DNA from: Irpex lacteus
Taxonomy: Eukaryota > Basidiomycota > Agaricomycetes > Polyporales > Irpicaceae
Direction: 5' to 3'
Length of the DNA: 64,000 nucleotides
NCBI GenBank assembly: GCA_001986395.2
Contig: MQVO02000017.1
Span: 661,120-725,119, forward strand
This document shows positions 1 through 64,000 of this stretch, in pieces. The notes beneath the pieces were generated by a model. The model was not told where the DNA came from. It was given only the letters and a program-made list of their open reading frames with translations, and made no database searches. Numbering within the stretch: position 1 is the stretch's first letter; each line of letters begins with the position of its first letter. The position numbers and the translations under genes were made by a program.

Positions 1-13
1 CTTATTACACGCT

Positions 14-1192
14 TCACTTTGCCTTCGTATCAAGCGACAAGATGTACAGCGGCCATTCTCCCCAGGGTGAAGGCATGATCTTCTGGTCGAGCAGTGTCAA
101 GCCACATTTCTGGTAAATGGTCGCCTTAAAGGAGGAAGATACGCGGTTAGTAATCGGTCTTATAGACGGGCAATTTGTGGTTTCTGTGTTTTGTTTACGA
201 TTCATCACACTCGCAGCGCGACGAAGATCGATCTGGATGACAGAGGTAGATCAGGAAGACTTACATTGAGTGCAGTGGTAGTCGACATGGCTATTACATC
301 GCCCTTGATGGATGCCTATCAAGCGACAGGGTTTCACGGTCAATTCCAAGTAGAAAGAAGATATAGAGGGAGACTGTGTACCTTTTGGACCACCTGATCA
401 ATCAGGCCTTTACCGACGCCTTTGCCCTGGTGTTCGCGTTGTACCATCACTATATGAATGTACCAAGAGTCCAGTTTACCCTATCAGAGAGATTCCGAGA
501 ATGGAGGAAACGCGGTAAGCCAGAGAATTGAGGGGGAATGGAACCACAAGTGTTTCACTGACCGTTGGCCCCAAACACTTATTCACAAACGATGGAAATT
601 CTGCCAAGTACTAAATTTCATGGTTCAACGTCAGTGATAGTACCGTCGGAGGAATGCACATACCGTCGTTGCGTAGTATTCTTTTCCCTCCGGAGAGAGA
701 TTGGCCATAAACTCTGTTAATCCCAGAGCGCGCTGCTCCTCGCTGGAATGAAGAGATTGTGACGACACGAAACACCAGTACAGCATTAAATGCTCACGTG
801 CTGAAGAGGTCTTGCCCAGGTGGCATCGTCATCAAGAAACCCACCAGGCCTCCGTCCGCATTTGTGGCTTCATAATACTCTCCGCTGTGAATACCAGCGC
901 GAAGCATAGCCCTCCCCATACCCGGAATCTTCTCCGGCTCCCCGCCCACAAGGCTCTTGAGAGCGGCATCTAAGCGATAACACGATCGGTCTCTAATCCC
1001 AGGAACACACAAGCACTACGATCGAGAGTACTTACCGCCCTTCATAAGAGAATAAAAGAGATCCACTGCCTCATCGACTCTAGTCTCTGCCAGTGTGCGC
1101 TCCGATCAGCAGCTACATTTACTTCCGCTGGTCATGCTAAACGCACCTGAAGGCTGTTCAACGCGCTGGATCGTGATTCCACTTGGAGCCAT
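14..1192 (-). CDS. GNAT-family N-acetyltransferase
   Basis: Predicted acyl-CoA-dependent acetyltransferase of the GNAT fold; the substrate cannot be told. Translation starts at the ATG at 1192 (MAPSGITIQRVEQPS) and passes through several short introns. Exons at 1147-1192 and 1036-1086 join in frame to the exon ending in MTMPPGQDLFST. A later exon (about 385-490) carries the acetyl-CoA-binding motif A as VQREHQGKGVGKG (the Q/R-x-x-G-x-G/A signature). The last exon has the motif-B-like YQKCGL and ends at the stop at 14. The gene is complete and resembles the many small single-domain GNATs of mushroom genomes. Internal intron borders downstream of 385 are less certain than the ends. It is divergent from the UstYa-like gene at 1662 with about 470 bases between; a functional link is possible but not shown. 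Confidence 0.78.
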
Positions 1193-1661
1193 TTCGAGCT
1201 GTGAGCGACGGGCTAAGCTGGACTAGCTGGCGCGATAGAGATTGGGAGTGAGAGTGTAGATGTTGCTTTTGTGATCGCACGATCATGTTGGGTGTCTGGG
1301 TGAGATAAGATGGATCTCGTAAAGCAACGGGGTGTCTCCAAGGATAGTGATCCTTGATGGTAAGATGTTTCTTTCAGCAGAGTGGCCACGAGGCTCGATC
1401 CGTTTTCAGCCTGACCAGGGTGAGACTCGCAAACTACAGGCGCAGGCCAGCTCGGCTTCCTGTGATCGTGATGAATGTGTATGTTCCCACGAGGGCATAC
1501 GTTCCTCCGCCGTAGAGCCGCCGGGCTGGCTTTATTGTCGTATTTGATCTCAGGTTATCGCCCAGACTCGGTCATTCCAGAGATCGCAGTCTTTACGTGT
1601 TATATGGCGATGTCAGCGGTACAGCTGGGGCGGGAGATCTTGTAACTTACTCTCGTTCGCG
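1193..1661. other. Intergenic, shared upstream region
   Basis: This is the divergent spacer between the acetyltransferase and the UstYa-like gene. Short open frames occur, but none shows codon structure, a recognisable domain or plausible splicing. It should hold both promoters; no clear TATA box was identified. Confidence 0.5.
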
Positions 1662-2369
1662 ATGTTCAGTAAAGACTCTCGACAAACTCTTCTCCTGCTC
1701 ATTCTGATCTCGACCTCGCTATACCTTAACTTCTCGTTGGTCGACCTAGTAGAGCAGATCAAACATGCTAGGCGACTACGACTGCAGGTGGAGAAAGTCC
1801 GTCCTGAGGATTCCTACTGTATGTTGCATGCGACAGTTCAGATGAGGGAGCAACGACTGATGATGAGTATAGCTTACATCGCAGAAGACCATCCACTTCG
1901 ACTTCCTATCGAAAGAAAGTTGATAAAAATGGTCGCAGAGGAGAGTGTCCGGTACTCAATCACAGACCCAGAAGCCGAGATGGAATGGTTGTGGACTGGT
2001 CCCGTTGGCGACCATTCAATTCGATTGGGGAGTGAGCAGCGCGGCTTCACAATTGCAATGTTCCACCAACTACACTGTCTGCGCATCACCCGCGAGGCCC
2101 TCATGTTCAACAACTGGACCGCTTTCCCTCATGGTGCCAGGGAGCACCTCAACCATTGCTTCACTTACATCCGCATGTGGACTCTTTGCGACGCGGACAC
2201 AACGCTCGAGCCCGGAGACTTCACGAAGCGCAATTTCACGCTGGAGCGGACGGGTGGAACACACACGTGTTACGACTGGGAGGCAGTGTACGACAGAGTG
2301 AATGAAGGGTGGGATCAATGGGAAGAATACCGTATAGCTCATGGCGTACCACCGCAGACTCTTGGATAG
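1662..2369 (+). CDS. UstYa-family (DUF3328) oxidase
   Basis: UstYa-family proteins are membrane-anchored, copper-dependent-type oxidases. In fungi they cyclise or otherwise oxidise ribosomal peptides (ustiloxin, phomopsin, asperipin pathways). The reading frame is open through 1662-2369, but bases 1819-1872 form a 54-base in-frame GT-AG intron. Removing it gives about 217 residues and restores the family-like SYSYIAEDHP-LP segment. The N-terminus has a hydrophobic signal anchor (about residues 8-27). Both diagnostic HxxHC motifs are present: HQLHC near residues 117-121 and HLNHC near 144-148, followed by the usual R-x-W-x-LCDADTTLEP stretch. The C-terminal CYDWEAVYD segment is also typical. 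It lies just upstream of four tandem small secreted-peptide genes in the same orientation, which makes a peptide-modifying role attractive but unproven. UstYa genes are also common as singletons in basidiomycetes. Confidence 0.88.
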   Translation: MFSKDSRQTLLLLILISTSLYLNFSLVDLVEQIKHARRLRLQVEKVRPEDSYCMLHATVQMREQRLMMSIAYIAEDHPLRLPIERKLIKMVAEESVRYSITDPEAEMEWLWTGPVGDHSIRLGSEQRGFTIAMFHQLHCLRITREALMFNNWTAFPHGAREHLNHCFTYIRMWTLCDADTTLEPGDFTKRNFTLERTGGTHTCYDWEAVYDRVNEGWDQWEEYRIAHGVPPQTLG

Positions 2370-3929
2370 CCACTCTATTTCTTGACTTGACATGTAGACA
2401 CCTGTCATTGAATTTCACGTATTTTTGAGTGTGACGGCCACCGAGCGACGAATCAACGTACCGGCGAACCGTACGCGCGATGAAGTTTGCAAATGTACAT
2501 GTAAAATGCAATAGAATTGAGGAGTAGCCTAGCCCAAGAAAGACATTGGCAAACGTCCATCACCTGCAGCCATTGCTATTGTTCAGGCGTTAATTAAGCT
2601 TGTACGTCGCGCGTTCGTAATTGAACCGCTTACAGTAAGTACCTATTGTTGTCTGCGCACCGGCCCTAGAAAGCATAGTGATCACACTCACTTAATCTTG
2701 GCTTGCCATACGATCATCTAGCCTGAATCGTATAATCGAGATACCAGACCTTAGGTATCCGATCTATGACCGTGTGAGAACAGGGTTGGCAAGGTTTGTA
2801 TGCACCTTTCGTCCAAATGAGAAGCTCCCATGGTCGTTTGCAGGGTCGTAACCTTTGTGGCGTCGTGACATATCTGTATACCGTAAAGGTGTAGGTCAGC
2901 ACCGAAAAGGAAGAAATTTGAGGCAGCTTGATGCAGCCTGGGTGATGGCTGCGAAGAATCTCAACTGCGTGTAGCAGTACGTTTCGGCTCCACAACTCCT
3001 TCCCGCGGATCCAATGAACTGAATGCAGTGTGTGAGCTGTTGTGAACAAGGATGATGAGATACACTTGGAGAACAGAGGCGGAGTAACCGCAGATACGCA
3101 CTGAAAGACAATTCATAGATAGGTCTTTGTTGCATATCGTTCGTTAGCGTCACCTCCCAAGGCATACCAAGCACTCGATGTGTGCAGCAGACTAAGACCG
3201 GATGGGTTTGAGGCATACCCAAGACATCATAGGGATGAGATCCAAGTATCAACCCGCATGCTTGCATATGCTTGTCCGCATTGCAAGCTCACACTTTAGA
3301 CGTGGGAGCATATGAGGTGGAGTTGCTCCGTTCCGCTGGCCATATGCTTCATCTAGCGCTCATTGATATTGGGCGACTTGGGCTCGTATCGTTGCGAGTT
3401 GAAGTCAAGTTGAGTATAATGGAGTAAAGCGGTGTCATACGCACGGTAATACTCTCGAATGCGAACTCGTCGGATCCTATGTATATCGCTCTCTTCTATC
3501 TTGTAGGTCGGTCACTCTACCATTGAAATCATGATCTTTGTGGCGCTGCACGTCCCTGATGACAGTTGACGAACGACATTCGGGGACAATTGCCATAAAT
3601 TGCGATTCTTTCCCTTCAAAGAACTCCGACCTAGTAGAGGGCAAGCAACCCTGATGAGACTCGTGCTGAGGGAGCACAATGGGAATGAGGCACACCATGT
3701 CTTGATTGCATCGCAGAGCTCAAGGTCGCGCACCCTGTTGTCGACTGAAGATAGCGACAATGGCGTGGAAATACGATATACACAAGTCGACGGCCGGACA
3801 GTATGCCCGACGGGAACTATGCACCAATACGTCACCTGGACTTTTGATCTTTGAGATAGCATATAAATACTCACTGTTGTCAGTTTGGACAGGAGAACAG
3901 AGCATTCTGCAACATTCACTCGCTTCGTG
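2370..3929. other. Intergenic, no recognised gene
   Basis: About 1.6 kb between the oxidase and the first peptide gene. Open frames on both strands (for example 2714-3267 minus and 3512-3919 minus) have no recognisable domain and look like chance frames. The proximal promoter of the peptide gene lies at the right end. Confidence 0.5.
3862..3869 (+). promoter_or_regulatory. TATA box of first peptide gene
   Basis: TATAAATA lies 68 bases upstream of the ATG at 3930. Similarly placed TATAAAT boxes precede the second and third peptide genes, suggesting a shared core-promoter design and potentially strong expression. Confidence 0.6.
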
Positions 3930-4124
3930 ATGCAGACGAGATTCTTGGTTCTTTTTGCGTGCGTCGCGCTCGCGAAATGTGTCAGTGCTGCGCCTATCGC
4001 GGAACTTGGTACGTTTGCTCAGCTTGCTTGGATTCTATAGATGCTCTAGAGCTCATGTGTCCTGCCATGCATAGGTAAAATTCCTTCGCGCCATGATTCA
4101 GGCATTCTACTACCGCCACGTTAG
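3930..4124 (+). CDS. Small secreted peptide precursor, single D-x-x-I-L core (family member 1)
   Basis: Two exons (3930-4008 and 4075-4124) join in phase 1 to give a 42-residue protein. Exon 1 encodes a signal peptide (MQTRFLVLFACVALAKCVSA) followed by APIAELG. Exon 2 encodes GKIPSRHDSGILLPPR and stops at TAG 4122-4124. The intron starts with GTACGT and ends in CATAG. The end PSR-H-DSGIL-LPP lines up with the cores of the three neighbours (HSR-I-DAQIL, HSQ-G-DAHIL, PTR-G-DAKIL). No enzyme domain is possible at this length; it is read as a precursor for a short secreted or modified peptide. I recognise no described family. The intron is supported by frame, splice sites and the paralogues, not by transcripts. 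Confidence 0.65.
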
Positions 4125-4862
4125 TGTTCTCACCCCACGAAGTCATTCGGCGTTCTTGTCTTGTCCGTGATACTGATGATAGCTATTCCTTCAGCCGGTT
4201 CGCACTAAGACAACCAGTTTTGTATTTTATCGCGGAGAAGCAACGGAAGATTTACGTACCGTTGACTAGAACGAATCTTATTGCTTGCAAAGCTCTTGCC
4301 CCCATTGTCGTCTCTGGAGTTACTAAATTAGTACACACATCGATACTAAGCACTCGAACGGAAATGGACGTACAACCCACTGTACCGTCCCGAGGGAAAC
4401 AGGGTGTATGCCGCACGCCTTAGTTCTTAGAAGCTGATGCAAACAGCCGAAACAGATTGCGGCATTCCATCAAATCAAGCTACAGTCAATGGCTAGATAT
4501 CGAATCTCAATCGATACGTGTGACTTATAGACTGTTCCATACTGTATGCGCAATGCCGCGTCGTCAAGAAATGATCTGGAGTGCTGCGTGCACGACAGTA
4601 GAAGGGGAGCACAATAACTGCGGACAAACTTTGATTCGGTACGCCCAAGGCTTCGGTGCATATGTCGGATTGAGCGGGCATACGCTTCCATTTGATATGC
4701 GGAGTGACTCTGGAAGATACAATGAGAGCGATGCGCCGAGAAGTTTATATCCCGCGGTGTCTCTGTTGGGTGGCTTTAGAAGGAAGATATAAATGCCCAT
4801 ACCGTATTGTGGCAACATCCATCTACCATCCACCGTCTACCGTGTACTGTCCCTTCATCACC
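4125..4862. other. Intergenic between peptide genes 1 and 2
   Basis: No recognisable gene in about 740 bases. The right end holds the promoter of the next peptide gene. Several open frames overlap here but lack domains or convincing splice structure. Confidence 0.5.
4788..4794 (+). promoter_or_regulatory. TATA box of second peptide gene
   Basis: TATAAAT 75 bases upstream of the ATG at 4863, at the same relative place as in the neighbouring peptide genes. Confidence 0.6.
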
Positions 4863-5147
4863 ATGCGGTCTGCGTTCACGTACCTGCTCGCTATGCTGGC
4901 CGTCGTTGCAGTAAAGGCTACGCCTGTTCCCGAACCCAGAGTAAAAGGTACGCCTTTCTAGCTCAACAGACGGAGCTCAAGTATTAAAGCATATCCATAT
5001 ACTTACTCGTTTCAGCTGTCGAAATCCACAGTCGCATAGATGCGCAAATCTTGACACCTCCTCCTGTCACTCGTGCATTCGACGACGGTAAGCACCCATT
5101 GTTGGAATCGCGTGCTACTTGAGCTAAGGTTCTGGATAGCCGCATAA
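4863..5147 (+). CDS. Small secreted peptide precursor, single DAQIL core (family member 2)
   Basis: Three exons (4863-4947, 5016-5087, 5140-5147) give a 54-residue protein. Exon 1 is a signal peptide (MRSAFTYLLAMLAVVAVKA) with a short TPVPEPRVK pro-segment. The phase-1 intron begins with GTACGC, and exon 2 encodes AVEIHSRIDAQILTPPPVTR followed by AFDD. A 52-base second intron (GTAAGC to GATAG) leads to two alanines and TAA at 5145-5147. The core HSR-I-DAQIL-TPPP matches family member 1 (PSR-H-DSGIL-LPP) and the repeats of member 3. Arginines on both sides of the core could be protease sites. The last exon is tiny, so the C-terminus is the least certain part. A longer product with another acceptor near 5268 was considered less likely. 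Confidence 0.62.
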
Positions 5148-6156
5148 TCGAGAGTCCTATCACCCTAATGGACAAAAACCTGCGTTAGCTTGCGTAATTG
5201 TATCATAACAACCATGACTCTCTCCTACTTTCGTTCTCTCCTCATATGCTGTTAATACCGTTATTTAGTTGTGACGCACTACGGCGTACATAGTTTTAGG
5301 TTTAGATTGTATGACATAGCCGTTGGATACTACTCAGCTTACCGATTACCTGCTACACTTATCGTCTATAAAGTTGGAATAGTCAGCGTCGTGGACAAGA
5401 AACTGGAAATTTAGATCGGATATTCGTCGAGGCAGGTCGAGGCGCCTTGAGCTCTTCGGCAGAACCCGTTGATGGTCTTGGGGGCCAGCGCTCCAGCACT
5501 ACTCACCTCAACTTCAAGTTGAACTTCCGTAACGGTACCGGTGACAGCACCTCCTGTAGAAGTTCTGTTACGGAGGCGCAGTGCAAACTATGTATGCACT
5601 AGTACGTTTCTCAAGATTCGAACCGTAGATATTTTAACTGAGTCAAAGATGCCAGTACTTATAGTAGTGAGTCGATCTCTTACGTTTCCTGCTGGCATGT
5701 GGAGTATTTGAGGAATTAGCGAGGCAAGGATTCTAATCTCTGCAGTCTCCCGCTGTCATGAATTGTGATAACGGAAAGCACAAAAAACTGCCGATTTGCC
5801 GCATGCCAGCGATAAGTATGCTCAAATAACTCCATCTTGATCATGAGCGTGGACGATCTCATTTGCTTCCGCTGATTTTTGTCCATGGTGAAACTAAGGT
5901 GAAGTACCGAATACGCGAGGCGGACATGATCACCTTAAAGAATAATTTAGGTGCTTTTGGGCGAGCATCGCGCCTTGCTAGCATATTTCGCGACGCTCAT
6001 GGGTTTTGAGCACAGCTTGAAAGCTCTGGGCGGGCGACGCTGCAGGCATGCCGGAGGCCCCAATTCGGGGTATAAATTAAGAGAGTTTGAATGGGTTTGC
6101 AAGCAGGCATTCGCTTCTCACCCCCAATCATCTCGCCGCGTCTCAGTTTCTCTAGT
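5148..6156. other. Intergenic between peptide genes 2 and 3
   Basis: About 1 kb without a recognised gene. A stretch near 5400-5590 is open in one frame but has no start, signal peptide or DAxIL motif. The right 90 bases hold the TATA box and leader of the repeat-bearing peptide gene. Confidence 0.45.
6071..6079 (+). promoter_or_regulatory. TATA box of repeat-bearing peptide gene
   Basis: TATAAATTA 86 bases upstream of the ATG at 6157, matching the placement in the other peptide genes. Confidence 0.6.
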
Positions 6157-6569
6157 ATGCAGTCCCAGATCCTACGCAGCCTTGCCTTCATCACTCTCCT
6201 TGTCTGTGCTGCACTCGCGGCTCCCGCCAAGAGAGGTACGTGTCTATGGTCATACGCCTCTATGATCAATCACTTATCGTCCTGACAGAGATAGACGGGC
6301 CGCACTCTCAAGGCGATGCTCACATCCTGAAGCCCGCGGAGGCCCGTTACCTGCACACAGACGCACAGATCCTTAAGCCTGTCGGTCGTCGTTACGTGTA
6401 TACCGATGCTCAGATTCTCAAGCCCGTCGAAGCTCGCTACCTACACACCGATGCTCAGATCCTCAAGCCCGCTGAGGCTCGCGAGCTGCGCATCGATGCA
6501 CAGATCCTCAGGCCCGTCGAGGCTCGTCAGCTCCGCTCTGATGCTCAAATCTTGAGGCCTCAGGACTGA
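6157..6569 (+). CDS. Secreted peptide precursor with six DA[QH]IL[KR]P repeats (family member 3)
   Basis: Exons 6157-6235 and 6289-6569 join in phase 1 to give 119 residues. Exon 1 encodes a signal peptide (MQSQILRSLAFITLLVCAALA) followed by APAKR, a Kex2-type dibasic site. Exon 2 opens with EIDGPHSQG and then has six tandem units of 15 residues (45 bases): DA[QH]IL[KR]P followed by a spacer such as VEARYLHT. The last unit ends in DAQILRPQD and TGA. The heptad DA[QH]IL[KR]P is nearly invariant, while the spacer varies (YLHT, YVYT, ELRI, QLRS). Repeats of this kind, cut from a secreted precursor, are typical of fungal pheromone and dikaritin RiPP precursors. Only one spacer (GRR) and the pro-site (KR) are dibasic; the others end in EAR. 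The family and product are unknown to me. Confidence 0.78.
6304..6561 (+). repeat. 45-base coding tandem repeat, six units
   Basis: Six in-frame units, each beginning with a GAYGCNCANATC-like block encoding DA[QH]IL, spaced 45 bases apart inside the precursor gene. Third-base differences between units, with conserved residues, suggest selection on the peptide and not just recent duplication. Confidence 0.8.
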
Positions 6570-7276
6570 TTGGAGGTAGGTCTTTTCCAACACCGGAGTG
6601 CCTTATGACGAATTTACCTTCTCACCCCACCAGATGTAACTGGAATTCGCCAAGTGGCCTCTGGCGGGACCTGCATGGCGGGATGTATCATTCAGAACTT
6701 ACATTACGTTGACGATTTCTCGTGCCATAGGGCAGGGACACATAAACTCTTAAACCCTATATCGATGTATTATCCTCCCTTGCGCTGCTTTAGCGAATGT
6801 ATTTTTGGTGGCTGAATGCCTGTAACAACGAACTACCGTGCCCGCTCGAGTCTCGTGGCCTCACCTTTCGGGTATAGTTGACCTGGAATATTTATCTTTC
6901 TATTACTGCAACTGTGTCATGTGTATTGTTCCCACCCTTCCCTATTCGCTACATGAGTGTGAAATAACTTTGTGAAACCGGTACATACCTTCACTAGAGA
7001 AACCGTATACAAGCCATTCTCGAATGAATAGCGCACATTCGGGAATCCAGTTCTGTAGTGAATTACAATGACTTCGGAGGCTGTTGTGGCTCATAGTATG
7101 CGCTATTTACCAAGCTTCAGCGGTGGCAGTCAGATGTGATTTCCCCTTGCGAAGACCGAGAACTTGGGAAGACATCCTGACTTCTACTACGCGAGGATGC
7201 CAACGCCATAGTACAAAATATACAAGGGATAGCCTTTGCACAGTTGTTTTTCATTGCTCTGCTCTTCTCCCACATC
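6570..7276. other. Intergenic between peptide genes 3 and 4
   Basis: No recognised gene in about 700 bases. The right end carries an AT-rich stretch, AATATACAA near 7218, about 59 bases before the next ATG; it may serve as a weak TATA element. Confidence 0.5.
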
Positions 7277-7502
7277 ATGCGCTCCCAAGTTCAAGTACTC
7301 ATAATGTTCGCGTTTATGACGACCTTCAGCCTGAGCAAGGCGGCAGCGTTCCCTGTACGAACACGTACGTCACTCGGCTGATCTATAGGTGTCATGCTAT
7401 CTGATAGCTTTTATCATGCTTGTAGGTACTAATCATGAGGTTCGTCCGACGCGAGGAGACGCAAAAATCCTCGGAACCCTGGCTCTTGAAGCTTCAAGCT
7501 GA
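7277..7502 (+). CDS. Small secreted peptide precursor, single GDAKIL core (family member 4)
   Basis: Exons 7277-7364 and 7426-7502 join in phase 1 to give 54 residues. Exon 1 encodes a signal peptide (MRSQVQVLIMFAFMTTFSLS) and KAAAFPVRT. The intron starts GTACGT and ends CTTGTAG. Exon 2 encodes RTNHEVRPTRGDAKILGTLA and then LEASS before TGA. The segment PTR-G-DAKIL aligns with HSQ-G-DAHIL of member 3 and PSR-H-DSGIL of member 1. As in the paralogues the intron separates secretion signal from core, so exon 1 is a leader module and exon 2 a product module. The product is unknown. Confidence 0.65.
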
Positions 7503-8704
7503 AGGTACGCCCTCAGGCAGGGTTAGCCTCCATCTCATAAGTTCACTGGACAGTGATCTCACTGTCCGCGCAGGTTGATCACCACACTATTGTCTCAAGA
7601 CACTGCCTCCCCTTGGTCAGGCTCGAACTCGGAATATCACAGGGTAGTAGACGTGGAATGTCGTGGAGTTAACATTTGCACATGATCATGCTGTCTCATC
7701 GTTCATTTCGGGTGTATTGGCCCATTTCGGAAGTCTTTTGTTGTACGCGGACGAGTGACAGCTAGGGATGCCTGACACCTTTAAACGTCAAATCCAGGCT
7801 AACTCTAATCTCACGGACTCCGTGCTGTGCAGTTTCATTTAGAGCTCCTGTCACAGGGTGGAATACAATAGAAGCAATCGTGAGAGGGGCGAGCTTCACA
7901 CCTGTAATTGGGGCCGCCGGCCCACACGTATGGTGTTCCAAGTTTGCCCCAAACAGCTTAAGCTTCTCTCCTGCTATCATCACCGCAAACGGAAAAGACC
8001 TAACTTTCTCTCGGATGTGGATGACCTTTCCCTGCCGGCTAAGTTGATGGTAATGGAATCTGCGCTCAGAATGCGCCGGTAGCATTCCCAGATGCAACTG
8101 ATGTAGAATTTCCAAGCACTATGGTTCGACTGACAGGAAATGCACTGTGAGGCCGTACGCGAGCCCTGTCCACACTCGCCTTCGAGCCAATACTATTCGG
8201 CGCAAAAATGGACACCAAAGACTACGAAGTGCCTCCGAACTTACAGGCGAGCGCCCCAGAATACGAAAAAGTGCGAGACATATGGGTCTCCTCCCATTGG
8301 TAAATGCCTTGAGGCTCGATGACAACTAGAAGCCAGAGCGATTGCAGTACAGCGACATCGACATTTCATACGAATCTCCGCATAGCTCCAGATCATGGCT
8401 GATCGAATATTCATTCGTGCAGATACCCAGATGAGGGACTTTACGGCATGATGTGATCAGCTTACTCTCCATCACCCAGGCTATTGTCTTACGCATCTAC
8501 GGTATGTCGCCCTTCGCAGAGGTCTGATCGACTGTTGTTTATTGTAGATGATAGTCAAGCTCATCGTCTCGGCCATACACAGCCTGAGCTGGAGTCCCTT
8601 CCAGCACGCAAGCTGCGGCCCCGCCTACCTGGTCATGAACTTTGGGTGCTTCTAACTCCCTCCCTTTCAGCTTCAGGACTTCCTCACCGCCCCTCGCCCC
8701 TACG
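7503..8704. other. Intergenic, no recognised gene
   Basis: About 1.2 kb. An open frame at 7762-8115 on the minus strand and short plus-strand frames near 8140-8330 have no recognisable domain. A 28-codon frame beginning near 8209 (MDTKDYEVPPNLQASAPEYE) is the only segment with a protein-like composition; it could not be joined to a neighbour. Confidence 0.45.
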
Positions 8705-9720
8705 ATGCTCTCTAATCGTGAAGAAGCTGTAGGTCTCCTCGACGAGACTGCCAGCCCCACTGAGTTTGAGAAAGGTATGACCACGTATGCTTGTTCTGCC
8801 CGGCACCCTGCTCATCACCCGTCCATAGAGCACTACCCTCAAACTGAGGCACATAACAGGAGCACAGCGACACGATGGGTTACCGTCCTTCTCTTTGTTT
8901 TTGTTGCTCTGGACGTTGCTGTCTTTAGCTACATCGCAAAGCAGCTTTTGTCTGAGGACTATCCCGAAGAGCTTGAGATTCGAAACGCCTACTATGGTCT
9001 CGACGAGCTCTACGATCCTCGCTGGAACCTCGTTAACTCCTCACACCACGACCCCATAATCAACCTCCCCCGACGACTCGGTATGGTGGACAGCTCCAAC
9101 CCACACAAGATCTCACCATTCGAGGAGCACCTAACCCTCACTCCTTATGGCCGCATGAGTATCCCTGATCATCATCTCCAAGTCTCCGACCAGGTACGTC
9201 TCCTCCCCTACCATCAAACACCCGACATCATCCGTCGTTTAACATACCATATGCAGATGCACATGATCTACCAGTTCAGAGTGATCGACTACGGCATGGA
9301 GGAATGTCAACTCGCATTGAGGCTCCCTGAATTGGACGACGACAAGTTATTGGATCCATACGTCTTCCGCGGGGACAATAACCAAGTCTTGTTGGACGTC
9401 TGCGAGCTTGATGCCCCAAAGCTCATTGATATCCCCAAGCTCTCGTGGTCCACTCGCCCATCGTGCCAGAACCACGTTGGAACGTTCGCTGCGCGTCCGG
9501 GCACGGAGAGAACGCTCGGGAAGTTCCCGTGCGAGACCGCGACTGTGCGATCGTTCCAGCTTTCGTGCGCCCCGCAGAATCGCGATTGCTTCATCGACGT
9601 CTGGTCCAGCCAGAATCAGACATGGGGTAAGCTTTGTTACCCGTGCGTGACTTGAACATGAAGCTAATCCTGTATCGCAATCTATCAGGTGTATTCATGT
9701 ATCAGCACCAGACCGTGTAG
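8705..9720 (+). CDS. Membrane-anchored But2-like protein
   Basis: Four exons (8705-8774, 8829-9193, 9257-9626, 9689-9720) give about 278 residues ending in WGVFMYQHQTV. The start at 8705 (MLSNREEAVGLLDE) is preferred over the in-frame 8642 because the acidic, cytosolic-looking N-terminus begins there. One membrane span lies near residues 40-62 (VTVLLFVFVALDVAVFSYIA), followed by an extracytosolic domain. The C-terminal half (CQLALRLPE, VCELDAP, SFQLSCA) resembles the 'ubiquitin 3 binding protein But2 C-terminal' domain found in many mushroom membrane proteins of unknown role. This assignment is from pattern memory. It lies downstream of the peptide cluster with no evidence of a shared function. 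Confidence 0.72.
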
Positions 9721-9813
9721 TCTGTCCCGAAGCAGGCAGCGAGTGAATGTCCCGTAGGACGCCTTTGAATTCCTATTATACAGGATTATTGTGTATTGTA
9801 CATCACATGTAGT

Positions 9814-11782
9814 TTATGAAGAGTCAAAGTCTGCTCTCATACCTTCAGCGAGACTACGCGGGTCGACCATCCAAATTGCAGCAACCTCTGGCAGAATTTC
9901 ATCCTCGTTGCGCAGCGACGAGTCAACTTCGTCTTCACGGTCCCACAGCGCCCCGTTCCGACACGCCTTGACGTCTCTCAATAAAGCCTTCACACTTGTC
10001 TTGTTAGCGGTGAGCGTCGTCCAGCCGTTGACAGCACCCCAGAGCATGCTCTGTACCGTATGCACAGTCAGCCGCGGATTCGCCTTCATGACCGTCGCGC
10101 GCTCGATCTCGCCGAGGTCGTCTTCTCGATCAGGTAAATGTTCTACAGGCGTACTATCTACGCGGGGGCGAGGCACTGTCTCCTGCGCCAGAATATCTCG
10201 ACACGTTCTCGCGAGCGACCGGAAGAAAGGTGACAATGGCTGACCAGATGGCGAGCGCAGAGGTGGCTCTAAGTTCTTCCCCGGTTCCCCGAGTGGCAAC
10301 AGTTTGACAGGGAACAGAGGAATGTAGCCAGAGGGGTACCTTGAGTCGCGCCAAAACTCTGTTTCCGTCTCCTGCAAGTCTGTCGGATTGGGACAGAGCA
10401 AGGTTTCGGCACGCCGCTTCTCCCTCGGTCCACCTATCTTCCCCACGATCTGGAGGCATCGTTCTCGAGCTTCGTGTGTTGTCCAGAACTCAAGTGGCTG
10501 GCGGGCTGAGTCCGGGTTTGACGGTGTTGCGGTGCTATGGAAGATGTCCTCGAAGAGCGCGTGACTCATTTCTTGTAAAGCTTGTTGGACTAGAGCTCTT
10601 GATGGCCTGGCATCAGCGACATCGCCTGCTTGATCATCAGCACTGGGGTGAATGGAGGAGGCAGCGCGGTTCTTCTTCCACTGCAAATACTGAGATCCAG
10701 GCGTAAACCAGGATTCTGCTTCCTGAACAGACAAGGGCAGCGGCGCATGCGTGAGGTCTGACACCATTGCGATCAGTACGGAGAGGTCAAGGTTGATGTG
10801 GGTTGTGGGTTGCCATTGGGGAGCTTTACAGTCTGCGCTGCTATCACCTTCGACTGCCTCCGACTCGCTTCTTTCACCCAACTGCACATCAACGCCCATC
10901 TCCCGCAACTCCTGGACGGTCTGCGCAATCCTAGGATCATGTTCATCCTGGTTGACCGGTGATGGGTCGAGCCGCGTGAGACGCAATGCCACACCCGGGA
11001 TGCCCAAATTCCCAGGTAGCGGGCTCGCTTTCGCAGCCGCGAGTAAAGACCGTCCCATTCTCAATAACGAGTTGTCAAACTGGGCCTGCGCAAAGGACGG
11101 AGTGTGATGGTCGCCGTCAATGTCTTCGTCCGAGTCGGAGTCAGTCAAGTACGAGTCGATCTCGCGGAATTCCGCGAGCATGCGCGAGTTTTTCGTTCTT
11201 ATGAACATGAAAGCACATGAGCACGCGTGCAGGTCAAATTGTGCATCCTAGTTGTGCATAGACAGGTAGAAGAGGCTCACGTATTGACTCGGATCCATTG
11301 TTTTCCTCCATCTGCCACGACGTCGACCTTGACACCGGCTTCTTTTGGCGCGTTCCGTTTGCGATGGTGTAGAGGCGTCCCGTTTTCAGAGTACGTGTCC
11401 CATATGGCCACAACTGGACATTTGGCATGGACCACCTCGCTCCAAACAGCAATTAGATATGGGGCATTGGTTGATAATGCTGGGGTAGTGGCGCTGCTGG
11501 GGCTCGCTAGGAACTACTGAGAAAGTAGACATTTGGGTCACCTTGCTTGACTGTCTCTTTGAATGAAATGCACACCTTTTCGAGGATCTCCAAGTCCTTT
11601 TTCACCGACTCTTTGAGCCTTCTTAATCCGCGTATTGAGTCCTGCCTCGGTGCATCGTCGCTGTTGTCAACGGATGCATCAATGATGGGTGGTCGCACCA
11701 GAGGTGGATTGTATGCTGTTATAGATGCGTGAACATCCCGTAGTCTGGCATGCAGCTTGCGCAGATCATGGTGAGAATCCAT
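9814..11782 (-). CDS. DUF1308 (UPF0415/C7orf25-like) protein
   Basis: Three exons on the minus strand. Exon 1 starts at ATG 11782 (MDSHHDLRKLHARLRDVHAS), with a helical N-terminus. A very short 35-base intron (about 11507-11541) leads to the exon with VDVVADGGKQWIRVNT, a hallmark of this family. A second intron joins it to TKNSRMLAEFREIDSYL. The large last exon holds an acidic stretch (TDSDSDEDIDGD) and the PIN-like core with HINLDLSVLIAMVSDLTHAP. The C-terminal block is TVHTVQSMLWGAVNGWTTLT. The gene seems intact and is about 570 residues long. The cellular role is poorly known. A decayed second copy lies at about 19750-20690 on the other strand. Confidence 0.85.
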
Positions 11783-12031
11783 ACGCAAAGTGTCGTGGAC
11801 GTCGTAGACGATAACAACGAGAGGCCGATGAACGTTGACCGCAAGTGGTCGCCCAGCATGCAGTTCGGTTCGTATTGCTTATGGTTCGGTTCACTTCATT
11901 ATTTATATGGGCGCCTCTGTATACTTAGAACGAAGTGTAAGAGTTGCTCTGTTGGTCATTTCAGCCAATTCTTCTTCTTGCCTCATTTCCCTATTTCTAG
12001 TGCCAGATAAAGCGGAAAAATATAGCTGAAC

Positions 12032-13951
12032 ATGCCTCCAAAAGGCTCGAGGTCGTCTGGAAAAATTCTCATCAAACCAAGAGGTGGTTCGCGAGGAAGT
12101 GGCGGACGAGGAGGACGAGCGGCTGCAGCTTCTCCAGCGCGACCTACCATACGCATAGGACCTCGAGCCTCAGCAGCCCGGCGCGACGAGACACCGGATG
12201 ACGATGTCACAGTCGACGATGAGAATGAGATGGACGTCTCAGAGGACGAAGTTCTGCTCGGCGGCGAGGAGTCAGCGTTGACAAGCCGTGCACAGACGGT
12301 GGAGGAAGGTGATGAAGGCGAAGACGCGTCACAAGCGCAAGAACCAGAGGAAGAAGGGGAGGAGAAGGATATCGAGGTTGACGTTGAAGAGGCCGAAGGA
12401 TCAGACGAGGGTGAAGATGTGGGTGTACCCCAAGGAGATGATGACGAAGAGGCAGTCATTCCGCCTAAACGAGGGAGAGGTCGACCAAGAGGCCGACCCA
12501 AAGGCAGCGGAGTGGGGCCTGGACGTCCTCGAGGTCGCGGTAGAGGGCGTCCCAGAGGCAAGGGACGGTTGACAACGCGCAGTAGACGTGACCGGGATGA
12601 GGAACCAGTCATCGAAGTCGAGTATGCTGAAGATGGCACAGAAAGACGTTTCCGACGTTATGGCGGCCAGATATATTACATTGAGGGCGACGAATACGTG
12701 ACGGGAGACCTCCCGGAAGGAGACGAGAAGATTGACAAGGACGGAAATCTACTCGGAGGTACGCTGTGTAGCTCCATACATTCTATTTCTCAATCTCACA
12801 CCTCAACGATCCTTGTTAGGCCGACAATTCAAAGCACAGACATTTATTCTTCCAAGTAGAGACCCAAGGCGCAAATATATGCTAGCCATCGACGCAGCAC
12901 GTAGTTCCGGTTTTCGAGACTCTCTGTACTACTTCCGACGCAATCAACTGGCCCTCAAGCTCAACGCAACGCAATGGGAGAAAGACTATCTCATCGAGGA
13001 AGGCAAGCTAGGCTCACACCTACGCACCCGAAGTGTTACCATGATCACCGCACGGAGTGCATACAAGCTTCATGGTGCAAAGATGATCGTCAGTACGTAC
13101 ACGATCCTTTCACCTCGCCTACTTCCCCTTCCACTAAGCCGAATATATAACTGTTTGAAGATGGTCGCTGGATAATCGACGACTACAACGAAGCCAAGGT
13201 CCTCGAAGAAATCACCGCTCGCGGTATCAGACCCGGCGACCTAGTTGGAGACCTGCAAGATACCTCTACTCTCGCCGCCGAAGCTGCGTTGCTCGCTGGA
13301 GAAGCCGGACTCCCCAGTAAATCGGAACGTTCCACAGGTGCTTCGCTGGGCATGTATCGCGCAGGTGGCCCAACGACGATTTTTGGCGGGTCGGGGTGGG
13401 GACCGTATAGCGAGGGTCCACTGAACGCGGTGAAGAAGAGCATGTTGACGAGGGATGGTGTGAGCGAGGATAATTGGATGTTTGTGGCTGCGCAGAGGAC
13501 GCTGGAGATGGGAGAGGAGTGGAAGGAGTTGAGGAGAGCTGCGTTGAAGATCAATGGCGGTGCTGGGAGTAGTGATGGGGTCGAGGGAGGGAAGAGGACG
13601 GCTTTTGAGGACGCTGATTCTGGCCGCGTTGGTAACAAACGATCACGGATAGGTGACGATGCCCCGCTGGGTGTGTATGAACCGCAAACCGGTCTCGTTT
13701 TCTGTCAGTTTCTTTAATCTCGTGTAGTCTTATACGTACTGACGGATTTTCCCGCAGATCGCTCGGACACCCAACCGACTCAGAGTCACTGGGAACCTGT
13801 CGGCGACTCCAGACCTATTCTAGGTGGTACAAAGGTTGGTAGTGGCGCATGGGGCCTTGCAACTGTTGACACCGTTCTGCAACTCCCTGTCCCCGGAGAG
13901 GATGAGCGGTATCGGTTGGAGATGTTACGGATGATCATGGAATCGAGTTGA
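12032..13951 (+). CDS. RSC7: RSC chromatin-remodelling complex subunit Rsc7/Swp82-like
   Basis: Subunit of the RSC/SWI-SNF class of nucleosome remodellers, acting in the nucleus. The first exon from ATG 12032 (MPPKGSRSSGKILIKPRGGS) encodes an Arg/Gly-rich start, a long acidic region and several AT-hook-like RGRPRG cores near residues 150-185. It then has the family block EYVTGDLPEGDE. Later exons carry QTFILPSRDPRRKYMLAIDA, the YFRRN segment, the WIIDDYNE segment and GMYRAGGPTTIFGG, all typical of Rsc7. The final exon ends with RYRLEMLRMIMESS and the stop at 13951. Introns near 12760-12820, 13094-13160 and 13704-13758 are bounded by GT-AG. The gene is complete and housekeeping in character. 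Confidence 0.9.
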
Positions 13952-14581
13952 TTAGAAGGGCGGGGATGAACATGGAACTTACGATAAGTACTGTACGTTA
14001 TTATGTGTATGTTTAATGATTTCTTGTAATGACACCAGGTAATAATGCTATGAGAGAATTGTGGCTCGTCTACTCATCTTTTTCTTTCCCAGGTTCATGC
14101 ACTCTTGTGCCTAACAAATCTCTGTCAGCTCTGCGCAAGTGATAGATTCTTAGGTGACCTAAAGTAACAGTTATAATCATAATGCGATGGCCGTCGCGCA
14201 ACCAGGATGGCCCGTCTCACGGGCGGCATGTACAAACTTCACACACTCTCACTGCTAAAAATAACAGAGACTTAATGAATAGGCGTATAGGATCCATAGC
14301 TGAGTGTTGTGAACCCTTGCACCATCATTTATCGCTGATTCCGAAGGCATCCCACGTTGATCGCTACCTCAGCTTGAAGATGTGCTGTGAACACGATGGC
14401 TTCATTGATCATTGTTGCTGATATCACGGCGTCTTACACGATGCTAGGTTTCCGATGAATATCACACAACAAAGATAGCCCATCCCACGAGGTGAGCGTT
14501 TTAGGACATCGGGCATGCGATGTCGTAAAGTACCCACCCTGTCCCTTCCTGAACTACCAGCTCAACAGCTTCTCGGCTGCC
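13952..14581. other. Intergenic
   Basis: About 630 bases holding the 3' end of the RSC7-like gene and the upstream region of the next membrane protein. No gene recognised. Confidence 0.5.
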
Positions 14582-16966
14582 ATGCCACTGTGGAATCACC
14601 TTGCACAACTACTAAAAAGACTCAACTTCGACCGCGGTACAGCTCTCTGTCATCTTTTTCACGTATTCTTGATTCTTCTCTACACAGCTCTGGTAGTTGT
14701 TGCCTCTCGCCACTATGAGCATGGGCTGAATTACTCCTTCACACCTGCTCGACAAAGTATCATGTCCGCAACGGTCTCAGTTGTAGCCCAAACATTCAGT
14801 ACGGTGAGTCTGAGATTTTCCATGTCTTGTCCAGCCAGTAATGGAATCCCCCCTAGCTGTATCTTGCGGTTTTGGTTCTCTTGACCCAGCGTCTGGCACT
14901 CATCCGCGATCTGCACACTCGACAAACACTCACCGCGATCCATGACAAATCAAATGCGTGGCTCGGTCTAGGTTCTTCTCTCCTGACACTCATTGACCAG
15001 ATGCGCATTCCTGCATCTGTGTGGAGTATTACGGCCATTACAGCGTATTTGGGTGGTATTGCCGCGTTGCATATCACTATTCCTGCTTCCGTAGCGGTCA
15101 ATTCATACAATACAACGGAAGTCACACTACAAACCACTCAATTGGCAAGGCCACAAAGCCTCAACCTGTGAGACCCATTTATATATCAATCCTGTGATGG
15201 AAATAGTTGACGAATAGATACTCGGGCGTGTAGCAACAAATCAGATGCAGCTTCGTGGGACATTCTCAACGTTTACGGCCAATTCTCTCAACTTGGACTG
15301 CGTGACAACATGGTGTACGATATTATACCTGTCACCTCTTTGTCAGTCGGCAATGCCACAGTAAATGCCACAGTATTCGACGTTCACTGCGGAACGGTTC
15401 CCAGATTGCACCAGCTCCAGAGCGATGCTGAAAATCCGTGGAAATTTGCGGTCTCGTCGATTCACTCATTTTTCACTACGCCTAGTGAGTCAGTATGACT
15501 TAGATACTTAGTCCAACACTACTGATCGTATGAGCCACTTAGTTGCTTTATCGTTCAGGCTATCACCGTTGTTGTTGGAGCATTCGAGCCTGCCTGAGTT
15601 CAGCCTCGATGCTCTGCCTGTTGGTTTGCCTAACGCTCTTGTGGTGACATCGACAATTCCGGTGACAGACGATCTTGGAACGAGTGCGGTGTCGTTTAAA
15701 ATCGATCCTGCCGTGAGCATTACTCGAGCAGGGGCCAATCAGAGTAAGTTTCCTGGCATTAGGCTTGGTGACATACAGATAAGATGAGCAGCTCATTCTC
15801 CAAGTCCTGGACTCTGTTCAAGTATTTGCCTGCAATATTAACAGCATGGACACCACTATCGAGGTCTCAGCGATTACTAGGCAGCCTATTGAACCTCAAC
15901 TACCACGAGGAGCAACGACATGGCAGCCCTGGTCACCATCAAAGGCTCTTCTCGACCCTTTACTTGAAAATGTGAGCCTCGAATATCCATAATCTATCTA
16001 TACGTTTCTGATTAATGTATTTACTATGCAGATCTACGCTTTATCAGTGAACGCTCCCACTAGCAGCCGTATTATGGATGCGATTGAATATTATATCGTG
16101 AATAACACAAAAACTATGGACGAAGACCAACAAGTAGATCTAGGCAGGAGTATCAACGTAGGATTTCCTCCCATGCTAGACCAGTAAGCAAATATACTCC
16201 AATGTCACTTCGATTTGACAGGCTTTCGTGCGCTCAGGTTCATAATGGAAGACCTCATGATTGCTCCGTCGTCTCTAGCGCGCCGAAGTTCGTTCCTTCT
16301 CTCGGACTTCCAATCTAGTCTGTCAAAGGCTGTAGCCGCGGTGGTTTGGTATGGTAAGGCGTTCATATACGTGCGAGGAAACAATCAATCTGACATATCT
16401 CTCCCCACCCAAGAACGTAACCGCAATAACACAGACGTCCATTCATTCGATCCAAGCTCCACGTTTAACGATCAGCTACTTGGCCAAACTGCCGTCGAAG
16501 TGGGAATTATCAGAATACGCCTGAATGTGAGTGGTGTGATGCATTGGTCCCTCGTTGCCGTTTCCGATGATATCGCATGTTTCACGACAAACAGTTCAAC
16601 GTCATACCGGTTAGTACATGCCAGGAGTAAAGTAGACTCAATGGTCTGAGAAAATCTTGCTTTTAGCTTGCCATCGGTCTAGGGGTTTCGTGCGCAATAT
16701 TCGCTCTCACCTTCATACTATCAAAGCGTCCCGCACGTCTGCAAGCCTCAAACAGCATTGATGCTGCAGGTATTCTCCAGCTAACTTGGCTGCTTGGAAA
16801 CGATTACCATTTTTCCGAGGTGAAGACTCCTGAACGCCAGGTACTCCGAAAAGCTGGGCTTTTCGACGTGCAAATGAGTACATGGGCAGAACAGAAAGCC
16901 GGCGCGCCACATGTCTCGGGCGATGATACGTCTGAGCTAACGAGATTGACTGCTGTCTCTCATTAG
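14582..16966 (+). CDS. Large multi-exon membrane protein of unknown function
   Basis: The start ATG 14582 (MPLWNHLAQLLKRLNFDRG) is followed by several membrane spans (HVFLILLYTALVVVA, SATVSVVAQTF-LYLAVLVLL, SVWSITAITAYLGGIAALHI). A long extracytosolic region rich in N-glycosylation sequons follows (NYS, NTTE, NAT, NNT). The final exon has another span (LAIGLGVSCAIFALTFIL) and a cytosolic tail ending TSELTRLTAVSH. Introns seen include 14802-14854 and one at about 15168; a late one begins at about 16610. This layout, with an N-terminal helix bundle, glycosylated middle and single C-terminal helix, recurs in agaricomycete lineage-specific membrane proteins. I know no biochemical role. Several middle exon borders (15500-16200) are approximate. 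Confidence 0.68.
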
Positions 16967-17510
16967 CTTTCTGTATATCCTGATGCATGCTATACTTACG
17001 CCTCCGCTTGTGTGATCTCAATTGTCCAGATGTAAAATTTTAAGAGACTTGACTGGTGTTTTTCTGGAGATTCCTGGAGGCTACTATTATTGAATATGGG
17101 GTAAGCCCGAGAATATGAGCAGTGCTGGTGGTGAATTTGGATACGTAGCCTTGATATTCGGGTTTCCTGTTTACTGCCAGCCTGGCCGCAGGAGCTTGGA
17201 TCAACTGCAGGCAGTGACTACTTATTACTGCTAGTTTCGACGCGATCTGAACTTATATGTAGAAGATATGGCGACACAACTTGTGTACATGGATTCTTGC
17301 GAGCGATCATTGTTCACGAAATCGGTAAGTGATTGCATTTCTTTGCCTTCTCAAGTACTCCGTACAGACGATGATGACAGCAACTCATGGCAATCCACAG
17401 CCTGTTGCTACTGGCAGACCGGGGGTAAACTAAGCAGACTCGATGATGAAAGATTGAATCGTTTTGTAATGGGTTTATCTTATAATCTCGCGATTGCACT
17501 GAGTCACAAA
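16967..17510. other. Intergenic between convergent genes
   Basis: About 540 bases between the stop codons of two converging genes. Short open frames here carry no recognisable domain. Confidence 0.5.
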
Positions 17511-19379
17511 CTACATATAATCCTCTTCGTCTGGCATATCGTCCAACATCCAATTCGCCTGGAATTTATCTCGCTGTTCTCCCTTTGGTAACCCGTTCAA
17601 CACTGTGAGCTTCAATAGCTCGGCGACATTCTTGGCCTTTTTGTAGTCTTCGACTGGGACCCATGTCTCCGTCTCAAAACCGACCATGCCTCGTATGTTC
17701 TCTATGTTTTCGTCGGACAGCTGCAGCCTCTCGCTAAATTCTTTTGTCTTGCGCACATCGTCGGGATCGAACACGACAGGGCACCGGACGCCCACCCCCG
17801 CAAGCTCCTCCCACTTCTCCGTTGCCTCGATCAGCAGAGCCTTGAAGTCGTGAGTCTCAGCCTCCCAGGGAATACCGGAGTAGTAGAAGAGGCGGCGGAT
17901 GTACAATGACTGCCGGTCCACTAGGGCGTTGTGATGGAGCTTATTGAGTTCCTCTGTGGCCTTAGCGTAGTGGAAGTGGACCAGACGAGCGTGATGGAGT
18001 CCGACGGCCGCCATCAGTTCGGATTCTTCCATCTTATCCGCGTTCTCTGGAAATAAAGGTGGGACGAGGCTCTGCGAGACCGGGTCATCATAGTTCTGAA
18101 GTCGGTCTGGTATACCGGCGACAAGGAAGCGGGGCAGGATGGGGGTGTGTTGCCAGTCTAGCAAGCTGACAATCTCCAGCTGGCCAGAGTCTGGAGAGGT
18201 CGACACCATGATATTGCTTGGTTGCAAATCAGGATGACGAATGCAGAAAGCTCGGAGTGATCGGTCTACCGGCATGAGCAGGGGGGCCATGAGAAGGTAT
18301 CGTTCGAGATTTTTGATGTGGTCCAGAGGCGACTGCTCCTTATACTCGTAAGCCTCCCTTCGCCCACGCTGGAAGGGGAGCAGTGGTCGACCAAAACGTT
18401 CCAGATAGGCTATCTCCTTGCGTGCAGCTGCTGTGAGTACTGCATCTACGGTTTCGTCTCCATAACAATGTTGATTAGTTGAAGGTTCAATATGAGGAGA
18501 ATATAAAAGAGAGAGACATACACGGGCCTCGGTCCACATCGAGCTGCGATCTTCTCCCATACCACATGTGCAACCTAGCGTCTGGACCAATACAAAAACG
18601 CTCGCCGTTGAGCAAGATAGGGATGCCCGTCTTCCCACTCGTTACTCTCTCTAAGTCCTCAGAATAGTAGAGGCTTCCACCAGCAGGAAAGGATAGTGAC
18701 ATAATGTGGGACTCGAGCTTAACAAGTTTACGCAAGATGGAGGCAAGATCTGCTTCCTTCAATGTCATCCACACGTCAGTCAGTTTCGTACCTCTCACAA
18801 ACTCCATGAAGATGTATTCGGTTTTCGCAGCGTTGTCCGCAGTAGGAGAGTAGCCATACACCTTGGGAATGGGTAGACCGCTGGCACGAAGGAAAGCCAT
18901 GGTGGCCACCTCACTGGCTACGGCGTAGAACTTGGGTTGCGTGACGGGGTAGGGAATGCGAGCGATCATCTGGAACCCATCGTGCATGGTGATGAGAAAG
19001 ATGCGGTTGAAGCCTCCCTCATCGAGCTTCTCCATGGTGGCAACTTCCTGGAGCGTTCGACCGACAGCCTGTGCTGCAAGTCGACGGAGCTGTTCGTCAT
19101 CGAAGTTATGTTTGCGCTCTGCAAGACGACGATCGTTGTTGACGCTGAGGACAGTAGGATTAGAGGCATGCGACGTAGTCCGGAAGAGCGAGATGCATGT
19201 CCTACTTACAGCCACAATCCGGACGTGTAGTTGAAGAGATTGTCGCGAGGAGAATCTGGCATACTTGACAATGTACGACGTGGCAGATGGAGAGGGGTCC
19301 GAGTACATATAAAGATTGACGAAATAATATGGGGGGCACAGCCGCGGAGGAGGCTCGTACGCGTTAGCGAGTATTGCAT
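17511..19379 (-). CDS. AIM9: AIM9-like mitochondrial aminoglycoside-phosphotransferase-fold protein
   Basis: Kinase-like protein of the APH family, similar to yeast Aim9 (altered inheritance of mitochondria). The start at 19379 (MQYSLTRTSLLRG) gives an Arg/Ser-rich presequence fit for mitochondrial import. It is followed by RDNLFNYTSGLWL, then a GTAAGT-CAG intron joining to VNNDRRLAERKHNFD. The nucleotide-binding lobe shows EGGFNRIFLITMHDG and ARIPYPV. The catalytic segment is RHPDLQPSNIMVS (HxDxxxxN) and the metal-binding one is LLDWQHT. An intron near 18450-18520 separates the two large exons. The C-terminus is acidic (DMPDEEDYM). A start at 19308 in another frame was rejected because it lacks the family's NYTSG segment. 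Confidence 0.84.
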
Positions 19380-19745
19380 TACTCTAAGGACTGAAAAGTC
19401 GTAATGGGATCGCGAGCTCACAAGTACCTCCTGCTCGCAACTAGAAAGGGAAGCCACGTGCTGCGAGCGGCATATCGGCCAACAACACGAGTTGGCGATC
19501 ACAGCTGCCAGAGACCTGGTTCACGTTTGGCTCTTTCCAAATAGAACTTCGAAGCTGACTCTTACGTCTTCCAAATTGGGTAGCCCCCAAATTGGGAAGG
19601 CGTGAGAGACTCTTACTTCGAGTCGATGTGGCGCAACTTGAAGTTGGACCGCTCGTCCTCTAACTTGAATTTGGCAAGCGTCCGGGACCGAGACCACATC
19701 GATACCTCTGTCAACTGTCGATAGCTATGATGAATCTTGACAGGG
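19380..19745. other. Intergenic upstream of the AIM9-like gene
   Basis: About 365 bases without a recognisable gene. The right end approaches the decayed DUF1308 copy, whose first exon may once have extended into this stretch but is not recognisable now. Confidence 0.4.
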
Positions 19746-19749
19746 AAAG

Positions 19750-20690
19750 GGAGCCGACATACTCGAAATGGCGAGTCCTTTGTCTAGGGAGACAATTGGG
19801 TTGAACGTGCTTGTTTTCCTAGCAGCTCCTAGCCTCGAGCTACCCAGTATTATCGACCAATTCCCTATATTTGATCAGTGAAGTGATCTATGCCAAGTGC
19901 CTGTCTATGGTCATATGAAACACATACACAGGAATACCTCTCCATATACGAGTTGCCTCAAAAGAATCCGGAGTCAGGGTCAGCGTCGAGACTCGAGGCA
20001 GTGGCAAATAGAGGAACGCATTGGATCTCAGCCAGTATAATACGTGAGTCTCTATCATTTTACCCTGCATATACAGGATTAATCTGCACGCGTGCTCACA
20101 TGCTTTCATGCCCATCACTGGCAGGACGAAGAACTCGTGCACGCTCTTAGAGTTTCGCGACTCAGAGATCGACTGGTGCTTACTTGTCTGATTCCAAATG
20201 AAGACAGTGACGGTAATCATGACTCTGGCCTTCACTTATACGCAGTTAGCAGTCCGTTGCTCAGAATGGAGCGGTCTTGATTTGCGGCTGCGAGAGCGGA
20301 TTCGCTCCCCATTGGGCGACCAGAATGATTGCGTCTCATGCGGTCAGACCTGGCACTGCCCATAGACCAGAATGGACCGATCCTAGGACCGGATAGACTA
20401 TCCTGGAGCTGCGCGAAGAGATATATTGATGGGCGCTGATGCATCTTTGGCAGTCGAGGGGTACCATAGTGCAATTCGTCAGTGGCCACCTATCACCTCG
20501 AGCCACACCCTCTTCACACTGATTGCGATTGTATCAGACTTCGCGCATGCACCATTTCCTTACCCGAGCTTCTGCCCGAGAATCAGCGGCAGCTGGACAC
20601 TAGATGCTGCTGGATTTAGCACAGTCGTTTCGATTCAACGGAATGTGGCCATACCTTGCAAGTCCACGATGCATCATGCCGGTCTCAGTT
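19750..20690 (+). pseudogene. Decayed second copy of the DUF1308 gene
   Basis: A broken paralogue of the gene at 9814-11782, on the opposite strand. Matching blocks in order: the end of exon 1 and the mini-intron (near 19780-19830); the exon with EVIYAKC (parent EVVHAKC), NTYTGIPLHIR and VASKESGVRVSVETRG; then an intron whose end shares TGCACGCGTGCTCA with the parent. RTKNSCTLLEFRDSEID corresponds to parent TKNSRMLAEFREID, and QWPPITSSHTLFTLIAIVSD-FAHAPFP to parent QWQPTTHINLDLSVLIAMVSD-LTHAPLP. Stops and frameshifts interrupt all frames between blocks. Retained introns show it arose by DNA duplication, not retroposition. Confidence 0.8.
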
Positions 20691-20979
20691 AGGGTGCTAT
20701 AGCCCATAGAGCCGAAGAATACAGTCTGGCCAAACAAAGATAGGCTCTCGCAGAGCGGTATTAAAGCTCTCATGTGAAGGAGGGAGTGGAGATACCATCC
20801 TCCTTCGACACGCTCTATCTCAATGTACGTTCCACGCATTTATCTACCAATGGTAACTTCGTCTTGACTAACCATGTGTATCTATATTCAGTGGCATTCT
20901 TAAATGTAAACACTCATTCCTTACATTCACCGCCCTAATATCGTCATTGTCGTAGACTGACGTTCACTTGCACCCACAG

Positions 20980-21339
20980 ATGGCCGATAAACTCATCAAA
21001 GCGGTCACTACTGAGGCTGTCAAAGGCAATAACTGGAAGAAGTTCTCTAACCCCTCGGCTGTCCGAGGTGGAACGGCATACCCCAAGAAGCCTGCCGATC
21101 AGGAGAGGTTTGGTATCCGCTTCGACTACGATACCGTCGTCAACAAAGATGGTATCGACTACCACACCTATAAAATGCAAGCTAACCAAGGCAAGATACC
21201 ATCGTCTATCAAGGCTTGGAGGGACAAGAATGGCACCGACGCCGTCATGGCGGTAGTTTGGGTCAAGGTGGACGCAACTCAGGAGGAGGTTTCTGCTGCC
21301 CTCGACGATGCTGGGAAGCGCTTCAAGGAGTCTCGTTGA
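20980..21339 (+). CDS. Small conserved-looking protein, function unknown
   Basis: An uninterrupted 119-codon frame from ATG 20980 (MADKLIKAVTTEAVKGNNWK) to TGA 21337-21339. The composition is soluble, alternating charged and beta-like (FGIRFDYDTVV, MAVVWVKVDA), with a C-terminal amphipathic helix (EEVSAALDDAGKRF). No signal peptide. The ATG directly follows CCCACAG, so an upstream exon spliced to it is possible. I do not recognise the family. Confidence 0.55.
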   Translation: MADKLIKAVTTEAVKGNNWKKFSNPSAVRGGTAYPKKPADQERFGIRFDYDTVVNKDGIDYHTYKMQANQGKIPSSIKAWRDKNGTDAVMAVVWVKVDATQEEVSAALDDAGKRFKESR

Positions 21340-21633
21340 ATGCTAGCCTAAGCTCTGTTACCTCTGTATCAAGTATACGATCATTGTTCGAGAATATCCC
21401 TGAGCCTGCTTATTTAGGTTTTGATGAGCATCCATACTCCTAAGTGCATCGTGGACGTCGTGATGAGTCCCAACTGTAGATTAACTGAGGTTTGGTTCAT
21501 GTTGCCACTTTGAACTCAGTTTCAGGCTCTTGGACATGTTCGACGTCTTGACTGCCTTGCCTCTTGTGCGGTACATACGTATACGTAAGTCCCCATCGTA
21601 TCAGTAACATATACAAGCGACCGCCACTCGGAA

Positions 21634-23625
21634 GGTACTTCCTCATGGCCAGGGGTGGACCTAACTGGGTCCCTTGGGTCCTGCCCGACCTAAGCTGGCG
21701 CCCCTTATAGCTATAAAGGTACTTCCTCATGGCCAGGGGTGGACCTAACTGGGACCCTTGGGTCCAGGTACTTCCTCATGGCCAGGGGTGGACCTAACTG
21801 GGTCCCTTGGGTCCTGCCCGACCTAAGCTGGCGCCCCCTATACAGTACTCAACTGGTGCACGTGCGGGCGCCTCTTTGACCCACGCCAGGGGAGGACTGC
21901 CTTAACAGGCAAATTTGACCCCTGCCACCCCTGGTCTTAGGTCCCAATTTCGCGGGGGGCCCGCCTTCGGCGGGCTCCCCTTGCCATGACCCAATTTTCC
22001 TATAAAGGTACTTCCTCATGGCCAGGGGTGGACCTAACTGGGACCCTTGGGTCCAGGTACTTCCTCATGGCCAGGGGTGGACCTAACTGGGTCCCTTGGG
22101 TCCTGCCCGACCTAAGCTGGCGCCCCCTATACAGTACTCAACTGGTGCACGTGCGGGCGCCTCTTTGACCCACGCCAGGGGAGGACTGCCTTAACAGGCA
22201 AATTTGACCCCTGCCACCCCTGGTCTTAGGTCCCAATTTCGCGGGGGGCCCGCCTTCGGCGGGCTCCCCTTGCCATGACCCAATTTTCCGCCAGGGGAGG
22301 ACTGCCTTAACAGGCAAATTTGACCCCTGCCACCCCTGGTCTTAGGTCCCAATTTCGCGGGGGGCCCGCCTTCGGCGGGCTCCCCTTGCCATGACCCAAT
22401 TTTCCTCGGAAGGTACTTCCTCATGGCCAGGGGTGGACCTAACTGGGTCCCTTGGGTCCTGCCCGACCTAAGCTGGCGCCCCTTATAGCTATAAAGGTAC
22501 TTCCTCATGGCCAGGGGTGGACCTAACTGGGACCCTTGGGTCCAGGTACTTCCTCATGGCCAGGGGTGGACCTAACTGGGTCCCTTGGGTCCTGCCCGAC
22601 CTAAGCTGGCGCCCCCTATACAGTACTCAACTGGTGCACGTGCGGGCGCCTCTTTGACCCACGCCAGGGGAGGACTGCCTTAACAGGCAAATTTGACCCC
22701 TGCCACCCCTGGTCTTAGGTCCCAATTTCGCGGGGGGCCCGCCTTCGGCGGGCTCCCCTTGCCATGACCCAATTTTCCTATAAAGGTACTTCCTCATGGC
22801 CAGGGGTGGACCTAACTGGGACCCTTGGGTCCAGGTACTTCCTCATGGCCAGGGGTGGACCTAACTGGGTCCCTTGGGTCCTGCCCGACCTAAGCTGGCG
22901 CCCCCTATACAGTACTCAACTGGTGCACGTGCGGGCGCCTCTTTGACCCACGCCAGGGGAGGACTGCCTTAACAGGCAAATTTGACCCCTGCCACCCCTG
23001 GTCTTAGGTCCCAATTTCGCGGGGGGCCCGCCTTCGGCGGGCTCCCCTTGCCATGACCCAATTTTCCGCCAGGGGAGGACTGCCTTAACAGGCAAATTTG
23101 ACCCCTGCCACCCCTGGTCTTAGGTCCCAATTTCGCGGGGGGCCCGCCTTCGGCGGGCTCCCCTTGCCATGACCCAATTTTCCTATAAAGGTACTTCCTC
23201 ATGGCCAGGGGTGGACCTAACTGGGACCCTTGGGTCCAGGTACTTCCTCATGGCCAGGGGTGGACCTAACTGGGTCCCTTGGGTCCTGCCCGACCTAAGC
23301 TGGCGCCCCCTATACAGTACTCAACTGGTGCACGTGCGGGCGCCTCTTTGACCCACGCCAGGGGAGGACTGCCTTAACAGGCAAATTTGACCCCTGCCAC
23401 CCCTGGTCTTAGGTCCCAATTTCGCGGGGGGCCCGCCTTCGGCGGGCTCCCCTTGCCATGACCCAATTTTCCGCCAGGGGAGGACTGCCTTAACAGGCAA
23501 ATTTGACCCCTGCCACCCCTGGTCTTAGGTCCCAATTTCGCGGGGGGCCCGCCTTCGGCGGGCTCCCCTTGCCATGACCCAATTTTCCTATAAGGCGGGC
23601 TCCCCTTGCCATGACCCAATTTTCG
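21634..23625. repeat. Complex tandem array with 778-base higher-order unit
   Basis: Three modules are reused. Module A starts GGTACTTCCTCATGGCC and occurs at 21634, 21718, 21767, 22007, 22056, 22412, 22496, 22545, 22785, 22834, 23190 and 23239. Module B runs from the GCCCGACCTAAGCTGGCGCC segment to CTTTGACCCA. Module C runs from CGCCAGGGGAGGACTGCC to CCAATTTTCC. Spacing of block starts is 84, 289, 405, then again 84, 289, 405, then a further 405-like block. The unit of 778 bases is thus present as 21634-22411 and 22412-23189, plus a partial third copy. Copies look almost identical. Open frames inside on both strands are by-products of the repeats. No transposase or terminal repeat is visible. 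Confidence 0.9.
21950..21980. repeat. GC-rich hairpin with TTCG loop (first of eight)
   Basis: GCCCGCCTTCGGCGGGC is a perfect inverted repeat whose RNA would form a C(UUCG)G tetraloop hairpin, an exceptionally stable fold. It recurs once in each module C (near 22248, 22365, 22737, 23027, 23144, 23431 and 23550). A truncated ninth piece lies at about 23594-23625. Confidence 0.8.
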
Positions 23626-23949
23626 GTTCTGGCACCAGTGCCTCGGTTGAGCGCTCATCTAAGAAGGGAGCTGCATTGAAAAACTTGAGCTTTTCTCGAG
23701 AAGAGATGCAGTAGAGCGCCGCATCAGACCCGTCCGCGCACTCTGTGCAGCCCCAATGCATAATGAGATCTTGAGAAATCTGTAGTGGGAGACACGTCTA
23801 GCACCCGAATGGCACAGTATGTGGTAAGAAGGACTGGTATGTATGTTCAAAGAAGAACACCATCATACGCCTATGACACGCCTAATAAATACCATCCATG
23901 CAATGAAAGTAGAACAACGGACCAAGAACCCTCCAATGACTCGGACATG
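23626..23949. other. Intergenic, right flank of the array
   Basis: About 320 bases between the tandem array and the next gene on the minus strand. Nothing recognised. Confidence 0.5.
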
Positions 23950-24195
23950 TCAAGCAATAACACAATCACCTTTCCTCTCCTCCGCCTCCTTAACCTCTGC
24001 CTCCAGAATCGCCTTCTCCTCTTCACTCAACAGCCCCTTCTGCGCCCTCGCCTGCATCGCCCGGAGCCTGCTCTCGCGTTCGGCCTTCGCTCGGCTACCA
24101 GTTCGGAGTGTGTAGACACATAGACGGGGAAGAGCGAAGGAAGATGGGGAGAAGAGGATGTTAATCATAAGAACAAGATTAGTAAGGTACGACAT
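23950..24195 (-). CDS. Possible mini-gene, charged helical protein
   Basis: The frame ends at 23950 with QARAQKGLLSEEEKAILEAE and VKEAEERKGDCVIA. A short exon ATGTC at 24195 could be spliced by a GTACCT...GGTAG intron (about 96 bases) to the exon starting CCGAGCGAAG. That would give a 49-residue, highly charged, helix-forming protein (MSRAKAERESRLRAMQARAQ...). Without the intron the N-terminus would be hydrophobic. It lies just downstream of the AN1 zinc-finger gene on the same strand and might instead be an alternative 3' exon of it. Family unknown. Confidence 0.4.
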   Translation of the reverse strand: MSYLTNLVLMINILFSPSSFALPRLCVYTLRTGSRAKAERESRLRAMQARAQKGLLSEEEKAILEAEVKEAEERKGDCVIA

Positions 24196-24312
24196 TATAA
24201 CGTGTATATTTGAGTCCGAGCAATGATGGTGTTGTTAATGATACAATTCGCGGGATATGGATACAAGATATAAGGAGCAATATTATGGGAGGATGTCCAC
24301 AGAAATTATGGA

Positions 24313-25417
24313 TCATGCGAAACCGAATATCGGAGGCGGGACGAAGGGCAGCCGCGACGCGTTCGCATTCGTAGTAGCCGATTTGGGTATACACCGTTCC
24401 GGAGGTTCGTTCGCATCGACGACAGCGTCATCGTGATTGTTCGTGCCGTTGACGACATTGGCGATAGTAGCCGTAGTAGGAAGGTTAACAGCGATAGAAG
24501 TCGAGCCAGTCGACGAAGACAGGGGCGAGGAGGAAGGTGAGCTATAGGTATGTTGAGTGGTCACTGAGAAGTAGAATGCATGGAGATACACTCACCGATC
24601 GGTCTTTGAGAAGGGGTTGTGTGCATTGTTCTTTTGCGTCGATACGGAGGACGCAGAGGAGGTAGAGGGTATCGGAGCCTTCAGAGGTGGGGCGGAGGTC
24701 TTTGGCTTTGCGGCTGCTGTTGGGGCAGAACGAGATGGAGCTGACGAGGCAGCCGGAGGCTTTGTAGAGGGCACTGCGCGTTTCAAAGCAGCAAGGGCCG
24801 CTGCACCAGCAGCTGCAGACTGTTTGGGGCGGAACGCGCTATCGGCAGCTTTAGTATTCGATGATGATGGCTGAACACAGGTGTGATCTTTGGGGAACCG
24901 GTGGGATGGGCAGTACTGCTGTTTGCAGGTCTAAACAGTTTCAAAGTTAGTAGATGTCAAACGAACTGCGAAAACAAGACGCGTACCGCGCAGGGTATAG
25001 GCGCAAAGAGCAGTTTGCCGCATCTGGCTTGGGAGCACCGTGGTACAGAGGACGTCTTAGTCTTCCCGGTGGTTACTGAACACTCGGTGGTGATGTGCCG
25101 TTCCATGTAGACGTTCGGGTCCTGGCCGGGGGTATAGCTACTGGTTCGTTGCACAGTGGACCTACAATGAGGATGTTAAGCACATTGAGAAGAAAGAATA
25201 AGCCAGCAGAAGACGTACATGACGGTGCCACCCTATTAAACTTGCTCTCATCGTACTTCTCGCACTTGTGTGCTTGTGGCAGGAAATGTTCTCCGCAGTA
25301 CCGCTGCGAACAGTGCTGGCAGGTGAATGGAAGAAAGTCCACAAGGTTGCAGGTAGACTGGGAGCATTGGTGGCCGATGGCGAGCAAGTCTGTGTTGCGG
25401 TCTTGAGCGGTGGCCAT
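24313..25417 (-). CDS. Two-AN1 zinc-finger protein (ZFAND2/Cuz1-like)
   Basis: AN1 proteins link ubiquitin-proteasome or Cdc48 functions to stress; the exact role here is inferred from the family. The start at 25417 (MATAQDRNTDLLAIGHQCSQ) leads at once into a first AN1 finger, with Cys and His in CSQSTCNLVDFLPFTC, CSQRYC and H..HKC. Further exons carry PLCNEPVAIP and a second finger (CSQARCGKLLFAPIPC, then KQQYC and HRFPKDHTC). A Ser/Pro/Ala-rich tail follows, with HNPFSKTDR joined by a GTGAGT intron (about 24545-24597) to a Ser-rich exon ending in FVPPPIFGFA at 24313. Zinc ligands of both fingers appear intact. Confidence 0.82.
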
Positions 25418-25955
25418 CGCGTGTAAGAGGTGGTAGTAGACTGGGGTTTGCGACGTGGACAAGAAGATAGAATGTGGGTAGAAAGGAGTGCAGAGGCGAG
25501 GAAGAGATGGCGGTTTAAGTAAGAGTTTGGTTGGAAGGACGCGCGGCCAGCACACGCAAGCCTTGTTCACCGTCGTAGGCGGAGGCCAAGACTCCCAAGA
25601 GAGAGAAGCTTCGAGGGACGCCCAGTTGCGCTGAGTCAGCAGATTTCATGTCCCGTTTAGGAAGGTGTTTACGTTGAACTCTCCCAACACTGAGATGCAC
25701 AGTGCCTCATAGGCTTCGCATGGACTGTCATTGTTTCCGTACCTGGAGGTCATAAGAAGCGCATTGCGGTCAGAGCACAACGTCTGTTAGAGTGTGAAGC
25801 CAATGCTGCTAATTCTCCGGCGATTTAGAGGGCAACTTCGTCGCGAGACGCGCACGTATCACGTTGTTCATTCAGTTCATTTTAGCGAGTTATTTTGTAC
25901 TGCTTATAAATATTGCGAAACATTGGTAAATTTACAAGAGACACCCGTTTCGAGC
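25418..25955. other. Intergenic
   Basis: About 540 bases: upstream region of the AN1 gene and downstream region of the hydrolase gene. No gene recognised. Confidence 0.5.
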
Positions 25956-26871
25956 CTACGCGCCCGGAAGAGTCACACCAGTAAGAGCGCCAGTCTTGAT
26001 GGCCGAATCGTGCGCCCTAGCGAGGAACCCATACTCAGGCAGGAACCTGCGTACCACCAACACAATGAGCCATTTGTACACAGGCGTAATTTAAAGCGAA
26101 ATAACTTACTTGTCGAAGAAAGGCAACATCTCTGGAGTACCAGGCGTGTTCCTCCAGTCTCGCATGAGCTCACAAGCCACGGCGAACATAGACAGAACGT
26201 GTACACCCGCAGCACGCATGCGAGCCTCAGCGTCCGCAGACGTCTTTGTATCAAAAGTGCCAGAGGCGTCACTGTTGGCGAATACGGTGTAGCCTTCCTG
26301 GCGGAGGGACAGCGCAAGGAAAGAGGTGCAAACCTAGTAGAGAGCGTTCGAATCAGTTAAGCGTGCGCTGTGGTAATAGATAGTGAAGAACGTACATCGG
26401 TGGTGATACCAGCGAGGATAATTTGCTTCTTGCCAGTGGCTTTGACAGCAGCCCTGAAATCAGCGTTATCCCATGCGTCGACCTCTCCCCCACGCTTGAT
26501 CAGCGGCGCGTTCGGGTGCAAAGCTAGAACCTCGGCGGGCAGAGGCCCGTTAGGTCCTGAAACGCAGTTAGGTCAGTAAAACAGGACTCAAATGAGCGAA
26601 AACTCCATCCGTACCAGTTTCGGTACTGGTGGTGAGGACGGTGGGGAGGTTGAAGATCTTGGCGAGAGTAGCGTGGGCTATGATGCCGCTTTTTACGTCC
26701 ACAGCTGAGCGGTCGCGGCACATGAGGTACAGGCCTTCTTGGTGGTCGACGATTAGGAGGGCTGCGTCATTCTTGTCGATCCTTTCGTAGACGTAGGGGG
26801 TGGCTGATGCATAGAAGGGCGTGAGCAGGCTGAATGAAGGTTTAACATGGTACGAAGGACGTACAAGACAT
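25956..26871 (-). CDS. Isochorismatase-family cysteine hydrolase (YcaC-like)
   Basis: Hydrolase of the isochorismatase-like fold; substrates in the YcaC branch are mostly unknown. The probable start is ATG 26871 followed by a short intron, then FYASATPYVYERID. The catalytic triad candidates are Asp in LLIVDHQEGLY, Lys in PLIKRGGEVDAW and Cys in ITTDVCTSFLALS. The segment TVLTTSTETGPNGPLP and the cis-peptide-type GITTD region are typical. The last exon (RFLPEYGFLARAHDSAIKTG, then ALTGVTLPGA) ends at TAG 25956-25958. The exact splice after the first few codons is uncertain. It is similar in size to fungal family members (about 230 residues). Confidence 0.82.
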
Positions 26872-28284
26872 GATTCTTGTATCGACGATGAATTCGGAAG
26901 CTGAGATGGATGCAGTTGGAAGTTTCAGAGAAAGAGTGGCGATGCTGAGCAACCTGACCTATCCTCAGCCCTCCAACTCACCCTCTTATATTCCACAAAG
27001 CGTGCGCTACACGTCCTATTACCTGTTACCCAAACTCTTACGCTCAAAATCCCGCCCGCTCATTCGCTGGTCACTCAGCAAATAAGATCGGGAGACCGAC
27101 TATTAACGCCGAAATGGGGGCATTCATATGCTATTCTAGGAAATCATCCAAAGTTCAGAGAGACGCACACGTCCACAGTCACCGTACGCTCACCGTGAAC
27201 CTTGCATCGACTTCAGCTTGCCCCGAGTTCATGAGGGCGTCTGGGACAGACAAGGTGTGATGGGAGGAGCGTATGACAGTCAGCGTTGGAGGAAGGAGAA
27301 CTGTAGATGCCCGTGTTGCCCGCCGTATTTGTTCCGGAGACGACGTATGTCTGGGAGGGTATGTGATGGCGAGATGTTATAGGCTGCAGGTGCGAGTCAC
27401 GTTTCCTGGAAGGTTATTAGCTACATTTGAGGATGGGGGATGATAAATGTCTGCGAGGGCAGAATGGTTTTGGGTGAGAGCTTCCCCACCGACGCCGTAC
27501 TGACACCAGGAGGGAACGTTTCTATTGGCAGCGCATGATAGGCTACAAGAAACGGAATGCACTGAGTACGTGCCTTTCTGAATCAACCATGTCAAACTGA
27601 CAACGGGAAGTTGAAGTGGGTTGTATTTGAGTGAGCTCATCACAAGGGCACGGCCAAGGTTTTCGGAGGCAGGTAAAGTGGGCTTGGCAATCCAAGGCAG
27701 GTATTCTGTTTGGCATTCGTGGATTCGCCCGTAACTTAGTGTTTCGAGATTCACGGTTATCGTAACAGTTTTATCAAACTCTGGATTGACAGTGGCTAAG
27801 ACGATAAGTATGTCTTTTTAGTAGTGGATGCACTGCAGGGAAATACAGTGCCACTCACCTACGTACCTCACCAACCAGTTCTGAGATAGCGTTACGTGAC
27901 TGATATTCGAAACAGGGCCGGAGAAAAGCACTTGTACGACGCAGTAGCCACAACAATATCCAAGTGCAAGAACGACTTCGAGAGTGCCGGGGACAGCTTA
28001 GGCCAACATTCGGTGATGGCCGAGACCTTCGTGGCGTGAGAATACCAACGACTCCGAGAGTCTCGGACTAGCTTGAACACCAGGCTGCTCATGGTGTTTG
28101 CGGCATACTACATGACTACATTATGAATTGTATTACAGAGTACCTATCAAAGTATCGTTCGAAAAAAGAGTCTGACTATAACGAGGATATAGACCATAAC
28201 AATGTGCATCTCTGCGTAAACAATTCGAAAAGAGCGTGATTGTCCAACATAACGTCCAACTAAAGTCCATATGCGTAGCCCTCT
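26872..28284. other. Intergenic, no recognised gene
   Basis: About 1.4 kb. Minus-strand open frames at 27377-27754 and 27892-28092 (MSSLVFKLVRDSRSRWYSHA) are the longest. The second has a plausible helical composition but no neighbouring exon could be matched and no domain is recognised. It may hold a decayed gene. Confidence 0.4.
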
Positions 28285-30084
28285 TCAATTACCCTCGTAG
28301 CGAGTATAAGCCGTCTCTGCGATGCCGAACTTGTTGTTCTGCGAGTCGTACGTAGTGTAGAACCTCTCCAAGAATGCTTGCCCGCTGATGAAGTCCAAGC
28401 CTGGTGGGGCGCTTGGACCTGCATCGCTGATAACGAGGTACACTTTGTCGGTGGCTCCGCCGATCTGTGCATTGAGCTGTCGAATTGGGGACGCAACGAA
28501 TAACATAAGGAATCAGGGAAAGCCTGGAGTCCATACTTAGAAAACGCACCGAGCGAGGCCAGATTTGTGCATTTGATGTCAGCTCAAAGGTTTTCTACGG
28601 ACATGATAGTGAGAAACGTGCTCCGACACACGTAAGAGGTGAGCACCGACCGAGCCGATACGGAAGTACAAGCTCTCCAGCTTTTTGTAATCCTCTGCAG
28701 GAATGGACAGAAGACCGACATCCTCATCGAAGGTAGCACCCGTGACGTTGACATAACTGTTGTATGCAGCTTAATGGAAGGTCTCGATGTCAATTTCAGC
28801 CAAAGGAGCAGCTTTCATAAGCTTACACGTCGAGAGTAAGATCAGAGTAGTCCCGGTGTCGACTATCCCCGACGTCTTGGAAAGAATCACGGTACCCTTG
28901 GATCCGTAAGTGATCGACTGGTCGATACCGACGTATTGATTGGCCGGGTATTTAGAAGTAATGTGTCTGTGGTCCATTTGGACGTTAGTTTTGTGACGTA
29001 TGCATAAGGAGAAGTACACACATTTCATACAGAGGTGAAGTAAACTTGCTGGAGTCGGCGTGGCCAAACGTCAAAACGCCATTGACCTCACTGGCATTCG
29101 TAGGAGGTTGAAAGTAGATCCCTACGTATTTGGAGGCTATAACCCTCTCGCGAGCAGCAGTGTCGACCACTGTAGGGATCTCTGCGCTAGAGGGCTTAGT
29201 TGTGCCTAGGACAAAGACGGTCAATGACCGTTCTGCCATGAATAGGAAGTTGCTCACCCTGCGTGAGAGCGGTAGGACCGATTCTAAAGAAATGGTTTAT
29301 AGTGTGTAAGGGGAGAGGATCTAGGCTCTTACCCAAGAATTCCATCCACGCCGTCAAAACCAATCGAGTTGTTAGCCACGCCTATGGCCTGATTCTTTAT
29401 GACCAAATTTCCTAACGTAACCTGGTCTGTTACTAAGGCGCCTACAAGTAGACGTGCGATCATTCAGGTATAGTCACAGCAAAGACATGAGCATGAGAAC
29501 TCACCACTGAAGCCACCACTTCCATAAGTAACAGCCTGAAGGGGATTACTGTCAACTTGTGGACACGGGTATATGATGCAATAGTACGAGACGAACCACC
29601 GGTTTATGGGCCTCTTTTGACGTGGAAGTAGGCTTCCAATGTTTGTTTGCGCCGACCCAAGTGTTCGAACTTCCAGTATCAACAATGAGTTCGACTTTGG
29701 TACGAATTAGCATGGAACTCTCCGAAATCAGCTCAAAACGTACAGAAAGTAGGAGGTGATCCCACCCCGACCTCAGAAGTAGGAGTGGTGAGCCAACAAT
29801 GCTGCAATATAGCACCCCACGCTTACCTGAACCGTGTAAGATACAAGCGTATTCTTGAGCGGAACTTCTTTATTCATATTTCCATGTCCAAGTAAACCGA
29901 GAATATCAAATAGCTGAGTGGCCCTAAGCTTGTCCTGCTCGATGAGTTTCGCAGGCCCAGTAAAATCCATACGCTTAGCGATCGACAAGCTGACAGGGTT
30001 CGCATCGCTTCTAACAACATTAAGGAGTGGATGCGCGGCACAAGCCAACGCTAGAACGAGCGTAACGGAAAGTCGAGCAAACAT
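28285..30084 (-). CDS. Secreted aspartic protease, A1 family (polyporopepsin-like)
   Basis: Extracellular pepsin-like endopeptidase. The start at 30084 encodes a signal peptide (MFARLSVTLVLALACAAHP) and a propeptide (KLRATQLFDILG). Exons scattered over 1.8 kb encode the first catalytic loop VDTGSSNTWVGA. Others hold a flap-region exon and an exon with PPTNASEVNGVLTFGHADSS. The second catalytic loop is GIVDTGTTLILLS. The last exon (LNAQIGGATDKVYLVISDAG, then GLDFISGQAFLERFYTTYDS) ends at 28285. Both active-site Asp are present. A GTATAAA box at 30151-30157 (minus) lies 67 bases upstream. The paralogue at 34729-36518 is on the other strand with the same exon order. Confidence 0.88.
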
Positions 30085-31978
30085 ATCTGTGAGGGGAAGC
30101 GGGGGAACGAAAGAAAGAGACGTCGAGTGCAGCATCGACCCTCCGAGCTCTTTATACGCCTGGTGGCATAAGAGATAGAAGCTCTGCACTAGGGCTTGAT
30201 ATCGGTGATGATGTGCTCGGAGACGTGATCGGTGGAGAGCTCGACGTCTCGCACGGTACGCTTCTCGTTTATTTGCTGTTGGTCGTCGGCTCCGAGAGCT
30301 CGCCTCTAAATCCCTGTCGATACGTATAGTTAATTCTGTGAGTCGTAAGTAAATTCTCAAGCAAAAGACACTGGCACTGAATTACCTAGATAAATCGACG
30401 CAAGAGCCAATACTGAAGAAACAGATGCAACTGGTCAGGCAGAAAGGCTCGAAGCTGAAGACAGGACTCTAGCGGAACGTCATGACACTCATATTCCTGC
30501 CTTCACGTAAGTGACAGCTGTAGCGTAAGGTCCCAGATATAAGCGAAACTTCTATTGTTTGAAGTCGAAGATTCACAGGTGGGATGTATGTAGGAGGTTC
30601 GAGTTCAAGTTGAGTCGCTGTCGACCGGTTTGACTCGTACACGACGGATCGGTTCGTTGGCAATATCGAACCGCCCGAATGGGCGTCTCCCGAGTCCTCC
30701 ACATGACGATCATGCATCCAGTAATCGGTCCTCAAATACTTCAAGACAAAATGCAGAGTGGGAAGTCCTGGTGAGACGCACATGACGATGATTAGTTCCA
30801 TGCATCGCGATTGGAACAACTGTACTCACCAACTAGTATGTGCAAGAGTACAATGTCATTCCACGAATAACTCCGAGTCCGAGGATTCCGGTTCGAACCC
30901 CGCGAAGACATTGCAGTGCCAAACAAGATTGTTGGTGGCATAGCCAGTCTTGTACTAATTGAATTGGAAGCTTGGTATGTTCAACTGGAAATTGATATGT
31001 TGCTCGCGCACACGACACTTGACACAAGTAGTGTGGCTTCCGAGTCTCCGGGAGAATACGTTAGTATTCCACCGAGTCACGACACGAACTCTCACGCCAT
31101 CAAGCTTCAAGCCATACGGTAACATGTACAGGTATACCATGGCCCTAGTGTTATCCCGGGCCCCATTCGACCTCAACAAGTCTGCTGTCCACAAGACCTT
31201 CCTCTGAGCTATTCGCGCATAGAGGAAGCCCATAATTCAACGGGACAGGTGAAATCAGACATGTTACCAGACCACAGGTGACGTGCCCTTGCAAACTCTC
31301 GAACTTCTTATGCATCCAATGCACTTTCTTCACGTTGGCAGATCAAACAGAAGCTGCCAGGTACTAGGTACACTGGTCTATTCCTGGTATACTTCAATAC
31401 CTGCATCTCAAGAGCCCTTTCCAGTTGAATTACTAGTCCTGGAGACATATGTCGGCCACTCGGCGTACCCACTTGGACCCTTTCCAGCTGAAAAGCTAGA
31501 AAACGTTCACCGTATGTCTTCACTGTCACACTGCCACGAAATCTCGAACGCTGATCAGCAATAGCAATGGAACCCAGCGTCGGAGAAATGTCGTCACCTA
31601 CGAATCAGCGCGAGGAATATCGACACAGGCATAGCTAAGTAAGCACTCATGTACTAGGCTATGTTCATAGCACCTCATGCATGGACAACAGTTGCTCGCT
31701 TTGGGCAAATGCGCAAAGCATTCCTCCGTATGACAGTAGGATGTTACGGATGGCATTTTCATGTCGTCCCAGCTATCACGCCTGTGTGTACACTTGGTCA
31801 GCTTAGACAATTGTAGTCTCTCGTGCGGCCAAAATTGACCGAGTTGGAGATGTGATGTGCTTGTGAGGGTGCTATGAGAGGTATAAAGGCGAGCCGCAGG
31901 ATCTGATCAAACAACAGCAACTCACCACCGCTCTACTTTCGAACTCGCTGCACCAAGCCTACATTACTCCCGCGAGCC
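30085..31978. other. Intergenic, no recognised gene
   Basis: About 1.9 kb. Open frames occur on both strands without recognisable domains. Right end: TATAAAG at 31882-31888, about 92 bases before the next start codon. A GGTTCGAACCC word near 30890 is not part of a tRNA fold. Confidence 0.45.
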
Positions 31979-32633
31979 ATGGCAGACAACAGCAACAGCA
32001 GCGCGCAAACCCTTTCGCAAATCTTGGGAGACGACGGAAAAGTTTACAAAAAAGTCTTCACGAATGCCTCGAAGGGGGCCGTGGCTACCGCCATCAGCAA
32101 CATCAAAAATCTTGGAAAGCTGCCTATCCTTTGCGCTTCCACCTACGGCGATGACTCTTCTCAAGTTGTGCGTACATCTGAAGCGAACTCATCCTCTTCT
32201 ACATCGTCTTGATCAGGCTTAATACTGACTATCACGACCAGTGGCTCTACGATCCGACCTTTAAGACCATTCAGAACGTCAAGACCAATCTGTATGCATA
32301 CCCTGAGGGCGGGAAAGCAGTAAACGGTGTAAGGATCATTACGAGTGATGCCCTGTATAACTGGGACGTCACAAGCGTGAATGGCTTGTTCACGTAAGCA
32401 ATCATAAAACGCTGATTCTGTTTCACATTGGGCTGATATTCAGACGACTTAGCATCGGGGCCCAAGATGTCTATTGGACAGTCGAGGATGCTCGTAACTG
32501 GACCTCTGTATGTCGAAATATTAGTATAGTCAGACGATTCCTATCTGATGCTGATATTTGATAGATTATTCTCAAGGAGGTGGATACTTTAAACCCTGAC
32601 AACGCATCGCTTTGGAGTTTCTCTTCCGCCTGA
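31979..32633 (+). CDS. Small soluble protein, function unknown
   Basis: Exons join in frame. The first, 31979-32167, runs MADNSNSSAQTLSQILGDDG to GDDSSQV. A GTGCGT intron ends at CCAG near 32241. The next exon starts WLYDPTFKTIQNVKTNLYAY. The third, after an intron at about 32394-32443, is RLSIGAQDVYWTVEDARNWT. The last (IILKEVDTLNPDNASLWSFS) ends at TGA 32631-32633. The product is about 155 residues, without signal peptide, and rich in beta-strand-like aromatic segments; a lectin- or inhibitor-like trefoil fold is conceivable but only a guess. A strong TATA box (TATAAAG, 31882) suggests notable expression. I do not recognise the family. Confidence 0.68.
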
Positions 32634-34728
32634 GGCGAAACTACTACATCACTGTCAGGGCATTGATCTAGACAAGGTGGAAGGAATGTCACTACCCGGT
32701 CTCAGTGGTAGTATATTATCTCTGTATCATCACGAGGTGCCTCTGCCATCTTTTGGTGCACCTCCTCGCCTTGTGTAATGTCCCCGTCGCAGCTTCCTCA
32801 TCTTCACAGTTTACGATCGTACTATTCTCCACTCAGCGTCGTTTATTTTTCCCAGAAAATCCCCCAGAAAACTCACAGAAAACATTTTTGGCTCACGCGT
32901 ACATATTCCCAGAAAACCCCAGATTTGTTTGTTTGCGATAATGTCATTTGATTTACTGTTGACAAATGTCACTCAGACTCACTGCTCGAAGTCCGAGTTA
33001 CCTACTACGCCAGATGCAAGCGCTTCCGAGTCGACGACTTCGTGGCGTGGGAAGCGTGGGAATGTCCTCGGAGTTTGTCGCGCGCTCAGGCTCAGGCCCT
33101 TAATATTTGTTCGACCACCATCTACTTTTCGTCAAGTTGGCCGCTACATATGGATACAAATGTTTCGGTGTGACCTGCAAACTTGTTGCAAGGTGCCAGT
33201 GCACTACTTACTGTGATGAATAACTCGGATGTATATGGTTCTGACCATTCCTTGTAAGTATCTTCGCCACCGCAGCCTATGATTCTGAGCTCTCATTAAT
33301 TCCTCAGTAGCTCTACTATGTCCTTCCACTAGTTTACTTATCTAGAACCAGTGCAGGCTACAGCGCAAGTATTTCTTCACCTTTTAGATGGACGACTCGG
33401 GCCACAACAGTAGTACTAGCTACGCTCTTATATTATTATTGGCTCCGAATCGTAAATTAAACTCCGCGTGGCGCTGTAACCGACCTCAATTCATTCACAA
33501 CCTATCAACCTGACTTCGCACCGTCACACAAAGAGTCGCTGGCAACACCAGTTCAATGTAGTACGTTGTAAGGTAAGTTACGTCTCATCGCTTCGTGTAT
33601 CCTGCTATTTGCACACAAGGCTGACATCACTCATCTGTCCAGCTCGATGCGTTCGCTAGAATCCAAGTTAAATATGCGTATACGAATGCCCCACGACTCG
33701 TCAATAGCACTTCCGGGTATCATTGCCTTCTTGTCGGGATGGAACGTTGTGACAGGCACAGTTAAATGCGAAGGAGGGTCGCTTCGCCTGGTTGACCGCG
33801 GCGTTTTGGGGAGCTCGCTGTGAAAATATTCGCCGAGACTCGCACTGTCTACGCGTAGTCGCACGAATACCCGCGGCGACGCTCGCCACAAACAGCTCAT
33901 CGCCTATTACGCTCGCACTGCAAGTGTCGTATTGACATCCGGTGCTCCGTGTCGGTTTCACTTCCCACAGCTTTTACTATACAGAGCACCCCCGAAAAGG
34001 TCCGCAGTGCCCTCTAGGAAGTTTCCAGCGTCCAAAGGCGGTGAAATTTACTTCTTAATGATGCGAGTATCCAGCAAGGTTAGTAGACTCATTGCGCATT
34101 ATCGCATACAAACCCTCAGGTCTGACGCACCCCAAGGACTTCAACGGTGTATCATACACCACTTTTGCTTGGCAGACAACCGACCACGCTCCGACAACCC
34201 AACGACACGAGGATAGCGGACCTCTGCTGCAGAGGGAACATGTGTTCTTAACTTCTATCTATTGCCGAATGTGTAGATCTGAGGGTAACAACGGTATCAC
34301 AGATCATGGCATCTATGCTACCATCTGGTAGATCTTCCCTCGGAAAGCTCTACATCAAAAAGGCCATGAGCTGCCTTTCCTCTCTTACCTCTAACCTTCA
34401 CCAAAGCAGATTGCGTATTGTTTCCTCGAGTGTACGTCGATTATTCCATGACTCATGCATACCTGAATGCTAACTACGCCATTGGTAGATATCCGAACCT
34501 CGACGAAACCTCTTTCCTCCGAAGAAGTGCTTAGAAGCACCTTCGCCATACATTCCTTTACCCTCGTATGTCGCATGACATATCCAGAGCAGAATTATGT
34601 CCTAATGGCGTGCTATGGCAGTCTCACACACACACTCCTTTGCTTTTCAGATAAAAGGCCTCCAACGAGCATTCATTCAAATCAGCCTCTGCTCTTCAGT
34701 GTTTTCCCAGCCCAAGTCACGGTCCAAC
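32634..34728. other. Intergenic, no recognised gene
   Basis: About 2.1 kb without a supported gene. Open frames near 33631-33961 (minus) and 33932-34331 (plus) have no recognisable domain. ATAAAAGGCC near 34651 lies about 78 bases upstream of the protease start and may be its TATA element. Confidence 0.4.
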
Positions 34729-36518
34729 ATGTTCGCCCAGCTTGCTGCTACCATCTCCCTCGCACTCATCTGCGCGGCCTCCCCAATCGTCGTTATACGC
34801 GACAACAACATCAAGCTCCCCCTTTCTCGTAACTTCAACGTCCCCGGGGGAAAGACCCTGCCTGAGATAGACCGTGCTAGGGCTCAGTCACTCATCCAGA
34901 AGGCGAGCAGCAAGTCTGAAGTGACGAAGCAGGCCTCCGAGAACGTCCCAGTGACCAACGTTGCTACCATCTACACCGTTGCTGTACGTCTCACGAATAG
35001 GCTCGTTGATCACCAATTTGTTGAACAGAGTTGCAGGTCGACGTTGGCACCCCTCCCACCACATGTAAGTCAACAGTATGGGCCATCTCTTGTAACAGAT
35101 ACTGATACTGTACTGTACAACGCCTAGTCAACCTCATCGTCGACACTGGCAGTTCTAACACCTGGGTGGGTGCGAACACCAACAACCCTTACACTCCCAC
35201 CAATAGCTCCATTGACACAGGTGACGAGGTGGTGAGTTGTCTATTGCTGTTTCATACAGTGCCTCTTCGTCTAATTTTAACCGTGTGCGCAGTTTGTTGA
35301 GTACGGCTCCGGTCTCTTCATCGGTAAGATAGATCTTCTTCAATAACCGATCATATTCTCACGTCTCTCGTTGCCGTAGGCGAAGAATACCTTGATACTG
35401 TTTCCTTCGGTGATATCACCTTGTACAACCAGTCCATTGGTGGTTCTGAACTGGCCCTCGGCTTCAACGGCGTAGATGGTATCTTCGGGTATGTTAAAGG
35501 ATTGTCCTGTGCACCGTGAGATTAACATATTGACTTTCCGCAGTATCGGGCCAGTGGATTTGACAGAAGGTACAACGATCAGTCTGTTTCGTGAACGACG
35601 TCTAATATCATTGTTTTCTCTCTAGGCACCACAGATAGCGGTAGCGCGGTACCGACGGTTACTGACAACGCGTTGACCGCCGGCTTGATCTCCAAGAAGC
35701 AGGTTGGCGTTTACTTCCAGCCTACCACCGAAGCGTCGGTTACCAATGGCGAGCTTTCATTCGGTGGCGCGGATAGCACCAAGTACAACGGAACTCTCAA
35801 CGCGGTGTGAGTACAATTTTTCATGAGTAATCCGCTATCTACTGACAACCACGATCCAGGCCCATTACTTCCACCTCACCTGCAAGCAACTACTTCGGTG
35901 TTGACCAGTCAGTCAAGTACGGCGACTCGGAGATCCTGTCTTCGAACGCGGGGATCGTTGACACCGGAACCACTCTCGTTCTGCTCGCTACCGGTTTGTA
36001 CGCACGCTGACACGGGTTTCTCTCCGCTAATCGTTGCTGCGAACAGATGCCTACAACGCATACGTGAACGCTACCGGCGCAGTCTTGGACTCTACCACTG
36101 GTCTGCTCAACATCACTTCGGCGCAGTACGAGAAGCTTGACAGTCTCTTCTTTGAGCTCGGTGGAGTAAGTACTCTCAATTTACCCGGCCTCAGGTTTCC
36201 GTTCATACTGAATCTGTTCTGTAGGTGAGCTATGAACTCACGCCCAATGCTCAAATTTGGCCCCGTTCTGTAAGTTCACTATATGGCCGTTTCAGCAATC
36301 TACCTACCATCTGACCAATGCATCAGCTCAACACCGCCATCGGTGGCGTAGACGGTGCTATCTACCTCGTTGTTGCTGATATCGGTAGCAACTCTGGCAG
36401 CGGTCTCGACTTCATCAACGGCTATACTTTCTTGGAGCGCTACTACACTGTCTACGATACCGATGCCAACACCGTCAGCTTCGCGGAGACCCCTTACACA
36501 TTCGCTACCTCCAACTAA
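34729..36518 (+). CDS. Secreted aspartic protease, A1 family (polyporopepsin-like)
   Basis: The start ATG 34729 encodes a signal peptide (MFAQLAATISLALICAASP). A propeptide with DRARAQSLIQKASSKSEVTK follows. About ten short exons then give the mature enzyme: VDTGSSNTWVGANTNNPYTP (first catalytic Asp), FVEYGSGLFI (flap), EYLDTVSFGDITLYNQSIGG and GPVDLTEGTTDSGSAVPTV. Next come GVYFQPTTEASVTNGELSFG and GIVDTGTTLVLLAT (second catalytic Asp). The final exon, LNTAIGGVDGAIYLVVADIG through FLERYYTVYD, ends at TAA 36516-36518. All introns are short GT-AG. The layout matches polyporopepsin. It appears intact and is a paralogue of the protease at 28285-30084. Confidence 0.92.
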
Positions 36519-36761
36519 ATTACTCGTGTAAATTATCGAAGGAACAGGTACAGTTTATTTATCTACATCTAAAGGACATTGAGATTGTAGGGATAGACCG
36601 ACAGTAGTACTCGGCACTGGTAGTTAGACGTAGATACCTGTACTTCATGGACATTGGAAGGATAGACGGACAATGATACAATCAATCGTTTCACAGATCC
36701 AGACTTTGAGTGCATAAGTATTGTACAGTGTTATCTTCAACTACGAATTTTACATTATTCT

Positions 36762-37289
36762 TCATTTCCTCACAGCAATTTCAATGTCTTCTTCATTCGC
36801 ATACCAACGAGGTCCTCCGCGACGATCGATAAGCAGCTTCTTACCCAGAAGAGGATAAGTGCACACGTCCATCGGTTCGCGTGTACCGCTGCACAGATAC
36901 GTGATCTCCTCATCGCCGGTGCAAACGACGTGCCCCATGCCAGAGGCCGCACGGAACGCGATAAAGTCGCCCTTGCGTATCGTCTCCTCACGAGTCTCTT
37001 TCTCGCCCTGAGGCAAGGTAAGGAGTGTAGCACCGTTCTCACCTGACTCTAAGACATACAGCCACTCTTCGTCACTGACGTGCCAGTGCAGAGTGCTGCT
37101 CTTGGAGTGAGGCGGGAGACGTACGAGGTGCACACCGAGTTTCTTGAGACCACAGATGTCTCCGAGAGGAATAGTCTTTCGGACGGCCGACTCGTCCAGA
37201 CCATGAGACCTCTCTCGGAAGTCTTCATCCCGGTACTCTGAGGTGCTGATCCGATACGGTTTGTCCGCAGAAATCGTCGTCGGAGGCAT
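36762..37289 (-). CDS. Cupin-domain protein, paralogue 1
   Basis: Intronless 175-residue protein from ATG 37289 (MPPTTISADKPYRISTSEYR). A single beta-barrel cupin: motif 1 is LHWHVSDEEWLYVLESG, with a possible metal set of two His and Glu; motif 2 is GMGHVVCTGDEEITYLCSG. The conserved lead-in KLGVHLVRLPPHSKS and the tail DVCTYPLLGKKLLIDRRGG are shared with two plus-strand paralogues at 42367 and 43620. Substrate unknown; the family includes enzymes and sugar- or small-molecule-binding proteins. Confidence 0.85.
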   Translation of the reverse strand: MPPTTISADKPYRISTSEYRDEDFRERSHGLDESAVRKTIPLGDICGLKKLGVHLVRLPPHSKSSTLHWHVSDEEWLYVLESGENGATLLTLPQGEKETREETIRKGDFIAFRAASGMGHVVCTGDEEITYLCSGTREPMDVCTYPLLGKKLLIDRRGGPRWYANEEDIEIAVRK

Positions 37290-37816
37290 CGTACGACAGC
37301 AATCCGAAGAGATCTGGAAAGGTTCCGTTAGTGATGCTGCTCGCAGAAGCCGCAAAAGCAGGCTACTGACCTGGATTTTTACACGAGAAGGACGATTGAG
37401 GTGATTTATGAGGTTGAACTTTCAGCAGTCGTGTGAGGCAAGCAGCGATAGAACCACAGATATTGACGTTGATGGCGCATCATTCGTCGATCGCAAATAT
37501 CGGAGTTTCGGGCGCATTTCCTCATTGGGCAAGTACCCCACCCCGACTCTAGGCGTTACGCTCAACCACCACCACCTTTTCCCCTGTTCTCGCCCACTTG
37601 TCGCCTGGCCACCATATCTACACCAGGACCTCGCGCCCGTATCGTATGGGCTGTGTCCAAGCGCGCGGTAACATATAAAACCTCCATCAAAGGCCGACGT
37701 CTGAACAGGCCTAACCTGTTCCAGGATATATCGACATCAACGCTGGGGCACGGTTATGAACCCACGCAGGAAACTTTCAAGTATCACCAACACCTCCTTA
37801 TCTGCTCCTTTACCCC
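37290..37816. other. Intergenic, divergent promoter region
   Basis: About 530 bases between the divergent cupin and NT-C2 genes. No gene recognised; ACATATAAAACC near 37670 may be a TATA element for the plus-strand gene. Confidence 0.5.
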
Positions 37817-39335
37817 ATGGCCAGTAACAAGCTATCGACGCTCTCGGAGTCAAGCTCAACGTCGTCTCTGAGTCACCTCGGCCACGGCGGTAACCACGGA
37901 CTACGTACACAGCTCGGCCACATCCTCCCCAAACACGCCACCTTCCTCGTACATCTCATCGTCGAGCAGCTGTCCAACGTACCACTAGTGAGCGGCCAAT
38001 TCGGTGTGCGCTGGAAATTCAAGAATGTGCAGAGTGGCGCAGGACTTCTGGCGAAGATGAAGCCGAGATCGGCCTCGTCTGCGGTGGGTCTGGGTTTAAG
38101 GAAAGACAACAGGAGTAGCAGTAGTAGTGGGACGATAGGAACACCACCGGGGCCAGAGATTTCTGTGGAGGGAGAGTCGATGGGGGACCGGGTATCTATC
38201 GACGATTTGGATAGCACCCCTGAGTCGAGGACATCCGCTGTCTACGGACGATATCTCACCACTTCGCCACCAGACACACCTGTCCCGCCACCAGCAAGTA
38301 CACCGTCACTAATACCACTCTCGACGACATCGTCGACAGCCACGGCGAGAGGAGTCGGAGGTGAGAGGCGGGGAGAGGCACGAGGCATGACGGAATGGGT
38401 GGCGCTGAAGAACTACAACGCTCGGTGGGATCACAAAGTGGACGTTCTCGTGCAGATGGACATTCATCGCGAGACAGGCGACCTGCTTCCCTGCGAACTC
38501 AAGCTCGTCGCCATGCAGCGCGTGGTCCACGGTGACCCCAATGCACCACATCAGCCGCGTCTGGGTGCGGTGTACCTGAACCTCGCCGAGTATGCCTGCC
38601 AGGGCCCGGTTACGCGGAGGTATTTGCTGAGGGAGAGCAAGACGAATGCGACGTTGAAGGTATGCTCACGTAAATTATTTTTGGGGTCATCGTTCTGAAC
38701 ATTGTGCTTGTCAGCTTACGGTCGAGGTCGAGCATGTCGGCGGTGAGAAGAACTTCACGCCGCCACCTTTACGCAAGGGCGAGATTATGGCATCCGTCAC
38801 AGGGATCCTGTCCAACAACGATCTATACAACACCAAGATCGCGCGGAATCTGGACATGTACGCCCGGCCGGAAGACGAAGACTGGGTCGACGAGAACTTC
38901 AATCGACTGCCAGTCTCCCATTACCGATCCTCGAGTGGGCAGATCGACTTCGACCGCCTAGCCACCTCGAACGGGCTACGCACCACCGAGAACCTCATCG
39001 ACGCCCTCTTCAACCCTGTACCGACTGCCAGCGAGAAGCAGTCGCCGTTCACGTACTACGATCCTGAGAAAGCGTTGGAAGCGGAGCGCGCAGTCGAACA
39101 GCAGTCGATACATGGCAGCATCGAGAGCGGACACACTGAAGTCAGCAGCCATGCGTCTTCCATGTCTTCTACGACTAGTGACAATTCGAGCGGTAGCTTC
39201 CCCGGCACGGACTCACAGAAGCATTGGTGGCAGAAGATGCGGAGTAGTCGACCTTCGACGCCTGCTGCTGAACGGACGTCGACGTTCCTACCCAATTCTC
39301 GTCAAGCTGCTAGCTACCCTCGTCTTCCGTCGTAA
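37817..39335 (+). CDS. NT-C2 (EEIG1/EHBP1-type) domain protein
   Basis: Two exons, with an intron of about 57 bases starting at 38659 (GTATGC...GTCAG). The N-terminal C2-type domain begins in LPKHATFLVHLIVEQLSNVP and continues in VRWKFKNVQSG. A Ser/Pro-rich insertion (residues about 95-195) follows. The second half is WVALKNYNARWDHKVDVLVQ, CELKLVAMQRVV and RLGAVYLNLAEYACQG, the family's signature strands. After splicing, LTVEVEHVGGEKNFTPPPLR and an acidic, Ser-rich tail follow, ending at 39335. EEIG1/EHBP1 relatives bind membranes and cytoskeletal or endocytic partners; the fungal role is not well defined. Confidence 0.86.
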
Positions 39336-39850
39336 CGACCCCCCACTCCACAACACGCACTTTGTCCCATAGACCGCATGCGCCACAACCCATACCCCCT
39401 ACCGCCACGCACGCACAGTCCTCTACTTTATTCACTCAAGCATTATTCGTCTTCGCTGACATGACACCCATCCACATATTTTCATGATGTATTGATAGGA
39501 TTAACGAGCTTTCCCTGGTTTCGAACAGGACGTACCATATATATACTGACGCAGCACACACGTTCGTTTTAATCGTAGTTTTTCGTTCATACCTGGTAGT
39601 CATTCTTGGTTCCACATTATACGTTTCTTTCTTGCCTGCCACAAGCAGACCTCGGGCTCAATGGAATATTAGGTTTGATAAGTGACTGGTGACTAGCGGG
39701 TGTGTACATGTAATGCGTCGTGGTGAGAGCGATGGCGTGAAATGAGGAACTGGACATATGCATAAGCTGGGACGTCATGGACATGGTCCGGGAGTGGTAA
39801 GCGGAACTTGGTACAGTATGCGGGGAGACGGGTCAGCAGACACACCTCGG
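39336..39850. other. Intergenic between convergent genes
   Basis: About 515 bases holding two 3' ends. No gene recognised. Confidence 0.5.
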
Positions 39851-40290
39851 TTATGATACAGGCTGAGTTGTTCCCTGTGTGGCCACCTCTGCGGTTTTTA
39901 ATGCCTGAGCCTCCTGGACTGCCATTCGTATGCGCATGCCCTCGTATCCGAGCAGCTCCGGGTTCGTCTTGAGCACGTACTGGTCAAGGCTGCCGTGCTG
40001 TAGTGGTAGTGAGCATAATGAGTAGGGATCTCCAATACATAGCGGTAATAACACACCTTTTTTATTGTTCTTAATGCGCGCGCGGTGACCTTGAGCTGAA
40101 TATTCCGTTGCAGGGCGTCGGAGAAGAGGCGTTTGTTGTGTACGTTAGGGAGCCATGACCGACGTGTTTTCTTCTTGGAGAACGGTACGTTGTTTCCGTA
40201 CTGCTTTGTCTTGCCCTGGAACAAACCGAGCTGAGCACGCTTGAACGGCAGACTGACGGCCTCGAGGAGGCGGAGGGCGGTGGGGAACAT
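39851..40290 (-). CDS. MRPL24: Mitochondrial large-subunit ribosomal protein bL28m
   Basis: The start at 40290 (MFPTALRLLEAVSLPFKRAQ) gives a basic mitochondrial targeting region. The L28 core is in GLFQGKTKQYGNNVPFSKKK, TRRSWLPNV and NIQLKVTARALRTIKK. An intron of about 60 bases (near 39995-40055) joins to HGSLDQYVLKTNPELLGYEG and MRIRMAVQEAQ. The stop is at 39851. The size (about 125 residues) is typical of fungal bL28m without long extension. The symbol follows the yeast naming and is given by family. Confidence 0.88.
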
Positions 40291-40725
40291 GGCGGTCGTG
40301 GTCGAGGACCAAGCTCAGGACACTCGTGGCGCTGGTACGTCCCAAAGCGGGAATGATGCGCCATCAGATCTGGAAGGACCGCGGCGCGCACTTCCCGATA
40401 TGGGCAGTGGGTTCTTGGGTCGACATCAGTCGTCTCATGCTTGGTCCGGTGCAAATTGTGACATTCCTCGTTCATGGCCCAAAACGTCCGCCCCGAATCA
40501 GGAATATGTCCCTGACACGCCGACCACCATCTCCAGCGCGTCGGGCGTCGACTTTTGCCTCGTCCTCGCCGTTGCCCCCGTCGCCGACGCCCCGCCTGCG
40601 CACAGGGCCGTGAGACTTCGCTGGTATATACCTCTGCCGTTGGCTCCCCTCCGCAATCCACCCATCCACACGGCCGTCTACCCTGGCGCCCTAGCACCGT
40701 GACGCAGTTCCAGCCCGACTCTCTC
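40291..40725. other. Intergenic, divergent promoter region
   Basis: About 435 GC-rich bases between the divergent bL28m and F-box genes. Long open frames on both strands cross it (for example 40071-40832 minus) but their proline/arginine-rich composition reflects GC content, not protein selection. Confidence 0.5.
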
Positions 40726-41782
40726 ATGGCCTCTTCGTCGTCCCTCTCATCACAGACAAGGTTTTCTGCACTCCCCGACGTCGTGCTCGATCGTATACGT
40801 GTCAGCGTCGCTGGTAACATTGCAAGCCACATCGCACTCTCCCAGACATGCCGCAGGTGGCGTGACCTCTACCGCGAGGACAGCTGCTGGCAGTTTGCGT
40901 GTTTCAAAGCGGGGTTTGGCAGGCCAAGACGGCGGAGAGCTGTCACTGCAGATGGTGACTTTGGTGTAGGGCCAAAGTGGAAAGAGCTCGCATACTTGCT
41001 TGTAGCACATCCAGATAACTGCGAGATCAAGAGTTGTAAGGATGCAAACGGGTATTTTGGTATGTAGAGTCTCTAGAGTGATTTTCACGCTCTCACTGCT
41101 AAATTACAGCGCGACTTTACGCCCGTTCGGTGCGCTCCTCCATACGAGATCCACTATCCACAAGGCTCGCTATTGAGATGCACCCTCTCTACTTCTATCT
41201 TCATTTCGCACAACATCCTACTGGACCTTCCACAGCGCATACACCCATCCCCGACACGCTCTCCATACTTCTAACGCATCTCCCAACATTTCCCGAGTCC
41301 AAGAGCTCACAATACGGTCCCCTCTGCTCACATCCTAACGCGTCATGTGCTTTTGCTACGTTTCCCCCTATGGAATCCCTCAGCTTCGAAGATGGGAACG
41401 GCGACGTCTTTCTTTCGGTGCAAAATCCTGACGGCTGTACGATACTAGACGTGAACCGTGCATTAATAGAGCTGTATGTCTCTCTCTTCGCATTCTTAGC
41501 TCACTGCCTCAATAAATTATTGCATCGCAGTATACCACAAGACATGACACAGCTACAGATCGCAATGGACCACTACCGCGAGCTCATTTTTACCTCAGGG
41601 ATGTCCTCGACGCAGTTCGTAGAGTGGATAAACCGCGACCGCGGCTTTCTTGGCGATCACGAGTGAGTCTTCGCGACATAGCTCGCGTGCGCAGGAAAAT
41701 AAATACTCACATTTACTGATTACTCCGCCTTTTCTATTAATGTAGTTACCCCTTTTTACAGGAACTCATCTCACAACTATAA
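40726..41782 (+). CDS. F-box protein
   Basis: Likely substrate adaptor of an SCF ubiquitin ligase. The start ATG 40726 (MASSSSLSSQTRFSALPDVV) leads into an F-box: ALPDVVLDRIRVSVAG and HIALSQTCRRWRDLYRED. Exon 2, after an intron at 41060-41108, begins ARLYARSVRSSIRDP. Exon 3, IPQDMTQLQIAMDHYREL, follows an intron near 41474-41530. The frame then has a GTGAGT donor at 41663; splicing to TTACCCC adds the residues YPFLQELISQL and a stop at 41780-41782. The C-terminal region has no recognised repeat, so the substrate is unknown. Confidence 0.78.
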
Positions 41783-42366
41783 CCTCCCTTCTCTTATCCG
41801 GGTTTATTATCGAACGCAGGGTGTTGTGCTTGTAGTTTATTCAGGTCTTCACAGCCTTTCCTTTACAAGTTGACGTTCTTATTGAAAGCTCCACTCACAC
41901 CCTGAATCTGAAATTAGGTTTGGTTGGGGACTGCAAAACCGTCGGTTCGGGTGCTGTAGGTCTGTTTTCCACAACTCAGTGATCGCGTGCAGAAGCACAT
42001 CGATCAGCTGACAGTGGTGCGTCGATCTATTTGATGCGCCATCGCGGTGATAAGGTTCTCCAGAGATCGAAGCAAGCTCCTGCGAGGAGGCATCAACGTG
42101 GTTGGTCGTGGCTTTTGTTTCTGATTGCTAATAATTACTTATCTATCATGTTTGTATTCGCGCAGTTCCTCCTATATTGCATGTCCACACACGTCGAGTC
42201 ATTTTCGCCCAGATTGTTCAAATACGACTGCCTTTTGAGGTCTCGTGGTAGCGGGACAACGTCCCGGGCCGACATATGACCTCACACTAACCAGCGTATA
42301 TATACTAGTCTCTCTGTCACAGCCATATCTTACCTCGTTATCTCAACTCGTCCTAAACTACTCACA
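41783..42366. other. Intergenic with cupin promoter
   Basis: About 580 bases. TATATATA at 42297-42304 lies 63-70 bases upstream of the cupin start and is a convincing TATA box. Nothing else recognised. Confidence 0.55.
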
Positions 42367-42936
42367 ATGGCATCCCAATCCCAGCCCCCATCGCACGCCG
42401 ACAAACCCTACATCATCTCCACTACCTCCCTCAAAGATGCCGACTTCACAATCACAGACCACGACTTCGACGCAGCTTCCATACGCCACACAGCCTCCCT
42501 CGGGGACCCAACAGGGCTCACCAAACTCGGTGTCCACTACGTACGGCTCCCCCCGCACTCGCACAGCTCCGCCAACCACTGGCACACGCAAGACGACGAG
42601 TGGATCTATATCCTCGAAGCCGGAGAGAAAGGGGCGACGCTCGTGCGGGTTATCACTCATGAAGAAGAAGGCGGACGACAGGAGGTGACAGAGGAGACGA
42701 TCCGGAAGGGCGATTTCGTCGCGTTCCCTGCGATGCAGGCGGTGGGACATCATGTTCAGACGGGTGAGGAGGGGATTGTGTATCTTGTTTGTGGGACGAG
42801 GGCCCCTGTTGATGTGTGCACGTATCCGTTGGCGGGCAAGAAGTTGGTGATTGATACGACGGGACACGGGGAGTGGCATACGGAGGAAGGTGGGGTAAGG
42901 TGGGATATACCGCCGACTGGTACGCGCAAAGTGTAA
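42367..42936 (+). CDS. Cupin-domain protein, paralogue 2
   Basis: Intronless, 189 residues (MASQSQPPSHADKPYIISTT...). Motif 1 is ANHWHTQDDEWIYILEAG, motif 2 is GHHVQTGEEGIVYLVCGTR. The C-terminal DVCTYPLAGKKLVIDTTGHG matches the other paralogues. It differs in the last residues (WDIPPTGTRKV). It sits about 700 bases upstream of paralogue 3 in the same orientation, consistent with tandem duplication. Confidence 0.87.
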   Translation: MASQSQPPSHADKPYIISTTSLKDADFTITDHDFDAASIRHTASLGDPTGLTKLGVHYVRLPPHSHSSANHWHTQDDEWIYILEAGEKGATLVRVITHEEEGGRQEVTEETIRKGDFVAFPAMQAVGHHVQTGEEGIVYLVCGTRAPVDVCTYPLAGKKLVIDTTGHGEWHTEEGGVRWDIPPTGTRKV

Positions 42937-43619
42937 AGCTTGGAAAAGTGGAGAGGCGGGCTTCTGGTTAGTCGTTATTCAATCGTATATTGTTTCTGAC
43001 TTCGATTTTATCTCTCGTTACAGAATACAGGACTCGTAAACTATGGCGTTATCCTTGTATTATATTGGTTATATTATATCACGGACCGAGTATGACTGGT
43101 CAGTTCGACGAGCTCGGAATCCTCCTCTTCGCTATAGGTATCGTCCACTGTTGAGTCTTCTCTGATGTGAGATGACATGAGAAAGGTGAGCGCGAATGGC
43201 ATATGCGAGACTACCAGCCCAATTATTAACTGACACTGGGAGCAGTGCGAACTCCTGATACTCTGGGTGCCCAACAGTCTAAGGGAATTTTTGACTTCAA
43301 GACTTCTCATAGTCGCTCTAAACCGCCAGTGAAGGCAAGTCCTGATTAACTGAGCGGCCATTATTCAATGCGTGTACAGGTTCATGCTTACTACCATTCG
43401 GCCCTCCCAGCACCAGAACGATCGATCGAAATACGCCATACGTTACGGCTACGAGATAACAGTATCGATCGAGTCACTCTCAGATAATGCAGACGTCATT
43501 TTCCTCATTTCAGGTACGTAAGCTACATGACTAAGAAAAACCCACATGCTATATATAATCCGCTTACTGACTCTATCGATGCAACACGCCTTCCAGCTTT
43601 CAGCTCTCTATAACACAAC
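42937..43619. other. Intergenic between tandem cupins
   Basis: About 680 bases. TATATAA at 43552-43558 lies about 65 bases before the next ATG. An open frame at 43074-43361 (minus) has no domain and is probably chance. Confidence 0.5.
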
Positions 43620-44186
43620 ATGTCATCGTCACAATCATCCACCACCAAACCATATGTCATCCACACTGCCTCGTTCAAAGATTCCGACTTCATCACCAAA
43701 GCGCACAACGTCGACCCAACCGCCGTGCGCCAAACCATCCCAATAGGGGACCTGGCGGGACTTACCAAACTCGGAGTCCACCTCGTGCGCCTCCCTCCTC
43801 ACTCAAAGAGCGTCGCCAACCACTGGCACACGCAAGACGACGAGTGGATCTATATCCTCGAAGCAGGAGACAAGGGCGCAACTCTCGTGCGCGTCATTAC
43901 CCCTGAGTCGCCCGAGTCGACCGGAGAGCCGGGGAAGAACGAAGTGAAGGAAGAGACGATACACAAGGGCGATTTTATTGCTTTTCCGGCGGCGAGTGGT
44001 GTAGGCCACCATATCGCGACCGGTGAGGAAGGCGTTGCGTATTTGGTCAGTGGGACGAGGGCCACTGTCGACGTCTGTTCGTACCCGTTGGAGGGTAAGA
44101 AGCTCGTGGTAGACAGGTCGGGAAATAGGCCGTGGTATGCGGCGGAAGGAGGGATTGAGTGGTATGAAAGTATAACAAAGGTCTAG
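43620..44186 (+). CDS. Cupin-domain protein, paralogue 3
   Basis: Intronless, 188 residues (MSSSQSSTTKPYVIHTASFK...). Motif 1 ANHWHTQDDEWIYILEAG is identical to paralogue 2, while the pre-motif LRLPPHSKS-like segment and WYAAEGGIEW tail resemble paralogue 1, so it bridges the other two. Motif 2 is GHHIATGEEGVAYLVSGTR. The loop between motifs (PESPESTGEPGKNEVKEE) is longest here. Confidence 0.87.
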   Translation: MSSSQSSTTKPYVIHTASFKDSDFITKAHNVDPTAVRQTIPIGDLAGLTKLGVHLVRLPPHSKSVANHWHTQDDEWIYILEAGDKGATLVRVITPESPESTGEPGKNEVKEETIHKGDFIAFPAASGVGHHIATGEEGVAYLVSGTRATVDVCSYPLEGKKLVVDRSGNRPWYAAEGGIEWYESITKV

Positions 44187-44907
44187 TCTATTCGTATCAC
44201 ACCGATCAAGCAAGATAGTAGATTGTAACAGCCCTCTCAATGGATAAGCTGCCGCTCGTGTCAGTCTATAGGTTATAGCGCTACCATTAAACTTTCCTGC
44301 CTCGCGCAAATTCTTTAAAGAAACAACAAATGCGCCATACGATGCCGGTACCTCTCTCCCGCCCCGTCGGAAGCAGCCTCAGGCCCCTACCTTCCCACAA
44401 GAGTTACTGTAATTCGATGTTGGTGGATGCCAATAAAAGCCCCGATCAATAACGCCACAGCTCTATGAGACTATGAGATACACAATTTCGACATCTTCGG
44501 AACCGAAAGACTAATGATACATAAAACAATTCTCTAGGAACAACACACACAAGAGGTCATACGCGATCTCTCATGTTTCCGACAGGCAAGAAGAGAAAAC
44601 CGTAACTGAGAAAGAACAAAGTGCACGCTACTGTAGCTCCGAGCTCCAACGTATCGATACACTCGCCGAAGCCCTTGACCAACCAGGACTCACGGATTAC
44701 GGCCTCCAGACAAACTCCGTTCCGCCACCTCCTTGCTATCTTCTCCCGAGACACCTGCGCCCACGTAATCGGGAAAAGGACATCAAGAACGTCCGCAAGA
44801 TTCCTCATTGCAATTGCACATACATACTGACTTAGTCCTTGATCGATGTCCCCACGAGGAGATCCTTGTTCGTTAGCCCAGTCGCTTCAGATACACGCAT
44901 TTCCATG
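44187..44907. other. Intergenic, possible small membrane ORF
   Basis: About 720 bases. A minus-strand frame at 44557-44808 (MRNLADVLDVLFPITWAQVS...) contains one hydrophobic stretch (ACTLFFLSYGFLFLPVG) and an ATG start. It might be a small membrane protein or an exon, but there is no recognised homologue, so it is not called as a gene. Confidence 0.35.
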
Positions 44908-47084
44908 TCAATGGTGGGGATCTCCGTTAGACGCGCATCCTGCTTCCAACGAGGATGTTGGGAGCACGGAGGAGATACCGTCGCTGGGGAGAGTGACTGG
45001 TGCCTGTTCGTGAGAGTCGTGTGCTGTGGCGTGTTCCGTCCGAGCTTGCCCGGGAGATGTATCTATTGCGGAGTCTGTAGAGAGGGAGATTTCGTCGATG
45101 GGACCAATTAACTGTGGATCGAACATTGTGGCGTTAACGTCGTGTTGATCAAGTCGCGGAGGTCGTGCCAAGTCGTGAGGGTGTACTGAAGGTTTCCGTT
45201 TCAAGTCGCCAAGCCTCCGTGTGTGATCGGTGAGGGGAAATGCTGGATCGGGAGAACAGGGACTTGTGGGCGTGCATTGGCTGTTGTTTGTGAGAGCCGG
45301 TGTTAAGGCTGGTGACAAGATTTCGCCCATTCCTTCTCGCTCATCACGGCAAGCTATAGCTGGAGGTAACGCGGGGACAGGGGGATAAAACGAGTGTTGT
45401 AGACGTTCGTGAGACTGCATTGCAGATTGTTTGGAAGCTCTGCTCTCTAGCGAGTGCGGACGGGATGAGGGAATGAAAGACGGGTGTCGCTGTGAACACA
45501 TTGAGGGCGTTATGAAATGGTTCCGAGATGATGTACACGACGGTGAGATCATAGGAAGGAGGTGACGCGGCGAGGGGCGAGGCTGTAACTGCACACTCAT
45601 TTGGGACATGGTCTGCTTGACTCTTCGTGAGCTTTGACGCCAGATTTGCCAGGTCTCTGGCTGTGTACCAAAAACGACAAAAACAGCTGCACTGACTGTT
45701 TATAGCCGGTGAGCCAACAACGTGATGTGCAGAGAGTGCATACTCACAAGTTGAGAAGAATATATCGCAGGTTGACTATAGATTTATCGTCAGAAATGAG
45801 AGACCATACGCAGAGACACTACGCGAATGCTCACACTTGTCCAACGGAAGAGAGACAGAACTTCGAGGCTATAGATAGACATTTTGACGTTAACGTACGG
45901 AGCGTGTAGGTATAATAGATTGAAGGCTTACCAGAAACCAAGAAAGATGTAAAGACCAAAAACGCAGACCCGCAGGATGAGGGCAGGATCAAGACCAGTA
46001 CCTTCACGAGAAAGATGCTTGATGATGACTCGATTGCGATATAGTAACCACACCGTCCATGCTACAGAGTATATTATATTAATAAACGGCAAAGTTATTC
46101 TGACATAGAAGGCAACGTACCTTCTAAAATGATTGCACCGCCTACGAAGACGAGCCCGTAAATACTGACGATTCTGGTCCTAGATTACGACGATGAATCA
46201 GACACGTTCGCAGTACGTTCAGCTTTATAACTGCACTAACAAGACACTATTATCAACGATACAATAGAACTTAACTCGATAAACGTGCTGGGGCTCTTTA
46301 AGGCCGACCTATAACTCAATACACGTCAGAGCAGGCATAGTCGTACTAAACATAACAGTACGTACATATACTGTAGTAACAACCGTGCTGATAAAAAGCA
46401 GATAAGGTAGTATAAGACACTGCAACCCATTGTCAGTGTGCGCTCGAAGAAGGGAATGGTCAACGCACGACAATAATCGTTCGCCGAATCCAGGCTTCGT
46501 TCGCAAAGCGTGAGCTTATGGCTGCTCTGACAACTAGCCATATCTATAAGAGTTGGCATTCAGCCCGAGAGCACTGATAGTTCATGCGTTTTGCAACGTA
46601 CATGTAGGATAAGAGCCGGCCCTGTAAATGCTACCCTGGAGAGAGTAAATGTCAGTAATCGTTAGGGTGGACGACGCTGTACGAACTAACATGATTGACT
46701 GTGCTAACGTCAACGATGCACTGGCCAGACAGACTGCTAGCGTCGGTGGAGGTCCTGTCACTTGTCCGGCATAATATCTATGAAAGGTATTCAGCTTTCT
46801 GTAGAGTTGGATGCATTGGTGGTAACTGAGCAGAATACTTACAGAACACACAGACATGGAAATGTCGAGATCCACCACGAAAAGCACAAGGAGATAAGGA
46901 GGGGATTTCGAGGTCTATGAAAAACGTTAATCAGTCATATAGAGATGACGGTCCGTGCAATTCACCTCCGTTTATTTGAGGGCCAGACAAGCGTGATCAA
47001 GAGGATGGATAGACCGACTCCGCCTATGAGTTGAGCGATGACATAAAAGTAGGTTTCCCAGTCGAAGGAGATTATACGCTGCAT
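44908..47084 (-). CDS. Seven-helix receptor-like membrane protein (putative GPCR)
   Basis: Many short exons on the minus strand. The start at 47084 (MQRIISFDWETYFYVIAQLI) runs straight into a first helix ending LSILLITLVWPSNKRR. Later exons give further helices: PRNPLLISLCFSWWIS, TLAVCLASASLTLAQSIM, AFTGPALILHV, CLILPYLLFISTVVTTV, RIVSIYGLVFVGGAIILE and PALILRVCVFGLYIFLGFW. Short basic loops (WIRRTIIVVR, LLYRNRVIIKHLSREG) sit between. The last exon begins AAVFVVFGTQPETWQIWRQS and continues as a cytosolic tail of over 200 residues rich in Ser/Pro. This layout suits a fungal G-protein-coupled receptor. It is not of the STE3 pheromone-receptor type as far as I can see. The ligand is unknown, and several exon borders (45690-46500) are approximate. 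Confidence 0.62.
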
Positions 47085-50000
47085 TGGTTATCCAGTGGCG
47101 GGTTTGTAAGAGACAGCGAGAAGGAGCGGGAGCCTCGTATTCAGCTTGCGCCAAAAACGTCTCTCCGTCAACAGAACAACAAACACAACGACGACTCGAT
47201 GAAAAGTACGCTCAACAGCTACAGCCACACGACACTCGTATCACATAGATACCTGCCGGACGTCGAGACGTCGAGAGAGATGGTGGTCAAGAGCAAACTG
47301 CGAGACGACTTCCCTCTCCCCGCCGCCGAAGCGGAAGATTAGGTTCAGCGACTGTGACCTCATCTGAATAAGGAAGGAGGACTTCTGCGTCGTTCATCTC
47401 CTTCATCCGATATCCACGACGGTGAAAATCAACACTTGAGGGAAACGGATGTGATCCACCGAGACAGCAGCTTATTTCGACAGAATCAAGGAAATCTTCC
47501 CGTAACTTTGGGTGCAGAATCGCGACCAAATGGAGAGGCTGCCAAACTCGTCAAGAATTGATGAATGCCATCACATTTCTGGAACTCCCTGAAACCATTC
47601 ATGTTAGCCTTATCTCATTCGTTGACAGATTTGCTCACGGAGTTGACCAGTTTGTCCGCTACCAATTGTCAGTTGATCACGACGAATCGACAACGGACCC
47701 AGGGATCCAGATAAAACACCTGGCAATACATACTATTCACAAGCGTGACAAACTTGAATGCATGGTTGAGTGAGCATAGTGTGAGCAAAGTCCTGTATAT
47801 GGTAGTATAGTAGGCTAAGTATCTCTGCAAACCAGTGAGGGATTCGAACATTTGACTCGCCCAATGCCGGTCGGCTGCTGTATCGGAGAGCTAAAGTAAT
47901 CTATTCCGACGTGAACTTTACCAGCGCGGACAATCAAAATTACTTACGTCATGGCGCTCAGACGCTTGACCGCACAAATTCAAGTTCAACTTGAAGTTCG
48001 ACTGTACTGCGGTAAGCACTTATGCCAGTATGCCCTGACCGTCAGTTCTCTGTTTTCTGACGGTGAAAGCTAGCGTTATATTGATACGCATAACAAGCTT
48101 CACTCTTACTTCACTGCAGATTACCCCGTCTCCATTGTGGCACTGCCGGCGTCATGGTGCCTTCGAATACACTTCAGTAATCCAAACCGCATCGGAACAC
48201 TGGAGATTGCTCGTAGCAGTGTTTAATATCGTCTCCATTGTTCCAAATTAGTATAGTGAGCAAAACTTCCACTTATCTTGTACTCCGAGCTAAAAGAAGC
48301 AATATATTGTACGTAGAGAACAGCCACTGCGCACAGGTTGGCCGCCGGTGTATACTGCATGACGCACATCCCGCTAGGCACCTCCTTCAAGAAGTTGAGC
48401 TCATCGCTGTGTGCACTATACACACTAGGGCCGGTATACTTTTCCTCCGATGGCAGCTCCGTCGATTGCTCCTGGCTGGCACGTCTCTTCTTCATGTGTT
48501 CGAGCAGAGCTGTGACTGTGCACGGTCACTCCGCTGTATGTATGAACCTGTGCCTCCGTGTAAAGCCCCCAGGACGTGAGGTATGATTGGAAGTCCTGCC
48601 GTGCCATGCCAGCTGCAGAATGGGGAAGGTTGGAAGAGAAAGATCAGACAAATCGCTGCATTCTTGCCCCTCTTGTCGATGCGTTGTCCCCAAGAAGGTC
48701 GTCGACGAAGGCAGCATCTACGCACCGCGGTCATCGCACAGATCAGAAGTGGAGGCTAGCACGGAGATCCCAGACATTTCGTCGAAATCTTGGAGAGTGG
48801 CAGCTCTTGTCAGCGAACTCTCATCAGTACGACCACCCTCGGCAATTGTTTCGTGACCTTCGATGACCTTCGGCACGGGAGACAGCGGTCGTCGGAAGCA
48901 ACTGTCGCGTGCTACTCCGCCGTCCAACCTCTTTGCCATCTCTGGGACGACATTCTTCGTGTTAAGATATTTCCGGCAATGCGTCTAGGTACATGGTTAG
49001 GGAATATCAGGCTGTTCACTACCCTGAGCATCTATCTCGATATCTTTCACTCTTCCAGGAGTCTCGATTCTCTCAACTATTCCAAACACGGTTTTTCTTT
49101 GCCAAGATGGTTCACTCTCTAGACCGGCTTGAACACCCCATTTGGTCCCCGAACAGTACAAACTCCTCTTCCACCAGCGAGTTCTGATACCCTATCTCTT
49201 CCACATACACCATTTCACCACCTCTTGTCATAGAAAGGTATGTTTATCAGTAAACACACTCAACACTCCTTGTTAATTAATTCCATAAAGCTGTTACCCG
49301 ATGGAAGAGCAGTCTGTCTCGACTACCAGGAGATACGGCGTGCCTAGCCGTTGAGCACGTCTTAGAATCCCATGCGCGTGCGACTCGCAACAGCCGATAG
49401 CTAGCTGTATAGCTTACAAAGTAGGAAGAGCCAAGATTGATTTCTCTCGCATTTCCTGTTGCTTTGATGAAAACTATCTGAGTAGCTCCAAAGGGATCCG
49501 TGTGTTCTTGTCCCAGCCCAGTATGTCGTTTGCGCACCGCCTAACTCTAGAATCTGTTCTAATCTATGTCATTCCCTCCATCTCTATCATAGCCCCTTGC
49601 CTGTAACAGAACATCCGCCAGCAACGATGAACTTTCTTACCTCAGATGAAATTTGTACTAAGGTTCAATCCGAATTCAGCGCTCGAGTTCATTGACACGT
49701 GGTATTCTTCAGACCGCAGCATTCATCGACATTAGGTTCTACTTATGTGACCGATAACTAGTGTCCCGTGTGAGCACCATTGCCTAGAAAATCGAAGCAC
49801 CGAAGGCAGTGGAGCATCCTGTTCTACACGAATGACCTAGCGCGTAAGAGGCCACGGCTCAGGTTCGCTCCCGAGTTGGGCGTTTCTGCGGGTTCACACC
49901 CGCTGGGAGTGGATCGCCCATTTTGTGCAATGAGTGACAGACGTTCAGTACTGTAGATTCCACATAGCATATCACTCCTTGATGTCCGGGCGCGCAAGTC

Positions 50001-50448
50001 CAGGCACTCCTCGGAAGAGAGTCTTCAAGTTGATCGTGCCTCAAGCTTCAGTCGTGAAGAGTACGTATTTATGCTACAGTCTGCTTCATTAATACTCAGA
50101 TAAAACATAACAGTAAGATACACGGAGAGACTACTCGCACTATCGAAGGCAGGAAGATGGAAAGCGTCAAGAAGAGCAAACAAGCGTCCGTGGAAGGTAC
50201 TGTAGGAAGATACTGGAAAATAGACAATTGCGCTCCGCGCTAATGCCCTCACCTAGTCCACGCCCGACAGGGGTCCACGGCGCTAGGCGGAGGGTTCTCA
50301 GCACAATGCGACATCGGAAGCTGTACTATGAAGGGAAAGCGAAGTCGAAAGCAATACACATAACACTGCCGACCCAAAGTCCCCATAATGTCCAAAGAAG
50401 ATCTCAACTAAGGAAAGTTCGCGGTGTACTCGTACAGGGTTCGAAGGT
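47085..50448. other. Long intergenic or decayed region
   Basis: About 3.4 kb without a supported gene. Short frames abound. Near 48587-48856 (plus) a frame has LHSCPSCRCVVPKKVVDEGS and then SSKSWRVAALVSELSSV, reminiscent of the end of a RING finger and the start of a helicase C-terminal domain. No complete domain can be assembled. Near 47820-47890 (minus) a tRNA-like word set occurs but does not fold. It could be an old, decayed locus. Confidence 0.4.
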
Positions 50449-51402
50449 CTACGACCAATGCATCGGGCCGATGGCATACCCTGGTGTTGGCAGAGATTGT
50501 GGCGGATAGTAAGGAGTGAACGAGGTCATGGGGGAGTCCATGACAGTCCTGGGACGGTATGCGATAACCGGTTGCAAGCTTGCTTTCGCTACTTGGCGGA
50601 CTTCTAGAAGGTACAAGTCGTCGAAGTCGATGCCTCCGGGGCCAACGCTCCAGTGGGGCTCCGCGGAAGGCTGGTCCTTCATATCCTGATTAGAGCAAAG
50701 TATGAGGATCAACGGCGAATGGATGACTGAGAAAGAGAATTACATTGATAAATTCCTTCATCACCTCCGCGACATGTGTGGCAACCTTCGCGAGGTTTAC
50801 ACTTTGTTTCTCGCGAGTAGCCCGCAGGGCGTGTTTCTGCTTGTTGTAAGACTCGTACCCTGGCCACTATACAACGAGTGAGATTAGCCCGACGATCTTT
50901 AGTGCATTGGGGAAAGCTGTTACGGACTTCGATACGATATGTCACTTTCATGCCGAATCCTTGTAGAGGTCTATCGTCTGCGCGCAGGAGACCGACAACA
51001 GCGCGTGCCTGCACATCTGCGAGGCGAATCCCCTTTCCACGCGTAGTACCGAATTCCATTGGCGGAATATTAGTCGTGTGGTTCCGTTGAATGTTAGCTT
51101 GGTATTGACGTTGAGGAACAGGTATTAAGCTCAGGCTCTCCAACAACTGGGGAACCTATAACCTCTGGTCAACAAATGTATCAATCGTGTTGTGTGATAT
51201 TGCATACCTGTGGTGGAGAGTATGAACCGCGGTAACTCGGGGTGTAATAGTGGTCACCGTCGTCATATGGTGATGAGTGCTGCACATGTCGAGTAGAGAT
51301 AGTGCGCAAGGGGGCAGGAGTTGTGCACATATGCGCATGAGGCCAGTCGCTGACGTCGTCGAACATGGTCATGGGAGGAGTGCGAGTCTGTGTAGTAGAC
51401 AT
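50449..51402 (-). CDS. Conserved mushroom protein of unknown function
   Basis: Four exons: MSTTQTRTPPMTMFDDVSDW... from ATG 51402; LLESLSLIPVPQRQYQANIQ with IPPMEFGTTRGKGIRLADVQ and VTYRIE; WPGYESYNKQKHALRATREK with NLAKVATHVAEVMKEFIN; and DMKDQPSAEPHWSVGPGGID with DDLYLLEVRQVAKASLQP. The stop is at 50449. The combination G-x-R-L-x-D, T-Y-R-I-x-W-P-G-Y and an AKVATHVAEVMKEFI-like helix recurs in agaricomycete proteins with disordered N-termini; no function is known to me. There is no signal peptide or membrane span, so it is probably cytosolic or nuclear. Confidence 0.72.
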
Positions 51403-52879
51403 GTGCGGTGTAGGGAAAAAGAGGCGATAGATGAGTTGCGGGATACATAGCTTGAAGGACTTGCGAACCTTTTATATGGACGAAATGCAACTGATCTGGC
51501 ACGTTGAGGTGATTTCCGTGTACAAACAATGAGAGCTGTGTACAGCCAAAGAAGGTCGGTACCACACAGACATAGCGCCGTGTAGTCCGTGATTCAAGAG
51601 GCCGAGTTTGCTATTCGAATTGACACAGAACTCACAATATTTGGTAGGATCACAATCGGTAGGGTTGCCAAAGTAACTCTCCGACGTTTACGTTTTCCCC
51701 GTGCTTCGCTGTCACTGCTATACCACTACTACTCTCGCAAAGAGTAGAGCAAACCAACGTCATCCAGCTTCGGCCCTGGCGTTACGGGAGTGCCGTGGAA
51801 TGGTAGGTTCGGGCTGTGCTTGAAAAATTTTGCGCATTGACACTCGCACCTCATAAGAGCATGCGGAGTTAGATAATGCGTCCCGCGAGCTGAATATGAC
51901 CAGCGTCTGAGAAGACCGACCCCTGTACATCGATTGATGCACAGACTCCACCACTATGAACTCCTTCAGCAGATATGGAACGTGTGCACGCTGAATAACT
52001 TGCCGTTTGTGCATGCGCACAGCACCGCACGAGGCATATACGCCCTGCTAGACCTCTGAAACGCCTTCGCACATGAGTCATGGAAGGAACTCTAATCTCG
52101 GGGTGGACCATCATGTCAGTGTGGCATGTCTAGTGCTTGGTTGAGACCAAATGCGACACAATGTTTCCCGACAGAAAGCTGCCGTAGGCTAGTCAGCGCG
52201 GTTTGAAGTTTTGGACTCTTGGATGCGCGGATTGCCGGATGATCGACGTTGGCGGAGGCGGCGATGGCGATGGCGATGCGTGTACCGAGCAAGTATGGCT
52301 TGAGAACAAGGATAGACATAATCATCTATAGATGCGCTGCACGAAGATGAGATGGATATTAGAACATCGTGCATCTTCAAGGACCCGGTTATCTGGGAGT
52401 GGCCATAACGGCAAATAGCGCGAATACCAACGGAGGGTTGAGGGGCCGCGCCCATACTCATGCTTACGCACTGAACAAAGTCATAATACAGCCAGCCTCG
52501 CTGTGGCACAGAGGAAACGAGGCGGAGGGGAGGGTTATGTGAGCCAAAGCAATGCGATTACAGGAACACATGGTGGCCATGCGACGAGACCCTTGGTTTG
52601 TGACGTTTGAAGCCGTAACGTGAGAGGGGGAAAGGCGCTCATTCCATGACTTGCTTAGTCAGCGGCCTGAAGAACCGGGATGGACAGATAGGTAGAGATC
52701 CCCTTCTGAACCTAGTTTGTACCACGGAAGACCGCCGATATTATTCAAGCAAGACAAATATCGAGTTTCACCACGAACGGCCTCCACAACATTGAATCAC
52801 AAGGTGCCTGTGATGATTTTCCATCAGCGATCTCGTATCATGATTGTTAACAGCAAGACTCACAAAGCGCGAATACCAT
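51403..52879. other. Intergenic, no recognised gene
   Basis: About 1.5 kb of short, unremarkable open frames on both strands. Nothing recognised. Confidence 0.45.
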
Positions 52880-54927
52880 CTATACCCGCCAGATCTTCTT
52901 GTCCTTGGTGAACCATGCGGCAGCGGAAATAACAAAACCATATGTTCCCAACACCACCATCGCCCACCAATCAGACATAAACATTGTGGGGAGAACGAGG
53001 TTCACCAGCCCGGTGACAATATTACCCTGTGAGCATCGATCGAGTTAGCGGAACTTGCCCCACAGATGTCGGAAATGGACAGAGCGTCGGAGCAGTTTAG
53101 AAGACATACCAACAAGAAGAAGACAAGGCCATTCCGATTGATAGCCTCGAGGAGTGGGGCGGCTGTTGCAGTATCATCTGGTCCACGAGGACTACGTCTT
53201 CCGTGGCTGAGGACTACCGGATCAGGTTGAACCTTCAGTTTTGAAGTCGGCGAGTATACCGACTTCGACAGTGGAGATGGAAAGAAGACGAGGTCGAGCA
53301 GCAGGTATCCAAGGATAATGGTGGTATTGAAGGCGCAAACCCAGGCAACGTATGGAAGATTGACCTGTATATCCTGATTAGAGAGTGAAACGATGGTGTT
53401 GCGTATCACTGACCACCCGTCTCGATACACCGCCACCGACACCTATAGCTAGAGTGATACCAAGCACGACCCACCATACTACGGCATAAGAGCACAGCTC
53501 AGTCGCAGTCTTGTCGTTCTCCCGACGGAAGCGTATCCTGGGGCGACGTCGGCTCGGAGTGTCGTTGTCGCTTTCCGAATCACTGTTGGGTTCGTTCACG
53601 ACCGAAGCAGGTCCTTGATTATTCTGCAATTCATGTTGCAACCTACGGAAGAAGCCCGGCGAGGGCGGGAGCACAATAGTCCCTGTAGAGAGTCCAATTA
53701 AGTGGATGGAAATGTAACCTGCTGTACGTAAGCAAAAGTATATACAATACTTGATAATTGTGCCGACCTGTCAAGGAGATTAGGCCTTCTTTATTTGCAC
53801 TGATTATGTCGAGCCTCGGAGCGTTCATCACATAGTCCATTAGACCACCAGAAGCAAGAGCGATCTGATGCGCTATGGGTTTGTTCAGCCTTTGTCACCG
53901 CAAATAGAACACGAATTCTTACATATCGCGAGAAGAATTCCGAGAAGTGATATGGGAAGATACACGATTAACGGATGTAGAAATATTTGGAAGATTGGCA
54001 TCAAGCCCAATGTGAAGAAGAAGTTCCAGTGGACGCCATATTCAGTTTGGTGCTCCTACATTCCCGAATAATTATAGCATCCCCATATTTCTCGTCCAAT
54101 GTTTACATACCGGATAGTCAGTGCCCTTGACAGACAATGTGCGTAGAAGACCGAGGACAAGCACAGGGATACATTTACGTGTTGTAGTCACTATCTTGGG
54201 CAGTATAGGAGCATTGAGATAATGAGGATCCTTGATGAGCGGAATCGCAGACACAACGCCTTGCGAGAACACGAAAGACCCAACACCCATGTCCATCTGT
54301 ACGCGATGGGCTGTCAAGAATGATCGGATAAGTCGTTCGGAGCACTCACGATAGAGACGCCGTACGTCTCGCATTTCGCCAATGACCGAGGGAACACGGG
54401 GAAGTCAACCGCAAGAATGCAGAGACACGTTAGAAGGAGCATGTGCCCACGATACGTCGTTAATGCCGCTAACGGCGGGACTGTGGTCGGGACGGCCGTC
54501 CCATTCTCAGCGCTGTTGCTGTCATTCGGTCTATCTGGATTAGGCGAAGTAGGGCGGCTGTGGCCTATGTTGGACGGCAGCGGCGTCCCTGACTCCCTTG
54601 GTGGAAGCAGTGATAGAACTCCAGTCGGGATGAGTAAGATGAGAAGCAGAGAGCCAGGAGAATTTGCGAACAACGTGACAGACAGGAGGAGAGGAACGAC
54701 CAGAAGCAGATATTCAACCGGCAAGTTAGTTGTCCGGTTCGGGGGCAGACGAGTGCGGAACGTCGAGTGAAGGGCTATGGATGCCTGGCCAGAGTGAGTA
54801 CGAGATTTTTGTGATGAACGTTATAGACACTCACCAGCCCCACCAGGAACACCATGTTGACGTGCCCAATTGAGGACCCAGTCATGCCGGATACGAACGC
54901 CTCCTTAGAAGTTTTATAGTCATCCAT
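52880..54927 (-). CDS. GWT1: GPI inositol acyltransferase Gwt1 (PIG-W)
   Basis: Endoplasmic-reticulum enzyme that acylates the inositol ring of glucosaminyl-phosphatidylinositol during GPI-anchor synthesis. The start at 54927 ([20 protein letters not shown], then [11 protein letters not shown]) carries the family's N-terminal motif. Further landmarks: [40 protein letters not shown] with [15 protein letters not shown], and [17 protein letters not shown]. Later ones are [58 protein letters not shown] and [15 protein letters not shown]. The last exon ends DKKIWRV at 52880. A hydrophilic Ser/Asp loop ([15 protein letters not shown]) is inserted between helices. About a dozen membrane spans and 8-10 exons; it appears intact. 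Confidence 0.93.
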
Positions 54928-55782
54928 CTTCAGTTTCTGACGAGAACACGTGTCTTGAGCAATCCAGAGTAGTCCAGGTAGCCCAGGTTGAAACGTTGAA
55001 TGCCGAAACCGAGTGAATGTCGTGGTTCAAGAGGTGGATTACGTGGATAATGGAATAAATACGGCTTGGCCACGTGAGTTGGTGAGCCAGGCTCCTGCTT
55101 TCTCCTGTAGGAATGAGATTGTGGCCCGAGCTTCAGAAGAATTTGAGGAGGTGGTAGCTCGCTGTAAAGGAATAGGTCGTGATCGGCTGAGCGTAACGTG
55201 GACTGGAAGACATTAACGCCGGCGGAATGGAGTGGCAGGGGTCGCCTTCCCCCCAAGTTCACTCCGTCGATGCCAGCCTGAGTGTCTGCCGCTAGTACCT
55301 GTCATGTCTCGTCACTGTCAAGCCGAGATTTCTTTATTTCATAGAGAATGGGGACAAACTCAGGTACTGGCCGCTATTTACTACATAACAGCACGCATAC
55401 TGATTTTCTTTGGAGTAAGTATTAGGTTCAAACGAAATGATTGAATGGTCTTGACTCTTGAAGCTTGAGTACTTGAATCCTAATCATGTCGGTCCGAACA
55501 CCGGAAAAAGGGCATCAGGCTCCCTCTATAGCACTGTACACTCGACACCTTATCAGCTAGATACTAGCAATCATGCCTTGCAAGTGAAGAAGATAAGGGA
55601 TATCGAGTCGTGCTGTAGCCTGTCGTACGGTCAGGATGATAACCGCGGCATACTCAGCCCATGATACTATCGTCACTGATGATTTGTTGCCTTCCTCAGG
55701 TATATAAAACCGGGCTCACCTCAGTCATGGGGTGTAAGCCCTTGTCTTCTCACTCACGTACGGGATAGCTGGCCGCTTCGTC
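54928..55782. other. Intergenic, divergent promoter region
   Basis: About 855 bases between GWT1 and the permease. TATATAAAA at 55701-55709, about 75-80 bases before the permease start, is a clear TATA box; the rest holds nothing recognised. Confidence 0.5.
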
Positions 55783-57958
55783 ATGGATATTAGCAGCACG
55801 AAGAGCAAAGAAGGCGTGGTCGATGTTGGAATCATAGAAGGCGGCAACGATGCGACCGAATCTGAGAAGCGGTTGAACGAACTTGGCTATAAAAGCGAGT
55901 TCCGCCGTGATATGTCACTTTTTGGCGTTCTTGGAATCTCATTTTGCGCCATCGGTATTCTTACGGGTATGAGCAGTGCGTTTCAGACAGGACTCTTCTC
56001 AGGTGGCCCTCTTGGTCTTTTCTGGGGCTGGAATGTCAGTGCATGGTGAGCCACTGTTCCCCGCGAACAACGCTAACACACTCTCATAGATATGCAGCCT
56101 GTTCATGCTGCTAATTGCGCTCTCGTTGGCTGAAATATGTAGTGCATAGTGAGTGTAATCGTGTGCAGTTTGAGAATTGTAGTATTCCGGTCTGATGTTG
56201 ATACAGTCCAACGATGGGCGGCCTATATTTCTGGGTCTGTAAGATGAAGCCAGACACACCAATTCTCGGATGTGCGTACTCTACCTATATACTGTAATAA
56301 TGTCTGGTAGCTGACAGCACTTCACAGTTTGTGTAAGCCCACTCAAGTCTTAGGACTTTACAGCGTAGTCCGACCTCACGGGCAATCCTCATAGACAGGC
56401 TGGATTTATAGTATCGCGATGGTGTTCACCGGAACCTCAGGAAACCTCAGGTGAGCTCGAACTCGGTCATTTAGCTCGTAATAGGGACCTCCCTTACCCT
56501 TTATTCTTAGTACAGCTTTATACATCGCTTCCCTGGCGGAAGTGGGGCGAGGGCGAACTCTCACTCGTGTCGAGATAGCAGCAATCGCTTGGGGTGTAAA
56601 CATCATGTCAGGCATCATCAACACTATTGGTACGAAGGCCATCGGAAGCATGAGCACGTTTAACCTTTGGTGGACACTCGGTGGGACATTCGTGCTCGTT
56701 ATAACCCTGCTAGTCAAAGCACCCGAAAAGGTGAGTCTTGCACCATCAGTCATCGTCACACTCCCTGAAACTGTGACGCAGAACATTGCGGATTTCGTAT
56801 TCACGGACTTCGAAAAGTATGTGTCTCTGCTCCATCAATTGTACAAGAAGCTGCAATGACCTATGCTCAGCTTCACCGGATGGTCGTCGCGTGGTTTTGT
56901 CGTTCTGCTTGGCTTTCTCCAGGTGAGTCGCAAGCTAATACTTGATGGATTCCCTTGCACAAACGAAACCCTCTCATTTACAGGCAGTGTACACACTCGA
57001 GGGATGCGAAACTGCAGCGCAAGTAGCTGAGGAAGCCAAACGTGCCGAGTTTCTTGCGCCGCTGGCCGTGGTCGGGAGCATTGTCGGTTCTTGGCTAATC
57101 GGTTTGGCGTACATGCTCGCGCTCCTTTTCTCCGTTCAAAGCATATCTAGTGTGCAAGCCACATCCTTTGCCATCCCAATCGCGCAGCTATACTACGATG
57201 CGGTAGGCAGGCGATTGACTTTGATGTGTCTAACGGTCATTATGCTAGCTCAGTTTATGGCGGCTGTAACAGCTTTCACTGCTAGCTCTCGGCTGTTCTA
57301 TGCTCTCGCAAGAGATGACGCTTTCCCATTGAAGACGTCGTTTATGGCCCTCAATCGGTTCCAGGCTCCGTATGTTGGGGTATGGCTGTCAGTCTTCATC
57401 GGTTGTGTGATTTCGTGTGCCTATATTGGCTCTGTGATCGCGGTGAGTACCTTGGTATTACTGCAGCGCTACTATATCTTATACAGTTGGATAGTTCAAT
57501 GCAATTTTGTCCTCCGCTGCCATCGCTGTCATGCTCAGCTACCTGCAACCTATCATTATTCGAGTGTTTTGGCCCAAGACATCGTAAGTGTGATGGTGCT
57601 TGACGTACCAGCATGGACTGAACTAGTCCTGCAGTCTCACTGTCAGAGGTCCGTTCAGCCTTGGAAGTTGGTCCTGGTCTATTAACGCTGCGAGCTTTCT
57701 AGTACGTGGTGTCTCTTCTTAACGTAGGAATTGACGCTGATACGCTACTTACACTAGTTCACCGTCTTCATCTGTGTATTGTTCATACTACCCACAGCTA
57801 CCCCTGTGACATCCCTCAATATGAACTATGCCATAGTGGCTGTAGGAGGAGTATTTCTCATAGTCTGTGGCGTATGGCTTGTATGGGGTCGCTCTCATTT
57901 CACAGGACCGGTGCCCACTATCACAGGTACAGATATACGTACATACGATTACAAGTAA
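55783..57958 (+). CDS. Amino-acid/GABA permease, APC superfamily
   Basis: Plasma-membrane or organellar amino-acid transporter of the fungal GABA/choline permease type. The start ATG 55783 (MDISSTKSKEGVVDVGIIEG) gives a soluble tail, then RLNELGYKSEFRRDMSLFGV, the family's lead into helix 1. Helices follow in ISFCAIGILTGMSSAF, GGPLGLFWGWN, ICSLFMLLIALSLAEICSAYPTMGGLYFW and GIINTIGTKAIGSMSTFNLW. The segment AVYTLEGCETAAQVAEEAKR with ATSFAIPIAQLYYDAVGRRL and FTASSRLFYALARDDAFPL is typical. The last exons encode FTVFICVLFILPTATPVTSL and HFTGPVPTITGTD, ending at TAA 57956-57958. Exon borders near 56270-56520 are uncertain, and the stretch between YFWVCKMKPDTPILG and the next clear exon looks poorly conserved. 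Confidence 0.83.
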
Positions 57959-58055
57959 AGTTGGCCATAGGATTTACATAACGATTGATTCCATTACTGA
58001 ACATGTCGTGCGCTTCGCCGCAGCGCAACCGCATCTTCGTCTCCTCTCACGCCTC

Positions 58056-59672
58056 TCAGGAGGCATGTCTGACAACTGCGCCCGCCACAATCTCCTCTTG
58101 CATTCCATCCTCGGTGACCTTCGTATTGTGCTGATTCTTCCCATATGCCGAGGTCCTTCCCCTCACCCAAGCCCCGGCAGTCACTGGCTTGTTGTCAATG
58201 AACTTCCTCGTTATCCCAGCTTTCTCAAGGACTGGGCTTCCGCGGACGGCTTCAAGCAGAACATCGCTGTCAGGAAGGGAGAAGTAGAAAACTCCGAGTC
58301 GAGTGTGACAGCGTTGATCCTCAGGAGGTTGAATTACTCGATGTACCGGTGCCTTGTAATAGCCTCCAGAGATAAACTCCATGCAGTCTCCAGCGTTGAT
58401 TATCTAGCACGTCATGCTCGATATTAGAAATAAGTACTAGTTATGCAGGGGAGATAGGCACGCACCAGGGCATTGTCGATATGGCGAAGCCACTTCCACT
58501 GACCGTCAGGAGTAAGAGCCTGTAAGCCAGCGACTGGCTGAGACCATAGAACGCTAATAGTCCCCAAAATCTAGTCAATGCATCAAATTCAGAATCTATC
58601 AATATAATCCTCAACAAATACACACCAGTATGGCCATTCAGCCAGAGAGCACTGGACTCCTGCCCGTTTTCAGCGCGAGGGTAGCTGGCTGACATGAATA
58701 GGACGCTTTGAAACCCCGAGTGTGCCACTTACTATTTCATGAAACGAACTAAGGTATGATTCACGTTAACCAGATTGCCATTTTCCAAGATGCATGATGA
58801 CTTACGGTACGTCTCTCCGTCAGCGTCGAAGCCGTGCTGACGAACGAACGTCTCTTCAGGAACCTCAAGACCTACTGCAAGCAGCCTATGTAAGTGGAAG
58901 AATTTAAGCATTCGGACCACTCTCTGATCAAGAAGTATGTTGCTATACCTGAGCATAATATGGACGATGCTGTGATTATATCTCGCGAAACGATCCAATT
59001 CAGGAAGCAAGGGACGCAATGCCTCAGGATGCTCCCGTTGGTAAACATTTCGCTTGACTGAGATCGTATATTAATATGAGATAGCCAGCGAGTTAGTGGA
59101 TAAGATGACGCTCACTAGCGTAATTCTCGACCTGGTCTTTGCCTTTATCTCCGTAGTTCTACAGACGTATGTTCATATCAATACTAAACATATTTCAGAA
59201 ACATAAGACAGTATTCACCCAGTGGCCTCGAGGTTTATACCCTTGATCAGTGCCGGTTTTCACGATGTCACCGGTATAGTCGAGCTTCTCGCTCTCTGGA
59301 ACTTGAGAGAACGGGACATCAGCAATATCAAAGATGCGAGCCACCTGAAAACAACGCAATCAGCCAATATAATCTGAGCAGGAAGGGCTGAGAAGATAGC
59401 TGACGTCGGCTGGAGATAGCTCATGGTTGATAACATAAAGGAAACCGTCCTTGTGCATGGCGTCTCTAGCCAAGGCAGATAGCTCAGCTCTACCTTCAAC
59501 GGTTGAGAGCTTGAGGAAGTCGAGTATAACTAGATCAGCGTAGTCCACTGATTGTGTGATATGGTATCATCAGCCAGAGAGAATCATGGATGATACATGA
59601 CGACTCACGTTCCTTCCCGGTAGGAGGGGCTGGTTGGTAGTGGGGAATAGTCGGCTTGCTATTCACAACCAT
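58056..59672 (-). CDS. 2OG-Fe(II) oxygenase, isopenicillin N synthase-like, paralogue A
   Basis: Non-haem iron dioxygenase using 2-oxoglutarate; substrate unknown. The start at 59672 (MVVNSKPTIPHYQPAPPTGKE) opens an exon with a TATA box (TATATATAATATA, 59715-59727) upstream. Exons then give VDYADLVILDFLKLSTVEGR, DGFLYVINHELSPADV, VARIFDIADVPFSQVPESEK, YTGDIVKTGTDQGYKPRGHW and REHPEALRPLLPELDRFARY. Next come LLAVGLEVPEETFVRQHGFD, LWLNGHT-DFGTISVLWSQPV (HxD iron ligands) and INAGDCMEFISGGYYKAPVH with the distal His (VHRVIQPP) and RLGVFYF. The stop is at 58056. All joins keep frame. Odd: NHE replaces the usual NHG of the family's N-terminal motif. Confidence 0.87.
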
Positions 59673-60281
59673 GGCCGCCCAGTGAGATGTAGAGTGAACA
59701 CCCCAACTCCCGCCTATATATAATATAAGTCTGAGCGAACGCTCGGGCTTCTCGCTATATTTGTTCAACTCTCGCAGGCGCTGATGAGGGTTTGTAGAAA
59801 CGATGGCAGCTTGTCCAACTCTGATGTTCGTTGATATATAGCCCTGTGAAGACATGGAAGCTCGATAAGAGGTTGAGTTCTGGACACAGATGTCAATTTG
59901 CACTCACATAAAAACAACCATAATATCGGACCTCAAACCGCAGCACCATGCCTTTGCTTTGAGAACAACATCCTACAGTTAGACACATTTGCACTACAAG
60001 CCCACGCATGAGACCTAGATGATCATGTACTCGATACGACGGTCGCGTGAGCAGAACAGAGTCGCCTATATAAACACAACGTCTGAAACGTATTCAGTGA
60101 CCGAGTACACCTGAGAATATGATGACCCACCTAAGAGCTGTGTGAGCGCAAGCGCGCCTTACAAGTAACATCATTGTGGGGATATTTTGATGAAACGAGA
60201 GACACGATGATTACTGAAGAAGACGCTTTAAAATTGGGGTGAACGATAAATGAGGCTAGCATGAACTGGTACTGGATGGAC
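59673..60281. other. Intergenic between paralogues A and B
   Basis: About 610 bases: promoter of A and 3' flank of B. No gene recognised. Confidence 0.5.
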
Positions 60282-61863
60282 TTAGGTGTAGTGTTTGACA
60301 AGGACGCCGTTGATTAACTCCTCCTCGACTCCCTGCTCCTCACTCTTCTTCAACGAGCTTTTACCATAGGCGGAAGTTCTACCCTTCCGCCAGATTTCCG
60401 CGGTGGGAGCATTCTCGTCCTTGAACCTACGACGAACGCCAACCTCGTCAAGAACGGAACTTCCTGAGATCGGTACTAGTTTCACGTTATCGTCTGGGAT
60501 AGCAAAATAAAAGACCCCCAATCGAGTGTATCCACGCTGGTCCACTGGAGGCTGCACAACTCGATGAATGGTGGCCTTGTAGAAGCCCCCAGATATGAAT
60601 TCCATGCAGTCGCCGGCATTGATGACCTGAAGAGGCTCGGGTTGTCACCGAGGCAGGAATGAGCATCGGAAGATGATAGCTCACCAGCGCATTATCAATG
60701 TGGCGTATCCACTTCCATTGTCCGTTGGGTGAAAGAATTTGCAGAGCGGCTACAGGCTGGGACCATAGAATAGTGATGCTACCGAAGTCTGCATACAAAG
60801 TAAAGCCAGGCTCCATACGAGTTACTATCAATAATAGACGACATACCTGTATGTCCCTTCAACCAAACCTGCTTCGATTTTTCTTCATCTTCATCTGATC
60901 TAGGATAGCTGCGAATATCTTCAGGTGACATTCCATAAGACAACTCAATCACGCACTATTTCATAAACCTCACTGAGAAGATCTCTTGAGGACAACCAAA
61001 CACACGCGTTGGTGATCGGGCTCACCGTAGGTCTCTCCTACTTTATCCCATCCGTGATGATTAACAAAGGTATTCTCATGTACCCCAAGGCCCAGAGCGA
61101 GAAGCCTGGCGACAACTTTGTATCGTGAGCCGTGAACACAGGATACGACATAATCGTACCAGAGAATAGTATGAAGAACACCGTGGTTGTGCCTAGCAAA
61201 GCATCGATCTCGGAGAGAAACGGTCTCAAGCCTCTGGATGCTGCTTCTTCGTGACTATACGATTGACTAGAAGGCGAGCGTCAACAACGCAATAGAGCAA
61301 TCATGAAGCTGCAACCTACTGTTGTAATTTTCTACTTGGTCGTGAACTCCACCATCTACATGCTGGATTCGTGGCATCAGGAAACATTCGGGTGGAACGA
61401 CGTTGGACACATACCCAGTATCCACGTCGTTTGTATCCCTGATAAGAACCCGTTTCGAGCATCTTCCCCATGTATTCCTGCTTTTCCTCGTTAGAGACTT
61501 GGATAAACGGAACATTTGCAATGTCAAAGATGCGTTCTGTCTAAAGCAAGATTAAGCTCTATTCTGATCGTGCACATGAGACCGTACCTCCGACTGAGAT
61601 AAGCCATGATTAACTACGTAGAAGAAGCCAACCTCGCGAAGAGCATCGCGGGCTATAACAGCCAGCTCAGCTCGCCCATTTTCTGTCGCAGCCTTGGCTA
61701 GATCGACGATTGCTAGGTCGGCATAGTCCACTAAATGTGTGTGATGTATCAACCAGAGCTCTAAGATGAGAGCACTGCGCATCATGCGTGATCACTTACA
61801 CTGCTCGTTCGTGGGAGGTGCAGGTTGATAATGTGACACTGGAGGTGTAGTCTCGATGGTCAT
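60282..61863 (-). pseudogene. 2OG-Fe(II) oxygenase paralogue B, two frameshifts
   Basis: Same exon order as paralogue A from ATG 61863 (MTIETTPPVSHYQPAPPTNE). VDYADLAIVDLAKAATENGR and GFFYVVNHGLSQSEV follow, then TERIFDIANVPFIQVSNEEK with YKRRGYW, and QVENYN. In the exon that should read KQHPEALRPFLPEIDxFARHNHG (about 61195-61245, minus) the frame breaks. GAGGCT is followed directly by TGA, and about 27 bases later the frame shifts again before TTTGCTAGGCACAAC. Each break equals one missing base. Downstream exons are otherwise clean: LLALGLGVHENTFVNHHGWD, KGHTDFGSITILWSQPVAAL with HxD, and MEFISGGFYKATIHRVVQPP. The last ends at 60282. It is either a young pseudogene or a sequencing error in a working gene. 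Confidence 0.72.
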
Positions 61864-62593
61864 TGTCGGTTGTGACTTGCGTGCAGGTCGAAGGAGATCC
61901 CAAGGCGTCGCTCTAACGAACCTATTTAACCTGTAACAGGCTGTAAGTACTCTTGATTGGCCGTAGCGTGCGAGAGCCCTAGCAGGGTGCTCAGCACGCA
62001 ATAATGAGGACGCTCAAAGTAAACCACGAGGCCAATTGAATGGCTACTCTGTGGAATAGTATTGCATCAGATCTGGAGTTCTGTGAGAAAAGATGAGTAA
62101 GTAAACATAATGATAAGCAGACTCGGAGTCACGCACTAGTTATAGTGACCGAGGCTCGATTCGCTTGAACTTCAACTAGTCACGGTGTACGGTGAGGCCC
62201 GCCAACTTCGAGATCTACACCAGTTGACGCAAAAGTATGTATGTTTGCTCCTAGAGATAACTCGGGGATACATCATAAGTAAACCCTGGCCACATCTGCA
62301 CTGCAGTCACCGGTGGAGGGCAAGCCCCAATAGTGCATGCAATCTGGAAAGCTAGCGCCGCCGGCTAGAATCGGCTGACCGGTGTAAAGCCGAATATGGC
62401 AACCTCTGTTTTCCATTCCCTTAAATTGACTTCAGGTTTTCTCAGTTGTGCCGATTATCTATCAAAGAATAGTGATATACTAGGATTTTGAGTGTTTTAT
62501 ATACAGTCTGTGATCGCAGTGTAGGTAGATGTATTCCTGCAAATAATAGTACAAAATGTTGGGCATGAAGTCGCGGCAGTCTTGGCGGACAGA
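61864..62593. other. Intergenic between paralogues B and C
   Basis: About 730 bases with no recognised gene. Confidence 0.5.
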
Positions 62594-64000
62594 TCAGTTG
62601 TAATGCTTGACAATTGCGCCATTGAGAACCTCCTCTTCTACACCATCCTGCTCACTCTGCTTCAGTTGACTCTTCCCATATGCCGCGATACGCCCCTTCA
62701 ACCATGTCCCGGCGGTCGGGGCCTTGCCATCGATGAAGTTCCGCTTGATCCCGAGTTTTTCTAGCACCGGACTATCGGCGACAGTCTCAAGCACCACGTC
62801 GTTGTCTGGATTGCAGAAGTAAAACACTCCCAGCCGTGTATACCCTCGTTGATCCTCGGGAGGTTGGACCACCCGATGAATCGTGGCTTTATAAAATCCT
62901 CCTGAGATAAACTCCATGCAATCTCCCGCATTAATGACCTGCGGTTCGTGGCCCAGCGCTTTTAGTGTATGAAAATATCGTCATGTGGATTGGGTGCTTA
63001 CCAAAGCATTATCAATGTGACGTAACCACTTCCATTGTCCGTTACCGGAGAGGATCTGAAGAGCGGACACTGGCTGTGACCACAAGATGGTGATTGTCCC
63101 AAAATCTTGAGGACAGCGTTAAATTATCAGAGCTAATCGGGAAAGTATAGTTCATACCTGTATGCCCCTTAAGCCAAACTTGCTTCGTCTTTTCCTCCTC
63201 CTCAGCAGTGCGAGGATAGCTGTCCTCATGTCAAGTCATATCCGTGGACAAGTTACATGGCTACTCACTACTTCATGAAACGCACTACGTATTGTCGTGC
63301 ACCATATTAGCGATTGATGCTTGCTACTATCCATGAGCCACTTACTATACGTTTCCCCATCAGCGGCCCACACATGTTGGTTAACAAAGGTTTCTTCAGG
63401 GATTTCCAGACCGATTGCAAGAAGCCTGACATGATGAGATACAGGGTAATAGCGACATCAGACGGAGGCAGGACATACCTGAGGATGGTATGCAGAATTT
63501 CATGGTTCTTCTTAGCGAAATCGCTCAGCTCGGGAAGGAATGGTCGCAATGCCTCAGGATGCTGTCGTTTTGTCACATCTCGATTAACTAACACGAGCTA
63601 CATCAACATCGTGGTCGAAGGGAAGAATATGAAGAGTACTTACTGACATAGTTCTCCACCTGGTCTTTGACTCCTCCGTCGACATTCTAATATTCTTAGC
63701 CTAAAATATTTTTGTAGACACAAGCACTTACCCAGTATTGGCGAGGTTTGTACCCCTGATCAGTTCCCGTTTTCAAGATATCGCCGGTGTACGCTAGCTT
63801 CTCCTTGTCCGAAACCTGGGAGAAGGGTACATCGGCTATGTCGAAGACCCGTTCGTTCTGGAGTACAAACTGTGAGCGTAGCACGTCACATAAGAATGAG
63901 TGTACAATATACCTCCGCTGGCGATAGTCCGTGGTTGATGATGTAGAAGAACCCGATACCACGCATGGCATCGCGAGCCGACACAGCAAGCTCAGCGCGA
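62594..64000 (-). CDS. 2OG-Fe(II) oxygenase paralogue C (5' end beyond window)
   Basis: Third family member, cut by the window edge inside the exon RAELAVSARDAMRGIGFFYI with INHGLSPAE. Exons to its left on the minus strand: NERVFDIADVPFSQVSDKEK with YTGDILKTGTDQGYKPRQYW; QHPEALRPFLPELSDFAKKN; LLAIGLEIPEETFVNQHVWA; and KTKQVWLKGHT joined to DFGTITILWSQPVSALQILS. Then MEFISGGFYKATIHRVVQPP, and the end AAYGKSQLKQSEQDGVEEEV with AIVKHYN at 62594. HxD and distal His are present. It is closer to paralogue B than to A at its C-terminus. Confidence 0.85.

Follow-up and report, generated by a model that had tools for sequence, protein, structure and literature searches.

A candidate RiPP locus of four DAxIL peptide-precursor genes beside a UstYa-type oxidase gene in Irpex lacteus

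Do the small genes that follow a UstYa-type oxidase gene in the wood-decay fungus Irpex lacteus encode its substrates? UstYa is a copper-type oxidase, a kind of enzyme that often acts on small secreted peptides. The question was raised by an earlier note on the stretch of 64,000 nucleotides analysed here (the window: assembly GCA_001986395.2, contig MQVO02000017.1, positions 661,120 to 725,119), and positions below are those of the window unless a contig is named.

A DUF3328 gene and four precursor genes

The UstYa gene has two exons on the plus strand. Exon 1 (1662..1818, +) encodes an N-terminal membrane helix, and exon 2 (1873..2369, +, stop included) encodes both HxxHC motifs, HQLHC and HLNHC, as previously proposed. 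Between them lies an in-frame intron of 54 nt (1819..1872, +; GTATGT...TATAG), an insert that is absent from the orthologues covering this position, the near-identical P0002 excepted, among them those of Cytidiella, Crucibulum, Amanita, Cristinia and Obba. The DUF3328 identity of the open reading frame described in the earlier note stands (61.2 bits against the PF11807 profile, cut-off 25), but its length does not, since removal of the intron shortens the protein from 235 to 217 residues. In an alignment of 34 homologues, both histidines and the cysteine of motif 1 were invariant, as were the last histidine and the cysteine of motif 2, whose first histidine was conserved in at least 90%. A model of the Cytidiella orthologue, of moderate quality (mean pLDDT 64.3), had an N-terminal helix (4-40) plus two helices with one HxxHC motif apiece; the model built from the unspliced UstYa frame was poor (mean pLDDT 50.1).

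Downstream of UstYa we found, as the earlier note had claimed, four co-oriented plus-strand mini-genes, p1 to p4. They have a common plan: in each, exon 1 is signal-like, the intron is in phase 1 and has a GTACG donor, and exon 2 carries D[AS]xIL. By inspection, all four N-termini are signal-like, with a hydrophobic stretch ending in [AV]-x-A. The p1 precursor (3930..4124, +; exons 3930-4008 and 4075-4124) carries one unit, PSRHDSGILLPPR, and is preceded by a TATA box at 3862..3867 (+), 68 nt before the ATG. The p2 precursor (4863..5087, +; exons 4863-4947 and 5016-5087, then a conserved donor; TATA box 4788..4793, +, at -75) also has one unit, IHSRIDAQILTPPPVTRAFDD, and its second exon probably ends at the conserved donor, 5087/5088, rather than at the first stop. 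Internal repeats occur in p3 alone (6157..6569, +; exons 6157-6235 and 6289-6569; TATA box 6071..6076, +, at -86), which has six units in which DAxIL recurs every 15 residues. The p4 precursor (7277..7502, +; exons 7277-7364 and 7426-7502) again has one unit, PTRGDAKILGTLALEASS, and a TATA-like box, TATACA, at 7219..7224 (+), position -58. Note that promoter inspection found no TATA box for UstYa, unlike for p1 to p4. The p1 and p2 promoters have GGGAGCACAAT in common at a nearly equal distance, which is not significant (E 0.65). Mature p1 to p4 lack cysteine, and the only Pfam match of p3, AvrM_N (14.9 bits), is below the cut-off of 25.

Among the 18 neighbouring open reading frames or joined exons scanned, a partial annotation, no methyltransferase or peptidase was recognised, in agreement with the earlier note, and no tyrosinase, P450 or transporter either. 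The divergent neighbour on the minus strand encodes a GNAT acetyltransferase (14..1192, exons joined by hand, ends approximate) and is probably outside the peptide system. Another UstYa gene, with degenerate motifs, is found outside the window, 3.3 kb to its left (C307:657558-657827, minus strand).

Conservation and confinement of the DAxIL genes

Relatives of the DAxIL proteins were found in Irpex rosettiformis (P0001; BDY19DRAFT_993203) and in two environmental sequences, and P0001, P0036 and P0037 had no Pfam matches. The p2 protein corresponds to the beginning of P0001, and to P0037 as well. Against P0001 the mature part is identical at 29 of 33 residues and the signal part at 12 of 19; against P0037 the figures are 27/33 and 11/19. 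Mature p2 is therefore better conserved than its own signal peptide. All four genes are allelic on a second haplotype (the C241 copy), where p3 has five units instead of the six in the window, without loss of frame. The p1 and p4 alleles have one synonymous difference each, and the replacements between the alleles of p2 and p3 spare D, A, I and L.

In six frames, D[AS]xIL matched nine times in a stretch of 3.6 kb and three times elsewhere in the window. With the stretch picked post hoc, the Poisson P for this clustering was 4e-13 by matches, which are non-independent within p3, and 4e-5 with one count per gene. Protein searches of the 44-Mb genome with p1, p2, p3 and p4 found no DAxIL gene outside the locus and its C241 copy. 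A degenerate DAQIL pattern matched 41 times in the genome, against 11 in a reversed control; 12 of the 41 belong to the locus or its copy; the other 29 were read by eye, and none was precursor-like. Five stretches of about 10 kb at other UstYa genes (L016-L020), which cover the flanks only partly (one side of C18:1333532, for instance, is scarcely included), held no repeat frame of at least 45 residues. Lone D[AS]xIL frames near two other UstYa genes (L017, L018) and left of the window (L013; copy L015) look like chance.

Taken together, the common plan, the clustering and the relatives support the claim of a conserved secreted-type precursor family adjoining UstYa. Chance open reading frames as an explanation of p1 to p4 are ruled out by the gene plan, the clustering and the conservation across species. 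The earlier note knew of no described family with this core; likewise, no match was found in the main texts of the open-licence papers searched, nor was D-A-x-I-L found in the KEP texts searched. The DAxIL precursors form a new family among peptide precursors of a known type, and the locus is a candidate RiPP locus.

Release and modification of the peptides

All five p3 linkers end in Arg, as do two in P0001 and two in P0036, and KR precedes the first p3 unit. The p3 linkers carry RR in one case and AR in the rest, and the RR unit is missing from the other haplotype, where none of the four linkers is dibasic. Since the linkers end in Arg, bounding units such as IDAQILTPPPVT and YLHTDAQILKPVEA, a kexin-type protease probably releases short peptides from them; cleavage after a lone Arg is on record. 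We propose that signal peptides, as judged from the N-terminal sequences, would bring p1 to p4 into the secretory pathway, where a kexin-type protease would cut p3 behind the linker-final Arg of AR or RR, and the single-unit precursors after the Arg two residues ahead of the Asp. A carboxypeptidase would then remove the Arg. The freed peptides would centre on D-[AS]-x-[IL]-L, followed in most units by x-P, and the membrane-bound UstYa, whose HxxHC pair fits a binuclear copper centre, would most likely oxidise them in the Golgi lumen.

That the four paralogous precursors of the locus yield short secreted peptides, and that these are oxidised by the neighbouring UstYa, is a reading we hold tentatively, at close to even confidence. 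The enzyme-substrate link is plausible from adjacency and from published enrichment: in a survey of 7878 KEPs, DUF3328 genes peak beside KEP genes and accompany 1758 of them (PMC7329392). Counting against the link are the few units with an aromatic residue, the single dibasic p3 linker, the TATA box that UstYa lacks and the precursors have, and the lack of a recognised tyrosinase, P450, methyltransferase, peptidase or transporter among the neighbours scanned.

A somewhat less probable reading, but one to be taken seriously, is that the DAxIL genes encode precursors of the KEX2-processed type whose signalling or defence peptides stay unmodified, and that UstYa has an unrelated substrate. In one peptidomics study, agaricomycete KEP peptides were linear or minimally modified (PMC9769878), and the survey gives a DUF3328 neighbour for just 103 of 1680 basidiomycete KEPs (PMC7329392). 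The core has no conserved aromatic residue, and no DAxIL protein was found in the nine named agaricomycetes with UstYa relatives, by a search that is weak for small unannotated genes. Irpex rosettiformis was not among the nine species-named of the 34 UstYa homologues, the other 25 of which carry no species name. Against unmodified peptides, p1 has two UstYa genes in its vicinity, one at 1.6 kb and one at about 7 kb, in a 44.3-Mb genome in which eight UstYa loci, a lower bound, were found; on that lower bound, a point chosen at random would have 0.0006-0.001 UstYa genes within 1.6-3.3 kb. Moreover, no recognised gene lies between UstYa and p1.

The earlier note had pointed to Tyr in three of the six p3 repeats, which unit inspection reproduced: in these Tyr is four residues ahead of Asp, with Ile kept (YLHTDAQIL, YVYTDAQIL). 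It had also cautioned that Tyr is not common to all repeats, and indeed elsewhere it is shifted, or Glu, Gln, Ser or Leu takes its place. Tyr occurs in one of four P0001 units and in two of three P0036 units; for comparison, it is given for 65.6% of the repeats of DUF3328-linked KEPs in the survey (PMC7329392). Of the 17 units in all, 6 carry an aromatic residue close to the motif and 11 do not. Therefore, a Tyr-Ile ether cannot be the rule here, and the suggested cross-link fails for most of the family. Dikaritin-like cross-linking limited to the Tyr-bearing p3 units, with the remaining units as unmodified followers, would agree with the retained Ile and with P0036, but it fits poorly with the loss or movement of Tyr in other units and with its rarity in P0001, and we consider it improbable. 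That the precursors stay uncut and serve as small secreted proteins or effectors is very improbable: dibasic sites are scarce and three members have a single unit, but the 15-residue register, the Arg at linker ends and the change in unit number without frame loss stand against it, and mature p1 to p4 have no Cys to hold a small fold.

If UstYa does oxidise the DAxIL peptides, C-H oxidation or another non-phenolic change of the core would be expected over a Tyr-Ile ether, because the near-invariant residues are acidic or aliphatic. A wider proposal, which we regard as doubtful, is a basidiomycete RiPP class in which UstYa modifies the non-aromatic D-A-x-I-L-x-P core of four differently built precursors and p2 can also be spliced onto the p3 repeat exon; a single enzyme and a single exon would then serve several peptides.

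Comparison with known systems

The DAxIL genes resemble agaricomycete KEPs (Vogt 2022, PMC9769878; Umemura 2020, PMC7329392; Le Marquer 2019, PMC6339444) in their signal-like peptide, in the basic linkers and, for p3, in short repeats, but differ in that the linkers are mostly monobasic Arg and three of the four members are single-unit. The survey considers it possible that KEP cyclisation is almost absent from Basidiomycota (PMC7329392). Compact as it is, with a single motif-intact UstYa next to four small precursors, the DAxIL locus would be an easy test of KEP cyclisation in this group, and it also suits asking whether UstYa enzymes accept non-aromatic cores.

As in the dikaritin loci of ustiloxin, phomopsin and asperipin-2a, a DUF3328 enzyme with two HxxHC motifs adjoins a secreted-type repeat precursor, and two UstYa genes lie nearby. 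In contrast to those loci, the DAxIL locus has no conserved Tyr and is known here from genes alone, and a tyrosinase, methyltransferase or peptidase was not seen among the neighbours scanned. Finally, the UstYa studied here is comparable to CctR, the cyclochlorotine DUF3328 hydroxylase, which is an example of aliphatic C-H oxidation by a DUF3328 enzyme (PMC12435403). Both have one membrane helix and paired HxxHC helices, whereas the substrate of CctR is a non-ribosomal peptide and its host an ascomycete.

The DAxIL precursor genes and their alleles

The earlier note had described four co-oriented mini-genes following a UstYa gene, and our analysis bears this out. The four DAxIL peptide-precursor genes, p1 (3930-4124), p2 (4863-5087), p3 (6157-6569) and p4 (7277-7502), all lie on the + strand and have a common plan (4/4): a signal-like exon 1 ending, on visual inspection, in [AV]-x-A in every case, a 53-68-nt phase-1 intron that starts with GTACG, and an exon 2 carrying D[AS]xIL. 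Moreover, each has a TATA-like box 58-86 nt upstream of its ATG; the 150 nt preceding the UstYa ATG showed no such box. A six-frame scan of the window gave nine D[AS]xIL matches inside 3900-7502 and three elsewhere, a clustering with a Poisson P of 4e-13 when every hit is counted and 4e-5 when genes are counted, taking the rest of the window as background rate. Among the four genes, repeats are confined to p3, which has six D[AS]xIL-bearing units spaced at 15 residues. A But2-domain membrane-type protein adjoins p4 (8705-9655, +; PF09792, 28 bits vs a cut-off of 24.2).

The window spans positions 661120-725119 on contig C307; the genome comprises 44.3 Mb in 317 contigs. Another contig, C241 (67.9 kb), holds the region in reverse orientation; its main pieces have 89-98% identity, and it most likely represents the other haplotype. 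Between the two, p1 and p4 each differ by one synonymous base, p2 by two synonymous and four replacement bases (Y7C, A10V, K18E and E31D), UstYa by four synonymous and three replacement bases, and p3 by three synonymous and five replacement bases near the first unit, plus one unit, since C241 has five. The motif D, A or S, I and L are constant across the precursor alleles. The 45-bp unit at 6372-6416, the sole one with an RR linker, is absent from C241; this is allelic variation in peptide dose. Note that the spacer at 5088-6156 diverges at 117/1057 bases, in an alignment uncertain near indels, vs approximately 1-4% in other spacers.

Relatives of the precursors

Protein searches covered a database of 5.8 billion sequences. 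Using the precursor profile, a search weak for unannotated genes and for proteins shorter than about 54 residues, three of the 1143 candidates had E <= 10: P0001 from Irpex rosettiformis (145 aa, E 1e-26) and the environmental proteins P0036 (E 6e-5) and P0037 (E 1e-4), whose contigs measure 642 and 1871 bases, respectively. The nearest named relative of the precursor is in Irpex rosettiformis and that of UstYa in Cytidiella melzeri, both Irpicaceae (Polyporales), which makes this group the probable home of the host. P0001 resembles p2 in its first half and p3 in its second; P0037 is p2-like and P0036 p3-like. Identity of p2 to P0001 is 29/33 in the mature part and 12/19 in the signal part; to P0037, with its intron removed by hand, it is 27/33 and 11/19. 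This similarity ends at a phase-1 donor, G|GT[AG]AG (5087/5088; the P0037 donor was deduced from residues). Since P0001 continues past this donor, in frame, into the counterpart of p3 exon 2 (start 6289), p2 may splice onto p3 exon 2, or the P0001 model may fuse two genes.

No mention of the core DAQIL was found in the fungal literature searched (main texts of largely open-licence papers), in agreement with the earlier note, which knew of no described family with this core. The same searches found no report on DUF3328 in Agaricomycetes; 16 UstYa-like genes are given for Pleurotus (PMC8893723). A predicted fungal-RiPP cluster is reported from Irpex lacteus CCBAS Fr 238 617/93 (PMC12134385).

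Possible association of UstYa with the peptides

We give a functional link between UstYa and the DAxIL peptides roughly even chances. In support of it, just 0.0006-0.001 UstYa genes would be expected by chance no farther than 1.6-3.3 kb from a random point, and DUF3328 genes are reported to be enriched beside genes for KEX2-processed repeat proteins (KEPs; 1758/7878), peaking at the adjacent gene (PMC7329392). Moreover, no DAxIL gene was found elsewhere in the genome, these genes being confined, among the places searched, to the UstYa-bearing locus. However, the same source gives a DUF3328 neighbour for only 103/1680 Basidiomycota KEPs (PMC7329392). Amanita, Crucibulum, Obba, Fibroporia and others have UstYa relatives for which a DAxIL partner was not found, and Irpex rosettiformis, which has a DAxIL protein, is not named among the 34 UstYa matches, nine of which carry a species name.

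The genome has at least ten UstYa matches, or eight loci if two on C241 are taken as allelic. One is encoded on the opposite strand, approximately 3.3 kb beyond the window's left edge (C307:657558-657827, -; L013) and, with degenerate motifs (HQLKC and MTRHC), is possibly a partner or non-catalytic subunit. Apart from this gene and the one in the window, both HxxHC motifs occur in 5/6 loci; in the C124a UstYa the second motif is without its first His (LRRHC). There is a divergent UstYa pair at C124:192694-194378 and a group of three copies inside 51 kb at C18:1320470-1371465; no repeat precursor was seen near either within the fetched stretches (L020 and L016-L018, respectively).

Probable peptide processing and the UstYa enzyme

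Linkers between units end in AR or RR in p3 (5/5), its C241 allele (4/4), the repeat part of P0001 (2/2) and P0036 (2/2). Agaricomycete KEPs expressed in Pichia are reported to give products apparently cut after a single Arg (PMC9769878). From six residues before the motif to four after it, Tyr is present in just 6/17 units (nine from the window, four from P0001, three from P0036 and one from P0037, excluding second-haplotype copies), and Phe and Trp in none. Judged from these residues, an ustiloxin-type Tyr-Ile ether cannot be general across DAxIL units, and the joining of Tyr and Ile side chains, which the earlier note cites from known pathways, fails as family-wide chemistry. UstYa may still modify the peptides, since DUF3328 proteins have also been tied to aliphatic C-H hydroxylation and halogenation (PMC12435403).

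The UstYa ORF (1662-2369, +) matches PF11807 (61.2 bits) and has both HxxHC motifs intact, confirming its assignment as a UstYa-type (DUF3328) protein. Compared with its orthologues it has 18 extra residues, whose DNA (1819-1872) starts with GTATGT and ends in TATAG. Because this insert looks intron-like, and the sequence aligned without it continues like the Cytidiella orthologue, the gene probably has two exons encoding 217 residues. Across 34 aligned homologues, no variation occurs at H116, H119, C120, H146 or C147, numbered as in Cytidiella, and H143 is kept in at least 90%. The structure predicted for the Cytidiella orthologue, with a mean pLDDT of 64.3, has an N-terminal helix (4-40) and places the motifs on helices 113-129 and 138-158. 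In this model the helices are arranged as described for the copper enzyme CctR, the DUF3328 hydroxylase of cyclochlorotine (PMC12435403).
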